The notes under the pieces were generated by a model. The model worked only from the letters and a program-made list of their open reading frames with translations, was not told where the DNA came from and made no database searches. From the NCBI GenBank assembly GCA_020060385.1, contig JAGVAH010000023.1, positions 1 through 47,264 on the forward strand: 47,264 bases of DNA, written 5' to 3'. The stretch's first letter is position 1; every line of letters begins with the position of its first letter. This stretch comes from Syntrophobacterales bacterium. Its GTDB lineage: Bacteria > Desulfobacterota > Desulfobaccia > Desulfobaccales > 0-14-0-80-60-11. Below are positions 1 through 47,264 of this stretch, one piece after another. Both the position numbers and the translations under genes were made by a program.

Positions 1-363
1 ATCATCAACACCATGCTTACCGCCATCCACGAGCGCAAACGGGAGATCGGCATCCTCCAGGCCCTGGGAGCCAAGCGACGGACCATCTTTTCTTTGTTCC
101 TGTATGAATCGGCGCTCTATGGCATAGTTGGCGGCGTTGTCGGTCTTATCGCGGGGTTTGCTTTCTCCTTTTTCGCCGCCCCTTATATCCAGCAAAGCGA
201 ATTCACCGCGTTCCTGGGCAGCGCCCAGACAGTAGAGATTTTCAATTTGGCAGTCATCGGCCAGGCGATGTTCTTTTCTATTATCGTGGCCTGTTTGTCC
301 GGCATCTATCCGGCCCTGAAGGCCTCGAAACTCAGTCCCGTGGAAGCCATCAGCTATGAATAA
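1..363 (+). CDS. ABC transporter permease (FtsX/MacB family), C-terminal part
   Basis: The reading frame is open from base 1, so only the last 120 residues are present. It shows the typical end of an FtsX-domain permease: a cytoplasmic ERKREIGILQALGAKRR segment, which is the hallmark of MacB/LolC/LolE-type proteins, followed by three hydrophobic helices and a short tail ending EAISYE. These permeases couple to an ATPase to drive release or export of lipoproteins, peptides or antibiotics rather than forming a classical pore. Its stop overlaps the start of the ATPase gene by 8 bases, so the two are translationally coupled and form one transporter. The substrate cannot be read from the sequence. 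Confidence 0.85.
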   Translation: MINTMLTAIHERKREIGILQALGAKRRTIFSLFLYESALYGIVGGVVGLIAGFAFSFFAAPYIQQSEFTAFLGSAQTVEIFNLAVIGQAMFFSIIVACLSGIYPALKASKLSPVEAISYE

Positions 364-1030
364 GCCCATTATCCGTACCGAAAAATTGACCAAAATCTAT
401 GAAAACGGCTACCAGACGGTTGCCCTCCAGGACGTGGACCTGGAAATCCCCAGGGGCAGCCTGTCTTGCATCATGGGTCCTTCGGGCCATGGCAAGAGCA
501 CTCTCCTGCATCTCATCGGCGGCCTGGACCGGCCCACTTCCGGTAAGGTCTTCCTGGACGACCTGGATCTGACGGCCATTGACGCCAACCGACTGGCGGA
601 AGTGCGCTGCCGCCGCATCGGCTTCGTTTTCCAGTTTTTCAACCTGCTTCCCATGCTAACCGTCCTGGAAAACGTGGAAATCGCCCTGATGCTGGCCGGA
701 GTGCCGCCCAAGGAGCAGCATGAGCGGGCCAGAGAATTGCTGGCCCTCGTGGGCCTGGAGGACAAGCATCATGCCAGGCCCAATCAACTCTCCGGGGGCC
801 AGCGCCAGCGGGTGGCCATCGCCCGGTCCCTGGCCAACGATCCCGATATCCTGCTGATGGATGAACCCAGCGGCAACCTCGACAGCAAATCGGAGCAGGA
901 ACTGCTCAGAAACATCGAGAATGTGAACCAGCAGGGAAAAACCGTAGTCATCATCACTCACTCCCCCACCGTGGCCACAGTTGCCCAGCGCATTTTTTAC
1001 ATCCAGGACGGAAGACTTAAAAACGAATGA
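356..1030 (+). CDS. ABC transporter ATP-binding protein (MacB/LolD-like)
   Basis: A 224-residue ATPase, the normal size for LolD/MacB-type stand-alone nucleotide-binding subunits. Visible motifs in order are Walker A GPSGHGKST near residue 42, the Q-loop in FVFQFFNLLP, the signature LSGGQRQR near residue 145, Walker B ILLMDEPSGNLDS near residue 165, and the H-loop TH. The ATG overlaps the permease stop, so it pairs with the preceding FtsX-type permease in the inner membrane. The subfamily is clear from the FFNLLP and SGNLDS motifs, but these do not tell whether lipoproteins, peptides or small molecules are moved. Proximity to the metal genes downstream may be coincidental. Confidence 0.9.
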   Translation: MNKPIIRTEKLTKIYENGYQTVALQDVDLEIPRGSLSCIMGPSGHGKSTLLHLIGGLDRPTSGKVFLDDLDLTAIDANRLAEVRCRRIGFVFQFFNLLPMLTVLENVEIALMLAGVPPKEQHERARELLALVGLEDKHHARPNQLSGGQRQRVAIARSLANDPDILLMDEPSGNLDSKSEQELLRNIENVNQQGKTVVIITHSPTVATVAQRIFYIQDGRLKNE

Positions 1031-1054
1031 AAATTCTTTAATTTTTTCTCCTTA

Positions 1055-1327
1055 TTGTTTTTACAGGAGTTGACAAGTGTATTTTACTTCCTTGCCCTGG
1101 CGGGCTGCTTCCTGGTAGGCTGCTGCGGCTCCCCCATGCTGGTGGTTTATCTGAGCCTGTTCGGGGCCTGGTTTCTCCCCCTGGCAAAACCCCTGGTCGC
1201 AGTAGTTACCACCATCTCTATTGCTGCCGCCTGGTGGTGGATGAGACGAAAGCAAGCTCTTTCCGATCCTTACCCTGCAATATCATCCTGCAAAGGATGC
1301 TGCGATTGTTTGAATGATTTCAGGTAG
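1055..1327 (+). CDS. small MerT-like membrane protein with Cys-rich tail
   Basis: A 90-residue protein with two predicted membrane helices. The first carries GCCGSPMLVVYLSLFGAW, which matches the pattern of mercuric transporter MerT: a Cys pair in helix 1 followed by P, then L-x-GAW. The C-terminus is unusual, ending CKGCCDCLNDFR, a possible soft-metal-binding tail on the cytoplasmic side. The start is uncertain: a TTG at 1055 is used here and a second in-frame TTG lies at 1070; there is no in-frame ATG with a good ribosome site. It lies 24 bases after the ABC genes and converges on the MerR operon on the other strand. Function as a Hg(II) or other soft-metal importer is inferred from family resemblance and context. 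Confidence 0.6.
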   Translation: MFLQELTSVFYFLALAGCFLVGCCGSPMLVVYLSLFGAWFLPLAKPLVAVVTTISIAAAWWWMRRKQALSDPYPAISSCKGCCDCLNDFR

Positions 1328-1334
1328 TCAGGTC

Positions 1335-1697
1335 CTAAAAAAATTTTGCCGTGACCCAGGAAGCCAACCTCGCGCCGGTAACTACAAACAGCGCAATAAT
1401 CAGAGTTTCCACTGCGGCCTTGATATGGATGGGTTTCAAGATGGCTGCCGCCAAGAGGTCTGTGACCACGGCAATGGCCAATCCTGCCATCAGGCCCCAT
1501 TGGCGCATCGCCCAGGCGGTTAGGACGAGAAAAGGCAGACTCACGATGGTTCCCCAGGTAACGACCCAATAAATTGATAAGTTGGAATATTTCGCAAGGA
1601 TATTGGTCATGGCGGCCATCCTGGGACAAACAATGAAAAAAGCGAAAGCAACGGTTGTCGCGAAGTAGGAAAACAGGTTTTGATTTATTCCGTTCAT
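1335..1697 (-). CDS. small integral membrane protein, last gene of the MerR operon
   Basis: A 120-residue protein with about four hydrophobic helices and little else; I do not recognise the family. The ATG at 1697 is preceded by a strong ribosome site (GGAGAGG, about 6 bases upstream), which favours this start over longer versions of the frame. It sits about 100 bases downstream of the MerR/thioredoxin gene on the same strand and is probably cotranscribed with it from the mer-type promoter, so a role in handling the metal sensed by MerR is plausible. A cysteine in the first helix (FFIVCPRM) is the only obvious metal-ligand candidate. Confidence 0.6.
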   Translation of the reverse strand: MNGINQNLFSYFATTVAFAFFIVCPRMAAMTNILAKYSNLSIYWVVTWGTIVSLPFLVLTAWAMRQWGLMAGLAIAVVTDLLAAAILKPIHIKAAVETLIIALFVVTGARLASWVTAKFF

Positions 1698-1794
1698 CTT
1701 GTTCCTCTCCAAAATTCGGCAATTGACCAAGGAAAAAAGATGAAGGGAAGAGGCTTCAATCTCCCCTTCCCCAGAATCATTTAAACGAACTCCC

Positions 1795-2484
1795 CTATTT
1801 GAGGGGCTTGCCGATGCCCGCGGCCTCCAGGTCATGTTTAGTGACGTGGGCCCGTTTGCAGCAGTCCAGAAGTTTGCCTTCCACTACTACGGCTGGAACA
1901 GCCTCAATACCATACTGCTTTGCCTCTTCTACACCCTGCCCCTGGTTTAGACTATAAACCGTGACTTCGCAGTTCGGGCAGGCAGTGGCCTTAACCAAAT
2001 CCACCAGATCGGTGCAGACCGGGCAGCCGGCAGTGAAAACCTCGACTTTTCTTTTGGCCATTTCTTTCACCTCCTTTTTTTCAGGAATATCCGCCATCCG
2101 TTCCCAAATAGGGCACAGGGACAGGCTTCCAATCCCGGGACATGTTTCTGCAAGCTCAAGTAGAGTTGATTTCATAACCTCTAATGCAGCAAGCTTTTGA
2201 TTGATCTCGGCGACTTTGCGGCTGGCCAGGTCCCGCATCTCGGCACAGCTAATCTCGCCATGCCAGCCGAGACTGAGCAACTCGCTGATTTCCTTAAGAG
2301 AGAACCCGAGCCTTTGGGCGCCTTTTATAAAGCGGACCTGGTTGACGGCTTCGGCCGGATATCTTCGGTAACCCCCCTCGGGCTTGGGTGGCCTGGAAAG
2401 CAGCCCCCGGCGCTCATAGAAGCGGATGGTCTCGACATTAACCCCCGCAGCCCTGGCCAATGCGCCTATGGTTAATTCTTTCAT
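1795..2484 (-). CDS. merR: MerR-family Hg(II)-type regulator fused to thioredoxin-like domain
   Basis: The first ~140 residues are a MerR regulator: an N-terminal HTH (TIGALARAAGVNVETIRFYE), a dimerisation helix, and the three cysteines that bind Hg(II) in MerR, seen in ISCAEM, ETCPG and SLCPI. After a lysine/glutamate-rich linker comes an ~88-residue thioredoxin/glutaredoxin-like domain with a CPVC active-site motif, a second CPNC pair and DCCKR near the end, ending GKPLK. The ATG at 2484 has GAGG upstream. No stop separates the two parts, so they read as a 229-residue fusion, but a strong internal ribosome site at 2070-2074 could also give a free thioredoxin-like protein. Its promoter matches mer operators closely, so Hg(II) is the most likely inducer; this remains an inference from motif similarity. 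Confidence 0.85.
   Translation of the reverse strand: MKELTIGALARAAGVNVETIRFYERRGLLSRPPKPEGGYRRYPAEAVNQVRFIKGAQRLGFSLKEISELLSLGWHGEISCAEMRDLASRKVAEINQKLAALEVMKSTLLELAETCPGIGSLSLCPIWERMADIPEKKEVKEMAKRKVEVFTAGCPVCTDLVDLVKATACPNCEVTVYSLNQGQGVEEAKQYGIEAVPAVVVEGKLLDCCKRAHVTKHDLEAAGIGKPLK
2059..2074 (-). promoter_or_regulatory. internal Shine-Dalgarno and ATG inside the MerR-thioredoxin frame
   Basis: On the minus strand GGAGG (2074-2070) is followed after 8 bases by ATG (2061-2059), which starts the peptide MAKRKVEVFTAGCPVC in the same frame as MerR. The spacing is ideal, so the thioredoxin-like domain can be made both as a fusion and alone. It may instead be the relic of two formerly separate genes. 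Confidence 0.6.
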
Positions 2485-2501
2485 CGTTTTCCTCGGTTTT
2501 A

Positions 2502-2532
2502 ATTTAAGTCCCGTACCATAGTACGGAGTCAA
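2502..2532 (-). promoter_or_regulatory. mer-type promoter/operator with 19-bp spacer
   Basis: Minus-strand -35 TTGACT (2532-2527) and -10 TTAAAT (2507-2502) are separated by 19 bp containing the dyad CCGTAC-TATG-GTACGG. A long 19-bp spacer with a central dyad is the hallmark of MerR-activated promoters, and the half-sites match the classical mer operator. The promoter reads toward the merR gene itself, so MerR is autoregulated here. Confidence 0.85.
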
Positions 2533-2595
2533 GAGGGATGCCAAAAAACTTTTTGAAGACTCGGAAATTCCTCCAGAGGTATTGACAGCTAAGTT

Positions 2596-2631
2596 ATATG
2601 AGCTTATACTCATATAAAAAATGGCTCATAT
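2596..2631 (+). promoter_or_regulatory. ArsR-type operator upstream of the ArsR gene
   Basis: A perfect inverted repeat ATATGAG (2596-2602), 6-bp spacer, CTCATAT (2609-2615), followed by a third half-site CTCATAT at 2625-2631 that ends just 3 bases before the arsR ATG. AT-rich dyads of this kind are typical SmtB/ArsR operators. It probably mediates autorepression. Confidence 0.65.
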
Positions 2632-2634
2632 AAA

Positions 2635-2982
2635 ATGGATGAGAAGATACTGGATTCGCTTGCCCGGCTGTTCAAGCTGTTGAGCGATGCCAACCGGCTG
2701 CGGATTATCTTTGCCATCGGCAAAGAGAAAAAATCGGTCTCGGAGATTATTGAGGCCACCTCCCTTTCTCAAACCCTGGTCTCCTTTCACCTGAGACCCT
2801 TGAGAGAGAGCGGCCTCCTATCTACGGAACGGCGGGGGCCTTTTGTCTATTACAGCGTTTCTGATCCGGTGCTGATGGACTTACTGGTGTCCCTCTGCGG
2901 GGTCTCCCCCAAAGAAGAACTGAAAGAAGAGGTCAACTTCGTCTGCCCGCCCATGCGCTTCATGCGGAAGTGGATGAAATGA
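2635..2982 (+). CDS. ArsR/SmtB-family transcriptional repressor
   Basis: A 115-residue winged-helix regulator: LSDANRLRIIFAI is the standard ArsR first helix, TSLSQTLVSFHLRPLRESGLL the recognition helix region, and RRGPFVYYSV the wing. The usual CVC metal motif of ArsR is absent from helix 3; cysteines occur later (LCGV, NFVCPP), so a different metal site or none is possible. It is transcribed divergently from the MerR operon and begins immediately after a palindromic operator with no good ribosome site, suggesting a leaderless or near-leaderless message. The next gene, a TVP38-family membrane protein 27 bases downstream, is probably its main target along with the following metal genes. Confidence 0.85.
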   Translation: MDEKILDSLARLFKLLSDANRLRIIFAIGKEKKSVSEIIEATSLSQTLVSFHLRPLRESGLLSTERRGPFVYYSVSDPVLMDLLVSLCGVSPKEELKEEVNFVCPPMRFMRKWMK

Positions 2983-3009
2983 GTAATGGCAGGATCATAG
3001 GAAAAAAAA

Positions 3010-3717
3010 ATGCAAAATAATTCTTCCACCCCAGCAAAACCATCCCTGGTCCGGCCCCTGGTTTTTCTCCTGCTTTTGGTCGGGATCATCTTTGTGGTGC
3101 GATTTTTTCACCTGGACCAATTTTTGGAGAAAGAGCGTCTGAGAGAGACGATCGCAGCCTATGGCCTGTGGGGACCCGTAATCTATATGCTCGTCTGGCT
3201 GGCGGCCCCGCCTTTGTTTCTTCCCGGTCTGCCCATTGGCCTGGCCGGAGGCGTCCTCTTCGGGCCTTTCTGGGGTGTGGTCTATACCATTTTTGCCTCA
3301 ACCGCCGGGGCTACCCTGGCCTTCCTGGTGGCCCGCTACCTGGTCCGCGATTGGGTGGCCGCCAAACTCACCGGCACCAAGCTGGCAGCCCTGGACGAAA
3401 AGGTGGGACAGCATGGCTGGAAAATCGTGGCCTTCACCCGACTTATCCCGGTCTTTCCCTTTAATCTGCTCAACTATGCCTTCGGCCTCACCCGGATTTC
3501 CCTGCCGGCCTATGTGCTTGCCACTTTCATTTTCATGCTTCCCATGACCATCGCCATTATCTACTTCTCGGCGAACCTCCTGGACCTGCTCCAGGGAAAG
3601 GTCACCTGGGGCGTGGTCTTGGGGATTGCCCTGGTGACTCTGGTCGGCCTAATACCGGTTATTTACAAAAAGCTCAGGGCCAGAAGAGCTCTGTTAAATC
3701 TCGATGATTACCAATAA
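3010..3717 (+). CDS. TVP38/TMEM64-family membrane protein
   Basis: A 235-residue polytopic inner-membrane protein of the TVP38/TMEM64 (SNARE-associated, DedA superfamily) type. Diagnostic parts are the glycine-rich re-entrant segment LPGLPIGLAGGVLFGPFWG, the following GATLAFLVARYLVRDW, and the conserved FTRLIPVFPFNLLNYAFG. Bacterial members occur often beside mercury, selenium or arsenic genes and have been suggested to move metal or metalloid species or lipids, but no defined substrate can be assigned here. It follows the ArsR gene closely and precedes the Met-rich gene by 18 bases, so these genes look like one operon under ArsR control. Confidence 0.85.
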   Translation: MQNNSSTPAKPSLVRPLVFLLLLVGIIFVVRFFHLDQFLEKERLRETIAAYGLWGPVIYMLVWLAAPPLFLPGLPIGLAGGVLFGPFWGVVYTIFASTAGATLAFLVARYLVRDWVAAKLTGTKLAALDEKVGQHGWKIVAFTRLIPVFPFNLLNYAFGLTRISLPAYVLATFIFMLPMTIAIIYFSANLLDLLQGKVTWGVVLGIALVTLVGLIPVIYKKLRARRALLNLDDYQ

Positions 3718-3735
3718 AGCAAGCGGAGGTTTGCC

Positions 3736-4095
3736 ATGGAAGAGAAAGGCTGCGGCCCGGGCATGGGCATGGAGATGATGAAAAAGATGATGGAGGGCCA
3801 GGGCGGGGCCATGCTCCCCATGGTGGAAAGGTGAATGCAGATGTGCGAGCAGATGACCGGTACGGTCGTCGAGGTCGGCAGACTGGCGGGGTTCGCCTCC
3901 CCGGAATTACGGGGTTTATTTGATGAATGGCTCAAGGCCCTGGAAAGCGAGATCATTGAAGTTCTCAAAGAAAAAGGCAGTTGCCTCCCGGCTGATTTGG
4001 CTGCCCAACTCAAACTTTCGGAAGAGAGCGTCTTTTTCCTGATCGGCAAGCTGGTCAGGGAGGGCAGGCTGAAGATCACCGGGGTAACATTATAG
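3736..4095 (+). CDS. Met-rich winged-helix-like protein with in-frame UGA (candidate selenoprotein)
   Basis: The ATG at 3736 has AGCGGAGG upstream. It encodes a Met/Gly-rich N-terminus (MEEKGCGPGMGMEMM and so on), then MLPMVER, an in-frame TGA at 3832-3834, and continues in the same frame with MQMCEQM, an acidic helical stretch (SPELRGLFDEWLKALE) and a winged-helix-like C-terminus (LAAQLKLSEESVFFLIGKLVREG). Read through, it is a 119-residue protein with Sec33 and Cys37 in a U-x3-C pair inside the Met-rich region, a natural soft-metal site. A hairpin with a GGU-starting loop lies 25 bases after the UGA. The alternative is two overlapping genes, since ATG directly follows the TGA, but the second start has only a poor ribosome site and both halves form one continuous Met-rich motif. 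The Sec reading is an inference. Confidence 0.6.
3852..3870 (+). promoter_or_regulatory. SECIS-like hairpin after UGA 3832
   Basis: GAUGACC-GGUAC-GGUCGUC forms a 7-bp stem with a 5-base loop starting GGU. The loop begins 25 bases after the UGA, within the 16-37 range described for bacterial SECIS elements, which also require a G among the first loop bases. One G-U pair is present. Confidence 0.5.
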
Positions 4096-4115
4096 AGGAG
4101 ACATTCCACGTCTCC

Positions 4116-4391
4116 ATGGAGGTTGTTATGGGACCGGATTATTCCTGGCCCTGGTGGGGGCCGATGTGGGTCTTTCCCACCTTTATGCCCATCATCATGC
4201 TGGTGGTGATGATTGTGGCGCTCTATCTCATCTTCGGGCGAGGGGGATTTTGCGCTCCCTGGCACGGATCGACCCGGAATTTTGACCGGGACCGCTCGGA
4301 GTCGGCCCTGGATATACTCAAGAAGCGCTACGCCAGGGGCGAAATCACCGCGGAAGAGTTCGAGCGGATGAAACAGAGTATCCTCAGCTAG
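4116..4391 (+). CDS. small membrane protein with SHOCT domain
   Basis: A 91-residue protein with a Trp/Pro-rich N-terminus (YSWPWWGPMWVFP), one strong membrane helix (IIMLVVMIVALYLIFG) and a C-terminal SHOCT motif, ALDILKKRYARGEITAEEFERMKQ, which is the diagnostic short domain found at the ends of many membrane proteins. SHOCT domains are thought to mediate oligomerisation. A possible GTTATG start lies inside the sequence at MGPDY. It sits between the Met-rich candidate selenoprotein and the methyltransferase and belongs to the same operon by spacing. Similar small SHOCT proteins are frequent in copper and mercury loci, but no reaction can be assigned. Confidence 0.8.
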   Translation: MEVVMGPDYSWPWWGPMWVFPTFMPIIMLVVMIVALYLIFGRGGFCAPWHGSTRNFDRDRSESALDILKKRYARGEITAEEFERMKQSILS

Positions 4392-4401
4392 AGGTGCAAT
4401 C

Positions 4402-5952
4402 ATGGACGCCGAACTGACCCCACAAGATCAGAAGCGGATCGAAGAAAGTATCCGGGGAAAGTACGTCAAGGTCGCGGTCAGCCCGGAAGGTCTGTTCCGC
4501 TATCCCACGGGCCGGGCTGGTCTGGAGGCCCTGCATTACGACCCGCAGATCATCCCAGACCTTCCGGAGCAGGTCGCCGCGGCCTACTGCGGGGTAGGAA
4601 ATCCCTTTTCTCTGGGGCCGATCCAGCCGGGAGAAACCGTCCTGGATATCGGTTGCGGCGCCGGGGTCGATTCCCTCATCGCCGCCAGGATGGTGGGGCC
4701 GTCAGGTTCGGTCAGGGGCATCGACCTGGTTCCCGAGATGCTTAACCGGGCCAAGGAGAACGCCAGGCTGGTGGGGGCTGAGAATGTCGAGTTTACGGAA
4801 GGCTCGGCGCAGGAATTGCCTTTCCCTGATGCCAGCTTCGACGTGGTGATCTCCAACGGGGTATTTAATCTGGTGGTGGATAAGGTCAAGGCCCTGGAAG
4901 AGGTCATGCGGGTCTTGAAACCGGGCGGGCGGTTCATGATTGCCGACCAGGTATTGGCCGGAGAATTGCCCAAGGAGACCAGGGCCAGGGTCGAGAATTG
5001 GGCCAGGTGAGAGGGCGGGGCCATACCGGGAAAGGTTTTCCTGGAACTATTGCAACGTGCAGGATTTGAAGATGGTGAATTGGTGGCCGAAACCGGATTC
5101 AATAGCTCACCGGTCACCAAAGGGGTATTGGTTCGGTCCGTCAAACCCCTGGCGGCAACAGTAGGAGAGCGAAAGAAAGCGGCTGCGGGCATGGCCATGG
5201 AGGACACGATGGATTACCTGGTGAAACGGGCCTTGGAGTTGGGCGCTGAGAAAGCCAAAATCATCGACACGGAGACGGTGGTGATCGGCGAATGGGTGCG
5301 CTGGAAGTGTCTCTATGGCTGCCCCATGTATGCCAAGGACGGCTTTCACCCGCCAATCGCCCCGGATGCGGAGAGCACGAAGAAGGTGCTGGGGGAGTAT
5401 ACCAAGGCCATCCTGCTCAACGGCCCCAACGGAATGACCCTCACCGAAGCCGCGGTAAAATTGGAGGGCGAAGCCTATCACCGGGGCTATTACAAGGCGT
5501 TCGCGCTCACGGCTTTGGTGCCCAGTGGCGCGGTAGGATGTGCGCCGCCAAGCCCTGGTCCCGATCCTGCTCCCGGAGGCGGGTGACCCACCGGGAAGAC
5601 CCAGGCTCCGGCGGAGCCTGCGAAAGCAGAGGAGATCAAACCGGCAGATGTGCAACCGAGTCCCAGCCCCGGCGGCGGGTGACCGTCCGGCCAGGCGGCG
5701 GCTCCGGGCGAGCCGTCAAAGACCGAAGAGATTAAGCCAGTTCCCAGCCCTGGCGGAACCTGACCCACCGGCGCGGCAGAGGTCCAGGTAGGGCCTCAGA
5801 GTGGGGAGCTAACCAAGCTCAGGATCAGACCCATGATGGAAGCCTGCGGCATCGACGTCTTCAAAACCGCCAGGCATAACGGCTTTGACATCGACACCAG
5901 GAAAGAGACCTACGGCAGATGGAACTATTTTGCCTTAGTCCTGGTTGATTAG
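4402..5952 (+). CDS. ArsM-like methyltransferase-DUF2284 fusion with four in-frame UGA codons (candidate multi-Sec selenoprotein)
   Basis: Read with UGA as selenocysteine this is one 516-residue protein ending at TAG 5950-5952. Residues 1-250 are an ArsM-like SAM methyltransferase: motif I VLDIGCGAG at 80-88 and the VLKPGG region; the As-binding Cys of SNCVINL-type motifs is Gly153 (SNGVFNL). Sec203 (UGA 5008) sits in ENWAR-U-EGGAIPG, where ArsM and AS3MT have their substrate cysteine. Residues 264-516 are DUF2284, a predicted metal-binding family: ALELGAEKAKIIDT, Cys303, Cys307, then His316 where family members usually have Cys. The usual Cys cluster is replaced by three Pro/Gly repeats with PGG(G/T)-U-P(T/S)G at Sec395, Sec427 and Sec454 (UGA 5584, 5680, 5761), followed by the conserved RPMMEACGIDVF. 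The stops are all UGA, never UAG or UAA, and each has a SECIS-like hairpin 3' to it. The substrate may be As, Hg or Se species. A pseudogene is the alternative. Confidence 0.75.
5026..5044 (+). promoter_or_regulatory. SECIS-like hairpin after UGA 5008
   Basis: CCGGGAAA-GGU-UUUCCUGG forms an 8-bp stem (one G-U pair) with a three-base GGU loop. The first loop G is 24 bases after the UGA. This closely fits the bacterial SECIS consensus of a GGU-containing apical loop on a short stem. Confidence 0.7.
5602..5620 (+). promoter_or_regulatory. SECIS-like hairpin after UGA 5584
   Basis: CAGGCUCC-GGC-GGAGCCUG is a perfect 8-bp stem with a three-base GGC loop. The first loop G lies 24 bases after the UGA, the same offset as in the methyltransferase domain. 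Confidence 0.7.
5697..5717 (+). promoter_or_regulatory. SECIS-like hairpin after UGA 5680
   Basis: GGCGGCUC-CGGGC-GAGCCGUC forms an 8-bp stem with one G-U pair and a CGGGC loop. The first loop G is again 24 bases after the UGA. The sequence differs from the hairpin after UGA 5584 on both arms while pairing is kept. Confidence 0.65.
5779..5797 (+). promoter_or_regulatory. SECIS-like hairpin after UGA 5761
   Basis: GAGGUCC-AGGUA-GGGCCUC forms a 7-bp stem (one U-G pair) with an AGGUA loop, which resembles the AGGU loop of E. coli fdhF. The first loop G is 24 bases after the UGA. Confidence 0.7.
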
Positions 5953-6498
5953 CAGCGTTGGAAGGTGGACTTCGGCCAAGAACCCAAGAAGCAGCTCTTA
6001 CAACCTTCGGCAGAAAATGAACCAATAGGGCGTCCTCTCCGGCTGGTAATGCTTTATTTTCGAGGTGCGCAATCGCAGCAGCCAAGAAGATCTTTAAGGG
6101 GGACATCGCCATTGCCACCATTCTGCCTTTACTACTTTCCTGACTTTGTCTTCTATCAGAAGTCAAGCCTATGGCCGGAGGAGCCGAACACGTCTTCCTC
6201 TAAAGCACTAAAAAATCGGTGTAAAAAATTTGCCAGTGCAATGCTTCCAGTGCGCATGAAATGCACACGGCCCCAGGCGGGGAGTTTTATGGAACTCGGC
6301 CATCATCATTCCAATACCTAATTTTTCTAGGTGTTTCCTGCTAGTTACCTGTTATTTCCTCTTCAGGCATGAACCTTGCTTAAACATCCATTAAGCAGGC
6401 GGAAATCCCGCCCGGCATACTTAATCAATGGCAAAGCGGGTTTTCCGTCTTAGATTAAAAGAAACGGCGATCTATCCGCCTATAAGGAAAATTCCTTT
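5953..6498. other. 546-bp intergenic region without a convincing gene
   Basis: No reading frame here has a plausible start plus recognisable motif. A short frame ending at a TGA near 6140 (with KIFKGDIAIATILPLLLS) could be a decayed membrane-protein end, but has no start. Small hairpins are visible: GCTTAA/TTAAGC and GGCGG/CCGCC at about 6379-6412. These might be a weak terminator or a regulatory site for the sensor genes that follow. Confidence 0.4.
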
Positions 6499-6903
6499 AT
6501 GGTCAGAAAGCTGAGTTCAGCTTATACCGGCGGGGCCATCGGGGCTCTGGTGGACAGCTTCAATATCTGGATTTTGGGGAAGGCCGGCATAACTTCTCTT
6601 TTGGGCGTCGGTTTGCAGCCTGAGTTCACGGCCTCCTGGCTCTATCCCCGGATGGTTTGGGGCGGCATTTGGGGTCTTTTGTTTTTACTCTCGGCGTTAA
6701 GGGGTCGCCTGTACTTGAGAGGAATGCTTTTCAGCCTCGCCCCCTCCGCCATGGTGCTGTTCATGATGTTTCCTTCCATGGGCAAGGGCATTCTCGGCCT
6801 GGGGTTCGGAGCGTTAACCCCTGTCCTGGTTGTCCTTTTAAACTTCGTCTGGGGTATTGTCGCGTCATTTTGGTACCAGCAGGGGACCGAGTCGAAGGCT
6901 TGA
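6499..6903 (+). CDS. hypothetical integral membrane protein
   Basis: A 134-residue protein with three to four hydrophobic helices and Gly-rich turns (GGAIGALVDSFNIW, GVGLQPEF, MVWGGIWGLLFLLSALRG). The ATG is preceded by AAGGA. I recognise the general look of small YagU/DUF-type membrane proteins with duplicated GGxxGA motifs but cannot name the family. It begins the run of sensor and Met-rich genes, 67 bases before the first kinase-like gene, and may be part of the same sensory system. Confidence 0.65.
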   Translation: MVRKLSSAYTGGAIGALVDSFNIWILGKAGITSLLGVGLQPEFTASWLYPRMVWGGIWGLLFLLSALRGRLYLRGMLFSLAPSAMVLFMMFPSMGKGILGLGFGALTPVLVVLLNFVWGIVASFWYQQGTESKA

Positions 6904-6970
6904 AATGCAAACCTTCATTTGAAGGTAGCCTGGCCAAATAATTTGCCATGGCCGGGCTTCATGGTGCGGT

Positions 6971-8029
6971 ATGGGTGGTATGAACAAGGAACCGGTATTC
7001 CTGGAGGCCCCGCTCCGGCGGGAAAGGACCTGGGTTTATCCCTGGTTGGGCCTTCTGGTGGGATTGGGACTGGGGATCCTGGTGGGCCACCCCCTTGCCA
7101 TGGTGGTCCAAAACATTCATGCCCATATTTCTGAAGGGGCGTCTCTGGACATCGGCGGTGCATTAATTCACAGCTTCCACGTCCACATGTGGCCAATGAC
7201 CTTGCTCTTTGCCCTGTTCGGCGGCATTGTCTGGGCCGTCATCGGCTGGATATTCAAGCACCTCCGGGAAAATCGCCTGCGCCTGGACACCCTGCACCAG
7301 GAATTCGAACTGCAAGTAGCCACGCTACGGCATCAATACAAGAACCTGGCAATCGGTATCCAGGGTTTTTCCCACCGGGTCAAGAACAAATTGAAGGAAC
7401 TGGATCACGCCTTAAAAAGTTGTGAGATGCCGGATTGCCCTGCCTTTACCCATTCGCGCCAAGGGATGGAGGCTCTGGAGCAGAACGTCAATATCCTGGA
7501 GGAAGCGGCCCAGCGCCTGACCCACACCCTGGGCCAGGAATTGTTGTTTCTGAAGGCCCTCACCAGCGACACTTTGGCGCCGGCGCCCCAGGACTTCTAC
7601 CATGTCTTGATTCACTGCATCAAGGAACTCAGGAGGTTGCGCTTCCGGGAGAAGGAGATCAGGGTCACCCTCAACGGCCAATCCCTGGAAGAGAGCTGCC
7701 CGGTGGGCCTGGTCTTTCCCTTCGAGCCCTATACCACGGAGGTGATCCTGCAGAATATCCTGACCAACGCTATGAAGTTCGGGGACATCATTCGAATAAG
7801 GGTAGCTGAGGCGCATGATCGCGTGCGGGTAGAGATCCAGGATAATGGCCCCGGGGTGGAGGTGGAAAAGCTGCAACGCCATCTACTGACCCCCGCAGAC
7901 CGGAAGGAAGAGAGCACGCACCTGGGTTTGAAAGTGAGTCTCCACCTCCTGGCCAAGTGCGGCGGCCGTCTTGGCGTGTTGAGTGAGCCCGGCGCCGGGG
8001 CTACCTTTATCCTGGATTTTCCCAAGTAG
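6971..8029 (+). CDS. membrane histidine-kinase-like protein (paralog 1)
   Basis: A 352-residue protein. Residues 20-95 hold two membrane helices enclosing a His-rich exported loop (HIHAHIS.., HSFHVHMW), then a coiled-coil/DHp-like region with LRHQYKNLAIG near 119-129 and FSHRVKNKL near 133-141; HRVKN recalls the HisKA_2 phosphoacceptor motif. The C-terminus is a HATPase_c domain: N-box NILTNAMKFGD at 262-272, G1 IQDNGPGVE, and G2 HLGLKVSLHLL. The start could be the ATG at 6971 or 6980. No response regulator gene is found nearby. It has a close paralog at 10303-11331, and a GAF-domain protein between them shares the membrane module. The His-rich loop and the neighbouring Met-rich exported proteins suggest a sensor of soft or transition metals, which is inference. 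Confidence 0.8.
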   Translation: MGGMNKEPVFLEAPLRRERTWVYPWLGLLVGLGLGILVGHPLAMVVQNIHAHISEGASLDIGGALIHSFHVHMWPMTLLFALFGGIVWAVIGWIFKHLRENRLRLDTLHQEFELQVATLRHQYKNLAIGIQGFSHRVKNKLKELDHALKSCEMPDCPAFTHSRQGMEALEQNVNILEEAAQRLTHTLGQELLFLKALTSDTLAPAPQDFYHVLIHCIKELRRLRFREKEIRVTLNGQSLEESCPVGLVFPFEPYTTEVILQNILTNAMKFGDIIRIRVAEAHDRVRVEIQDNGPGVEVEKLQRHLLTPADRKEESTHLGLKVSLHLLAKCGGRLGVLSEPGAGATFILDFPK

Positions 8030-8105
8030 AAAACTTCTACGCTAAGGTTTCTAAATAGAGGCCGATCCTCTTGATGTTAAACCCAACACACCATGGGAGG
8101 CAAAC

Positions 8106-8384
8106 ATGAAAAAGGCGGTTGTTCTTATCCTGGCATTGACGTTAATCACCGGCTCCGGCCTGGCCCTGGCCCAGGCGCAAAAAGAGGCCCAGCCTCAGCC
8201 ACAGCAACCCATGATGATGATGTGTCCCTGCATGATGATGATGATGTCCCAAAAGGAGATGACCCCGGAGGAAATGAAGAAGATGCAGGAACAGATGGCG
8301 CAGTGGATGCAAACGTGTCCCATGATGAAAATGATGCAGCAGCAGCCGCCGCAACAGCCCCAACAACCCGAAAAGAAAAAGTAG
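8106..8384 (+). CDS. exported Met-rich small protein
   Basis: A 92-residue protein with a clear Sec signal peptide (MKKAVVLILALTLITGSGLALAQA, predicted cleavage after ALA-QA) and a mature part dominated by Met, Gln and Pro, including MMMMCPCMMMMM and TCPMMKMM. Clusters of Met with CPC and CP motifs are typical of periplasmic Cu(I)/Ag(I)-binding proteins. GGGAGG lies 6 bases upstream of the ATG. It follows paralog 1 of the kinase-like genes by about 75 bases and precedes a second Met-rich gene, so a function in periplasmic metal buffering that feeds the sensors is likely but unproven. Confidence 0.75.
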   Translation: MKKAVVLILALTLITGSGLALAQAQKEAQPQPQQPMMMMCPCMMMMMSQKEMTPEEMKKMQEQMAQWMQTCPMMKMMQQQPPQQPQQPEKKK

Positions 8385-8412
8385 TTTAAACCCAATTGAA
8401 GGAGATTGTCTC

Positions 8413-8769
8413 ATGAGAAAGGCAACAGTTTTCCTATTGGTGGCGGCCTTGGTCATGGGCGCGGGAATTTCCGCCGCCCAGATGCGCGGGGATCACCCGA
8501 TGATGGGCGGCCCGATGTCGGGCTGTCCCTGGATGCCCGATTACATGGGCCGGATGCAAGGGATGATGGGTGACATGCGCAGGATGATGAACAGGCCCAT
8601 GACCCCCGAGCAGCAAAAGGAAATGATGGGCATGATGGACCAGATGGGCACCATGATGCACCAGATGTGCGGCCCCCAGGCCGCCCAGATGAAGCCGCAG
8701 CACGATCAACAATTGCAGGACATGCAAAAGCGGCTGGATGCCATAAAACAGCAGTTGCAAAAGAAATAG
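8413..8769 (+). CDS. exported Met-rich protein, paralog A
   Basis: A 118-residue protein with a signal peptide (MRKATVFLLVAALVMGAGISAAQ) and a mature Met-rich region containing CPWMPDYMGRM, several MMxxM runs, then QMGTMMHQMCGP and a C-terminal helix LQDMQKRLDAIKQQL. A close paralog lies at 9852-10220 with the same order of motifs, so they arose by duplication. The regular spacing of Met in predicted helices plus two Cys and several His suggests soft-metal binding in the periplasm, as in CopM/CusF-like or Spy/CpxP-like proteins. AAGGAG precedes the start. Confidence 0.75.
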   Translation: MRKATVFLLVAALVMGAGISAAQMRGDHPMMGGPMSGCPWMPDYMGRMQGMMGDMRRMMNRPMTPEQQKEMMGMMDQMGTMMHQMCGPQAAQMKPQHDQQLQDMQKRLDAIKQQLQKK

Positions 8770-8898
8770 CAGGACATCGAGGCCGGGGCGAGGCCTTCGC
8801 CTTGCCCCACTCCACGTTGGGGTGATAATTCTCCAAGAATGACAATTGGTGCCGACATGGTTCATTCATGTCTTTCACCAAGTTAAACGAGAGGATGT

Positions 8899-9822
8899 AT
8901 GAATTATAAACAGGTTGAACTGCCCACGAGAAGCCCCTGGCTATATGTTCTACTCGGTGCGCTCGTAGGATTTACCTTCGAATTAACTATATGCATTCCG
9001 CTCGATGTAGTAGTACAGCATCTTTGGGAATATTTGATTTACGGCCGCGCCTTCAAACCGCATAGCCTGGTCGAGGTTTATTTGCACCGTGAATGGTTCC
9101 CCGCGGACCTCATTGTCGGCATCTTGTACGGATTGCCCCTGGGATTGCTCTATTGGCGCATCAAAGTACATCGTTTACGCGTGGAGGCCTTAAATCAGGA
9201 GCTTCTGAAACAGAACCGGTACCTCAATACCTACATGACGGTAAGCTCCATGGTCGCCCAATGCCTGGACCCCCACGAACTCCTGGAAGCTGTTTTGAAC
9301 GTCGTCATGGAAACCGTCTCTGCGGAAGGAGCCTCTGTTCTTCTCCTCGATGAAGATCAGGCGAACTTCCGGTTCTATGGCATCGAGGGTCCTGCCAAGC
9401 AGTGCCTCATGTCCGTGCACTTCCCTGCCGACAAAGGCATAGCGGGAATAGTCGTGCAAACCCAGAGGTCGGAAGTCGTCAACGACGTACAACAAGACCC
9501 ACGATTCTCTAAGAGATTCGACTCCAAATATAGCCTTGTCACCCGGAACCTGATCGCCATTCCCCTCACCGCCGGCGAGGAAAAGATCGGTGTGATGGAA
9601 GTCGTTAATAAAGCCGGGGGCGAGCCTTTTACGGACGAAGAGCGCCTGCTGCTGGACTCCATCGCCGAAGAAATCGCCTTTGCCATTCGGAATGCCAAAA
9701 TTTTCGAATACGTGGTCAATAGCTATTGTAAGCAACGCCAGGGGCAGATGTCGTGCAAGGGCTGTAAGAGGCCTCTGCGGTCCTGGACTCCTTGTGTGAA
9801 ATACCTCGAAAAAGGTCTTTAG
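8899..9822 (+). CDS. membrane-anchored GAF-domain sensor
   Basis: A 307-residue protein. Residues 14-95 form the same two-helix membrane module as the kinase-like paralogs (PWLYVLLGALVGFTFELTICIPLD... then GILYGLPLGLLYW), followed by a linker helix and a GAF domain at about 110-275 (ELLEAVLNVVMETVSAEGASVLLLDE, FPADKGIAGIVVQTQ, NLIAIPLTAGEEKIGVMEVVNK). The C-terminal tail has CKGCKRPLRSWTPC, a possible zinc or redox-metal knuckle. There is no ATPase, cyclase or HTH output domain, so it may act by complexing with the kinase-like neighbours that share its membrane module. GAGAGG lies upstream of the ATG. Confidence 0.8.
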   Translation: MNYKQVELPTRSPWLYVLLGALVGFTFELTICIPLDVVVQHLWEYLIYGRAFKPHSLVEVYLHREWFPADLIVGILYGLPLGLLYWRIKVHRLRVEALNQELLKQNRYLNTYMTVSSMVAQCLDPHELLEAVLNVVMETVSAEGASVLLLDEDQANFRFYGIEGPAKQCLMSVHFPADKGIAGIVVQTQRSEVVNDVQQDPRFSKRFDSKYSLVTRNLIAIPLTAGEEKIGVMEVVNKAGGEPFTDEERLLLDSIAEEIAFAIRNAKIFEYVVNSYCKQRQGQMSCKGCKRPLRSWTPCVKYLEKGL

Positions 9823-9851
9823 TACCTCTCAGACCCATTGAGGAAGATACC

Positions 9852-10220
9852 ATGCGGCATGGAATCATTTTTATTTTGACTGCGGCCCTGGTCGTGGCTG
9901 CCGGAGCCTCAGCCGCCCAGGAGCAGCCCGGCCCGGGAGGATGGCCCCAGATGCGGGGGCCGATGGCCTATTGCCCCTGGATGCCGGATTACATGGGGCG
10001 GATGTCGGACATGATGAACGAAATCCAGCAGATGTTGGCGATGCCCCTGACCAAGGAGCAACAGGCTGAATTAATGGATATAATGAACCAGATGGGCACC
10101 ATGATGCACCAGATGTGCGGCCCCCGGGCCTATCGGATGCAACCACTGTTTGAGGGACAACTCCAGGATATGCAAAAGCGCCTGGAGGCCATAAAGGGGC
10201 AATTGAAGGGTAAGCAATAA
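9852..10220 (+). CDS. exported Met-rich protein, paralog B
   Basis: A 122-residue paralog of the protein at 8413-8769. It has a signal peptide (MRHGIIFILTAALVVAAGASAAQ), then CPWMPDYMGRMSDMM, LTKEQQAELMDIMNQMGTMMHQMCGP, and the end helix LQDMQKRLEAIKGQL. The ATG at 9852 is preferred over longer versions of the frame because it begins the signal peptide and has GAGGAAG upstream. It sits between the GAF sensor and kinase-like paralog 2, repeating the pattern of a Met-rich exported protein beside a membrane sensor. Confidence 0.75.
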   Translation: MRHGIIFILTAALVVAAGASAAQEQPGPGGWPQMRGPMAYCPWMPDYMGRMSDMMNEIQQMLAMPLTKEQQAELMDIMNQMGTMMHQMCGPRAYRMQPLFEGQLQDMQKRLEAIKGQLKGKQ

Positions 10221-10302
10221 CAGTGGGGGTCTGGGACATGGGAGCCTATCGAGACAAATGAATTGAAGGCCTTGCTGAAGCGTCTGATCTAAAGGATGAC
10301 AT

Positions 10303-11331
10303 ATGAATTTTCAACAAAAAGAACCGGTGCTCCTGGAAATGAGGATTTCACCGGGCAGGCCATGGGGAGCTCTGGTAATCGGTGCAGTGGCCGGCGCAGG
10401 GTTTGAAATATTAATATGTGAGCCTTTGAATATCCTGTTTTATCAAGCTGTTCAATACCTTCAGCATGGAGCGCCGTTTCGGCTGGCCCAGGTATTAGAT
10501 TTCTTTACGTACCAATGGTCCGGGGTCACTTTGACCGGGTGCATTTACGGGGCGGCGTTGGGCTTCGTATTTTATAAGCTCAAAGAAAGTCGCCAACGCC
10601 TGAAGACCCTCCATCAGGATTTCGAACTCCAGGTTGCCACCTTGCGGCATCATTACAAGAACCTGGCCATCGGCATCAAGGGTTTTTCCAGCCGGGTCAA
10701 GAAAAAACTGACAGCAATAAAAGAACAGCTTGGCCAAAGCACCGTTATTTTTGAAAGGTTTCATCCGGAATGCGAGGCATTGGAACGCGACGTGACCATT
10801 CTGGATGATGCCGCCCAACGCCTTTCCCATACCCTGGGCGAGGAACTCCTGTTCTTGAGGGCCCTCGCTTCCGACTCTTTGACCGCGGTGCCGGGAGACT
10901 TTTACCCTCACCTCATACACGCCGCCAATGACCTCATGGGACTGCGGTTCCAGGAAAAGGATATCCGGGTGGAAATCAACGGCCGCCCCTTGGAAGAGTG
11001 CCGGGATTCCCTGAGTTTTCATTTCGAGCCTTATTCCATGGAAGTCATCTTGCAGAACATCCTGAGCAACGCCATGAAGTTCGGGGACCAGATTCAGATC
11101 CGGGTGTCCGACGTGGGAAGGTGGGTGCAGGTGGAAGTGCAGGACAACGGCCCGGGACTGGAGGTGGAAAAACTTAAGAACCAGCTCCTCACCCCCATGG
11201 ACCGGCGCGGCGGGGAAAGCACCCATTTGGGTTTAAAGGTGAGCCTGCACCTGCTCACCAAGATTGGCGGCCGCCTGTCTGTCAGTAGCCCAGGCACCGG
11301 AGCCATTTTTACATTGGAGTTCCCCAAATAA
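10303..11331 (+). CDS. membrane histidine-kinase-like protein (paralog 2)
   Basis: A 342-residue paralog of the protein at 6971-8029. The membrane module (GALVIGAVAGAGFEILICEPLN... GCIYGAALGFVFYKL) is closer to that of the GAF protein than to paralog 1. LRHHYKNLAIGI is kept, but the HRVKN of paralog 1 is SRVKK here, so the HisKA_2-like histidine is lost. The HATPase_c domain looks intact: NILSNAMKFGD, VQDNGPGLE, HLGLKVSLHLL. It may be phosphorylated at the other conserved His (LRH), act as a pseudokinase, or form a heterodimer with paralog 1. AAAGGATG precedes the start. Confidence 0.8.
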   Translation: MNFQQKEPVLLEMRISPGRPWGALVIGAVAGAGFEILICEPLNILFYQAVQYLQHGAPFRLAQVLDFFTYQWSGVTLTGCIYGAALGFVFYKLKESRQRLKTLHQDFELQVATLRHHYKNLAIGIKGFSSRVKKKLTAIKEQLGQSTVIFERFHPECEALERDVTILDDAAQRLSHTLGEELLFLRALASDSLTAVPGDFYPHLIHAANDLMGLRFQEKDIRVEINGRPLEECRDSLSFHFEPYSMEVILQNILSNAMKFGDQIQIRVSDVGRWVQVEVQDNGPGLEVEKLKNQLLTPMDRRGGESTHLGLKVSLHLLTKIGGRLSVSSPGTGAIFTLEFPK

Positions 11332-11358
11332 CCCGTTAGGGAGACTTATTTAAAGATC

Positions 11359-12543
11359 ATGACTGCTTGCAAAAGCTGGATGAAGTATTCCTGGGAGGGG
11401 GTTTATTGCGACGAGCCTCCCTGGGAGCACGATCCCGAGGGACTGTGCATCCTTCATTCCTTGAAGCCGGATAAGGACAAAAACGCCTTTGACCAGGCAT
11501 TGAAAAATAGACTGACGCGGGAAGAATATAATTTCCGGGAAATCTTTTTCCCCGGCCCGGCTTCCTTCACCAAGCAAAAATTCAAAAAGCCGGTTAGCTT
11601 CCGGGGAACCCACTTCGGTGGTTGGGCTGACTTTCGCGAGGCCGAATTTACCGATGCAGTGGATTTCTCATATGCCAGGTTCTCCCAGGCGGCCCTTTTC
11701 GAAAAAGCCAGGTTTGAAGGCCAGTGTCTTTACAAAGGGGCCGAGATTGCAGGCGAAGCCGATTTCTGTGGCGCCTTTTTCGGCGGGCCGGTGATTTTCC
11801 AACAAATTAATGAAGCCAGGGGAGTCCCCCGGGCGCGCCCTTTTAACGCCTTTTTTCAAAACTTGAATTTCGGTCCCAAGAGCTCCTTCTGTTTTCAGGA
11901 CCTGTCCCTGGACCAGGCGAGTTTCCTGGGGACCGATTTAACGAGGATACAGTTCCATAATGTCAGATGGCATTCATTTCGTGGAAGACAGGTAGTCTAC
12001 GATGAAATCTTGTTGAACAGGAAAACGGAGCCTCATCTTATCCGCCTGAGATCCGGGGAGCAAGTCCTAAATTATGAAACTCTGTGTGCCAAAATCGAAG
12101 AACTCTACCGTTACCTGAAGCTGAATTATGAACATGCAGGGGATCAGAAACAGGCAGGGGATTTTCATTACGGAGAGATGGAAATGCACCGCCGGGCTCA
12201 CCCCTGGCGGAGGTGGTTCCCATTTTCCTGGTACAATCTTTACTGGGCCCTGAGCGGCTACGGCGAGCGTCCCTTGCGGGCCCTTGGCAGTTTGGTGGGA
12301 GTAGTGGCGGGACTGGCGCTCTCACTGCAATGGCTGGGACTTAAAACCGCCGAGGGCCATTGGGCGAACTTTGCGGAATCGCTTGTGTATGTCCTTGAAC
12401 ATACTAGCTTAATCAGGCCTGAATGGCCCAAACCCGTTAACGAAGGCGGCCACATATTGGCGGCACTTAGCCACTTTCTTATCTTGGGGCAAGCCGCCCT
12501 CTTCGTCCTGGCCATCCGCAACCGCCTGGGCCGCCGACATTAA
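11359..12543 (+). CDS. pentapeptide-repeat-like protein with C-terminal membrane domain
   Basis: A 394-residue protein. The N-terminus is Cys/Trp-rich (CKSWMKYSWEGVYCDEPPWEHDPEGLCILH), followed by degenerate A(D/N)LxF-type pentapeptide repeats at about 75-215: VSFRGTHFGGWADFREAEF, VDFSYARFSQAALFEKARF and later ADFCGAFFGG, with SLDQASFLGTDL near 195. The C-terminal third has a helical segment (YRYLKLNYEHAGDQKQAGDFHYGEMEMHR) and two to three membrane helices. This architecture is common in bacterial pentapeptide-repeat membrane proteins resembling ion-channel-linked sensors. It follows the second kinase-like gene closely and may be cotranscribed; the role is unknown. Confidence 0.75.
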   Translation: MTACKSWMKYSWEGVYCDEPPWEHDPEGLCILHSLKPDKDKNAFDQALKNRLTREEYNFREIFFPGPASFTKQKFKKPVSFRGTHFGGWADFREAEFTDAVDFSYARFSQAALFEKARFEGQCLYKGAEIAGEADFCGAFFGGPVIFQQINEARGVPRARPFNAFFQNLNFGPKSSFCFQDLSLDQASFLGTDLTRIQFHNVRWHSFRGRQVVYDEILLNRKTEPHLIRLRSGEQVLNYETLCAKIEELYRYLKLNYEHAGDQKQAGDFHYGEMEMHRRAHPWRRWFPFSWYNLYWALSGYGERPLRALGSLVGVVAGLALSLQWLGLKTAEGHWANFAESLVYVLEHTSLIRPEWPKPVNEGGHILAALSHFLILGQAALFVLAIRNRLGRRH

Positions 12544-12560
12544 TTTGAAAAGGATTAATC

Positions 12561-13205
12561 ATGGCTACTTTGGGTAAGAAAGCTCTGTTCCTGTCTTATT
12601 TCACCGTGGGCTACAATGTCATTGAGGGCGTTATTGCCATTTTTGCCGGCTACATAGCCGGGAGTCCAGCCTTGGTGGGGTTCGGATTGGATAGTTTTGT
12701 AGAATCTTTGTCCGGTGGGGTGATGATCTGGAGGTTCGCACAACATGAAGGATTGACCGAAGAAGAAGAGGAGCGCATCGAACGAAAGGCCATAAAAATT
12801 GTGGGCTATACGTTTTTTGTTTTGGCCGCCTATGTCTGTTATGAATCTTTGGAAAAATTAATCTTCCGGGAAATCCCCTCACCCAGTCTCTTGGGAATTT
12901 TCCTTGCCATAGCCTCCATAATAATCATGCCCGGCCTGTTCTATCTTAAATATCGAACCGGGAAATCCCTGGGCACCGCCAGTCTTATAGCAGACTCGAA
13001 ACAAACCCTGGCCTGTTCTTTTTTATCGGTGGCACTACTCATCGGTCTGGGTCTCAATTATTTCTTTGGGATCTGGCAGGCGGATCCGATCATCGGCCTG
13101 GTGATAGTCGCTTTGTTAATCAGGGAGGGCTATCAAACCCTGAAAGAAGAAAAGTTGTGTACCTGCGTAGCTTGCGGAGGAGTAACAGCCTCCAAAGAGG
13201 ATTGA
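12561..13205 (+). CDS. CDF-family cation transporter, membrane domain only
   Basis: A 214-residue protein with about six helices, the membrane half of a cation diffusion facilitator. Helix 2 carries GFGLDSFVESLSGGVMIW and helix 5 ADSKQTLACSF, corresponding to the two metal-ligand segments of CDF proteins (usually D..D and HxxxD). The canonical cytoplasmic metal-binding domain is missing; instead there is a short tail CTCVACGG that could bind metal. AAAAGGA lies upstream of the ATG. It ends the sensor/Met-rich block and could be its efflux component. Confidence 0.8.
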   Translation: MATLGKKALFLSYFTVGYNVIEGVIAIFAGYIAGSPALVGFGLDSFVESLSGGVMIWRFAQHEGLTEEEEERIERKAIKIVGYTFFVLAAYVCYESLEKLIFREIPSPSLLGIFLAIASIIIMPGLFYLKYRTGKSLGTASLIADSKQTLACSFLSVALLIGLGLNYFFGIWQADPIIGLVIVALLIREGYQTLKEEKLCTCVACGGVTASKED

Positions 13206-13765
13206 ATCTCTGAAAGACTTCTTTTTTATCGCCCGGTTATTTTCAATTCTTATAGCTTAATCACATACTTCCGGAGATCAGCAAAGGATACCAAATGTAG
13301 AATTTACCTTTACCAGTTTAAAGGAGATAGAGAAGGCCGCCAAGAAAGCCTCCCTGGAAGAGTTAGGGTTCCAGGTTTCCTTGGCGGCCTGCTTTGTTGA
13401 AATGCATTTTGAATGCATTTTTGCAAGAAAAATTGACCGAGGTTATTTCCTCTTAAGGCAGCTCGCCTCGCAGGACAGGAAAGTGGTTGGATGGAGATAT
13501 GAATCGCTCCTGTACCACAACTCTATTGTTGATTGAAAATAAATTACAAAAACAAGGAGGTTTTTTGAGGAGGTGTTAAGGAGAAAGGGCCCTTATCTTT
13601 AAGCAAGTAATTGTCCATCATTATTGACCCCACCCACTACTTTTCCATTCGTCGTCTTAACCCATCTTGCAGGCTCTACAACTAACCTTCCTTTGAATCT
13701 GTGTCATGGCTGCAAGTATGCGAAAATACTTAACATATAACCTTTTTTATGGTAAAGGAATATGT
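13206..13765. other. intergenic region before the integrase
   Basis: No convincing gene. A frame from about 13260 to 13537 is open (with SLKEIEKAAKKASLEELG) but lacks a start codon and overlaps a long palindrome, so it may be a gene remnant or chance. The region also holds a direct repeat of AATGCATTTT near 13400-13420. It separates the sensor block from the recombinase. Confidence 0.4.
13334..13390. repeat. long imperfect palindrome
   Basis: AGGCCGCCAAG (13334-13344) is exactly complementary to CTTGGCGGCCT (13380-13390), with a nested CCTGGAA/TTCCAGG stem inside. The total span is 57 bp. No T-tract follows, so it is not an ordinary terminator. It lies 375 bp before the tyrosine recombinase gene and might be a recombination site or a folded mobile-element end. 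Confidence 0.6.
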
Positions 13766-14971
13766 ATGGTGGGCTCGGTTAGAACCAAGGAAAGGTGTCG
13801 AAAGTGCGGCGGCAAGTTTGAGGGAGAGCCGTTGTGTTGTCCCTTCTGCTTAACTACCCCAAAACGCTATTTCGTCGATTTTTCCTGGCCCAGTCAGGGG
13901 AGGATCAAACTCTACTCCGATCAGCAAGGATTCCCTCTGGACTCCTGGGAGCGGGCCAGCCGGTTGCTTAACGCAATTCGCTATGAAGTGGATCAAGGGA
14001 AGTTCGACCCGCGGGAATACGTTAGCCAAGGGCATCTGTCCCTCATGTTTGCCAACTATGCCCGAGAGTGGCTTCAACGCCGTGAACTGGAGTATGAACG
14101 CGGCCATATCGTTAAAAGCTATCTTATCGAAATGCGGGATTATGTGCGCCGGTATTACCTCCCTTTTTTCGCCAAGTTCAACATCCGGGACATCCGGGAG
14201 GGCCATATCGAGGACTTCAGAAACTGGCTCCCCCCTCATCTATCCGCCAAGACAATCCATAACATTTTGGGCATCCTGCACAAGCTCTTTAAAGATGCCT
14301 TCCGCAGGAAAGACATCCTGGTATTGCCGGAATTCCCCAAGGTGGAGAAGGGCGACCCGGTCACCAGGTGGATCAGCGAAGAGGAACAGAGGCTGGTGTT
14401 AGCCCAAATGGACGACCCGGTTCGCCGGGCCTTTTACCTATTTCTGATGAAGCAGGGTTGCCGTCCGGGTGAGGCTCGGGCCCTGAAATGGGAAAACCTT
14501 GATCTTAAGAACGGTTATGTCACCATCGCGGCCAGCTTCAATATCAATGAGTTTAAACCTTATACAAAAGAAAGAGATGTGCGTTACCTTCCATTGCATC
14601 CAGAGGTATGGAAGGTCCTTTTATCCCTGCCGCGCCAGCTTTCCGGTTGGGTGTTTACCCTCAACGGAAAACCACTGACACAGTGGACGGCTTCCGACTA
14701 TTGGAGACGGGCGGCGAGAAAGGCCAAAATTCGAGTGTGCTGCTACCAGGGGACGCGACACAGCCTGGCTTCCCAGGCCATCAACCGCGGAGTGTCTGAA
14801 AGGAAGATCGGGGACATGCTCGGCCACAAGACCTTGACGTCAACGCGACGCTATGCTAAGCTCCACGCAGATTCCCTGAAAGAAGTCTGGGGAGAAGAAC
14901 TGCATCAACAGGAAAATGGTCGCGTCCCCAAACCGTCCCCAAGGAGTAGGGACAGAAAGAAACGTCCCTGA
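13766..14971 (+). CDS. tyrosine recombinase / phage-type integrase with N-terminal zinc knuckle
   Basis: A ~401-residue site-specific recombinase. The N-terminus has two Cys pairs (CRKCGGKFEGEPLCCPFC) likely binding zinc. A SAM-like core-binding domain follows (LSLMFANYAREWLQRR... ILGILHKLFKDAFRR), then the catalytic domain with Arg in GCRPGEARALKW, Lys in TKERDVRYLPL, GTRHSLASQ with Arg and His, GHKTLTSTRRY with His and the nucleophile Tyr. The usual first His of box II (HxxR) is Tyr/Gln here (CYQGTRHS). ATG 13766 is chosen because AAAGGA lies 6 bases upstream; an ATG at 13706 would add 20 residues without a ribosome site. The gene marks an integrated element, and a tRNA-3'-end-like palindrome follows immediately. 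Confidence 0.85.
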   Translation: MVGSVRTKERCRKCGGKFEGEPLCCPFCLTTPKRYFVDFSWPSQGRIKLYSDQQGFPLDSWERASRLLNAIRYEVDQGKFDPREYVSQGHLSLMFANYAREWLQRRELEYERGHIVKSYLIEMRDYVRRYYLPFFAKFNIRDIREGHIEDFRNWLPPHLSAKTIHNILGILHKLFKDAFRRKDILVLPEFPKVEKGDPVTRWISEEEQRLVLAQMDDPVRRAFYLFLMKQGCRPGEARALKWENLDLKNGYVTIAASFNINEFKPYTKERDVRYLPLHPEVWKVLLSLPRQLSGWVFTLNGKPLTQWTASDYWRRAARKAKIRVCCYQGTRHSLASQAINRGVSERKIGDMLGHKTLTSTRRYAKLHADSLKEVWGEELHQQENGRVPKPSPRSRDRKKRP

Positions 14972-14989
14972 TAATCCTACAAAAATAAT

Positions 14990-15026
14990 GGCGTCCCCAC
15001 CGGTTCAAATCCGGTTGGGGACGCCA
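14990..15026 (+). repeat. tRNA-3'-end-like palindrome after the integrase (candidate attachment site)
   Basis: GGCGTCCCCA-CCGG-TTCAAAT-CCGG-T-TGGGGACGCC folds into a nearly perfect hairpin. Its right half reads as a tRNA T-arm (loop TTCAAAT closed by G-C) plus a 7-base acceptor strand TGGGGAC, discriminator G and CCA. No complete tRNA precedes it. GTCCCCA also recurs twice in the 3' end of the integrase gene. This fits an attachment site derived from a tRNA gene, as used by many tyrosine recombinases, but a simple hairpin terminator-like element cannot be excluded. Confidence 0.5.
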
Positions 15027-16417
15027 TGAAAAATCCAGGGGTTGGGTAGATTAACCTGGCCCCTTTCTCTTTCATTTCCCACACTATTCCCCACAGAGAA
15101 ACCCAAAATGAGCCAAATGAGGACCAAGTTGTTCCCTTGTTTCTGATCGCCACTGGCGCCCATTCATGGGCAGCCCTTCCCTTTCGAAGCCCTGGCTGTT
15201 TTCATCTGATACCAAGTTGCAGTCTAACGGCAACTTTCTTGCAGGGGCGAACCTTGTATTCGCCCGCCCGCACAGGGCGAATACAAGATTCGCCCCTGCA
15301 GTTCAATGTCTTTTGATTGCGAAATGGTATGACAGGTGAGCCGCGAAACGTTTCGGACGTTTGAGCAGGGGATTCCCCTCGGGGAAGTGCATCTGGCGCC
15401 GCGGCCTGCCCTTTCAATTGACTGATGCCCCTTTAAGAAAGCCATGCCCCAGGAACCCTTACCGCCTCTAATCAGACCGAAAGGGCGGCAGGGCCAGATA
15501 CTCTATATCCCAAAATAGAGAAAGGGCCAGACGGGAACTGGCGGATTTCCTAAGCCAGAGAAAGTCAGGACCATGATAGGGCCAGACAAGACAGCCTCTA
15601 TGAAGAAGTAGAAATACCTTCCAGGCCGAATTTCTACACCCAAAAACCCCTTTCCAACTGCCAATCTGTAGTCGACAAACCACGTAGAGAGTAGCCAAGG
15701 GACCCCACCGGCCCTGGTCTAAGGGCCTGGCTCGATGATGCTGTCCTTCTCCTTCCTGCCGGTTGTCTCGCCCCCCCACCCCCCGGCCCCAAGGGCAAAC
15801 CCGGAGACGGGACTCCTACCTCCCCTAGACATTTATGACCTGCAAGGAAATTTTTTCATTTTTCGGTCCCGGTAAATTCGGAGCAATACCAAAACGCCCC
15901 CTCTCAATGGGACCCAGGCCGAAAATTTTTTGAAGTGGAAAACTGTCACATCAAATAGAAGATGATCCTGTTGGAGACATCAACTGGATGCACGAAGAAG
16001 GCTTTCTCACGTAACTGTTATGAACAATAACAATTAAGGGGATGGCCAGGCAGGCCGTGGCACAGACGACTTTTGTATCGATAGTGTTTCGCAAGAAAAA
16101 GCACGCTTGCTTAACCTGGAGGAACGACCAACTGTCTCCTCGTATTCCTCGCAACCCGATCAAATAACCGAGGCGGGCAAACCGGAGGTGCTTCCCGGAA
16201 GTCAGGTGAACAACCGAGCAATGAAAATATATTTCTCCCGCTCCAAAGATAAGCGCCTAATCTGGCAGCTGATCGACTACTCTTGCTTCCGCTTCCCTTG
16301 ATCTATCGAAGAGTCAGGCCAATCCTTTGAGATTTAATCCGTGGATGCTTACCAAGATATAAAATGTTTATGGGGATGGTACAGAGATAAACAATCCGGC
16401 AGGGGTGCAGGAGTACA
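15027..16417. other. 1.4-kb largely non-coding region
   Basis: Apart from the MITE-like repeat at 15209-15330, I see no gene with a plausible start, ribosome site or family motif on either strand. The stretch 15470-15780 is rich in short repeated words (CCAGA, TAGAGA) and 15770-15790 is a C-run. It probably represents degraded island DNA between the recombinase and the decayed genes that follow. Confidence 0.5.
15209..15330 (+). repeat. 122-bp MITE-like repeat, copy 1 (full)
   Basis: Bounded by imperfect terminal inverted repeats ATACCAAGTTGCAGTC and GATTGCGAAATGGTAT, with an internal long hairpin built from GCAGGGGCGAA / TTCGCCCCTGC. The same 122-bp unit occurs at 35068-35189 and in truncated inverted form at 22811-22898. 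It has no coding capacity. Confidence 0.85.
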
Positions 16418-17253
16418 ATGGGACTGCGAGATGTGTTTGATGGTACAAAGGATCGGGGGAGCCCGGGCCCCTAACCCGGGAACGGCTAAAGACCCCGCGT
16501 GCCGCGGCTATCGCCGGGATTTTCTTTTCGGTGCTGCTAACGACTACTCTGGTCCTCCTGCGAATTTCCGTTCCAGCCATCTCCCCGGAGATTCAGGAAT
16601 TACCTATGATCAAGACGGGACCCGTGGTGCTGGCGCTGAACCTGGTGCCGTTCGCCGGCATTGCCTTTTTGTGGTTCATCGGGGTGGTTCGAGACCGGCT
16701 CGGCGCGTCCGAGGACCGCTTTTTTACCACGTTTTTTTTCGGCAGTGGGATTTTATTCCTAACTAGGTTCTTTGCGGCGACAGCAGTAACAGGGTCAATG
16801 ATCCTGGTCCTCAACACCACTCCCAAGCTGATGATGGAGTCCGGCGCCTACGCCTTTGGCCGGGTTATTAGCGCCCAAGTGATGAACGTCTTTGCCCTCA
16901 AAATGGCAGGGGTCTCCATGGTCTCGACCGCCACTCTGGCCATGCGCACGCAGGTTTTGCCACGCTGGATAACGCTCCCTGGCTAGGCCCTGGCGGCGCT
17001 GCTCCTGCTGAGCAGCCGCTTTGCCGACTGGTTGCCCCTGGTGTTTCCGCTGTGGGTGCTCATAATAAGCACGTACATTCTGATTGAGAATCTCCGCGGG
17101 ACAAGGATGGACACAGCAGGGCAGGCTGGAGTTGGAAAGGTTTTGTCGATAATTTTGTTGATAATACGAAAGAAAGGCAACAGGAATGACAAGAGGCATT
17201 GCAAGCCGCAATTTCCCTTCTTAAATTTGATGATGAGTAAATTCCCTATCTAA
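16418..17253 (+). pseudogene. decayed multi-pass membrane protein gene (frameshift plus in-frame TAG)
   Basis: The ATG at 16418 follows AGGAG and encodes MGLRDVFDGTKDRG, then the frame must shift near 16460-16490 to continue LTRERLKTPRAAAIAGIFFSVLL and several helices (GPVVLALNLVPFAGIAFLWFIG, RFFTTFFFGSGILFLTRFFA). A TAG at 16984-16986 interrupts after RWITLPG; the same frame continues with another helix pair (ALAALLLLSSRF, LVFPLWVLIISTYILIENL). Both lesions point to a pseudogene. The family is an unnamed multi-pass membrane protein. Confidence 0.65.
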
Positions 17254-17263
17254 GGTGTCAGAT

Positions 17264-19369
17264 ATGTCGTTTAAGATTGAAGAGCTTCTGCGACTCGAAG
17301 AGACCCGGGATGGCAAGAAGTCCTGGAAAAAGTGGGGCCCATACCTCAGCGAGCGGCAGTGGGGCACCGTGCGGGAAGATTACAGCGAAAACGGAGATGC
17401 CTGGAACTTCTTCACTCATGATCAGGCCCGTTCCCGGGCCTACCGCTGGGGGGAAGACGGCTTGGGAGGAATCCCCGACGACAAGCAGCGGCTCTGGTTC
17501 CGCAACGACTGGGCGTCGTGGGTGGCCAGACCCTCGGAGAAACCAATGCTCAAGCAGATCGAGGGGCCGGCAGGTACGAGGGCGATTGCCGCGGCGCACC
17601 CCATCCTCGGCGAGTACTTCCTGTACTGGGAAGGCGAGGCGCCCCTGCTCTTTACCGAGAATGAAACCAACCACGCCCGGCTGAGTCTCGACTATCCGGA
17701 CGCGGGCCCGTATCTCAAGGACGGCATCAACGACTATGTGGTGCACGGCCAGCAGGGCGCGGTGAATCCGGCCAATACCGGCAAGAAAGTGTAGGCTCAC
17801 TACCGGGTCAACGTCAAGGGGGGCGAGACCGCGGTGATCCGCCTGCGGCTCACTAATTCACCTCTGGGATTGAAGCGCAAACCCTTTGGGAAGAATTTTG
17901 CTGAACTCTTGGCGCGAAAACTCCGTGAGGCCGATGAGTTTTACCAGTCGGCGACCCCTTCATCGGTGAGCGCCGACGCCGCCCAGGTGATGCGCCAGGC
18001 CATCGCCGGGATGCTCTGGTCCAAGCAGTATTACCACTGGGACGGCGATCATTGGCTGGAGGAGCACTATGCCCATCCTCTGCATCACGGGAGCCGCGAC
18101 TTCCGGAACCGGGAGTGGTTCCACATGATCAACGAGGACATCATCTCGATGCCGGACAAGTGGGAGTACCCCTGGTACGCCGCCTGGGACCTCGCCTTCC
18201 ACACGCTGCCGCTCGCCATCGTGGACCCCGACTTCGCCAAGGAGCAGATGGAACTGATGCTTCGCGGGATATACCTCCACCCCAGCGGCCAGCTTCCCGC
18301 CTACAAGTGGAACTTCAGCGACGTCAACCCCCCGGTCCACGCCTGGGCCACCCTGTTCCTGCACCGCACCGAGCAGGCCCTGCGGGGGAAGGCGGATGTC
18401 GATTTCCTCAGAAAGGCCTTCAACAAGCTCATGCTGAACTTCACCTGGTGGGTGAGCCGCAAGGACCGGTTCGTCAAGAACGTCTTCGAGGACGGCTTCT
18501 ACTACGACCTCTTGCGGCTCCCCGACGGCAGCGCCACGCGGCTCAAGGTGCGCTCCATGGTGGGGCTCCTGCCCCTATGCGCCACGACGGTGATCGAGCA
18601 GTGGCAGCGCGAACGCGTGCCGCAGGCAACAGCCGCGTATCAGGCACGCCTGCGCCAGATACCCGAGCTCCTGGCGTCCATCCACCCCACGGGGCCGGGC
18701 CACCTTGGGGTGGCCGAGCGGGGGATCATTGCCCTGGTCAATCCGGAGCGGCTCCGCCGGATCCTTTCCAAGATGCTCGACGAGAACGAGTTCCTGAGCC
18801 CCTACGGCATCCGCTCGCTCTCCAAGTTTCATGAGCAGCATCCTTACATCTTCCATGTAAACGGCCAGGAGTACCGCGTGGACTATCTGCCTGGCGAGTC
18901 GAACACCGGCATGTTCGGCGGCAACTCCAACTGGCGGGGACCCATCTGGATGCCGGTGAATGCCGTGGTCATCCGGGCGCTGCTCAATTTCTATCTCTAC
19001 TATGGTGATACCTTCAAGATCGAATGCCCCACCGGCTCCGGCCAGATGATGAACCTCTTTGAGGTGAGCAAAGAGATCGCGCAGCGACTGACCCGTATCT
19101 TCCTGATGGACGAGCAGGGCAAGCGCCCGGTTTACGGGAGTACGGAGAAGTTCCAGAGTGCCCCTCACTGGCGCGACTACATCCTGTTCTACGAGTACTT
19201 CCATGGGAATAACGGGGCCGGGTTAGGCGCCAGCCACCAGACCGGCTGGACCGGACTGGTGGCCAAGTTCATCCAACTTTTCGGCTTTCTCGATCCGCAG
19301 AAACTCCTGGAGGCTGGCAAAGGTGCCGCGTTCCGGCCTGAAGGCTCGGGGGGTGGGGTGAAGACATGA
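17264..19369 (+). pseudogene. GH63-type glucosidase gene with in-frame TAG and two internal deletions
   Basis: The start KKWGPYLSERQWGTVREDYS and end GMFGGNSNWRGPIWMPVN ... HQTGWTGLVAK are unmistakable for the bacterial GH63 glucosidase family. A TAG at 17792-17794 follows NTGKKV, and the same frame resumes at once with AHYRVNVKGGETAVIRLRL, as expected for an intact protein. Compared with my recollection of full-length members (about 870-900 residues), about 100 residues are missing between DDKQRL and WFRNDWASW, and a second block is missing between FVKNVFE and DGFYYDLLRLPDG; both deletions keep the frame. Only about 700 codons remain. The start is ATG 17264 with AAGGTG upstream. It is followed by an MscS channel and a GH13 gene, suggesting a former sugar/osmolyte cluster. 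Confidence 0.75.
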
Positions 19370-19486
19370 AACCAAGCAGCGGGCGCTGCTGATCGCAATA
19401 AATATATAGACCCCGGCCAAGGGATGGCGAGTATTATCTAATTTTTAAGATCTTACTGGCAGACTAGCCAAAGGATAACAAGGGCT

Positions 19487-21148
19487 ATGAACAAAAGAAT
19501 CATGGTGCTCTGCTTGGTCTTCCTGGGGGTGCTCTTAAGCACCCCGGCTTGGCCCTGGGACCCCACCGAACTGCCCCCGGGCTTTACCGTGGAGACCCCC
19601 GGCTCTCCCGTGGAATTGGATAACAAGCCCCTATTCGTTCTCAAGGTACGGTTCAAGACCATGAGCCCTGAGCAGCGGGCTCAAATTGTCAGCGAGCGCC
19701 TCAAAAAACTGGCCCAGGACCCCACCTTTCGCCCCGACACCATCACGGTGCGGGATTGGGAATTAAGCTCGGACATTATGGTGGGCGACCAGGTCATCCT
19801 GGCAATCTGGGCTTTTGAGGCTAAGGTGGAGGGAAAGACGGATAACGAATTGGCCCAGGAGTATGCCGAGAGGATGCGCCAGGCCATTGCCGCATATCAA
19901 CAGGAACACAGCCTGACCAACCTGCTCGTCAGTATTATCAAGACAATCCTGGCCTTGCTGGTGCTGGTCGCCTTGATCATCCTGGTCAACCGCGGGATGC
20001 GCCGTCTCAATCGGACCATTTTGGCCTCGGAACGCATACGCGGCGTAAAGGTTGGGGGGGTCGAGTTTTTTACGGCCTATCGCCTTAAAATCGTGTGGGT
20101 CAACGCCCTCAAAATAGCCCGGTTCCTGATCATCTTGATTTTCGTTTATGCTTATTTCCACCTGGGTTTGAGCTTCTTCCCCTGGACCCAGAGATATGCC
20201 CTGCAACTATTTAATAGTGTGTTCGGAGCCGTCAGGGCCATGGGCGAGGCCATCTGGGACCAAACCCCCGCCCTGGTTTTTCTCGCTGTCCTCTTTCTAA
20301 TAACCCGGTATGTCTTGAAGACGCTGCGCTATTTCTTTGACCAGGTGGGCGCAGGGAAGGTGACCGTCGCCGGCCTGGATGCCGAAGTCGCCCCCATGAC
20401 CTATAAGCTATTACGCTTATTGATCATTGCCTTCGTGGCGGTGGTTGCCTATCCCTATGTTCCCGGCTCCCAGTCTCCGGCCTTTAAAGGCATCTCCATC
20501 TTCCTGGGGGTGCTTTTCTCCCTGGGCTCAACCTCTGCCGTTGCCAACCTGATCGCGGGAGTCAACCTCACCTATCAGCGATCTTTTCTTGTGGGGGACA
20601 TGATCAAGATCGGGGAGGCCGTGGGGATGGTAGTGGAGCGCAAGCTCTATTTTACCCGCATCAAAACATTTAAACACCATATCGTTACCATTCCCAACGG
20701 CACCATTCTCACCAGCCACGTCACCAATCTCAGCCAGGCGATCAGACAGGGTGACAGCCTTATCCTACATACCAGCGTCACTATAGGCTACAATGCCCCA
20801 TGGAAGACAGTCCATGCCCTGCTCATCGAGGCGGCGAAGACCACGAGCCACATTCTCCAGAGTCCGCCTCCCTTCGTGCTGCAGACCGCACTTAATGATT
20901 TTTATGTGACCTATGAACTGAACGCCTATACCGAGGCCCCGGAGAAAATGCCCAGGATTTACGGCGAACTACACCAGAATATCCAGAACAAGTTCAATGA
21001 AGCCGGGGTGGAGATCATGTCGCCCCATTACACTCAGCTGCGGGACGGCAACCAGACCGCCATTCCGGCGGATTACCTGCCGCCGGATTACGAAACCCCG
21101 GCAATCAGAATCACCTTGGAAAATAAAGAAAAGAAGAGCAGCAAGTAA
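19487..21148 (+). CDS. MscS-family mechanosensitive channel with periplasmic N-terminal domain
   Basis: A 553-residue protein. A signal peptide (MNKRIMVLCLVFLGVLLSTPAWPW) precedes a ~120-residue periplasmic domain, then about four helices. The MscS core is clear: the pore helix with GISIFLGVLFSLGSTSAVANLIAGVNLTYQ followed by the beta domain (GDMIKIGEAVGMVVERKLYFTRIKTFKHHIVTIPNG) and a C-terminal domain (SVTIGYNAPWKTVHALL... ALNDFYVTYELNAY). It opens under hypoosmotic stress to release solutes. The extra periplasmic domain is larger than in plain MscS, as in several deltaproteobacterial members. It lies between glycoside hydrolase genes, but no regulatory link is visible. Confidence 0.9.
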   Translation: MNKRIMVLCLVFLGVLLSTPAWPWDPTELPPGFTVETPGSPVELDNKPLFVLKVRFKTMSPEQRAQIVSERLKKLAQDPTFRPDTITVRDWELSSDIMVGDQVILAIWAFEAKVEGKTDNELAQEYAERMRQAIAAYQQEHSLTNLLVSIIKTILALLVLVALIILVNRGMRRLNRTILASERIRGVKVGGVEFFTAYRLKIVWVNALKIARFLIILIFVYAYFHLGLSFFPWTQRYALQLFNSVFGAVRAMGEAIWDQTPALVFLAVLFLITRYVLKTLRYFFDQVGAGKVTVAGLDAEVAPMTYKLLRLLIIAFVAVVAYPYVPGSQSPAFKGISIFLGVLFSLGSTSAVANLIAGVNLTYQRSFLVGDMIKIGEAVGMVVERKLYFTRIKTFKHHIVTIPNGTILTSHVTNLSQAIRQGDSLILHTSVTIGYNAPWKTVHALLIEAAKTTSHILQSPPPFVLQTALNDFYVTYELNAYTEAPEKMPRIYGELHQNIQNKFNEAGVEIMSPHYTQLRDGNQTAIPADYLPPDYETPAIRITLENKEKKSSK

Positions 21149-21178
21149 TCCGGGCTCGGCTGCCAGCAGGAATCGACG

Positions 21179-22669
21179 ATGCACTATCCTTCCCTTTACC
21201 AGATCAACACCCGGGTTTGGCTCCGGGAGCTTTCTGAACGTTTGGGAAGGTCAGCGACTCTGGCCGATATTCCCGATGAGTTCCTTGACCAGATAGCCTC
21301 CTTGGGCTTCGACTACGTCTGGTTCCTGGGTTTGTGGCAGACCGGCGCGGCCGGACGTCAGGTATCTCTAACCCATGCTGATTGGCTCAAAGAGTTTCAG
21401 GCGACTATCCCTGGTTTCACCGAGGCCGACGTCAGTGGCTCGCCTTTCGCGATTACGGGTTACACCCTGCACCGGGATTTCGGCCAGGAGACGGACCTCT
21501 TAAACCTGAAAGAGCGCTTACGGGAAAGAGGTCTCAAGCTCATCGCGGACTTTGTCCCCAACCACACCGCCCCTGATCATCCCTGGGTGGAGCAGCACCC
21601 GGAGTTCTATGTCCAGGGAAGCGCCGCTGACCTGGAACGGGAGCCCCATAACTACCGGCAGGTGGAAACTGCTTGCGGCTCTCTCATCCTGGCCCATGGC
21701 CGGGACCCCTACTTCCCGGGCTGGCCTGACACCTTCCAGCTCAACTACCGGCACCCGGCCCTCAGGGAAGCGATGACGCAGATGCTCCTCAATCTCTCCG
21801 AGATCGCCGACGGGGTGCGCTGTGACATGGCTATGCTGATTCTCCCCGAGGTCTTCCAGCGCACCTGGGGCGAGCGGTCTTTGCCCACCGACGGTTCCCC
21901 ACCCGTGGACGAACCGTTCTGGCCGGAGACCATCGGGCGGGTCAAGGCCAAGACCCCAGGCTTTATTTTTATGGCAGAAGTCTACTGGGATCTAGAGTGG
22001 ACCCTCATGCAGCAGGGCTTTGACTATTGCTATGATAAGAGTCTCTACGACCGTCTCCTGTCCCGGGATGCCGCGGAGGTGCGAGCCCATCTTTGGGCTG
22101 ATCTGGCTTATCAGAACAAGCTGGCGAGGTTTCTCGAAAACCACGATGAGCCCCGGGCGGCCCATGATTTTCCGCAACCTGTTCACCAGGCGGCGGCGGT
22201 GGTCACCTACTTCACTCCCGGCCTGCGGTTCTTCCACGAAGGTCAACTGGAAGGCCGTCGAGTGAAAGTCTCAATGCACCTGGGGCGCCGCCCTAAGGAG
22301 GCGATTGATCCACTCCTGGAGAAATTTTATGGCAAACTGCTGGCCTGCCTAAAGCGCTCGGAGGTCCGGGACGGCCGCTGGCAGCTCTTGGAAACCCGTC
22401 CAGCCTGGGACGGCAACCTCACCTGGGACCGATTCCTGGCCTTCGCCTGGGAAGGTGAGGCGCATCAGCGCCTGCTCATCGCGGTAAACTATGGCCCCGA
22501 CCAGGGCCAATGTCACGTGGCCTGGCCCTTTGTTGATCTGAAGGGGAAAAAGGTGACGCTCAAGGACCTGATGCATGGGGCCAGCTATGAATGGGAGGGC
22601 GACGCCTTGCTAAATATAGGCCTTTACGTGGACTTGCCGGCCTGGGGATTTCATGTGTTTACATGGTAA
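21179..22669 (+). CDS. GH13 alpha-amylase-family glycosidase
   Basis: A 496-residue (beta/alpha)8 enzyme. Conserved regions are visible in order: LIADFVPNHTAPDHPW (region I), GVRCDMAMLI with the nucleophile Asp, FMAEVYWDLEW with the acid/base Glu, and FLENHDEPR with the transition-state Asp. The C-terminus is a small beta domain. It begins with HYPSLYQINTRVWL, typical of a subgroup of bacterial GH13 proteins acting on alpha-glucans or trehalose-type sugars; the exact substrate is not evident. The start has CAGGA upstream and lies 30 bases after the MscS gene, so the two may be cotranscribed. Confidence 0.88.
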   Translation: MHYPSLYQINTRVWLRELSERLGRSATLADIPDEFLDQIASLGFDYVWFLGLWQTGAAGRQVSLTHADWLKEFQATIPGFTEADVSGSPFAITGYTLHRDFGQETDLLNLKERLRERGLKLIADFVPNHTAPDHPWVEQHPEFYVQGSAADLEREPHNYRQVETACGSLILAHGRDPYFPGWPDTFQLNYRHPALREAMTQMLLNLSEIADGVRCDMAMLILPEVFQRTWGERSLPTDGSPPVDEPFWPETIGRVKAKTPGFIFMAEVYWDLEWTLMQQGFDYCYDKSLYDRLLSRDAAEVRAHLWADLAYQNKLARFLENHDEPRAAHDFPQPVHQAAAVVTYFTPGLRFFHEGQLEGRRVKVSMHLGRRPKEAIDPLLEKFYGKLLACLKRSEVRDGRWQLLETRPAWDGNLTWDRFLAFAWEGEAHQRLLIAVNYGPDQGQCHVAWPFVDLKGKKVTLKDLMHGASYEWEGDALLNIGLYVDLPAWGFHVFTW

Positions 22670-22967
22670 GGGGACACTCTGCTATCTCTTTATCCGCTGA
22701 GCTATAATTTCCTTACCAAGTTTGATATTGATTTCAAATACTTCAAACTTGGCCCCCCATCCGGTCTTATGGGGCGGAACTTTTCCCTCAGTCACTGGAC
22801 CAGCTCTCTAATACCATTTCGCAATCAAAAGATCTTGAACTGTAGGGGCGAATCTTGTATTCGCCCTGTGCGGGCGGGCGAACACCAGGTTCGCCCCTTG
22901 TATATTAGCAAAGTACCTGGGCATGTTTCCCAATACTCGCTATGGTTGGTAAGATATGTGCCCTGAC
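22670..22967. other. intergenic region with two inverted repeats and a truncated MITE copy
   Basis: GGTAAGG (22665-22671) is complementary to CCTTACC (22711-22717), and AAGTTTGA (22718-22725) to TCAAACTT (22743-22750). These may fold as a transcript end for the amylase gene but lack a T-tract. The first inverted repeat encloses, on the minus strand, a sequence resembling a tRNA D-arm, but no full tRNA is present. The truncated MITE follows at 22811. Confidence 0.4.
22811..22898 (-). repeat. MITE-like repeat, copy 2 (truncated, inverted)
   Basis: Matches the right ~88 bp of the 122-bp unit at 15209-15330 in reverse orientation, starting with the terminal ATACCATTTCGCAATC and running through the large internal hairpin to CGCCCCT. 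The distal terminal repeat is missing; the sequence diverges abruptly after that point. Confidence 0.8.
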
Positions 22968-23785
22968 TTATCCAGGTTGTCTCCCCCGGGCCCGGGAGGG
23001 GTCATTGATTACCGGGAAGCCGTAATTCACCTTGCTGTACCGGGCCCCCAGCCACAGGTTGGCCTCAAAGGGCAGAAAGAACTGCAGGCCCCCGGCGAAA
23101 TTGTTGTTCCACTGGAAATTGTTGCGCAGATAGCCGTCCTTGGATTGCCGGCTGGCGGAAAAGTGGTAGCCCACCAGATTACCTAAACCTCCATCCACCG
23201 ATCCTGGTTGAAATAGGTATTGAAGGAAGAATAGCCGGAGGAAATCTTGACCTCGGGTTTCACCTGGTCGGGCTTCTTCCCCTTTTTGGTGATGATGTTG
23301 ATGACCCCGCCGATGGCAAAGGGGTGCAGCACCGAATGGGCCCCCCGGATGATTTCCACCCGGTCGATATCGTCGACGGTCAAGGTGGACCAATCCACCA
23401 CGTACCTGCCCATCTGGCCGGTGTGGTTGATGCGGCGGCCGTCGATCTCCACCACCAGGCGCCCCTCGCTCAATCCCCGGATGGCGATCTCACCCCCCGG
23501 ACTGGCCATCATGGCATTGTGGCGGAGCACGTCGATGCCGCCGATCTCCTGGAGCACGCCCTCCAGGGTGCGCACATATCCCGGCTTCTTGAACTGGTCC
23601 ATGCGGATGATGGTCTTGTCGGTGTTGATCTCCACCCCCGGTTGGGGGGCCATGATGGTGATCGGTTCCAGTAGCACAGGCTCCTCTTTGGCCTGCGAAG
23701 TTTCTGCGGCCGGGACCGCCACAGAAAACGCCAGGAGTAGAGCCGCCAGGACCAGGCAAACTTTCAGCTTCTTGGCGAGCCTCAT
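22968..23785 (-). pseudogene. TonB-dependent receptor fragment, frameshifted and truncated
   Basis: The ATG at 23785 starts a signal peptide (MRLAKKLKVCLVLAALLLAF) and a plug domain with TonB-box-like LEPITIMAPQP, LQEIGGIDVLRHNAM, IAIRGLSEGRLVVEIDGRRI, and VEIIRGAHSVLHPFAIGGVINIITKKG. After FNTYFNQDRWMEV the frame stops at 23183; homologous-looking barrel sequence (LGNLVGYHFSASRQSKDGYL, WLGARYSKVNYGFPV) continues in another frame to 22968 and then ends. So a frameshift near 23190 plus loss of most of the barrel make it non-functional. It likely imported a corrinoid, heme or metal chelate like the intact receptor downstream. Confidence 0.75.
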
Positions 23786-23898
23786 GCGTTCTCCTTTCCT
23801 TTCCGGTTATTACCGGCAGCGCCGAGGCCGCGCCAACTTGCTTCACCAGGGTAAATGAGGTAAATATCAAATTGGTTGTGGCCTCGGCTGCAGCCGCG

Positions 23899-23949
23899 GG
23901 GAAGGCCGGCCTGCTTCCTTGCCCGGGACAGCCGGCCTTCCCTTCTTTT
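23899..23949. terminator. strong hairpin followed by T-rich run
   Basis: GGGAAGGCCGGC (23899-23910) pairs perfectly with GCCGGCCTTCCC (23931-23942) and is followed on the plus strand by TTCTTTT. On the plus strand it reads as a rho-independent terminator, yet no plus-strand gene precedes it; on the minus strand it lies upstream of the TonB fragment. Its role is unclear. Confidence 0.45.
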
Positions 23950-24072
23950 GCCGATATTCCCCTTGGTGGTTGATTATCCCCCTGGCAGTAAAATTGTTGC
24001 AGGTGTTAAGGCTCTGAAATCACCATGACCTGATTGGCCGCGAACCAAAAAGGTTAAGCAAAAACCCGGCGG

Positions 24073-24681
24073 CTATTCCTGGTATTTCCCCGCCAGGGGG
24101 TCTTTACCGTGGGGAAAGATGGAGGCAAAGGCGTCAAACTTGTCGATTCCCCTTACGGAGCAGTACTTCATCCCCCGGTTGCTCCCGGTCATCATCAAGG
24201 GTCTGGCCTTTCCCAGGTCCAGGGAGCCATCCGGCAAATACACCGCATCCGCCACCTCCAGGTGCACCACCTGGCCCATGATGAGCACATACTGCTCTTC
24301 CTCATATTCTTTCGCCAGGCGGCACTCCATCCAGGCGTAACAGCCGCTGATCCCCGGCGCCTTGACTTGCACCGACGGCTTTTCCAAAAGACCGTCCAGT
24401 TCGAATTCATCCGCATCCGGCGGACTGAAGCGGGCCGTGGGGATCACCTTGTCGGCCAGGTCCGTCCCCGGGAAGTTGAGGACAAACTCCCCGGCGGCCC
24501 GAATATTGGCCAAGGTGTCCCGCGTCTTGGCCGAGGCGACACATACCAGGTCCAGGGGCCGCAAGACCGGCATCACGCAGGAATAAGGGGCGATATTGCG
24601 AATCCCCTCCGGGCTGATGGTGGAGATGAAGGCCACCGGCAGCACCATGAAGGATTCCCGTTTGCAAGGATTAAGAATCAT
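24073..24681 (-). CDS. flavin reductase family protein (flavoredoxin-like)
   Basis: A 202-residue FMN-binding protein. Family features are ILNPCKRESFMVLPVAFISTISPEGIRNIAPYS at the start (substrate/FMN-binding strand), the NFPGTDLADKV segment, and GCYAWMECRLAKEYEEEQYVLIMGQVVHLEV near the middle, as in flavoredoxin and related flavin reductase-like domains of sulfate reducers. These transfer electrons or bind FMN as split-barrel dimers. The ATG at 24681 has GAGAGG about 9 bases upstream and begins at the conserved N-terminus, so longer versions are rejected. It lies between two TonB-receptor remnants on the same strand; no functional link is evident. Confidence 0.85.
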   Translation of the reverse strand: MILNPCKRESFMVLPVAFISTISPEGIRNIAPYSCVMPVLRPLDLVCVASAKTRDTLANIRAAGEFVLNFPGTDLADKVIPTARFSPPDADEFELDGLLEKPSVQVKAPGISGCYAWMECRLAKEYEEEQYVLIMGQVVHLEVADAVYLPDGSLDLGKARPLMMTGSNRGMKYCSVRGIDKFDAFASIFPHGKDPLAGKYQE

Positions 24682-24712
24682 GTCCAAATTCCTCTCCCAA
24701 AAGCTGGGGCCT

Positions 24713-24950
24713 CTAATAACGAAGCTGAATGCCCCCATAGACGGTCGCGGTGGGCAGGGGATAACCCGCGTCCTCCTTGTAGTATTGACTGGTCAGGTTT
24801 TCCCTTCCAATAAGTGTCCAAAGAAATCGTGGGCGCGGCGCTGGGCGGCTCTGCAGGCGCGTTTTCCCCGGCAAACCCCAGCAATGGCAGAGACGCCCAG
24901 AAGACCAAGAAGGCCCGATACTTAGCCAACGCCTTCTGCCACATCCCCAT
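24713..24950 (-). pseudogene. TonB-dependent receptor remnant: signal peptide joined to C-terminal beta strand
   Basis: The ATG at 24950 follows GGAAGGAG and encodes a signal peptide (MGMWQKALAKYRAFLVF, then ASLPLLGFAGEN). About 45 residues later a different frame encodes NLTSQYYKEDAGYPLPTATVYGGIQLRY followed by TAG 24713-24715, a typical last strand of a TonB-dependent barrel, ending in aromatic residues. So a gene of about 600-800 codons lost its whole interior. The junction lies near 24795-24825. Its leader resembles that of the intact receptor at 26061. Confidence 0.75.
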
Positions 24951-25531
24951 TTCTCCTTCCTCAATCCAGACGTAAGCCCTCCGTTTCAACAACCCGGCCC
25001 GGCTCTGGTAGAAATGGAGATGGGGCCGCGGTTGTCCTGACGCTCCGGTCCTGGAGAGGGCGGCTTCCTTCCTGGCAGGGGGGGCCGCCTTCTCTTGGGA
25101 GCAAAACTTTGTGAAATATTTCTTTAACAATTGGGGTAAAAAAAAACCACAAGACTCCACCTTCCCGTGGATGGCCTTCGTGGCTCAGTGCTACAAGGTT
25201 TTAGACTTTAGGGTGTTGGGAAAAGGGGTTCAATCCCCTAATTATCAATCTAGGTGTAAAACGGCTGCCAATATTTTGTCAAGAACTATTTCTCTGCCCC
25301 GCCCGGGCCGGAGTCGGCGGTCGCCATGCCCTGGAGCGCGGCCCCAGGCGGGCAGAATCTCCGTCTTGGGCCAGAACACCCACCGCCGTCTCCTCCGCAT
25401 TCTCCAAGACCCGGGCCTCGCTTCCCTGATGGCCTCCCCTGGGCCTGGTTTTTAACATCCATGGTGTCAGGATGCTGGTTACCTGCCGATAGAAGACGGC
25501 CCCGGAGAATTGTTCCCTTCCCTTTTTCTTC
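24951..25531. other. intergenic region between divergent receptor genes
   Basis: No supported gene. On the minus strand the first ~70 bases carry CATTTCTACCAGAGCCGGGCCG, which closely matches CATTTCTACCAGAACCAGGGCCG in the leader of the intact receptor at 26005-26030. Several GC-rich hairpins lie at 25040-25090. The stretch 25180-25260 has a T-arm-like word but no tRNA cloverleaf. Confidence 0.5.
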
Positions 25532-25559
25532 TTGACAGAGGGAAAATATTTTTTATGAT
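25532..25559 (+). promoter_or_regulatory. sigma70-type promoter of the cobalamin-riboswitch operon
   Basis: -35 TTGACA (25532-25537) and -10 TATGAT (25554-25559) with a 16-bp spacer, both near consensus. Transcription should start near 25566, just upstream of the riboswitch. Confidence 0.7.
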
Positions 25560-25577
25560 GTTCACTAATTTCAGCGT

Positions 25578-25742
25578 ACAGGCGCCCTTCGGGGCTTAAA
25601 AGGGAAGCCGGTGCAAGTCCGGCATGGTCCCGCCGCTGTAACCGGGGACGAAACCTGCGTGATGCCACTGTTTGGCTGGAGCCGAATGGGAAGGCGCAGG
25701 GAGTAGGCGGATCCGGAAATCAGAAGACCTGCCTGTATGTCA
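25578..25742 (+). ncRNA. cobalamin (adenosylcobalamin-type) riboswitch
   Basis: The conserved core is clear: GCCGGTGCAAGTCCGGCATGGTCCCGCCGCTGTAACCGG (split here only as one continuous match region 25606-25644), GATGCCACTG at 25661-25670, ATGGGAAGGCG near 25686-25696, and AATCAGAAGACCTGCCTG at 25719-25736. These are the B12-box elements of the Cobalamin riboswitch family. Binding of a corrinoid is expected to favour the downstream terminator at 25838 and switch the receptor/chelatase operon off. Confidence 0.95.
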
Positions 25743-25837
25743 GCGGTTATACCCCCACGCGTGATGGGGGCTGACCCGGCCGGCGCAGGGATGGAAAACC
25801 TGCCCGGCCGCTCCTGGGGACAAAGCAAACTGGGTGC

Positions 25838-25876
25838 AATCCTTGGGTCCGTTCTTGGACTCAAGGATTTTTTTTT
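25838..25876 (+). terminator. rho-independent terminator, expression platform of the riboswitch
   Basis: AATCCTTG (25838-25845) pairs with CAAGGATT (25862-25869), with an inner TCC/GGA pairing, followed by seven more T residues to 25876. It lies about 100 bases after the riboswitch core and before the receptor gene, so it is the likely B12-controlled attenuator. Confidence 0.8.
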
Positions 25877-26060
25877 GCATGGAGAGTTCCAGTGCCCAAA
25901 GGATTAGCGACGGCAAGACGGAAAGAGGAAGGAGGGGCGGTACCCGGCCAAGAGTCCCTGCCCCTCCTTCAGACCAACCCTCAGCGCATAAAGATCGGCC
26001 CTCTTCATTTCTACCAGAACCAGGGCCGAGGCGCAAATCGAAAGGAGAAGGAGAGTGACT

Positions 26061-28391
26061 ATGCGGCGGAGGTTCTGGTGTACCTGGATCATGGGGTTCT
26101 CGTGGTTATTGTGCCTGGGGATGCCCTCCCCGAGTTGGGCCCAAGGGGCTGAGGAGCAGGTGACAGTGGCATCCCCGGCAGAAAGCCAAAGGACCGGGGC
26201 CCCGGCTGCCACCCCGGCTGCCCCCGAGAAGGTAATGGCTTTGGATAAGATTGTGGTGACGGCCACCAAGACGGAACGCAATCCCGACGATGTCCCGGCC
26301 AGCATTACCATTATCACCAAAGAGGACATCAGAAAACGGAACGTCCAAACGGTGGATGAAGCCCTGGCCCAGGTCCCCGGGGCCTTCGACAACCGGCGCC
26401 GCATCTGGGGGGATAGCATGACCAATGTGAATCTCCGGGGTTTCCCGGCGGACGGCCAAAAACGCACCCTGGTCCTCCTAGACGGCCAGAATATTGCCAA
26501 CGCCTTTAGCAACTCCGTGGCCTGGAGCAGCATACCGGTGGAAAATATCGAGCGCATCGAGGTGATCCGGGGGCCTTTTTCCGCGCTTTACGGCGGCAAC
26601 GCCATGGGCGGGGTCATCAATATCATCACCAAGACCCCCAAGAAACTGGAATTGGTGGCCCAGGGCGGCTACGGCACCTATGACTCCTGGACCTACTATC
26701 TGGGAGCGGGGGACCGCCTCTGGGATAGAGTGAGCGTGCAGGCGGGGTTTAATTATCGCCTCTCCGCCGGCTATCCCAGCTCCATGGTGAACAAAACGGC
26801 CACCCCGGGGACCTCGGCGACCAATGTGGTGGGCTGGCAACCCACCCAGACGACCACCGGCAGCCCCACCTATCGCATCGGCGATACCGGGGATTACAAT
26901 TGTAACGATTACAGCCTCAACGCCAAGATCAGTTGGGATCTGGCCCCGGGCCATAAGATGGTCTTCAGCACCCTGCAGAGCTGGAGCGACTTTGGCTATG
27001 GTATGTACCATTCCTATCTGCGCAACGCCGCCACCGGCGCCACGGTGGTCAATGGCACCGTGGGCCTCCAGGGCACCAACACCCGCTTTCGGAATCTCCA
27101 GGAAGGCGCCTTCCTGAACAGCGATGGCCGGGACCAGATCCAGGTTTATGATCTGACTTCCGAACACCGGATCACGGAGAGCACCAAAATCAAGCTCCAT
27201 GGCGGCCTGTTGAACCAGCCCACTAATTGGAGCGCTACTCCCAGTTCCTCCGACCCCCAGACCACCTTCAGCGGCGGTCCGGGAACCTCCTCCTTCTCCC
27301 CCAGCCAGAACTGGGTGGCGGAGTTGCAGGTGGATCAAGCCCTGGGCCAGAAGCAGCTGTTGGTGGGAGGGATCTCCTATAACACCGGCTGGTCGAACAC
27401 CAAATCGTATACGGTGAACAATTGGCGGAACCCGGAAGCGGTATCTGTCCTCAATTATCTGAGCGGCGGCCGGGACCGGAATCTCGGGCTCTACCTCCAG
27501 GACGAAATCGCCTGGCATCCTAAGTTCAATACCATCCTGGGGGTGCGCCTGGATTGGTGGCAAACCTATGGTGGCAATTACATGCAGACCACCGGCGACC
27601 CCATTGTCTACCTGCCCAGCCGGAGCCAACTGGCCCTCAGCCCCAAATTCGCCGTGCTCTACCGCCCCCTGGAGTGGATGACCTGGCGGGCCTCGGTGGG
27701 GCGGGCCTTCCGGGCCCCCAATATCTATGAACTTTACCGCACCTGGCTCACCAGCAGCGGCACCCTGTACAAGGGCAATGCCAACCTGAACCCCGAAACC
27801 ACCTGGTCCTGGGAGATCGGCGCCACCTTCAAACCTTTTAAAGGGACGGTCTTGACCTTCACCTACTATGAAAATTACATCAACGACCTGATTTACCGGG
27901 TCACCGACCCATCCGACCCCAGCGGCAAGACACAGCTGTATGAGAATGCCGCCAAGGCCACCATCAAAGGGGTGGAACTGGAGATCACCCAGAAGCTCTG
28001 GTCCTGGCTGGAAATTTTCGGCAACACCACCCTGCTGGACGCCCGGATTAACGACAACCCCTATAATCCGGATTCCGTGGGCAGAAAAATCACCTCCACC
28101 CCCCGGCAGCAATTCAACTTCGGGGTGACGGCCACCTATTGGAAGATCAAGGCCTACCTCTCGGGACGCTACGTCAGCAAGATGTTCAGCCGGGACGACA
28201 ACAGCGATGTGGTCAATAATGTCTATGGGTCCTATGATCCTTACTTCACCCTGGACACCAAGGTGATCTTCTCCCCGGTGAAGTATGTGGACCTCTCCCT
28301 GGCCGTGAATAACCTGTGCGACCGGGAATACTACCAGTATTACCCCAGCCCCGGCCGGACCATCTGGACCCAGGTGACCCTGAAATATTGA
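26061..28391 (+). CDS. TonB-dependent outer-membrane receptor (corrinoid or metal-tetrapyrrole uptake)
   Basis: A 776-residue receptor. A signal peptide (RRRFWCTWIMGFSWLLCLGMPSPSWAQ) is followed by a TonB box ALDKIVVTATKTERN, a plug domain (PASITIITKEDI, NVNLRGFPADGQKRTLVLLDG, ERIEVIRGPFSALYGGNAMGGVINIITK) and a 22-strand-type barrel ending in RTIWTQVTLKY. The ATG at 26061 is preferred over GTG 26055 because AAGGAG lies 7 bases upstream. It is the first gene under the cobalamin riboswitch, and ExbB-like, DUF2149 and CobN-like genes follow in the same direction. The ligand is probably a corrinoid or cobalt complex, but hmu-type gene order also allows a porphyrin. Confidence 0.92.
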   Translation: MRRRFWCTWIMGFSWLLCLGMPSPSWAQGAEEQVTVASPAESQRTGAPAATPAAPEKVMALDKIVVTATKTERNPDDVPASITIITKEDIRKRNVQTVDEALAQVPGAFDNRRRIWGDSMTNVNLRGFPADGQKRTLVLLDGQNIANAFSNSVAWSSIPVENIERIEVIRGPFSALYGGNAMGGVINIITKTPKKLELVAQGGYGTYDSWTYYLGAGDRLWDRVSVQAGFNYRLSAGYPSSMVNKTATPGTSATNVVGWQPTQTTTGSPTYRIGDTGDYNCNDYSLNAKISWDLAPGHKMVFSTLQSWSDFGYGMYHSYLRNAATGATVVNGTVGLQGTNTRFRNLQEGAFLNSDGRDQIQVYDLTSEHRITESTKIKLHGGLLNQPTNWSATPSSSDPQTTFSGGPGTSSFSPSQNWVAELQVDQALGQKQLLVGGISYNTGWSNTKSYTVNNWRNPEAVSVLNYLSGGRDRNLGLYLQDEIAWHPKFNTILGVRLDWWQTYGGNYMQTTGDPIVYLPSRSQLALSPKFAVLYRPLEWMTWRASVGRAFRAPNIYELYRTWLTSSGTLYKGNANLNPETTWSWEIGATFKPFKGTVLTFTYYENYINDLIYRVTDPSDPSGKTQLYENAAKATIKGVELEITQKLWSWLEIFGNTTLLDARINDNPYNPDSVGRKITSTPRQQFNFGVTATYWKIKAYLSGRYVSKMFSRDDNSDVVNNVYGSYDPYFTLDTKVIFSPVKYVDLSLAVNNLCDREYYQYYPSPGRTIWTQVTLKY

Positions 28392-28434
28392 GGGCATCAG
28401 GGGACTGTTAGGTCAACAGCATAAAGGATACGAG

Positions 28435-29202
28435 ATGGATTTAAACCTGGTTTTGTGGCTCGGCGGCATGCTTTTCAGCCTGAGCATTTTTGTGGTCAAG
28501 GTGGGCTTTGGCCTGGGTTTGGGGCGGCTGGGCTGGAAGGGAATCTCTCTGACCCTGGGTTTGTATCTGGGCATTTTCCTGCTGGCGGCCCCCTTATCCG
28601 CGGGCTTGATAAAGCTACTGGAGCCGGTGGTGAGAAAAGGTCCTTATCTCCATGCCCTCATGGCCGCGGGCCTGATTGCCTGGGGCATATACGTCATCCA
28701 CCGGCTGGCCGGGCCGGGTCCGGCGGGCGGCCTGCCAGCCAAACCCCACATTGCCCCGGCCCCCGACCCGGACCGGCTGACCCATCGCCCGGTCCTCTTT
28801 CTCCTGGTTCCCTGCCCCGTGTGCCTTACGGCCATTATCTTTTCCACCTGGGCGGCCTTACAGGTGTTTAAGCTGCCGGCGTTGGCGGTGGGCGCCGGGC
28901 TGGGCCTTACTTTTATTATCCTGTCCCTGCTGGTTTTCCTTTTCATCAGACTCTTTACCCTCAGGTCAACGCTTCTCAGCAAGCGCCTTGCCCTGGGGCT
29001 CAGCATGATCGGCATCGGCCTTTATTTTCTTACTTCCCTCTTTCTGCCGGCCCAGATTGAGGCGGCCAAGAGTGTTTATCAATCATTTGTCACCGAAGGC
29101 GGCAGTATTGCCTTCGGGGACCACCTGGGGGTGTTTTTGCTGCTTTTCGCAGCCATGTTGATCGGCTTTCTCCTCAAAAAAAGACCCGAGGTTAGCGAAT
29201 GA
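28435..29202 (+). CDS. DUF2162-like predicted membrane transporter
   Basis: A 255-residue protein with about seven helices. The mid-protein motif LVPCPVCLTAI in a predicted helix end is a conserved Cys-pair signature of the DUF2162 predicted-transporter family as I remember it; the first half (LVLWLGGMLFSLSIFVVKVGFGLGLG) also fits. Members are often encoded with CobN-type chelatases, ExbB-like proteins and DUF2149. It overlaps the next gene by 4 bases (ATGA), indicating translational coupling. It may be the inner-membrane component that moves the released metal or tetrapyrrole. Confidence 0.75.
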   Translation: MDLNLVLWLGGMLFSLSIFVVKVGFGLGLGRLGWKGISLTLGLYLGIFLLAAPLSAGLIKLLEPVVRKGPYLHALMAAGLIAWGIYVIHRLAGPGPAGGLPAKPHIAPAPDPDRLTHRPVLFLLVPCPVCLTAIIFSTWAALQVFKLPALAVGAGLGLTFIILSLLVFLFIRLFTLRSTLLSKRLALGLSMIGIGLYFLTSLFLPAQIEAAKSVYQSFVTEGGSIAFGDHLGVFLLLFAAMLIGFLLKKRPEVSE

Positions 29203-29807
29203 ATATCCTGGCAGGTCTGGAAACGTTTCTCTATGTCATCGCTTCCGCCCTTTTTTATCCGGTGGTGATTGGGCTCATTCTTCTTACCTTCTGGATCGTC
29301 ATTTCCTTTGGCTCCCTGATGCGGGAATATCTGGAGCGGCGTCAGGGGCACCTGGCGGCGCTATTAAGCTATCAACGGCTCCTTGACTCCCTGGCCCTGA
29401 CCCCGGGGGAGGACCTGGAGCTGGACCTGGAGAGGCGGCTGCAGGTGGCGGAACTGGAGCTGATTAAAAGTTTGGATAAAATCCGGTTCGCCATCCGGGT
29501 GGGCCCGGCCGTGGGCCTGATGGGGACCCTGATCCCCATGGGCATCTCCCTGGCGGCCCTGGCCCAGGGAGACATGCCCAAAATGGCCGGCAGCATGGTG
29601 ACCGCGTTCACCGCCACGGTCATCGGCCTGGCCTGCGGGGTGGCCGCCTACCTCATGTCCCTGGTCCGGGAAAAATGGGTGCGGGCCGACATGCGGGAGA
29701 TGGAATACCTCACCGAACTGCGCCTGCGGCAGGCCCAGGGGCAAAGGTCAAAGATCAAGGGGGGAGGGGAAGATGAGTTTCCTAAAAAGACGGCGGCGAT
29801 TCGATAG
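29199..29807 (+). CDS. MotA/TolQ/ExbB-family proton-channel protein
   Basis: A 202-residue inner-membrane protein. One N-terminal helix (YVIASALFYPVVIGLILLTFWIVI) is followed by a cytoplasmic region and two more helices with GPAVGLMGTLIPMGISLAAL and MVTAFTATVIGLACGVAAYLM, the conserved ExbB/TolQ channel segment. Such proteins use the proton gradient to energise TonB-type or related work at the envelope. It overlaps both the DUF2162-like and DUF2149-like genes. The following small protein, with one helix, would be its ExbD-like partner. Confidence 0.9.
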   Translation: MNILAGLETFLYVIASALFYPVVIGLILLTFWIVISFGSLMREYLERRQGHLAALLSYQRLLDSLALTPGEDLELDLERRLQVAELELIKSLDKIRFAIRVGPAVGLMGTLIPMGISLAALAQGDMPKMAGSMVTAFTATVIGLACGVAAYLMSLVREKWVRADMREMEYLTELRLRQAQGQRSKIKGGGEDEFPKKTAAIR

Positions 29808-30111
29808 ATACGACGAACCCCTGGAAGACCCCATCTCCGGGGTGGCCAACCTCTTTGACGCCAGCGTGGCCTTTATTGTCAGCATGATGATCGCCCTCTT
29901 TATGGCCTATAACATGCTGGACCTGGTGAATCCCAAGTCGGAGGTGACCATCACCAAAAAGAACGCGGCCGGGGAGATGGAGATCATTACCAAGAAAGGC
30001 AAGGAAATTAAGGTGACCAAGGTGACGGATAAGAGGTTGAGCGGGGAGGGGATCAGGCTGGGCACGGCCTATCGGCTTAAGGATGGCCGGGTGGTGTATG
30101 TGCCGGAATAA
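29773..30111 (+). CDS. DUF2149-like, ExbD-like single-helix protein
   Basis: A 112-residue protein with an N-terminal cytoplasmic part (EDPISGVANLFDASVAFIVSMMIALFMAYNML), one membrane helix and a C-terminal Lys/Glu-rich periplasmic domain ending GTAYRLKDGRVVYVPE. This is the DUF2149 pattern; the FDASVAF motif at the helix start resembles the LxDVxxxLLxFF region of ExbD. It overlaps the ExbB-like gene by 35 bases and the CobN-like gene by 29. I infer that it forms the ExbB/ExbD-like motor with the preceding protein. Confidence 0.8.
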   Translation: MSFLKRRRRFDRYDEPLEDPISGVANLFDASVAFIVSMMIALFMAYNMLDLVNPKSEVTITKKNAAGEMEIITKKGKEIKVTKVTDKRLSGEGIRLGTAYRLKDGRVVYVPE

Positions 30112-33100
30112 AACGGTCAGCTCCGGCCACGCCCCCCGCTCCCGGACCAGGACCCTCCTCTGCCTGGGCTGCCTGCTGTTTTGTCTGTTCACGGCCCCGG
30201 GGTGGGCTAAAGTTGCGCCCATCGACGTCAGCCTGCTCCTGGGGGATATCCCCGCCAAGACCGCCATTGAGGCGGTGAAGGCCCTTTACCGGGAATATCC
30301 CCATCTTCAGTCCAAGGTGAAATTCCACCTTTATCCCAACCTGCAGCCAGGGGCCCGGGGGCAAGACCTGTCGCCGGTGAGCCGCTCCCGTCTCATTTTC
30401 ATCATGATCATGGGCAACCGCCAGGTGGAGGCGGCCAGGCCCGAACTGGAGGAGGCCATCAAACAGGGGGGCAAGGTCTACGGGGTGATGGGCGGTTCTC
30501 TGCCTGCCGACCAGAAGCAGATGGGCCTCAGGATCGATAAAAATATTATGGCCTACTTCAGCGCCGGCGGTCTGGAAAATATTAAAAACGCCCTCCTTTA
30601 TGCCTTAAATAAGGACTTCTCCCTGCAGGTTTCCTTCCAGCCGCCCCGGGAAATTCCCCCTCTGGGCATCTATTGCTATAAAACCAAAAAAGTCTTTACG
30701 GACTTCCAGGCATACAAACAGGCCTATGCCGCCTACCGGCAAGGCAAACCCTGGATCGGGGTGATTGGTTACAAATACCATGTGGGCCTGGGTCAGGTAA
30801 GGGACCTGGAGGCCATCAGCCGCAGCCTGGAAGGGGCGGGATTTAACGTCCTGCCGGTGTATGGCCCCATTGAGGCCATTTTCGAAAAGTTCTTTTGCCA
30901 GGATGGCGGTCCGGCCGCCGCCCCCGGCTCCGGCCAAGCCGGAAGTCAGGACCATGGACCCCACCCCCTTCTCAGCCGGGTGCGGCTGGTTATCGCCCTG
31001 GGGATGAAGGTGGGGATCAATCCCCTAGTCCTCATACCCCTGTTAAGCAAACTGAAGGTCCCGGTCATCAACGCCATCTCCCTTTACGGCCAGTCCCGGG
31101 AGGCCTGGGAGAAGTCACCCGTGGGCCTGGATATCTTTTCCCGTTCCTTTCTGGTGGCCAACCCGGAGATGGCGGGGATTATCCAGCCCACGGTGGTGGC
31201 CTCCAAGGAGAGAAGGGTCGATCCAGCCACGGGGTTTGAGTATATCGTGGAAGAACCGATCCCTGAACGGATAGCCAGGCTCACCGCCAGGGTGAAGGCC
31301 TGGATCAATCTTCAGGACAAACCCAACCGGGAGAAGAAGATTGCCCTGGTCTATTACAACTATCCGCCGGGGAAGAACAATATCGGCGCGACGACGCTGA
31401 ATGTGCTGCCTGACAGTTTGTGGGAGATACTCCGCAGCCTTAAAGAGGCAGGCTACGATCTGGGGGGGCGGGAGCCGGTGAGCAAGGAGCAGCTCTTTCA
31501 GGACATTCAGAATTACGGCCGCAATATCGGCAACTGGGCCCCGGGGGAAGTGGCCAGACTGGCCCAGAGGGCGGAAAAAACGGTCTTCTCCGGCAAGGCC
31601 CAGGAGGGCGGGGGCGGGGGACCGGTGCTGATTCCCCTGACGGTTTATCAGAAGTGGTTTAAAGAGTTGCCCCCCGGCCTGCAGAAATTCATTCTGAAAA
31701 GCTGGGGCCCGGTGGAGCAGAGCAACATCATGATCTGGCGGGACGCCCAGGGCGCAAAATTTCTGGTCATCCCCGCGGTGCGTTATGGCAACCTCCTGTT
31801 CACCCCGCAGCCGGCCCGGGGCTGGGAACAGGATATCAAGAAAGCTTATCACGACGTCCACGTCGCCCCCCATCATCAGTACGTCGCCTTTTACCTCTGG
31901 CTGCAAAAGGGCTTTAAAGCCGATGCCGTGGCCCATATCGGCACCCACGGCACCCATGAATGGCTGCCGGGAAAAGAAGTGGGGTTCACCCGGGAAGACC
32001 CCCCGGAGGTCTTGATCCAGGACCTGCCCAATATCTATCCCTACACCGTGGATGACGTGGGAGAAGGGCTCCAGGCCAAGCGCCGGGGCCTGGCGGTGAT
32101 CATCGACCATATGACCCCACCCTTTGATCAGGCCGGCATGAATAAAGAATTGAAGGAACTTGCCGCCCTAATCAACGACTACGGGGTCGCCAAGGAAAAG
32201 AGCTCCTCCCTGGCCGCAGCCAAACTCCAAGAGATCAACGCGCTGGCCAAACAGCAAGGCTTGCTCACCGACCTCAAGATGGCGGAGATCAAGACCGAGG
32301 GCCAAATTGAAGAGGTGGAGCATTACCTTAAAGAGATTGGGGAAAAACAGACCCCTTTTGGCATGCATACCTTGGGGAAATCACCGGTGGAGAAATACCG
32401 CCGCACGACCGCGGAGGCTATTCTTGCCATTGAGAAAGGGTTAACTGGGGAGGAGAGGCAAGCCAGGCTCGCGGACTTGGAAGATAGAATAAAGCGCTCC
32501 GGACCCAGCGAGATGGAGGCCTTAATCGCCGCCCTTTCCGGCCAATACGTCCAGGCGGCCCAGGGGAACGACCCCATCAGAAACCCCGATTCCCTGCCCA
32601 CCGGGAAAAACTTTTATGCCTTTGATTCCACCAGGCTTCCCGCCTCCAAGACGTATGAGATGGGGGCCCAGCTGGCCCGGGAATTGATCGCAGGCTATCA
32701 AGCCAAGCACGGGCAATACCCCGACAAACTTTCCTTTGTCCTCTGGGCCACGGAAACCATCCGCCATGAAGGGGTGATGGAGTCCCAGATTATGTATCTG
32801 CTGGGGATTAAACCCCAAAGGAACGAGCGGGGCCGGGTTATCGGGGTGGAGGTCATACCCAGGAAGGAGCTGGGCCGGCCCAGGATTGACGTCGCCATGG
32901 TCCCCTCCGGACTTTACCGGGACCTCTTCCCCAACCTCATGGATTTGCTGGACCAGGCGGTGACCTTGGCCAAAAAGCAAAATGAAGCGGACAACATCCT
33001 CCGGGAGAATATCCTGCGGACCCAGAAGATGCTGAGGGCAAAAGGCCTCGCTTTGGAACAGGCGGAAAGGCTGGCCGCGGTGCGGCTCTTCACCACCCCT

Positions 33101-34219
33101 CCCGGCGCTTACGGGCCCAATCTGGATAAGGTGATTACCAAGTCTGACACCTGGGACACCGAAAGGCAGGTGGCCGATGTTTATCTCCTGCGGATGAGCC
33201 ATTTATATGGGCAGGGGTTTTGGGGGGAGAAGATTCAAAAATCGGATAAAAAGACCCGGCAGGCCGAGGATCTCAGCCTGACCCTGTTCAAATCCGCGCT
33301 GTCGGGCACCAAGATGGCGGTGCATAGCCGGGCCGGCAATCTCATCGCCACCCTGGACACCGATGATTTCTTCCAGGAACTGGGGGGGATGGCCATGGCC
33401 ATCCGTACCCTGGACAAAAAAACGCCGGAAGTCTATGTTACCAATATGACCAATCCGGCGCGCCCCCAACAGGATACCCTGGAAAGATTCATGGGGCGGG
33501 AAATGCGCTCCCGCTACCTTAATCCGGCCTGGATCAAGGCCATGATGAAAGAGGGCTATGCCGGGGCCCGGTTCGTCGACAAGGTCATCGAGCATCTCTG
33601 GGGCTGGCAGGTGACGGTGCCCGAGGCGGTGGACGCGGCCAAGTGGAATGAGATGTACGAGACCTATGTCCTGGATAAGAACGGCCTGGATATCAAGAAG
33701 ATGTTTAAAGACGCCCAGAATATGTGGGCCTATCAATCCCTGGTGGCCCGGATGCTGGAGACGGTGCGCAAGGGATACTGGCGGCCTGATAAAAAGGTGA
33801 CGGCCAGGTTATCCCAGGAGTATGCCGGGAGCGCCGCAGAGGTGGGCCTGGCCTGTTGCGATCACACCTGCAATAATCCCTTGTTGACTGAATTTGCCGC
33901 CGCGGTGCTGATGTCCGTGCCGGGGATGGAGAACCAGGCGCAGCAATTTAAAGAGGCCCTGGAAGCCGTGAAGAATCCCCAGGCCGGGAAAGCCCAGGCT
34001 CCGGACGCCAAAAAATCTTCCCAGGATTTACCGGCCAAGGATTCCCCGGCCTCTGCGGACGGCAGCCGCCAAAAAGTGGAAGGCTACGAAGTCCAGGAGG
34101 TAAATAAATCTGGGTTCTCCGCCGCGCCCATCCCCTATCTGTTTATCCTGGGATTTCTCATCTTCCTGTTCCTCCTGCGGCTAGGCTGGAGAAGGAAGGG
34201 CGATAAAAAAGGCAGATAA
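30083..34219 (+). CDS. exported, membrane-anchored CobN/HmuS-like metal chelatase
   Basis: A 1378-residue protein of the CobN/BchH chelatase superfamily. The N-terminus has a signal-peptide-like segment (TRTLLCLGCLLFCLFTAPGWA), and the C-terminus a Pro/Lys-rich linker, one helix (IPYLFILGFLIFLFLLRLGW) and a basic tail, so the catalytic body appears to lie outside the cytoplasm. The core shows the metal-site motif AHIGTHGTHEWLPGKEVG near residue 620, MNRQV-type N-terminal domain sequence, and the C-terminal RNLIATLDTDDFFQELGGMAMA region. CobN normally inserts cobalt in the cytoplasm; an exported form instead resembles HmuS of Bacteroidetes heme loci, which removes metal. The start could also be ATG 30098. 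It is coupled to DUF2149 and controlled by the cobalamin riboswitch. Confidence 0.85.
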   Translation: MAGWCMCRNKTVSSGHAPRSRTRTLLCLGCLLFCLFTAPGWAKVAPIDVSLLLGDIPAKTAIEAVKALYREYPHLQSKVKFHLYPNLQPGARGQDLSPVSRSRLIFIMIMGNRQVEAARPELEEAIKQGGKVYGVMGGSLPADQKQMGLRIDKNIMAYFSAGGLENIKNALLYALNKDFSLQVSFQPPREIPPLGIYCYKTKKVFTDFQAYKQAYAAYRQGKPWIGVIGYKYHVGLGQVRDLEAISRSLEGAGFNVLPVYGPIEAIFEKFFCQDGGPAAAPGSGQAGSQDHGPHPLLSRVRLVIALGMKVGINPLVLIPLLSKLKVPVINAISLYGQSREAWEKSPVGLDIFSRSFLVANPEMAGIIQPTVVASKERRVDPATGFEYIVEEPIPERIARLTARVKAWINLQDKPNREKKIALVYYNYPPGKNNIGATTLNVLPDSLWEILRSLKEAGYDLGGREPVSKEQLFQDIQNYGRNIGNWAPGEVARLAQRAEKTVFSGKAQEGGGGGPVLIPLTVYQKWFKELPPGLQKFILKSWGPVEQSNIMIWRDAQGAKFLVIPAVRYGNLLFTPQPARGWEQDIKKAYHDVHVAPHHQYVAFYLWLQKGFKADAVAHIGTHGTHEWLPGKEVGFTREDPPEVLIQDLPNIYPYTVDDVGEGLQAKRRGLAVIIDHMTPPFDQAGMNKELKELAALINDYGVAKEKSSSLAAAKLQEINALAKQQGLLTDLKMAEIKTEGQIEEVEHYLKEIGEKQTPFGMHTLGKSPVEKYRRTTAEAILAIEKGLTGEERQARLADLEDRIKRSGPSEMEALIAALSGQYVQAAQGNDPIRNPDSLPTGKNFYAFDSTRLPASKTYEMGAQLARELIAGYQAKHGQYPDKLSFVLWATETIRHEGVMESQIMYLLGIKPQRNERGRVIGVEVIPRKELGRPRIDVAMVPSGLYRDLFPNLMDLLDQAVTLAKKQNEADNILRENILRTQKMLRAKGLALEQAERLAAVRLFTTPPGAYGPNLDKVITKSDTWDTERQVADVYLLRMSHLYGQGFWGEKIQKSDKKTRQAEDLSLTLFKSALSGTKMAVHSRAGNLIATLDTDDFFQELGGMAMAIRTLDKKTPEVYVTNMTNPARPQQDTLERFMGREMRSRYLNPAWIKAMMKEGYAGARFVDKVIEHLWGWQVTVPEAVDAAKWNEMYETYVLDKNGLDIKKMFKDAQNMWAYQSLVARMLETVRKGYWRPDKKVTARLSQEYAGSAAEVGLACCDHTCNNPLLTEFAAAVLMSVPGMENQAQQFKEALEAVKNPQAGKAQAPDAKKSSQDLPAKDSPASADGSRQKVEGYEVQEVNKSGFSAAPIPYLFILGFLIFLFLLRLGWRRKGDKKGR

Positions 34220-34261
34220 GGGAGAGGCAGGCGACACCCCCATGATTTCCGAGACCCCATT

Positions 34262-35047
34262 ATGAAGGTCCCCCTGGTTCTGGCGGCCTTCGGCACCACC
34301 ACCGCCGCCGGCAAGTCCTATGCCCTGCTGGAAGAACACCTCCGGGCGGCCTTCCCGGGCCATGAAGTGCACTGGGCCTTTTCTTCCCGGATGGTCCGGG
34401 ACTTTTCCCGGCAGCGCCGGGGCCGGCAGGTGCCAGGTCCGGTGGAAGTCCTGGAGGCGCTGGCGGCCCGGGGTTTTAAATGGGCCGTGGTCCAGTCCCT
34501 CCATCTCCTGGCCGGCCACGAATTTTATCGTTTGGTGGCGGAGGTGGAGGCCTGCCGGCTGCGCACGTCCATGGGCCTGCCCCTGTTCTGGGCGCCGGAG
34601 GATTATCAAGCCTTCCTGGAGGCCCTGGCGGCCAAGCTGGACATTATCGGCCAGGAGGAGGCCGTCATTTTGGTGGGACATGGCACGGATCACGCCAGTT
34701 GGGCCACTTACCTTGCTCTCCAACACCTGCTGTCCCAACGCTTCGGCCCCCGGGTCCATATCGGGGTCATAGAGGGCCAGCCCTCCCGGGAAGAGGTCCT
34801 GGCCACGGTGGTCCGGGCCGGCGTGAAGCAGGTAAGGCTTCTCCCCCTCATGCTGGTGGCGGGCCGTCACGTCCAGGAAGATCTGGCCGGGCCGGAAGAT
34901 TCCTGGACGACGTCGCTACAGGCAGCCGGGCTGACCGTCACCCTGGAGGCCACCGGCCTGTTGTCATACCCGGGAGTAATAAAAATTTTCCAGGACCATA
35001 TCGCCCAGGCCCTGGATGCCATACCCGGAGGGGATCAGGACCGGTAG
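34262..35047 (+). CDS. cbiK: sirohydrochlorin cobaltochelatase, CbiK type
   Basis: A 261-residue protein of the CbiK family, which inserts Co(II) (or Fe(II)) into sirohydrochlorin for anaerobic cobalamin, siroheme or heme biosynthesis. It starts VPLVLAAFGTTTAAGKSYALLEEHLRAAFP, has VGHGTDHASW with the first metal-ligand His near residue 140 and LMLVAGRHVQEDLAG with the second near 202, matching the CbiK ligand set. No signal peptide is present, so it is cytoplasmic, unlike the periplasmic CbiK of some Desulfovibrio. It ends the B12-controlled operon, 42 bases after the exported chelatase, which suggests that metal or tetrapyrrole gained outside is re-used in cobalamin synthesis. Confidence 0.9.
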   Translation: MKVPLVLAAFGTTTAAGKSYALLEEHLRAAFPGHEVHWAFSSRMVRDFSRQRRGRQVPGPVEVLEALAARGFKWAVVQSLHLLAGHEFYRLVAEVEACRLRTSMGLPLFWAPEDYQAFLEALAAKLDIIGQEEAVILVGHGTDHASWATYLALQHLLSQRFGPRVHIGVIEGQPSREEVLATVVRAGVKQVRLLPLMLVAGRHVQEDLAGPEDSWTTSLQAAGLTVTLEATGLLSYPGVIKIFQDHIAQALDAIPGGDQDR

Positions 35048-35067
35048 CCAAGGCACTTTGGGGCCTT

Positions 35068-35189
35068 ATACCAAGCCGCAATCCAACGGCAATTTCCCTG
35101 TAGGGGCGAACCTGGTGTTCGCCCGCCCGCACAGGGCTAATGCCAGATTCGCCCCTACAGTTCGATGTCTTTTGATTGCGAAATGGTAT
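35068..35189 (+). repeat. 122-bp MITE-like repeat, copy 3 (full)
   Basis: Same length and orientation as copy 1 at 15209-15330, with terminal inverted repeats ATACCAAGCCGCAATC and GATTGCGAAATGGTAT and the internal GTAGGGGCGAA / TTCGCCCCTAC hairpin. A few substitutions break perfect pairing inside the hairpin. Confidence 0.85.
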
Positions 35190-35243
35190 CAGACAATCTG
35201 GTTTTCCTGTGGCACCGGCAGATGGAACACAAAAATTTTCCGA

Positions 35244-37364
35244 TTAAGGGGGGTGGATCAGAAAACCTTTTTGATAAAGGTCTTCCACCGCCCTGGCCAT
35301 GAGGAGCAGCAGATCATCACTGGCGGCTGCGCCGCTTCCTCCCCTGGCCGTCTCCGCTTTTAAAAGGGCCAACAACTCCGCGGGGGTGGCCGCGCCGTTT
35401 AAATTCTTCAGAAGCCACATCACCAGAGGCGACACCTCCACAATCTTGTCCAGGGCATGGTTGTAAAGAAGGAGGACTTGATGGTCATGGGGGCCATCAT
35501 TCTTACTGTCCCCCGGCTCACCAGGCCAATGGGAAAATATTCCCACTGTCTGCTTTTGGGGGAGGATCAAGGGTAATCCCCACATTGCGGGGCGCAACCC
35601 TAAACCCTCCCGTCCGGCCTCCCGGGTTTTCCGGTACAAGTCTCCCAGGGCCGCGGCCCCGGCTTGGGAGAGGAAAATGAGGGTGTGGGCGTTGATTGAC
35701 AGACCGGCATAAGGATAGGGGGTCCCCTGATACAAGGCCTCTTGCAAAGACCTTTTAATCCTTTGTGCCTGCTCCGGCTGCGGACCGTAGGCGAATTTCA
35801 CCGCCAGGGGACTTTTCTCCCGGTCCGCGACCGCAAGCCCATAGGCACTGGGATTTTTTTCCACCTGAGAACCCCGCTGGAGTTCGAAAATGCCAAAAGA
35901 AAAGGTCGCGGCGCCGTGAGCCTGGGTTTGCACGAATTTTGAGGTTAGTTCCGCTTCTGCAGGCGTCTCTCCCGGGAAACCGAAAAAGAACTGGAGGTTG
36001 AAGGCTAACCCGAGGCGGCGGCAGTCCCCGATGATCCGGCGGATTTCCCCGGGGCTGGTCCCCTTGTCCATGAGAGCAAGGACCCGGGGGGCATAGGATT
36101 CCAGGCCGAAGATCAGGTTCAGACAGCCTGCCTCTTTAAGGCGCGCCAACAATTCCCCGGTGAGGGCCGGCTCGAAGCGCACTTCCCCCTGCCAGTAAAT
36201 GTCGGGCCCCCTTTCTTTGAGGAGGGTGGCCAGGGAACGCAAGGAAGAAGGGGGGATACAGTCATCCACGAAGGAAATGAATTTTCCCTGATGTCGCTGG
36301 TGCAGAGCAACCATATCGGCATGGACCCGCTCCGGGCTGCGGACCCGGTGAACCTGCCCCATGGCGGGTGAAACTGCGCAGAAGCGACACTTGGACCAGT
36401 AACATCCCCGGGAATTATAAAGGGAAAAGACGTTCTCCGGGGCCAGGTACAAGTCCAGGGGCAGCCCCCGGTAATCCGGGGTGGGGAGGAGGTCCGGATC
36501 CTCCATGCCAACAGGGTTCTTCCGCACCTCGCCCTGTACGCGGTAGACCAAGTTGGGGACCAGGGGCAGCGGCCCCCCCTGTTGGAGGGCGGACAGGAGG
36601 CTGTGCAAAGGGGTTTCGCCCTCAAAGGCGATGAGAAAATCAACCCAGTCAAATAAATCCGGACAAGCATCCAGGGTATCGTACCAGGCGCTGATGATGT
36701 TGCCCCCGAAGATTACCGGCGCCTCCGGCATCCTCTCTTTGAGAAGGGCCGCCAGAGTCATGGCCGGAATGACCTGGCTGGGATAGGTGAGGGAGATGCC
36801 CAAGGCGCCGGGAAGGAGATTTGTCAGTCTGGGGAGGAGGCGGGTGCCAAAAAAATCCCTGTAAGGGTTCCCCTGCCGGTCTTTCACCCAGGTCAACAGG
36901 TGAGGCAAGGTATCAAAGGCCGGACTCATTGGCCTGGAGAGGCTGAAAAGATGGGGAAACCATGCCGCCCCCAGAATTTCCATGGCTTCCTGGAGGGTAC
37001 GCTTGGTGTCATGCAGCAACCCGAGGTCTTGGAAACATTGCAGATTCCTTATTTGCTCGACCGCCCCCTCAATTTCCGGGAGCACCAGAGGGGCCTTCAA
37101 GGCCGCTTTGGCCAAAAGGGCGTATTCCCCCGCCTCCCCATCATCCAGGGCCTTCTTGCCGTCCAGCCGCTGCAGCCGCTGTTCCATGCGGCTCAGGGCT
37201 TGCGCCAGGCCTTCCCCGGTGAGCATATGCAGGGTGAACTCGAGGTTGGCGTCTATCTGGAAGACCTCCCAGCCGCGGCTCCGCAGGAAGGCTGTAAGGG
37301 CCGGCAGACTGGCATAAGGCTGGGTGGGGTCCCCCAGGGGTGGGAAAAGGAGGACGACCCTCAA
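35244..37364 (-). CDS. B12-binding radical SAM enzyme with C-terminal PqqD-like domain (copy 1)
   Basis: A 706-residue protein. The N-terminus is a cobalamin-binding-like domain (VVLLFPPLGDPTQPYASLPALTAFLRSRG; later GISLTYPSQVIPAMTLAALLKERMPEAPVIFGG). The radical SAM core begins at SRGCYWSKCRFCAVSP with an unusual C-x4-C-x2-C spacing, followed by GEVRFEPALTGELLARLKEAGC and LIFGLESYAPRVLALMDKGT. The C-terminus (residues ~630-706, IVEVSPLVMWLLKNLNG...) resembles a PqqD-type peptide-recognition domain. The start is TTG 37364, which overlaps the upstream stop (TTGA). B12-radical SAM enzymes methylate or rearrange unreactive carbons; here the likely substrate is the upstream peptide. Confidence 0.85.
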   Translation of the reverse strand: MRVVLLFPPLGDPTQPYASLPALTAFLRSRGWEVFQIDANLEFTLHMLTGEGLAQALSRMEQRLQRLDGKKALDDGEAGEYALLAKAALKAPLVLPEIEGAVEQIRNLQCFQDLGLLHDTKRTLQEAMEILGAAWFPHLFSLSRPMSPAFDTLPHLLTWVKDRQGNPYRDFFGTRLLPRLTNLLPGALGISLTYPSQVIPAMTLAALLKERMPEAPVIFGGNIISAWYDTLDACPDLFDWVDFLIAFEGETPLHSLLSALQQGGPLPLVPNLVYRVQGEVRKNPVGMEDPDLLPTPDYRGLPLDLYLAPENVFSLYNSRGCYWSKCRFCAVSPAMGQVHRVRSPERVHADMVALHQRHQGKFISFVDDCIPPSSLRSLATLLKERGPDIYWQGEVRFEPALTGELLARLKEAGCLNLIFGLESYAPRVLALMDKGTSPGEIRRIIGDCRRLGLAFNLQFFFGFPGETPAEAELTSKFVQTQAHGAATFSFGIFELQRGSQVEKNPSAYGLAVADREKSPLAVKFAYGPQPEQAQRIKRSLQEALYQGTPYPYAGLSINAHTLIFLSQAGAAALGDLYRKTREAGREGLGLRPAMWGLPLILPQKQTVGIFSHWPGEPGDSKNDGPHDHQVLLLYNHALDKIVEVSPLVMWLLKNLNGAATPAELLALLKAETARGGSGAAASDDLLLLMARAVEDLYQKGFLIHPP

Positions 37365-39466
37365 TTCTCTTCCCAGACCAGAAAACCCGCGGCTGCCAAT
37401 TGCTGATAGAAATCCAGCGCGGCTGGCCGGTTCTGCTCCCCCAAGGCGCCAAGGATCTCCCCGAGGCTAAATCTGCCGTTGCAAGGCTTGAGGAGCAGCA
37501 AACCGTGGTCTCCCACTTCCACAAGCTTCTCCTGGGAGGGATGAAAGAGATAGTTGGTGGGCATCCTCTTTATTCTCGTCGGTTCTTTGGCATCCGGAAC
37601 CGCGCCCTGTACCTGTGTGCGGATCACATCGAGATTAAAAAGCAGGGTTAAGGGCACCAGCCCATCTGCCAGTTTGGGGTGGCTGGCGCTTATCACCTCC
37701 AAACCTGGAGGGGTTGGTGGGCGGGGCAGTGCTTTGGGTTTTTCTCGGGGGGGCAGGAAAATGAGGTGGGCCCGGGACACCAGGTAAGTTTCTATCAGGG
37801 CGCGAAGCATCGGCCGGTCTTTGATCTCTTCCAGGAAAGAGATGGCCTCGTCCCCGCTTAAACCCTCCTCCACCTCGTAATGGGCATAAATTTTCAAGTC
37901 CTCCCCAGGGTTGGGAGGCAGGGTCGTAAGGCCGTATGGCGACGGCTGCTGGTATATCGGTGAGCTCTTCTCCAGGATGAAGTTGGTAAAGGCCACATGG
38001 CTTATGGCCTCGTGGTGCGCGGCAATAAAGGCCAGGGTCTTTTCCGCCTCCGCCCTGGTCTCGGTGGGAAAGCCGATGAAGAACATGACAAAAGTCCGAA
38101 TGCCTTGTTCCCGGCAGGCCTGGATAATCTCCCCGGCCTTCTCCGGGATTATGCCTTTATGCATCAGGTCTAAAACCCGCGGCGCCGCCGATTCCAGTCC
38201 AAACATGAGCATCCGGCAACCCCCTTGCGCCAATGCAGCCAGAGCCTCCCGGTCCAGGGCAGACTCCAGGCGCATTTCCCCAAACCATTGGTACGGAAGG
38301 CCCTGAACTCGAATTTCCTGGGACAGCCGCCGGGCCGCTGGCGGGGGAATGGCTTCATCCGTAAAGTAAAAATAAGAAGTCCCGTATTTCCGAGCCATTT
38401 CCTGCAACTCCGCCAGCACCTGGCTTATTGCCTTTTGGCGGAACCTCCCCCGGTAAAGTTGGGCGTGGGAGCAAAAGGCACAGCGGCCCCAGTAACAGCC
38501 GCGGCAGATGAGGCCGGGCAAAATAACCTGGGGTGACAGGTAATCCGCCAAAGGCAGGCCGTCAAAATCCGGACAGGGCAGAGCCTCCAGGGCAGGAGGA
38601 GGGGGAGGGGGAGGGGGCAGGTAGTGGCTGTCTTCCTCCCGGAAATGGACGAAACCTTTCACCTGGGCCAGATCTCCCCCTCGCCTCCAGGTGGTTAGCA
38701 GCTCCAGGAGGGGCAGCTCCCCCTCAAAAGGAATAAAGCCATCCACCATGCCGCTGAAAGGTCGCAGGGCCTCCCAGCCCCCTGCAAAAAAGCAGATCAA
38801 GCCCCCACCCACCACCAGGAAAGAATCCCTCAGCCGCTTTTTCAGCAGCCGGGCCAGGGTTAAACCGGGAATTAATTGACAGTAATAGTTGATGGAAATG
38901 CCGATAACCGCAGGATTGATTTGGCTCACTTGGGGCAAGCAGGACTCGAAAAAGGGAATAAAGATATTTTCCCGGTCATCTTCGCTAGCCCGGAGCACAT
39001 CCCCGCTTTGGGTCGGCAGATGGCTCATGGAAAATCCCCGGGGATACCAGCGGACAGGATAGTGGGCCGCGGAAATGAATTCCATGGCCCTGCGGATAAT
39101 GGTTGCAACCTGGAGATAGGAGGCCCGGGAGGCGTAAGTGGTGGTTTCTTTTAATGCCGCCAGGGCCCGGGGGGTGTTGGCCAGAAGGTAATCCTGGGAC
39201 AGGAAATTTTCTGCCAGCAGGCGATATTCCCCGGCCTCTGCAGCCGGCAGGTCGCGGTTTTGCTCCAACTCCCCCATACGGCGGGCAATGCGGGCGGCGC
39301 AGGCCGTCAGGTTCTCCCTGGACAGGAGGTAATAATAGGAGAGGAGATTAAGGTCGAGAAGGCGCACCTCCTCCCCCTTGGCTCTGAGAAACCCTGCCAG
39401 GGAAGCGATCCCCAGGGGCGGGTGGGCTGGGTCCGAGGCCGGTGGAAAGATGAGGAGGGTCCTCAT
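37361..39466 (-). CDS. B12-binding radical SAM enzyme with C-terminal PqqD-like domain (copy 2)
   Basis: A 701-residue paralog of the protein at 35244-37364. It has a B12-binding-like N-terminal half (LLIFPPASDPAHPPLGIASLAGFLRAKG; GISINYYCQLIPGLTLARLLKKRL; FLVVGGGLI), a Pro-rich patch (PPPPPPPPALEALPCPDF), the cluster motif RGCYWGRCAFCSHAQ, again C-x4-C-x2-C, then GEMRLESALDREALAALAQGGCRMLMFGLESAAPRVLDLMHKG. The C-terminal ~75 residues (LVEVGDHGLLLLKPCNGRFSLGEILGAL) look like a PqqD-type domain. ATG 39466. The two copies differ enough to act on different residues or steps. Confidence 0.85.
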   Translation of the reverse strand: MRTLLIFPPASDPAHPPLGIASLAGFLRAKGEEVRLLDLNLLSYYYLLSRENLTACAARIARRMGELEQNRDLPAAEAGEYRLLAENFLSQDYLLANTPRALAALKETTTYASRASYLQVATIIRRAMEFISAAHYPVRWYPRGFSMSHLPTQSGDVLRASEDDRENIFIPFFESCLPQVSQINPAVIGISINYYCQLIPGLTLARLLKKRLRDSFLVVGGGLICFFAGGWEALRPFSGMVDGFIPFEGELPLLELLTTWRRGGDLAQVKGFVHFREEDSHYLPPPPPPPPALEALPCPDFDGLPLADYLSPQVILPGLICRGCYWGRCAFCSHAQLYRGRFRQKAISQVLAELQEMARKYGTSYFYFTDEAIPPPAARRLSQEIRVQGLPYQWFGEMRLESALDREALAALAQGGCRMLMFGLESAAPRVLDLMHKGIIPEKAGEIIQACREQGIRTFVMFFIGFPTETRAEAEKTLAFIAAHHEAISHVAFTNFILEKSSPIYQQPSPYGLTTLPPNPGEDLKIYAHYEVEEGLSGDEAISFLEEIKDRPMLRALIETYLVSRAHLIFLPPREKPKALPRPPTPPGLEVISASHPKLADGLVPLTLLFNLDVIRTQVQGAVPDAKEPTRIKRMPTNYLFHPSQEKLVEVGDHGLLLLKPCNGRFSLGEILGALGEQNRPAALDFYQQLAAAGFLVWEEN

Positions 39467-39519
39467 GCGCTTAGGCTGCCCCCTGGTTCAAGGAAAAAAG
39501 AAGCAGGTGGTTGGCAAGT

Positions 39520-40641
39520 TCAGGGCTTGGGGTTGCTTTCCGAAGAATGAATTTTTTCTGGCAATATCCGAGGTTGCCCTTCTTGCATGACTCTGTGGAG
39601 ACAATAAGGATTATTGTGGGGGGAACCGGTGGCCCCGTAGGCCATGAACACGCATCCTCCCCGGCAGATCTCCCCAAATTCACAGCCGTCACAGTAACCG
39701 TGCAGGTCCTCCGGCTGAAAATCCCGGGTATAGGAGAAGTTTCCCTTTTTCTGCCAGATCTCCCCCAAAGACTGGCGCCGGACATTGCCTTCCACAAACC
39801 TGTCCGATTGCAGGGAAAGGCACCCTTTAACGTTTCCCTGGGACTCGATGCCCACATTCAGACAGCCCGCGGAACATCCGCACCAGAAGTTCAGACCTTG
39901 GCGATTGGGGGTGTTGCGCAATTCGAACTCATGGGCGGAAAAGTATCCTATGTTGTCCCCCACGCTGACGGCAACCTGCCGGCGGTTTTTGGCGGCGACG
40001 ATGAAATCCGCAATTCCGGGAAGGTCTTCAGGCTGAATTAAAAGTTCGGGATGGCTTTCCATGCGGCCCAGGGGCGACCCTAATTGGAGGCGCCAGACAT
40101 CAGCCCGGCGGGCGGAGATGAACTCTTCCAGCGCCCCCAGTTCAGGCAGATTTAAGCGGTTGATATGGGTTACAAAGTTTACCGGCAAGCCCTGCTCTTT
40201 GAGGACGTCGAAGGCGCGACAGACACGGTGAAATGAGTGCGGGTGCTGGCGGATATAATTGTGGGTCGGGGCCAGACCGTCCAGGCTGAGGGCGACCCGG
40301 CAAATGCCCGCGTCCTTGATTTGCCGGGCGATCGCGCCATCAATGATAAAACCGTTGGAAATGAGGGAGACCTTGAGCCCCAGGCTCACTAAATACTGGG
40401 CAATGAGGCGCCAGTCCGGACGGAGGAGGGCCTCTCCGCCGGAAAGGATGACTTTTTCGCAGCCTAAGGCGGCCAGGTCTAGGCCGACGCTCCGGATCTC
40501 CCCGAGGGAGAGTTCTTCACCCCGGGTCCACCCTTCGTTAACCTGGGAGGCACAATGCAGGCAACGCATATTGCAGATGAAGGTGATCTCCCAGACGCAG
40601 TATTTCGGCCGCAGATGGATATGGTCTAAGATCTCCCTCAT
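39520..40641 (-). CDS. radical SAM/SPASM peptide-modifying enzyme
   Basis: A 373-residue enzyme. The radical SAM cluster CNMRCLHC (C-x3-C-x2-C) lies near residue 24, GGEALLRPDW near 69, and SLDGLAPTHNYIRQHPHSF near 118. The C-terminal region has the SPASM Cys set: WCGCSAGCLNVGIESQGNVKGCLSL and CDGCEFGEICRGGCVFMAYG, which bind auxiliary Fe-S clusters in peptide-maturing enzymes. It is the first enzyme downstream of the candidate precursor gene (63 bases) on the same strand. It probably forms a crosslink or other bond on the precursor; the chemistry is not predictable. Confidence 0.9.
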   Translation of the reverse strand: MREILDHIHLRPKYCVWEITFICNMRCLHCASQVNEGWTRGEELSLGEIRSVGLDLAALGCEKVILSGGEALLRPDWRLIAQYLVSLGLKVSLISNGFIIDGAIARQIKDAGICRVALSLDGLAPTHNYIRQHPHSFHRVCRAFDVLKEQGLPVNFVTHINRLNLPELGALEEFISARRADVWRLQLGSPLGRMESHPELLIQPEDLPGIADFIVAAKNRRQVAVSVGDNIGYFSAHEFELRNTPNRQGLNFWCGCSAGCLNVGIESQGNVKGCLSLQSDRFVEGNVRRQSLGEIWQKKGNFSYTRDFQPEDLHGYCDGCEFGEICRGGCVFMAYGATGSPHNNPYCLHRVMQEGQPRILPEKIHSSESNPKP

Positions 40642-40704
40642 AAGGCGCCGGCTAGATCAACAGGAGTTGCCTTTGGTTCTTTCCTGGCACCAGCCATTTC
40701 CGGC

Positions 40705-40902
40705 TCAGGCGATCCCCACCCCGCCGCCGCCGCCATCGCCATAGGCGATCTCATCAGCCAGGGCATGCTCCAGGCGCTTGGCCAGGTCCACATCCTTCAC
40801 ATGAACTTTGATTTTCTCTCTGATTAACTCCTTGAGATCTTCACACTTCCAGACATCGACCATCACCGGCATCTTAATAGGCTTCTTGGTCTTTTCCGCC
40901 AT
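40705..40902 (-). CDS. candidate RiPP precursor peptide with Gly-rich C-terminus
   Basis: A 65-residue peptide. The N-terminal ~50 residues look like a charged amphipathic leader (KCEDLKELIREKIKVHVKDVDLAKRLEHALADEI), and the end AYGDGGGGGVGIA is an obvious core-like Gly run with Tyr, Asp, Val and Ile. GGAG lies 8 bases upstream of the ATG. It stands first in an operon with one radical SAM/SPASM and two B12-radical SAM enzymes that carry PqqD-like leader-binding domains, the arrangement expected of a RiPP. No export or protease gene is seen. It could also be an unrelated small protein. Confidence 0.65.
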   Translation of the reverse strand: MAEKTKKPIKMPVMVDVWKCEDLKELIREKIKVHVKDVDLAKRLEHALADEIAYGDGGGGGVGIA

Positions 40903-41278
40903 GATCCATCTCCTTGTAAATTTTATTGTCTCTAAAAACCAGTTGGTTAGAAGGTAAGGACGAGAAAAGGGAGCGGCAAGGCGTCCAATTAAAAAAAATC
41001 TACTTTTAGAAAATTTACCACTTATCTTGAGAAAATTCTAACCGAAATGCTGGATTGGAGAGCCTGGAAGTAAAAAATTTCCCTCTCTTGACACCTAACA
41101 ATATTTGCGGCTATCTCTTGACAATGTGGCCGGATTGCTTTTTGATTTGGCCCAATCTTCTCGGTCAATTTACGGATCTTCAGCAAGGAGACAAAAGACC
41201 CGGGGGTGACGGACAACAAGGTAAATATGGTGGTTTTCCGCGGGAAATGCGGTAAACTCGCCTTAAGGAGAGGCATTC
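40903..41278. other. divergent intergenic region with tandem promoter candidates for the carbonic anhydrase
   Basis: No gene. Two plus-strand promoter candidates lie here: TTGACA 41088-41093 with CTATCT 41111-41116 (17-bp spacer), and TTGACA 41118-41123 with TTTGAT 41141-41146 (17 bp). AT-rich sequence at 40920-41040 would serve the RiPP operon on the minus strand, but I could not choose a clear -35/-10 pair. Confidence 0.4.
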
Positions 41279-41905
41279 ATGGCGCATCACGGACAAGGAC
41301 TTATGGGCAGAAAGGTATGGTATAAGCTCATTGAAGGGAATATGCGCTTCGTCCAGGGTCTGTTTCAAGGCCGCAATTTGCTGGATCTGCGCGGCACGCT
41401 GACCAAGGGGCAACAACCGGAAGCCGCGGTGCTCTGCTGCTCCGATTCCCGGGTACCCGCGGAGATCATCTTCGATCAAAGCTTAGGGGATCTCTTTGTG
41501 GTGCGCACCGCCGGCCTGGTGCTGGAACCCACCAGCATCGGCAGCCTGGAATACGCGGTGGCCCATCTGCATGTGCCCCTCTTGGTCATCAAGGGTCATG
41601 AGAGCTGCGGCGCGGTGACCGCGGCGGTGGCCCATCCGGATATGGATGAAGGACATATTACCGCCATTGTGCAGCAGATTGCCCCGGCTGCGGCCCAGGC
41701 CCGGGCCACGGGCAAAAACGGCTCCGCACTGGTGGAGGAGGCCACTAATCAGCATCTGCAATCATTGGAGAAGGCCTTGCGGCAGCAGAGCCGGATCATC
41801 GGCGAGGCCTTGGAGCAGGGACGCCTGGACCTGGTGGTGGCCAAATATCGGCTGCAGACCGGCAAGGTGGACGTCCTCAGCGCCACTTTTTCCGAATCCT
41901 TTTAG
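41279..41905 (+). CDS. beta-class carbonic anhydrase
   Basis: A 208-residue enzyme interconverting CO2 and bicarbonate. The zinc ligands are visible: Cys in CCSDSRVPAEIIFDQ (with the Asp-Arg dyad), and His and Cys in GHESCGAVTAA. NLLDLRG, SLGDLFVVRTAG and SIGSLEYAV complete the beta-CA fold. AAGGAGAGG lies upstream of the ATG. It stands alone between a non-coding region on the left and a repeat region on the right. Confidence 0.93.
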   Translation: MAHHGQGLMGRKVWYKLIEGNMRFVQGLFQGRNLLDLRGTLTKGQQPEAAVLCCSDSRVPAEIIFDQSLGDLFVVRTAGLVLEPTSIGSLEYAVAHLHVPLLVIKGHESCGAVTAAVAHPDMDEGHITAIVQQIAPAAAQARATGKNGSALVEEATNQHLQSLEKALRQQSRIIGEALEQGRLDLVVAKYRLQTGKVDVLSATFSESF

Positions 41906-42058
41906 TTGCCGGCGCCAGCCGGCAGGTAGATTGATCCTCAGCCAATCCGGGCTGGTGCACGCTGCTTCCGTCTGGTGGCAGAGATTAAAAGCCTTTATAA
42001 AACCGACTTGTGAAATCGTCTTGGGTCAGCCTGGAGAGTTGAAGGTGGCAAAGAAGCA

Positions 42059-42141
42059 TCCCCCCTTTTTTAAAGGGGGGCAGAGGGGATTAGAAAAGCG
42101 CCTGATAATCCCCCTAAATCCCTCTTTAGAAAAGGGGGACA
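42059..42141 (+). repeat. REP-like palindromic repeat, copy A
   Basis: Contains nested inverted repeats CCCCCCTTTTTTAAAGGGGGG and ATCCCCCTAAAT...CTTTAGAAAAGGGGGA around a core GGGGATTAGAAAAGCGCCTGATAATCCCC. A related copy in inverted orientation is at 46300-46370. No coding capacity. Confidence 0.65.
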
Positions 42142-42299
42142 TGATAAAATCTGTTCCCAAAATCTTTATGGTGGCGAACATGTTTGCAGCCTAAGCCAGG
42201 CTTTGGCAGCGGTTCTAAGGACAGGGACCGGCAATTGGGCAAAGAGACGGGGCGGCGGCAATTTTCCCGGCCGCAACACGCGCTAAGGGGAGAAGGCCC

Positions 42300-42779
42300 A
42301 TGAACAACTCAATAAAAAAATTTTTTGCGCTTATTCTCGCGGTAACGCTGCTCTTGGCTCTGGGAACCGGGGCCGGGGCCGGGGTGAGGTTATTGAAGGG
42401 GCAGACCCTCTATGTGCCCAGTTATTCCAATATTATCGGGGACATGCAACATATTACGGTCCGGGCCAACCTCATCATCCATAACACCGATCCCCAGCAT
42501 CCCATTACCCTGGTCCGGGTGGATAATTATGACACCCACGGCAAATTGGTGGAAAAATACCTGGCCAAACCGGTGGAACTGAAGCCACTGGCCGCCAACC
42601 GGATCATCATCCGCAACCCCAAAAAGGGGGATGAGGGGGCCGGAGCCAACTTTATTGTGCAATGGCATGCAGCGAATAAGGTCACCGAGCCCATCGTCGA
42701 ATGCATCATGGTGGGCTCCCTGGGCACCCAGGGGCACACCTTCTCGTCCCAGAGCCGGGTGATCGCGGAAGAAGAATAG
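42300..42779 (+). CDS. DUF3124 exported protein
   Basis: A 159-residue protein with a signal peptide (MNNSIKKFFALILAVTLLLALGTGAGA) and the DUF3124 pattern: GQTLYVPSYSNIIGDM, ANLIIHNTDPQHPITLVRVDNYDTHGKLVEKYL and FIVQWHAANKVTEPIVECIMVG. The role of DUF3124 is not known; members are exported beta-rich proteins of Gram-negatives. AAGGGGAGAAGG lies upstream of the ATG. No neighbour suggests a pathway. Confidence 0.85.
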   Translation: MNNSIKKFFALILAVTLLLALGTGAGAGVRLLKGQTLYVPSYSNIIGDMQHITVRANLIIHNTDPQHPITLVRVDNYDTHGKLVEKYLAKPVELKPLAANRIIIRNPKKGDEGAGANFIVQWHAANKVTEPIVECIMVGSLGTQGHTFSSQSRVIAEEE

Positions 42780-42976
42780 CCGGTTATCCGGTTGGCAGCT
42801 TGGGGTTAAGATCGTTTTCACAGAGATAATGGGGAGCTTTTGCCCCAGTGGCACGAGAGCGTAAGTTTTTGGATTTTACCAATTAGAAGAGGCGATCATT
42901 ACCCTGAATGCAGTTACTTGAATAATCATATTATTCATTTTCCACTTAAATAGTTACGACCTGCTCGAAAAAATAC

Positions 42977-43273
42977 TCAACGCCTATCTGGCTCCCTATC
43001 TTCCAGTTTTCCCTTATGAGCCTCCATGTATGCCTTCAGTAATGCATTGATGCGGGTTTGATAACCTCTGCCCTGGGCCTTGAACCATTCCAGCACCTCT
43101 CGATCCAGCCGCATGGTGACTACAGCCTTAGGTTCAGGCAGGCGGAGAACGGCCCTGGAAAAAAAATCGGCATCGAGCTCAGGAGTGTCGGAAAAATCGA
43201 TATTTCGATCTTCCATGGCGTCCACCTTGGCCCAATCAGTCTTTGATTTCTTTTTCAAAATTCGCTTTCTCAT
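42977..43273 (-). CDS. brnA: BrnA-type antitoxin
   Basis: A 98-residue protein with a basic N-terminus, an acidic stretch (DFSDTPELDADFF) and a C-terminal ribbon-helix-helix DNA-binding region VVTMRLDREVLEWFKAQGRGYQTRINALLKAYM, which is the BrnA pattern. It neutralises the BrnT toxin and represses the pair. It overlaps the upstream BrnT gene by 38 bases, so the order is toxin then antitoxin, the typical BrnTA arrangement. Confidence 0.88.
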   Translation of the reverse strand: MRKRILKKKSKTDWAKVDAMEDRNIDFSDTPELDADFFSRAVLRLPEPKAVVTMRLDREVLEWFKAQGRGYQTRINALLKAYMEAHKGKLEDREPDRR

Positions 43274-43520
43274 TTTTGGGTGCCTTCCTCAAGGAAATCA
43301 CACGTATAATATTTGGCCAAGGTTCATTGAAGGTCACCACCAATACCCACCCCTTACAAAGACCAATCCCGTTTAAGCGGTCTTCTCCGTAGTCTTCCCG
43401 ATTATCGGCGGCCACCGGCATGGGACCCTGGAACATTTCTGCCACCTCCAGGAAATCAATGCCATGCTTGGCAAGGTTGGCGCGGCGCTTTTTCTCGTCC
43501 CACTGAAACTGTACAGACAT
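43236..43520 (-). CDS. brnT: BrnT-type ribonuclease toxin
   Basis: A 94-residue toxin of the RelE superfamily. Family motifs are FQWDEKKRRANLAKHGIDFLEVAEMF at the start and YGEDRLNGIGLCKGWVLVVTFNE with RVISLRKA near the end. ATG 43520 gives the normal N-terminus; longer versions add a non-conserved stretch. No strong ribosome site is seen; it may be translated poorly, as toxins often are. Confidence 0.88.
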   Translation of the reverse strand: MSVQFQWDEKKRRANLAKHGIDFLEVAEMFQGPMPVAADNREDYGEDRLNGIGLCKGWVLVVTFNEPWPNIIRVISLRKAPKNEKANFEKEIKD

Positions 43521-43534
43521 ATTGTAAATACAAT
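43521..43534 (-). promoter_or_regulatory. palindromic operator candidate of brnTA
   Basis: ATTGTA-AA-TACAAT is a perfect inverted repeat just upstream of the brnT start, overlapping an AT-rich -10 region. BrnA-type RHH repressors bind such short dyads. The site would allow autorepression of the toxin-antitoxin pair. Confidence 0.45.
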
Positions 43535-43615
43535 TAGTAAATAATGCATCCCTATTAAAACATCGCCCATTAAGATCCACCGGGGACTACTAAATCTAAA
43601 TATCGTTTGTTTTTT

Positions 43616-46093
43616 TTACCGTACGTGCTCCCTGATGAAATCCTTGATGTACCAGTCGACGATGCCCTCGGAAAAGAGCACCATGTCCAGCTGCTTGGTG
43701 TAGAGGGTGAGTTTGCCGAAGAGAGCCAGCCTCTGGGTCATCTGCTCCAGGGGGTATTTGGCCAATCTGGCCTCGATGGTCTCCCCCTTGCGCTGATGGT
43801 TGAGATGCATGTGGTCGATGATGGCCTCGATCAAGCGGACCCGCCGCTCCCGCCGTTCCGAGGTGGAGCCGCCCCCCCGGAAAGTAAAAGTGAGGTAGTT
43901 GTCGTTAATCTCCTCGCTGACATAGGCCTCCACCGTGGACAGATGGTAGCCCAGGCGAATGCTGAAGTTCATGTAGTTCCGGGAAAGCACCACGTAACTT
44001 TGATCCCGGTAGGGGTCGGCCCCCTGGGCCACCTCTTCTTCACTCTTGACAAAGACCGAGCTGAAGCTCTTGGCCCCCGCAGGTTTCGCCTGGGGCCAGC
44101 GCATGGCCGCCAGCCCCTGCCAAAAGGCCCGGAAAGGAATGGAAGTAATCTGCTCCGGCCGCACCGTGCGCTTCCAACCCTTCTTTAAACCGCCCCCCAG
44201 GTCGAGGATGCGCACTTTAAAAGGCAGGCCCGAATCCAGGTCCACCACCTCCCTGCCGTCCTGCACTTCATTTTCCGTGAGTTTGAATATCTCCCGCATG
44301 GAATATTCATGGGCGAAGCGGACGATGTCGTGGAGGGTGCGGCAGCCCTCGGGGGTGAAATTTTCGCTTTGGGGATTGATCAGGTTCAGGGGGACCACCT
44401 CCTGGAGCACCGCCTTCAAGGTGCGGAAAACCGGGCTGTCGGCCAGCTCATTCATCTTGTCTTGGCCCGGTTCCAGGAGTTCGGTGATGATGCCGGCGTA
44501 GACGTTGTTATAATTGGCGTCCACGGTCACTTCCTGGCCGGGTTGCAGAACCTGGGTGGCCCTGCCGGTATTGATGATGGTGGGTACCTGGAATTCCCGG
44601 GCCAACAGGGCCATATGGCCGGTGGGGCTGCCGGCGTCGGTAATGATGGCCGCGGCCTGGGGCATCACCGTCACATACTTGGGGGAAGTCTGCCGGGCCA
44701 CCAGGACCCCGCCCGCGGGAAAATTTTTCAGGTCCTCGTCCCGGCGCACCAGCACCACGGGGCCGGCGCCCACACCCCGGCAGGCGATGCTGCCCTGGTC
44801 CAGGAGCAGGGGATATTGCTTCAGGGTCCGGGCCTTGACTTCGGGAGCCCGCTTGGCGGGCATCTGCAACTGCCGGCTTTGCAGGAGCCAGAGCCGGTCC
44901 TCAGCATCCAGGGCCCACTCCACATCCTGGGGCCGCCCGTAATGGGCCTCCAAAGTCACCGCCCACTGGGCCAACTGTTGTAACTGGGCCTCAGAGAGGC
45001 AGGCCGCGTGGACCTTTTCCGGGGGCACGGGCACCTCGTGCACCCCCCCCTCCGGCACGCTGACCAGCATGATCTCTTTGGGGGGAATCCGCTGTTCCAG
45101 GACCTGCCCGGGAGGGTCGTGGGCCACCAGGTAATGGTCCGGATCGATCACCCCGCCCACTGCGTATTTGCCCAGGCCCCAGACCGCGTTAATCAGCACC
45201 GCGGCCTGGTCCGCAGCCTCCGGTTGCCGGGTGAACAGCACCCCGCTGGCCCGGGCGTTGATCATGGGCAGCACCGCCACGCCCATGGCCATCTCTTCCT
45301 CCTTGAAGCCCCGGTTCTTATAGTAAAACAGGGCCCGGGGGGTAAAGAGGCTGGCCACAATATCCTTATAGCGCTCCACCAGCTCTTGGGGGGGGACATT
45401 GAGATAGGTGGCGTATTGGCCGGCAAAGGTGAGGGAGAGGTCTTCCCCCACCGCGCTGGAGCGCATGGCGGCCAGAGCCGGGGTTTCCTCTTTTAGACAT
45501 AACCTGGCGTAGGCTTCCTGGATGGCGGTCTCCAGTTCCGGAGGCACCTGGGCCTGGTTGATCATCTGCTTCAATTCCTCGCTGACCCGGGCCAGGCTGT
45601 CCAGATCATCGATCCGCCATACTCCCAGGAGCTCGGGAATGCGCGTCGCCAGCTGGTTGTAATCCAAAAACAGCTTGTAGGCGTAGGTGGAGATGGCAAA
45701 ACCGGGGGGCACCGGCAGATGCACCCGATTGCGCACCTCTCCCAGGTTGGCGTTCTTCCCCCCCACCAGGTCCGCCATTTCCAGGTTTAATTGCTCAAAG
45801 GGTATGGTCAGGGGCGCCTTTTGAATCTCCCGGCGCTGCTCCAAAACTTCTTCGACTTCCTTGATGATGCGCTGGAAAGAGGCAGTCAGCCCTTGGTAGC
45901 GGTGGTCACCCAGGTTATTGAGGGACTCCACCAAAGTGGCGGTCTCTGAGGCCAGTTGGGCGACATTGGCCCGGATATACTGGAGGTCGAAGAGAAAATC
46001 CCCGGAAAGCTTTTCCTCCATATCGGTCATCAGGGCCAGCACCGTATTGTTGGCGGCTAATAACCGTTGGAAGTGCGCGTATTTTTCCGCCAA
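43616..46093 (-). CDS. PEP synthase/PPDK-like phosphotransfer protein without a recognisable C-terminal TIM barrel
   Basis: At least 825 residues. The N-terminal helical part is followed by the nucleotide-binding half (LVGGKNANLGEVRNRVHLPVPPGFAISTYAY, SSAVGEDLSLTFAGQYATYLNV, QDVEWALDAEDRLWLLQSRQ) and the swivelling phosphohistidine domain with TDAGSPTGHMALLAREFQVPTIINTG (His493). The C-terminal ~300 residues do not show the PEP-binding barrel motifs of PpsA; instead they are an unrecognised domain (GGGSTSERRERRVRLIEAIIDHM). The start is uncertain: TTG 46093 is used, but the same frame stays open to 46207 without an ATG or GTG and encodes plausible sequence (LPLKRLWPRLAKKDRAENTQTR). It probably transfers a phosphate to a partner other than pyruvate. 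Confidence 0.75.
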   Translation of the reverse strand: MAEKYAHFQRLLAANNTVLALMTDMEEKLSGDFLFDLQYIRANVAQLASETATLVESLNNLGDHRYQGLTASFQRIIKEVEEVLEQRREIQKAPLTIPFEQLNLEMADLVGGKNANLGEVRNRVHLPVPPGFAISTYAYKLFLDYNQLATRIPELLGVWRIDDLDSLARVSEELKQMINQAQVPPELETAIQEAYARLCLKEETPALAAMRSSAVGEDLSLTFAGQYATYLNVPPQELVERYKDIVASLFTPRALFYYKNRGFKEEEMAMGVAVLPMINARASGVLFTRQPEAADQAAVLINAVWGLGKYAVGGVIDPDHYLVAHDPPGQVLEQRIPPKEIMLVSVPEGGVHEVPVPPEKVHAACLSEAQLQQLAQWAVTLEAHYGRPQDVEWALDAEDRLWLLQSRQLQMPAKRAPEVKARTLKQYPLLLDQGSIACRGVGAGPVVLVRRDEDLKNFPAGGVLVARQTSPKYVTVMPQAAAIITDAGSPTGHMALLAREFQVPTIINTGRATQVLQPGQEVTVDANYNNVYAGIITELLEPGQDKMNELADSPVFRTLKAVLQEVVPLNLINPQSENFTPEGCRTLHDIVRFAHEYSMREIFKLTENEVQDGREVVDLDSGLPFKVRILDLGGGLKKGWKRTVRPEQITSIPFRAFWQGLAAMRWPQAKPAGAKSFSSVFVKSEEEVAQGADPYRDQSYVVLSRNYMNFSIRLGYHLSTVEAYVSEEINDNYLTFTFRGGGSTSERRERRVRLIEAIIDHMHLNHQRKGETIEARLAKYPLEQMTQRLALFGKLTLYTKQLDMVLFSEGIVDWYIKDFIREHVR

Positions 46094-46299
46094 CCGCGTC
46101 TGGGTATTTTCGGCCCGGTCCTTCTTGGCCAGGCGTGGCCACAGGCGTTTCAGGGGCAGTTCCTCCGGACTCTCGGAGAGATCAGAAAAAACTTTTTGTT
46201 TATCAAATTATACACCAAGTGCGTGATTTGATAATGATGATAACGTCTTCCCCCCTCTTCCAAGACGCGGTGGAGCCTGGAGGTCGGGTGTTTTTCAAG

Positions 46300-46370
46300 C
46301 CCCGCTTTTTTAAAGGGGGATTATCAGCGCTTATCTAATCCCCCTGCCCCTCGTGAGAAAAGGGGGGAAA
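46300..46370 (-). repeat. REP-like palindromic repeat, copy B (inverted)
   Basis: On the minus strand it reads CCCCCCTTTT...GGGGCAGGGGGATTAGATAAGCGCTGATAATCCCCC, sharing its core with copy A at 42059-42141. Flanking hairpins CCCCGCTTTTTT and AAAGGGGG resemble those of copy A. Confidence 0.6.
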
Positions 46371-46415
46371 TTAAACCCCGCTTTTTAATTGTCTCCGCAA
46401 GGAGGGAACGCCACG

Positions 46416-46922
46416 TTAGTCACCTAGGACCAGCTTGGAGATCTCCCCAAAGAGATCGCTCAGCCGGAGCATGCCTGCCACCTTGCCGCCTTGCATCACC
46501 GGCATCAGGCTGACCTTCTCCTTGATCATCAGGTACAGGGGTTTGGCGATGGGGTCCCCGGCCTTAACGGTGGTCTTGATGAGGCTCATGACTTCGCTCA
46601 CCGGCCTTTGGGATTGTTCTTTTATTTTCGGTCCAAAGAAATCCCCCAATAGCACGGTGAGGCTGGGGTCCATCTTCACCAGGCTGGTTTCCTGGAGAAA
46701 TTTGGGCTCCAGGCCGGTGATGATGTCCCGCAGGGTCAAAATCCCCATGAGCTGGTATCTTTCGTCGAAGACCAGGACCGCCCGGGGCTCGAACGCGCCT
46801 TCAAACTTGAGGGCCGCCTCCCGGACGATGGCCATGGCCTGGCGCAGGGTGAACCAGTAGGGGATGTGGGGATAATCTTCCAAGGGAATCATCAATTCCG
46901 CGGCTGTTTTCAGGCCGGGCAT
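46416..46922 (-). CDS. CBS-domain pair protein
   Basis: A 168-residue protein of two tandem CBS domains: AELMIPLEDYPHIPYWFTLRQAMAIV ... AVLVFDERYQLMGILTLRDIITGL and VSEVMSLIKTTVKAGDPIAKPLYLMIKEKVSLMPVMQGGKVAGMLRLSDLFGEI. CBS pairs bind adenosine nucleotides and regulate partner proteins. The ATG at 46922 has GGAGG 5 bases upstream and aligns with the start of the divergent paralog at 47185, so longer versions are rejected. The paralog shares DLMIPLEDYPHIPYWFTLR almost exactly. Confidence 0.9.
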   Translation of the reverse strand: MPGLKTAAELMIPLEDYPHIPYWFTLRQAMAIVREAALKFEGAFEPRAVLVFDERYQLMGILTLRDIITGLEPKFLQETSLVKMDPSLTVLLGDFFGPKIKEQSQRPVSEVMSLIKTTVKAGDPIAKPLYLMIKEKVSLMPVMQGGKVAGMLRLSDLFGEISKLVLGD

Positions 46923-47031
46923 GTCATCCTCCGCAGATTGCTCTGTCTCCAATATCAATGGGTGGTTTTTTTCTAATGGCGGGGTCTGGAAAAGTCAAGG
47001 CCCCCCCATTCTTGTGAAATAATACACGACC

Positions 47032-47080
47032 TTAACGCAATTTTAACGACCCTCCCCCTCATTTTAACCCCGTTTTAATC
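47032..47080 (+). promoter_or_regulatory. array of TTAAC direct repeats (PHO-box-like) between CBS genes
   Basis: TTAACG at 47032 and 47043, then TTAACC at 47064 and TTAATC at 47075: repeats spaced 11, 21 and 11 bp. Six-base repeats with 5-bp gaps in helical phase are typical of OmpR/PhoB/PhoP-type response-regulator sites. Confidence 0.5.
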
Positions 47081-47184
47081 TTCCCGTTGCTAAAAGTTTA
47101 GGCAAGGCAAACAGGCTCCCAGGAAGAGCCAAAATAAGGAGTTAATCAGCAGGCATAGAAAATTTAACTTTGCCGGAGGTTCCC

Positions 47185-47264
47185 ATGCCGTACAAAAAGA
47201 AAGTGAAGGACCTGATGATTCCCTTGGAGGATTATCCCCACATCCCCTACTGGTTCACCCTGCG
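47185..47264 (+). CDS. CBS-domain protein, N-terminal part (cut by window end)
   Basis: ATG 47185 with CCGGAGG upstream begins KDLMIPLEDYPHIPYWFTLR preceded by MPYKKKV; only 26 codons are in the window. It is nearly identical in this part to the divergent CBS protein at 46416-46922, so the pair arose by duplication and shares the regulatory region between them. Confidence 0.8.
   Translation, partial: MPYKKKVKDLMIPLEDYPHIPYWFTL

Follow-up and report, generated by a model that had tools for sequence, protein, structure and literature searches.

A reading frame of 119 residues, located at positions 3736-4095 of the forward strand of contig JAGVAH010000023.1 from a Syntrophobacterales bacterium (assembly GCA_020060385.1), contains a single TGA at codon 33 (positions 3832-3834). 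The window, that is the whole stretch of DNA analysed, is 47,264 nucleotides long. The locus raises the question of whether this UGA ends the protein or is decoded as selenocysteine (Sec), and of what such a protein would do next to genes for an ArsR-type repressor and an arsenite methyltransferase (ArsM). The explanation favoured here is a selenoprotein with a metal(loid) role in an ArsR-controlled cluster, to which a probability of roughly 0.6 is assigned, a compromise between the decoding of the UGA and the role of the protein.

The reading frame and its UGA codon

Translation of positions 3736-4095 gives MEEKGCGPGMGMEMMKKMMEGQGGAMLPMVER-U-MQMCEQM...KITGVTL followed by a stop codon, and confirms the sequence-only reading that a Met/Gly-rich start of 32 codons runs into the TGA and the same frame continues with MQMCEQM. 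A Shine-Dalgarno sequence, GGAGG (3725-3729, forward strand), is located 6 nt 5' of the ATG at 3736. The predicted product is comprised of a Met-rich N-terminus, Sec33, Cys37 and a winged-helix-like C-terminal domain. The in-frame UGA (3832-3834, forward strand) is assigned to Sec33 on the basis of the homolog column described below and of the presence of selB and tRNA-Sec in the genome. SelB scores 363.8 bits (cut-off 242.25) and tRNA-Sec 78.3 bits (cut-off 47), the latter in two hits of identical score, each at a contig end, which are possibly one gene.

The two closest relatives, L001 and L002, are 93% and 89% identical to the window protein, are present as two copies in one MAG (WY4.bin79, G001), and keep the UGA. 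Between the window and L001, all 6 changes before the UGA and 20 of the 30 after it are synonymous, against expected fractions of 18% and 26% (binomial, 4e-5 and 4e-6, respectively). The corresponding counts are 6 of 8 and 28 of 45 for the window and L002, and 4 of 6 and 20 of 36 for L001 and L002. There is an excess of synonymous changes on both sides of the UGA, and therefore both parts are most likely translated in frame. As shown by this comparison, both flanks appear to be under in-frame purifying selection.

Homologs and the Sec/Cys column

The first scan of genome contigs for relatives gave five loci (L001-L005). Further searches, covering the phylum of the window (395 and 394 genomes drawn), its class (29 genomes) and one other order (46 genomes), added L064, L065, L066, L067, L068, L080 and L091. 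The alignment of the short homologs consists of 14 sequences, including the window. Position 33 is occupied by U in four of them, by Cys in five and by Met in one, and is a gap in the remaining four, so that the non-UGA homologs possessing this residue have Cys in five cases out of six and Met in one. Cys at position 33, which the sequence-only reading had anticipated among relatives, is found in L003, where the motif is PMEMC, and in L064, L066, L068 and L091, where it is MPEMC or MPDMC. The UGA of L080, a distant homolog from another family (genome G438), falls in the same column (MPDMU). The Met belongs to L075, from a Thauera plasmid. Position 33 is missing from L004 and L005, although their N-terminus is Met-rich as well, and L065 and L067 also have a gap there.

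None of the 14 short homologs begins at the methionine of MQMC without a Met-rich extension, the arrangement that the earlier reading had set against its own proposal. The Met-rich N-terminus is present in 13 of the 14; L067 starts later, is without most of the extension and has an MDPMEMMKGM of its own. The proposed U-x3-C pair is not strictly conserved: what persists is U or C at position 33, and Cys37 is replaced by Met or Gly in L064, L066, L068, L091 and L080.

The four U sequences (window, L001, L002 and L080) and the Cys sequences L064, L066, L068 and L091 form a clade with support of 99/96. The tree requires two changes between U and C, and the column may have a single origin. With 4 of the 14 short homologs lacking residue 33, the site is apparently dispensable in some lineages.

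UGA-bearing members of the short subfamily were seen in three genomes only, namely that of the window (G000), G001 (the same as G406) and G438. Within the window's class, the UGA form is present in 2 of 29 genomes (G000 and G001). SelB exceeds its cut-off in 9 of the 12 genome entries with relatives, among which G406 is G001 again. The three entries below the cut-off, G305, G408 and G409, hold L065, L004 and L005, all of which are without residue 33; L067 also lacks the residue, yet its genome, G376, has selB. The hosts of the Cys members L003, L064, L066 and L068 have selB. No relative was found among the viral contigs searched, and the plasmid collection contained one weak relative, on Thauera pTX1. 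A search of 398 genomes from the phylum of L004's host returned nothing good beyond that host itself, and two marginal matches.

The hairpin downstream of the UGA

The UGA is followed by a SECIS-like hairpin, GATGACCG-GUA-CGGUCGUC (3852-3870, forward strand). Its stem of 7 bp, or 8 bp with the closing G-C pair (3852-3859 with 3863-3870), starts 18 bases past the UGA. The hairpin with a GGUAC loop that had been noted earlier does exist, but the distance of 25 bases given for it is that to the start of the loop and not of the stem. In the bacterial SECIS model, as described in a review (PMC13188914), the apical loop lies 16-37 nt past the UGA, is 3-9 nt long and has a G in its first two positions, and the stem is 4-16 bp long with a stability of -7.5 kcal/mol or lower. 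The hairpin agrees with this model, having a loop of 3 nt at 25 nt with G first, a stem of 8 bp and a stability of -10.1 kcal/mol. The two strands of the window have 1364 TGA triplets in all, of which 28, true Sec codons included, are followed by a SECIS-like hairpin of equal or greater stability. The hairpin after UGA 3832 is more than is expected by chance.

All eight pairs can be formed, in ungapped columns, by each of the four UGA homologs. Two of the pairs are changed on both sides in a compensatory manner and two on one side, and sliding the partners by 1-3 columns abolishes the pairing. In the covariation control, the observed value was reached in 24 of 500 shuffles. The five Cys homologs form only 2-5 of the eight pairs. 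Pairing in a single sequence is not decisive, because random synonymous codings of the same peptide give 8/8 pairs in 4.2% of cases for the window and 6.7% for L080. The hairpin of L080 is located at the same distance from the UGA as that of the window, and UGA members of other subfamilies (L081, L084 and L085) also form hairpins in the corresponding stretch. No Rfam element was found near the gene at gathering thresholds.

The proposal of a selenoprotein is thus supported by the conserved UGA, the Cys of the relatives, the hairpin and the presence of selB and tRNA-Sec. There is little doubt, judging from these comparisons, that UGA 3832 would be decoded as Sec, and the gene very probably encodes one selenoprotein of 119 residues whose relatives have Cys in the Sec column.

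Other readings of the UGA

Translation might instead be coupled across two frames, in which case a Met-rich leader of 32 residues would end at UGA 3832 and ribosomes would restart at the ATG at 3835 to produce an 86-residue winged-helix protein. The ATG directly follows the UGA and is preceded by GGAAAGG (3825-3831), and both are kept in L001 and L002. However, this Shine-Dalgarno-like stretch is just 3 nt from the ATG, and the UGA of L080 has no adjacent ATG (UGA ACG AGC AUG). Furthermore, 9 of the 10 short homologs without the UGA have the Met-rich and winged-helix parts in a single unbroken frame, the exception being L067 with its later start, and the sharing of one column by Cys and UGA would be left unexplained. 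Restart at ATG 3835 is therefore improbable.

Still less probable is the insertion of some other amino acid at the UGA, or a leaky, selenium-independent readthrough: selB and tRNA-Sec are present, the hairpin is confined to the UGA members, and the equivalence with Cys fits Sec. A nonsense mutation or pseudogene, which the early in-frame stop might suggest, is contradicted by the conservation of the codon, which is UGA rather than UAA or UAG in each of the three close copies and in the distant homolog, and by the purifying selection on the downstream codons (28/45 for the window and L002), and can be dismissed.

Predicted structure

The winged-helix-like domain (residues 71-114; 3946-4077, forward strand) is assigned from a profile match, an AlphaFold model and PDB fold matches. 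The claim of such a domain made from the sequence is reasonable in the light of the model and the fold matches, but the sequence score itself, 19.9 bits for Pfam HTH_24 (PF13412), is below the gathering threshold of 21.9. AlphaFold predicts helices at residues 9-21, 27-51, 56-80, 85-92 and 96-108, with a confident model over about residues 51-110 and low confidence in the N-terminal half. The closest PDB folds are mostly HTH domains of the Lrp/AsnC and DeoR types, all with E above 0.001. A sequence search of the PDB with the family profile gave nothing better than E 0.03, the matches being mostly HTH regulators.

Met29, Sec33, Met36, Cys37 and Met40 are all located on the helix predicted, with low confidence, at residues 27-51. 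Sec33 and Cys37 are in positions i and i+4 of this helix, where the pLDDT is about 50-60. A soft-metal site composed of these Sec, Met and Cys residues is plausible.

The gene cluster and its promoter

The genes of the cluster are on the same strand in the order ArsR (2635), VTT (3010), selenoprotein, SHOCT (4116) and ArsM/DUF2284 (4402), with gaps of 10-27 nt, in keeping with the earlier suggestion of an operon shared with a multi-UGA gene.

The first gene (2635-2982, forward strand) encodes an ArsR/SmtB-type repressor (Pfam HTH_5, 44.5 bits, cut-off 22; NF033788, 75.8 bits, cut-off 55). It is TsoR-like, TsoR (NF045707) being its top model at 93.2 bits, below the cut-off of 115. It differs from TsoR in its Met-rich C-terminal tail, PPMRFMxxWM, which is common to the ArsR partners of the Cys homologs. 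This unusual tail (CPPMRFMRKWMK in the window) is also seen in the ArsR proteins encoded beside several relatives and is a possible thioether metal site.

The next gene (3010-3717, forward strand) encodes a VTT-domain, DedA/TVP38-like, membrane protein (PF09335, 85.6 bits, cut-off 33.9). Downstream of the selenoprotein gene are a gene for a small Trp/Met-rich membrane protein with a C-terminal SHOCT domain (4116-4391, forward strand; PF09851, 44.6 bits, cut-off 27) and the arsenite methyltransferase/DUF2284 selenoprotein gene (4402-5952, forward strand; NF041536, 715.8 bits, cut-off 575). The latter has four in-frame UGAs, at 5008, 5584, 5680 and 5761, versus the two listed for NF041536 in review PMC13188914. 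Each of the four is followed by a SECIS-like hairpin, and the last three are found within a repeat, GGGUPTG / GGGUPSG / GGTUPTG.

In G438, a small membrane protein similar to the SHOCT protein is encoded just ahead of the UGA gene. In G339, a membrane segment rich in Trp and Met, resembling that of the SHOCT protein, shares a frame with a UGA-containing winged-helix-like domain (L085:1492-1983, reverse strand), which is possibly a fusion of the two neighbours. This neighbour in G438 and the apparent fusion in G339 hint at a partnership between the SHOCT protein and the selenoprotein.

Of the 14 short-homolog loci, 11 have an ArsR-like gene upstream, either adjacent or at a distance of two genes; it was recognised by domain profile in the window, L087, L066, L064 and L091, and by eye in L001, L002, L003, L065, L067 and L068. 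In L004 and L005 its place is taken by two ORFs, one methyltransferase-like and one Met-rich (identified by eye), and in L075 by genes for CadR and a heavy-metal P-type ATPase. Two adjacent, secreted-looking and extremely Met-rich ORFs, with runs such as MMMMCPCMMMMM, are found near the cluster (8106-8384 and 8413-8769), and a cobalamin riboswitch is present at 25563-25750 (Rfam, 109 bits).

A sigma-70-like promoter, TTGACA-17-TATACT (2582-2610, forward strand), with 11 of 12 consensus matches, is located upstream of arsR. There are four sigma-70-like sites in the region, against a shuffle mean of 1.4. The -10 element of the promoter upstream of arsR is overlapped by the palindrome TTATATGAG-N6-CTCATATAA (ATATGAG-N6-CTCATAT; 2594-2617), which is the probable ArsR operator. 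A palindrome of the same motif, 7-9 bp long, occupies the same place in the window, L001, L002 and the distant L065, and L087 has a different, AT-rich palindrome of 7 bp there. L064, L066, L068 and L091 have CTCATAT-like half sites only and no full palindrome, and L003 has neither.

Relationship to TsoA

TsoA is a selenoprotein with the motif LULAXC (NF045695), attributed to Haft and Tolstoy (2025, mSystems) in review PMC13188914. It is the sole meaningful NCBIfam match of the window protein, which scores 58 bits where the cut-off is 170 (E 1.3e-15). The match is limited to residues 34-110, corresponding to model positions 68-144. The two proteins are alike in their homologous C-terminal half, small size, Sec, U-x3-C in a helix and an adjacent ArsR/SmtB gene. 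Unlike TsoA, the window protein has a Met-rich stretch in place of the helical N-terminal half and reads ERUMQMC, with no LULAXC motif, and its neighbours are the VTT, SHOCT and ArsM genes, with no TsoB-like gene seen alongside. The MVxxU found in both proteins raised the possibility that Sec33 corresponds to Sec61 of TsoA; the joint alignment gives this no support, placing the two in separate columns. The Sec sites of the two proteins may have separate histories.

The window's genome contains a true TsoA elsewhere (L007, 214.4 bits), adjacent to a rhodanese/DsbD-like gene with two UGAs. The Tso-like locus of this genome, L072 (G000:C157), consists of ArsR, TsoA with a UGA, and a rhodanese/DsbD-like gene with U-x4-U. 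In all 33 TsoA-type loci displayed, a count that leaves out weaker matches forming no locus and L040, dropped as unrelated, the UGA is within an MVHLU-like motif. Only 2 of the 33 pass a SECIS test with a contiguous stem at -7.5 kcal/mol; by eye, the loci have a conserved stretch, GGxCGA-AGGUG-UCG-A-xCC, in which pairing leaves a bulged A that this test disallowed. L047, L048 and L049 are TsoA-like, with the motif MVEHU or MVEYU and a C-terminal half resembling the window protein, and are possible intermediates. The hypothetical protein WP_034928677.1 of Thauera pTX1 has the same architecture as the window protein and a metal-resistance context, but its residue aligned with Sec33 is Met and neither Cys nor Sec.

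From these comparisons the window protein looks like a member of a TsoA-related, Met-rich, winged-helix-like selenoprotein subfamily, a relative of TsoA rather than a TsoA. The subfamily is unnamed in the profile libraries and literature searched, and an unnamed mention in the primary TsoA paper is possible. Table 1 of review PMC13188914 (119 families) lists TsoA and nothing with the motif and architecture of the subfamily. Another TsoA-related subfamily is seen in G437, at L081:1492-1782 (reverse strand) and L084:1402-1692 (forward strand), and its short N-terminus carries the UGA (KRU-GPS, NKU-GPS). Genes nearby, named by eye, are ECF-sigma-like or encode a small membrane protein rich in Trp and Met.

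Possible function

The gene context and residue composition suggest, at about even odds, a metal(loid) role for the selenoprotein, which would then be likely to act as an accessory protein in soft-metal(loid) binding or sensing. The main rival is a redox role, in which Sec33 would form a selenenylsulfide with Cys37 or with a thiol of a partner and the protein would be a thiol oxidoreductase, a redox sensor or peroxidase-like, in line with what is assumed for most selenoproteins. The U-x3-C on one predicted helix would suit such chemistry, the genome's TsoA gene adjoins the rhodanese/DsbD-like gene with two UGAs, and review PMC13188914 anticipates that the roles of uncharacterised selenoproteins are mostly in redox chemistry. 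However, five members with U/C33 have Met or Gly in place of the resolving Cys37, the AlphaFold model has no thioredoxin-like fold, and the neighbourhood is one of ArsR/ArsM and metal resistance. A redox role is the less likely of the two.

For the metal(loid) role, the following mechanism can be postulated. The cluster's own ArsR would occupy the palindrome that overlaps the -10 element and repress transcription until a thiophilic metal(loid), most likely As(III), released it from the DNA. The Met/Cys/Sec helix at residues 27-51 would capture a soft metal(loid) or a reactive arsenical, and the winged-helix-like domain would dimerise or dock on ArsR, on DNA or on the SHOCT membrane partner. 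The selenoprotein would then buffer the metalloid, deliver it to the Sec-ArsM, or signal that it is there. In its most specific form the proposal is tentative and somewhat doubtful: a Sec-based soft-metal(loid) carrier or sensor, controlled by ArsR and built as a Met/Cys/Sec helix on a winged-helix-like scaffold, would catch As(III) or methylated arsenicals and pass them to the Sec-ArsM or to the SHOCT partner.

Significance

The finding adds a subfamily of selenoproteins whose genes are cut in two at the UGA by gene finders. It places the uncharacterised TsoA in a broader winged-helix-like set, in which a Met-rich site holds Sec, Cys or nothing. The Cys relatives with the same ArsR neighbour offer a natural comparison for the contribution of selenium, and the link to ArsR and ArsM points to a concrete, testable class of substrates, the thiophilic metalloids. 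If the selenoprotein is indeed a carrier or sensor of this kind, the cluster would constitute a multi-selenoprotein arsenic pathway, and the protein would be a selenium metallochaperone or co-sensor.

Follow-up and report, generated by a model that had tools for sequence, protein, structure and literature searches.

Organization of the locus

The stretch of DNA analysed, 47,264 nt long and called the window below, carries at positions 4402–5952 a methyltransferase gene whose reading frame crosses four UGA codons. The gene, its neighbours and the features within it are as follows.

1795–2613, minus strand: divergently transcribed fusion of a MerR-type regulator with a thioredoxin domain (MerR model TIGR02051, 140.9 bits, cut-off 150.85)
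2635–2982, plus strand: ArsR/SmtB metalloregulator, TsoR-like (NF045707, 93.2 bits, cut-off 115)
3010–3717, plus strand: VTT-domain membrane protein
3736–4095, plus strand: TsoA-like selenoprotein of 119 aa with U33 (UGA at 3832, motif UMQMC, UxxxC)
3852–3870, plus strand: SECIS hairpin of the TsoA-like gene (equally good scores at 0.6% of control TGAs)
4116–4391, plus strand: small membrane protein with a SHOCT domain
4402–5952, plus strand: fusion gene for a four-Sec ArsM-like methyltransferase/DUF2284 protein of 516 aa, ending in TAG
4402–5151, plus strand: ArsM-like SAM methyltransferase domain, aa 1–250 (Methyltransf_31, 4.5e-37; PDB arsenic methyltransferases, 1e-26)
5008–5010, plus strand: UGA for U203, aligned with C224 of CmArsM
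5026–5044, plus strand: SECIS hairpin of U203, loop GGU at +24
5257–5508, plus strand: N-terminal part of DUF2284, with C303/C307 (PF10050 positions 1–98)
5566–5661, plus strand: Sec unit 1 (PAPGGG-U-PTG, SECIS and linker)
5584–5586, plus strand: UGA for U395
5602–5620, plus strand: SECIS hairpin of U395, loop GGC
5662–5742, plus strand: Sec unit 2 (PSPGGG-U-PSG, SECIS and linker)
5680–5682, plus strand: UGA for U427
5698–5716, plus strand: SECIS hairpin of U427, loop CGGGC
5743–5823, plus strand: Sec unit 3 (PSPGGT-U-PTG, SECIS and linker), with the family-type downstream junction kept
5761–5763, plus strand: UGA for U454, a Cys codon (TGC) in the relative L025
5779–5797, plus strand: SECIS hairpin of U454, loop AGGUA
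5818–5946, plus strand: C-terminal part of DUF2284 (RPMMEACGIDVF...; PF10050 positions 121–161)

When TGA was read as selenocysteine (Sec, U), translation of 4402–5952 gave one protein with U203, U395, U427 and U454 ahead of the TAG stop. The four in-frame UGAs of an earlier sequence-only reading, starting at 5008, 5584, 5680 and 5761, were re-found exactly, and its description of the gene as a four-Sec fusion of an ArsM-like methyltransferase with DUF2284 holds both on this translation and on the domain matches. DUF2284 (PF10050) scored 83.1 bits against a Pfam cut-off of 25. In the methyltransferase domain U203 is followed by EGG, forming a UxxG motif. A Cys form of DUF2284 encoded in the same genome has four Cys in its C-terminal cluster; in the window protein the cluster, which lies before RPxMEAxGIDV, is absent and Sec units are found instead. 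Comparison with the Cys form thus bears out the proposal that the Sec units occupy the usual site of the DUF2284 C-terminal Cys cluster.

The sequence-only reading was correct about the four-Sec gene and missed the adjoining TsoA-like gene, so that its account of the selenoproteins of the operon was incomplete. The U33 UGA of the TsoA-like gene is kept in L025, L026, L030, L032 and L033 and is followed there by a similarly spaced hairpin; the L030 protein has the exact LULATC motif. L025 and L026 share the gene order arsR-VTT-TsoA-like-SHOCT-ArsM, and L030, L032 and L033 keep parts of it. As in the Tso (three-selenoprotein operon) system (PMC13188914), a TsoR-like regulator and a TsoA-like selenoprotein adjoin the gene. 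Both fall below their NCBIfam cut-offs, TsoR with 93.2 bits against 115 and TsoA, matched over the C-terminal part of the 119-residue protein, with 58 against 170, and the neighbourhood is to be called Tso-like only. Its genes are naturally read as an operon, related to the Tso neighbourhood, that responds to a metal or metalloid. Beside the MerR-thioredoxin gene, at 1055–1327 on the plus strand of the window, lies a small ORF for a membrane protein that is Cys-rich at its end (SSCKGCCDCLNDFR) and matches MerC very weakly (E 0.02).

Family membership and number of Sec units

The window protein scored 715.8 bits, against a cut-off of 575, with the NCBIfam model NF041536, 'arsenite methyltransferase/DUF2284 domain selenoprotein' (ArsM_DUF2284_UU). 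The family is described here from its HMM and from a 2026 review, which lists it with two Sec and credits Haft and Tolstoy 2025 (PMC13188914). Having four Sec where two are listed, the window protein is a variant of NF041536 and not a standard member. The domain order, the Sec at 203 and the C-terminal PGxxUPSG unit are common to both; the window protein differs in its four Sec, in the triplication of the unit together with its SECIS, and in the loss of the Cys after the unit. The family being already named, the only new part is the tandem triplication of the C-terminal Sec unit.

Two further NCBIfam families resemble parts of the protein. The DUF2284-Sec half matches NF045648, the MbdU metal-binding double selenoprotein, with 288.6 bits, below the cut-off of 600. 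With NF047649, the methyltransferase/UXPK-star double selenoprotein, the window protein scored 338.9 bits (cut-off 460); the likeness lies in a methyltransferase that has U at position 203 and in a PGGAU motif at the C-terminal end, whereas NF047649 proteins have a short Sec tail ending in UEPK and are without DUF2284. Another gene of the same genome, L002 (G000:C157:378-1148), encodes an ArsM-like protein with U203 and a C-terminal PGGAUEPK, and is probably an NF047649 double selenoprotein.

To count units, the segment before RPxMEAxGIDV was scanned in the fetched loci. Three Sec-type units were found only in the window gene, L026 and L025, the last with Cys in unit 3, and a single Sec unit in L027–L035, L037 and L104. 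L030, one of the single-unit genes, belongs to the cultured species Desulfosarcina widdelii. The triplicated genes are therefore three, in two genomes of one genus, and the relatives read outside the genus have one unit. L025 and L026 are two paralogues in WY4.bin79; the same two genes are present in G257, of the window's genus. The NF041536 cut-off was passed in only two of 395 genomes of the phylum, and the fusion was absent from the other genera of the order. Among 389 genomes from the order of Desulfosarcina, the complete fusions recovered were the known one-unit genes and one more one-unit copy, L104.

A SECIS hairpin follows each UGA

In the published model, a bacterial SECIS has a loop of 3–9 nt with a G within the first two positions, 16–37 nt from the UGA (PMC13188914). 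All four UGAs of the gene are followed by hairpins that fit this model. Folding and a best-stem search placed after each UGA a hairpin of 7–9 bp whose loop has a G at +24; the 3-nt loops begin at +24 and the 5-nt loops at +23. The 48-nt stretches after the four UGAs have minimum free energies of -12.2 to -18.7 kcal/mol. When the 1364 other TGA trinucleotides in the window were used as controls, equally good hairpins followed only 0.2–1.0% of them, per site. These chances are not independent and are not to be multiplied, because the three C-terminal sites are mutual copies; conservation is for that reason the stronger test.

Hairpins of the C-terminal units were compared across ten loci (15 hairpins, 14 of them distinct). 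In this set 93.9% of cells pair, and all seven base pairs show double-sided changes, in 18 cells. The covariation score was 0.647, as against 0.277 ± 0.043 for shuffled data, and none of 500 shuffles reached the observed value. Sliding the partner by 1–3 bases lowered pairing to 20–51%, a shift of a single base being enough to cut it by about half. The U203 hairpin is well conserved in nine loci, with 62 of 63 counted cells paired, and shows little covariation. The earlier claim of a SECIS-like hairpin at a fixed distance after each UGA is thus upheld by hairpin position, by the TGA controls and, at the C-terminal units, by covariation. A search of Rfam gave no match to a SECIS family; its only match was a cobalamin riboswitch (RF00174, 109 bits) at window positions 25563–25750, plus strand. 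Locus L032 has a weak SECIS after its remaining UGA and Gly (GGA) at position 203. This locus, the same gene as L100, is possibly a decaying copy; a second copy in its genome, L105, has UGA at 203.

Coding constraint and the capacity to decode UGA

When the window gene was compared with L026 and L025, the differences still clustered at third codon positions on both sides of each UGA, and this bias extends to the 62 codons after U454. The two short inter-unit segments, of 26–27 codons each and also bearing hairpins, show it least. The DUF2284 end RPMMEACGIDVF, which the sequence-only reading had recognised past the last UGA, is conserved in all complete relatives.

Cys had been expected at the Sec sites of homologs, and other sense codons there had been held to argue against Sec. 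Among 90 loci, some of which are one place represented twice, the codon at position 203 was TGA in 79, Cys in nine and GGA in two, both GGA rows being one gene (L032/L100). Position 203 is accordingly only UGA, Cys or, in that one gene, Gly. Cys is also found in the third C-terminal unit of L025 (L025:4309-4389), which reads PGGTCPT, with TGC replacing TGA. The hairpin of this unit is still strong, and its loop is GCC, unlike the GG/GU loops of the Sec sites. A Sec-to-Cys change that freed the SECIS would look like this single case.

The genome has the equipment for Sec insertion. SelA (597.3 bits), SelB (363.8 bits), SelD (377.4 bits) and tRNA-Sec (score 78.3) are all present, which answers the question of selA, selB, selC and selD raised by the sequence-only reading, and the SelD gene has an in-frame UGA of its own. 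Identically scoring tRNA-Sec genes lie at the ends of contigs G000:C30 and G000:C134 (L017 and L018); the two copies probably represent a single gene at which the assembly broke. TGA is the stop codon of 10 of the 28 main genes of the window and is still a normal stop there. SelB with tRNA-Sec would decode all four UGAs of the fusion gene, and four decodings in series should lower the yield of protein. At the level of sequence comparison, the observation of a four-UGA selenoprotein gene is confirmed as real and beyond chance.

Origin of the additional Sec units

In an alignment of the units at the DNA level, each copy, 75–96 nt long, consists of glycine codons, the UGA, the hairpin and a charged linker. 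The hairpin, together with its 3′ flank, encodes the linker between Secs, APxEPxKxEEIKP. Since the SECIS of a bacterial gene is part of the coding sequence and directly follows the UGA, copying such a cassette yields a further decodable Sec at once. The four selenocysteines would have arisen by tandem triplication of the C-terminal cassette, a UGA with its own SECIS. Unit 3 has retained the family-type downstream junction and hairpin type, and unit 1 of L025 reads GATUPSGET, as in the single-unit genes. Between L025 and L026, units 1 and 2 are about 12% different and the rest of the genes about 24–26%; between the window gene and L026 the relation is reversed, with units 1 and 2 about 21% different and the rest 13–15%. 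This pattern of divergence suggests gene conversion between the L025 and L026 paralogues in the Sec region. Tandem Repeats Finder reported no array for the Sec units, as they are too divergent, and it is the unit alignment that reveals the copies.

Animal selenoprotein P likewise has many Sec per protein; its SECIS lies in the 3′UTR and serves all of its UGAs. Those UGAs number ten (PMC5491492). Unlike selenoprotein P, the window gene has an in-frame SECIS for each UGA, so that copying the cassette copies the signal. According to the 2026 review, prokaryotic selenoproteins mostly have one Sec, a few families have two to three, and multiple Sec are mentioned for some archaeal FrhD/VhuD (PMC13188914). 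The window gene provides a bacterial family member with four Sec, and its close relatives represent other states (one unit, or three units with Cys in the third). It illustrates how simply Sec-rich proteins can arise in the bacterial layout, where UGA and SECIS travel together.

The methyltransferase core and the arsenic ligands

The closest PDB relatives of the methyltransferase half are arsenic methyltransferases. Both CmArsM (4FR0, 4KW7) and the window protein are SAM methyltransferases by sequence, and U203 aligns with C224. CmArsM has C72 and C174 and has neither Sec nor DUF2284, whereas the window protein is without equivalents of these two Cys: in the alignment to CmArsM, Gly153 stands at the place of C174 and Val65 at that of C72. 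All 59 non-identical Sec-type sequences have Gly at the C174 position and Val or Ile at the C72 position. Cys63, two residues from Val65, is present in 57 of the 59. Among six sequences that are not of the Sec type, Cys stands at the C174 position in five and at 203 in five.

In previous work with CmArsM, the C174A and C224A changes abolished both methylation steps, and C72A abolished the first (PMC3877260). Given the loss of the C72 and C174 equivalents, arsenite methylation by the Sec-type proteins is unproven and doubtful, and they cannot bind arsenite in the manner of CmArsM unless other ligands help. The proposal that Sec203 takes the place of the ArsM substrate cysteine therefore stands for C224; it fails for C174, which is Gly, and for C72, which is Val or Ile. 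Since the sampled Sec-type proteins are without two of the three arsenic ligands, the name 'arsenite methyltransferase' given to them in annotation is possibly misleading.

A possible role for the Sec arm

The sequence-only reading had proposed a metal(loid) methyltransferase, probably acting in As, Hg or Se chemistry. A soft-metal or metalloid reading is still favoured, and its arsenite part is weakened by the lost ligands. In the AlphaFold model pLDDT is below 50 across residues 362–482, predicted from a shallow alignment of nine sequences with the repeats in only three, and this arm is accordingly predicted to be disordered and flexible. From the replacement of the Cys cluster by Sec units, the missing ligands and the predicted disorder, we infer a flexible Sec-bearing arm. 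The favoured interpretation is that the protein is a soft-metal or metalloid methyltransferase whose disordered Sec arm would capture the ion and supply the missing ligands. In such a scheme the methyltransferase core, with Sec203 as the C224 equivalent and the shifted Cys63, would methylate or bind a soft metal or metalloid ion. The flexible arm, in place of the DUF2284 Cys cluster, would capture the ion, supply the missing selenolate or thiolate ligands and pass the ion to Sec203, and triplication of the units may raise capture capacity or affinity. The TsoR-like ArsR regulator and the divergent MerR-like regulator would control a detoxification operon. Candidate substrates are As(III), methylarsenite and Hg(II).

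We think it probable that the gene is a member of NF041536 with a triplicated UGA-plus-SECIS cassette and an arm that captures a soft ion. The more particular proposal, that tandem self-contained Sec cassettes form a poly-selenolate soft-metal trap that completes a methyltransferase site without the classical arsenic ligands, is a possibility that is put forward tentatively. If true, it would represent a new way of evolving Sec-rich proteins and might also reveal a new chemistry of metal or metalloid methylation.

Alternative explanations

All four Sec might be made and the tandem arm might serve as a redox element, a reductant or resolving partner for Sec203, rather than as a metal ligand. 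Sec/Cys pairs act as reductants or resolving partners in other selenoenzymes, and the single-unit ArsM fusions have a Cys about nine residues past the Sec (UPSGETEAQC; L027–L032, L037 and L104), a possible selenenylsulfide pair. The predicted flexibility of the arm and the thioredoxin domain fused to the neighbouring MerR would also suit such a role. However, the Cys after the Sec has been lost in all triple-unit members, and also in L033, L034 and L035; the flanking regulators are of the metal type, and the arm occupies the place of a predicted metal-binding Cys cluster. We regard a redox arm as somewhat unlikely.

The possibility of a plain CmArsM-like arsenite methyltransferase, with catalysis improved by Sec and with the additional Secs as neutral copies, was also considered. 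The nearest structures being arsenic methyltransferases would fit, as would the review's selenoprotein table, where a Sec arsenite methyltransferase stands above the rows marked as predicted (PMC13188914). Yet C72 and C174 are missing from 59 of 59 Sec-type sequences, and CmArsM C174A is inactive in both steps (PMC3877260). Neutrality of the copies is further at odds with unit 3 of L025, where the Sec has changed to Cys and to no other residue. This explanation we judge unlikely.

Far less probable is decoding of UGA203 alone, perhaps with UGA395, the later UGAs being stops, or DUF2284 being a separate gene from about 5191. There are in-frame ATGs at about 5191–5209, and some DUF2284-Sec domains are not preceded by an ArsM match (L033 and L034). 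Against these points, the covariation set includes the hairpins of units 2 and 3, the conserved DUF2284 end after UGA454 is still under coding constraint, and the remaining complete loci also have the fusion. The assembly behind the window is a draft, but an assembly artefact, a pseudogene or a reassigned UGA code is scarcely credible when two paralogues in another genome of the genus show the same architecture, when coding constraint persists past the UGAs, and when TGA serves window genes as a normal stop and the genome has a complete Sec system. UGA reassignment, a pseudogene and the two-gene arrangement were rejected on the grounds of coding constraint, downstream homology, SECIS covariation and the use of TGA as a stop.
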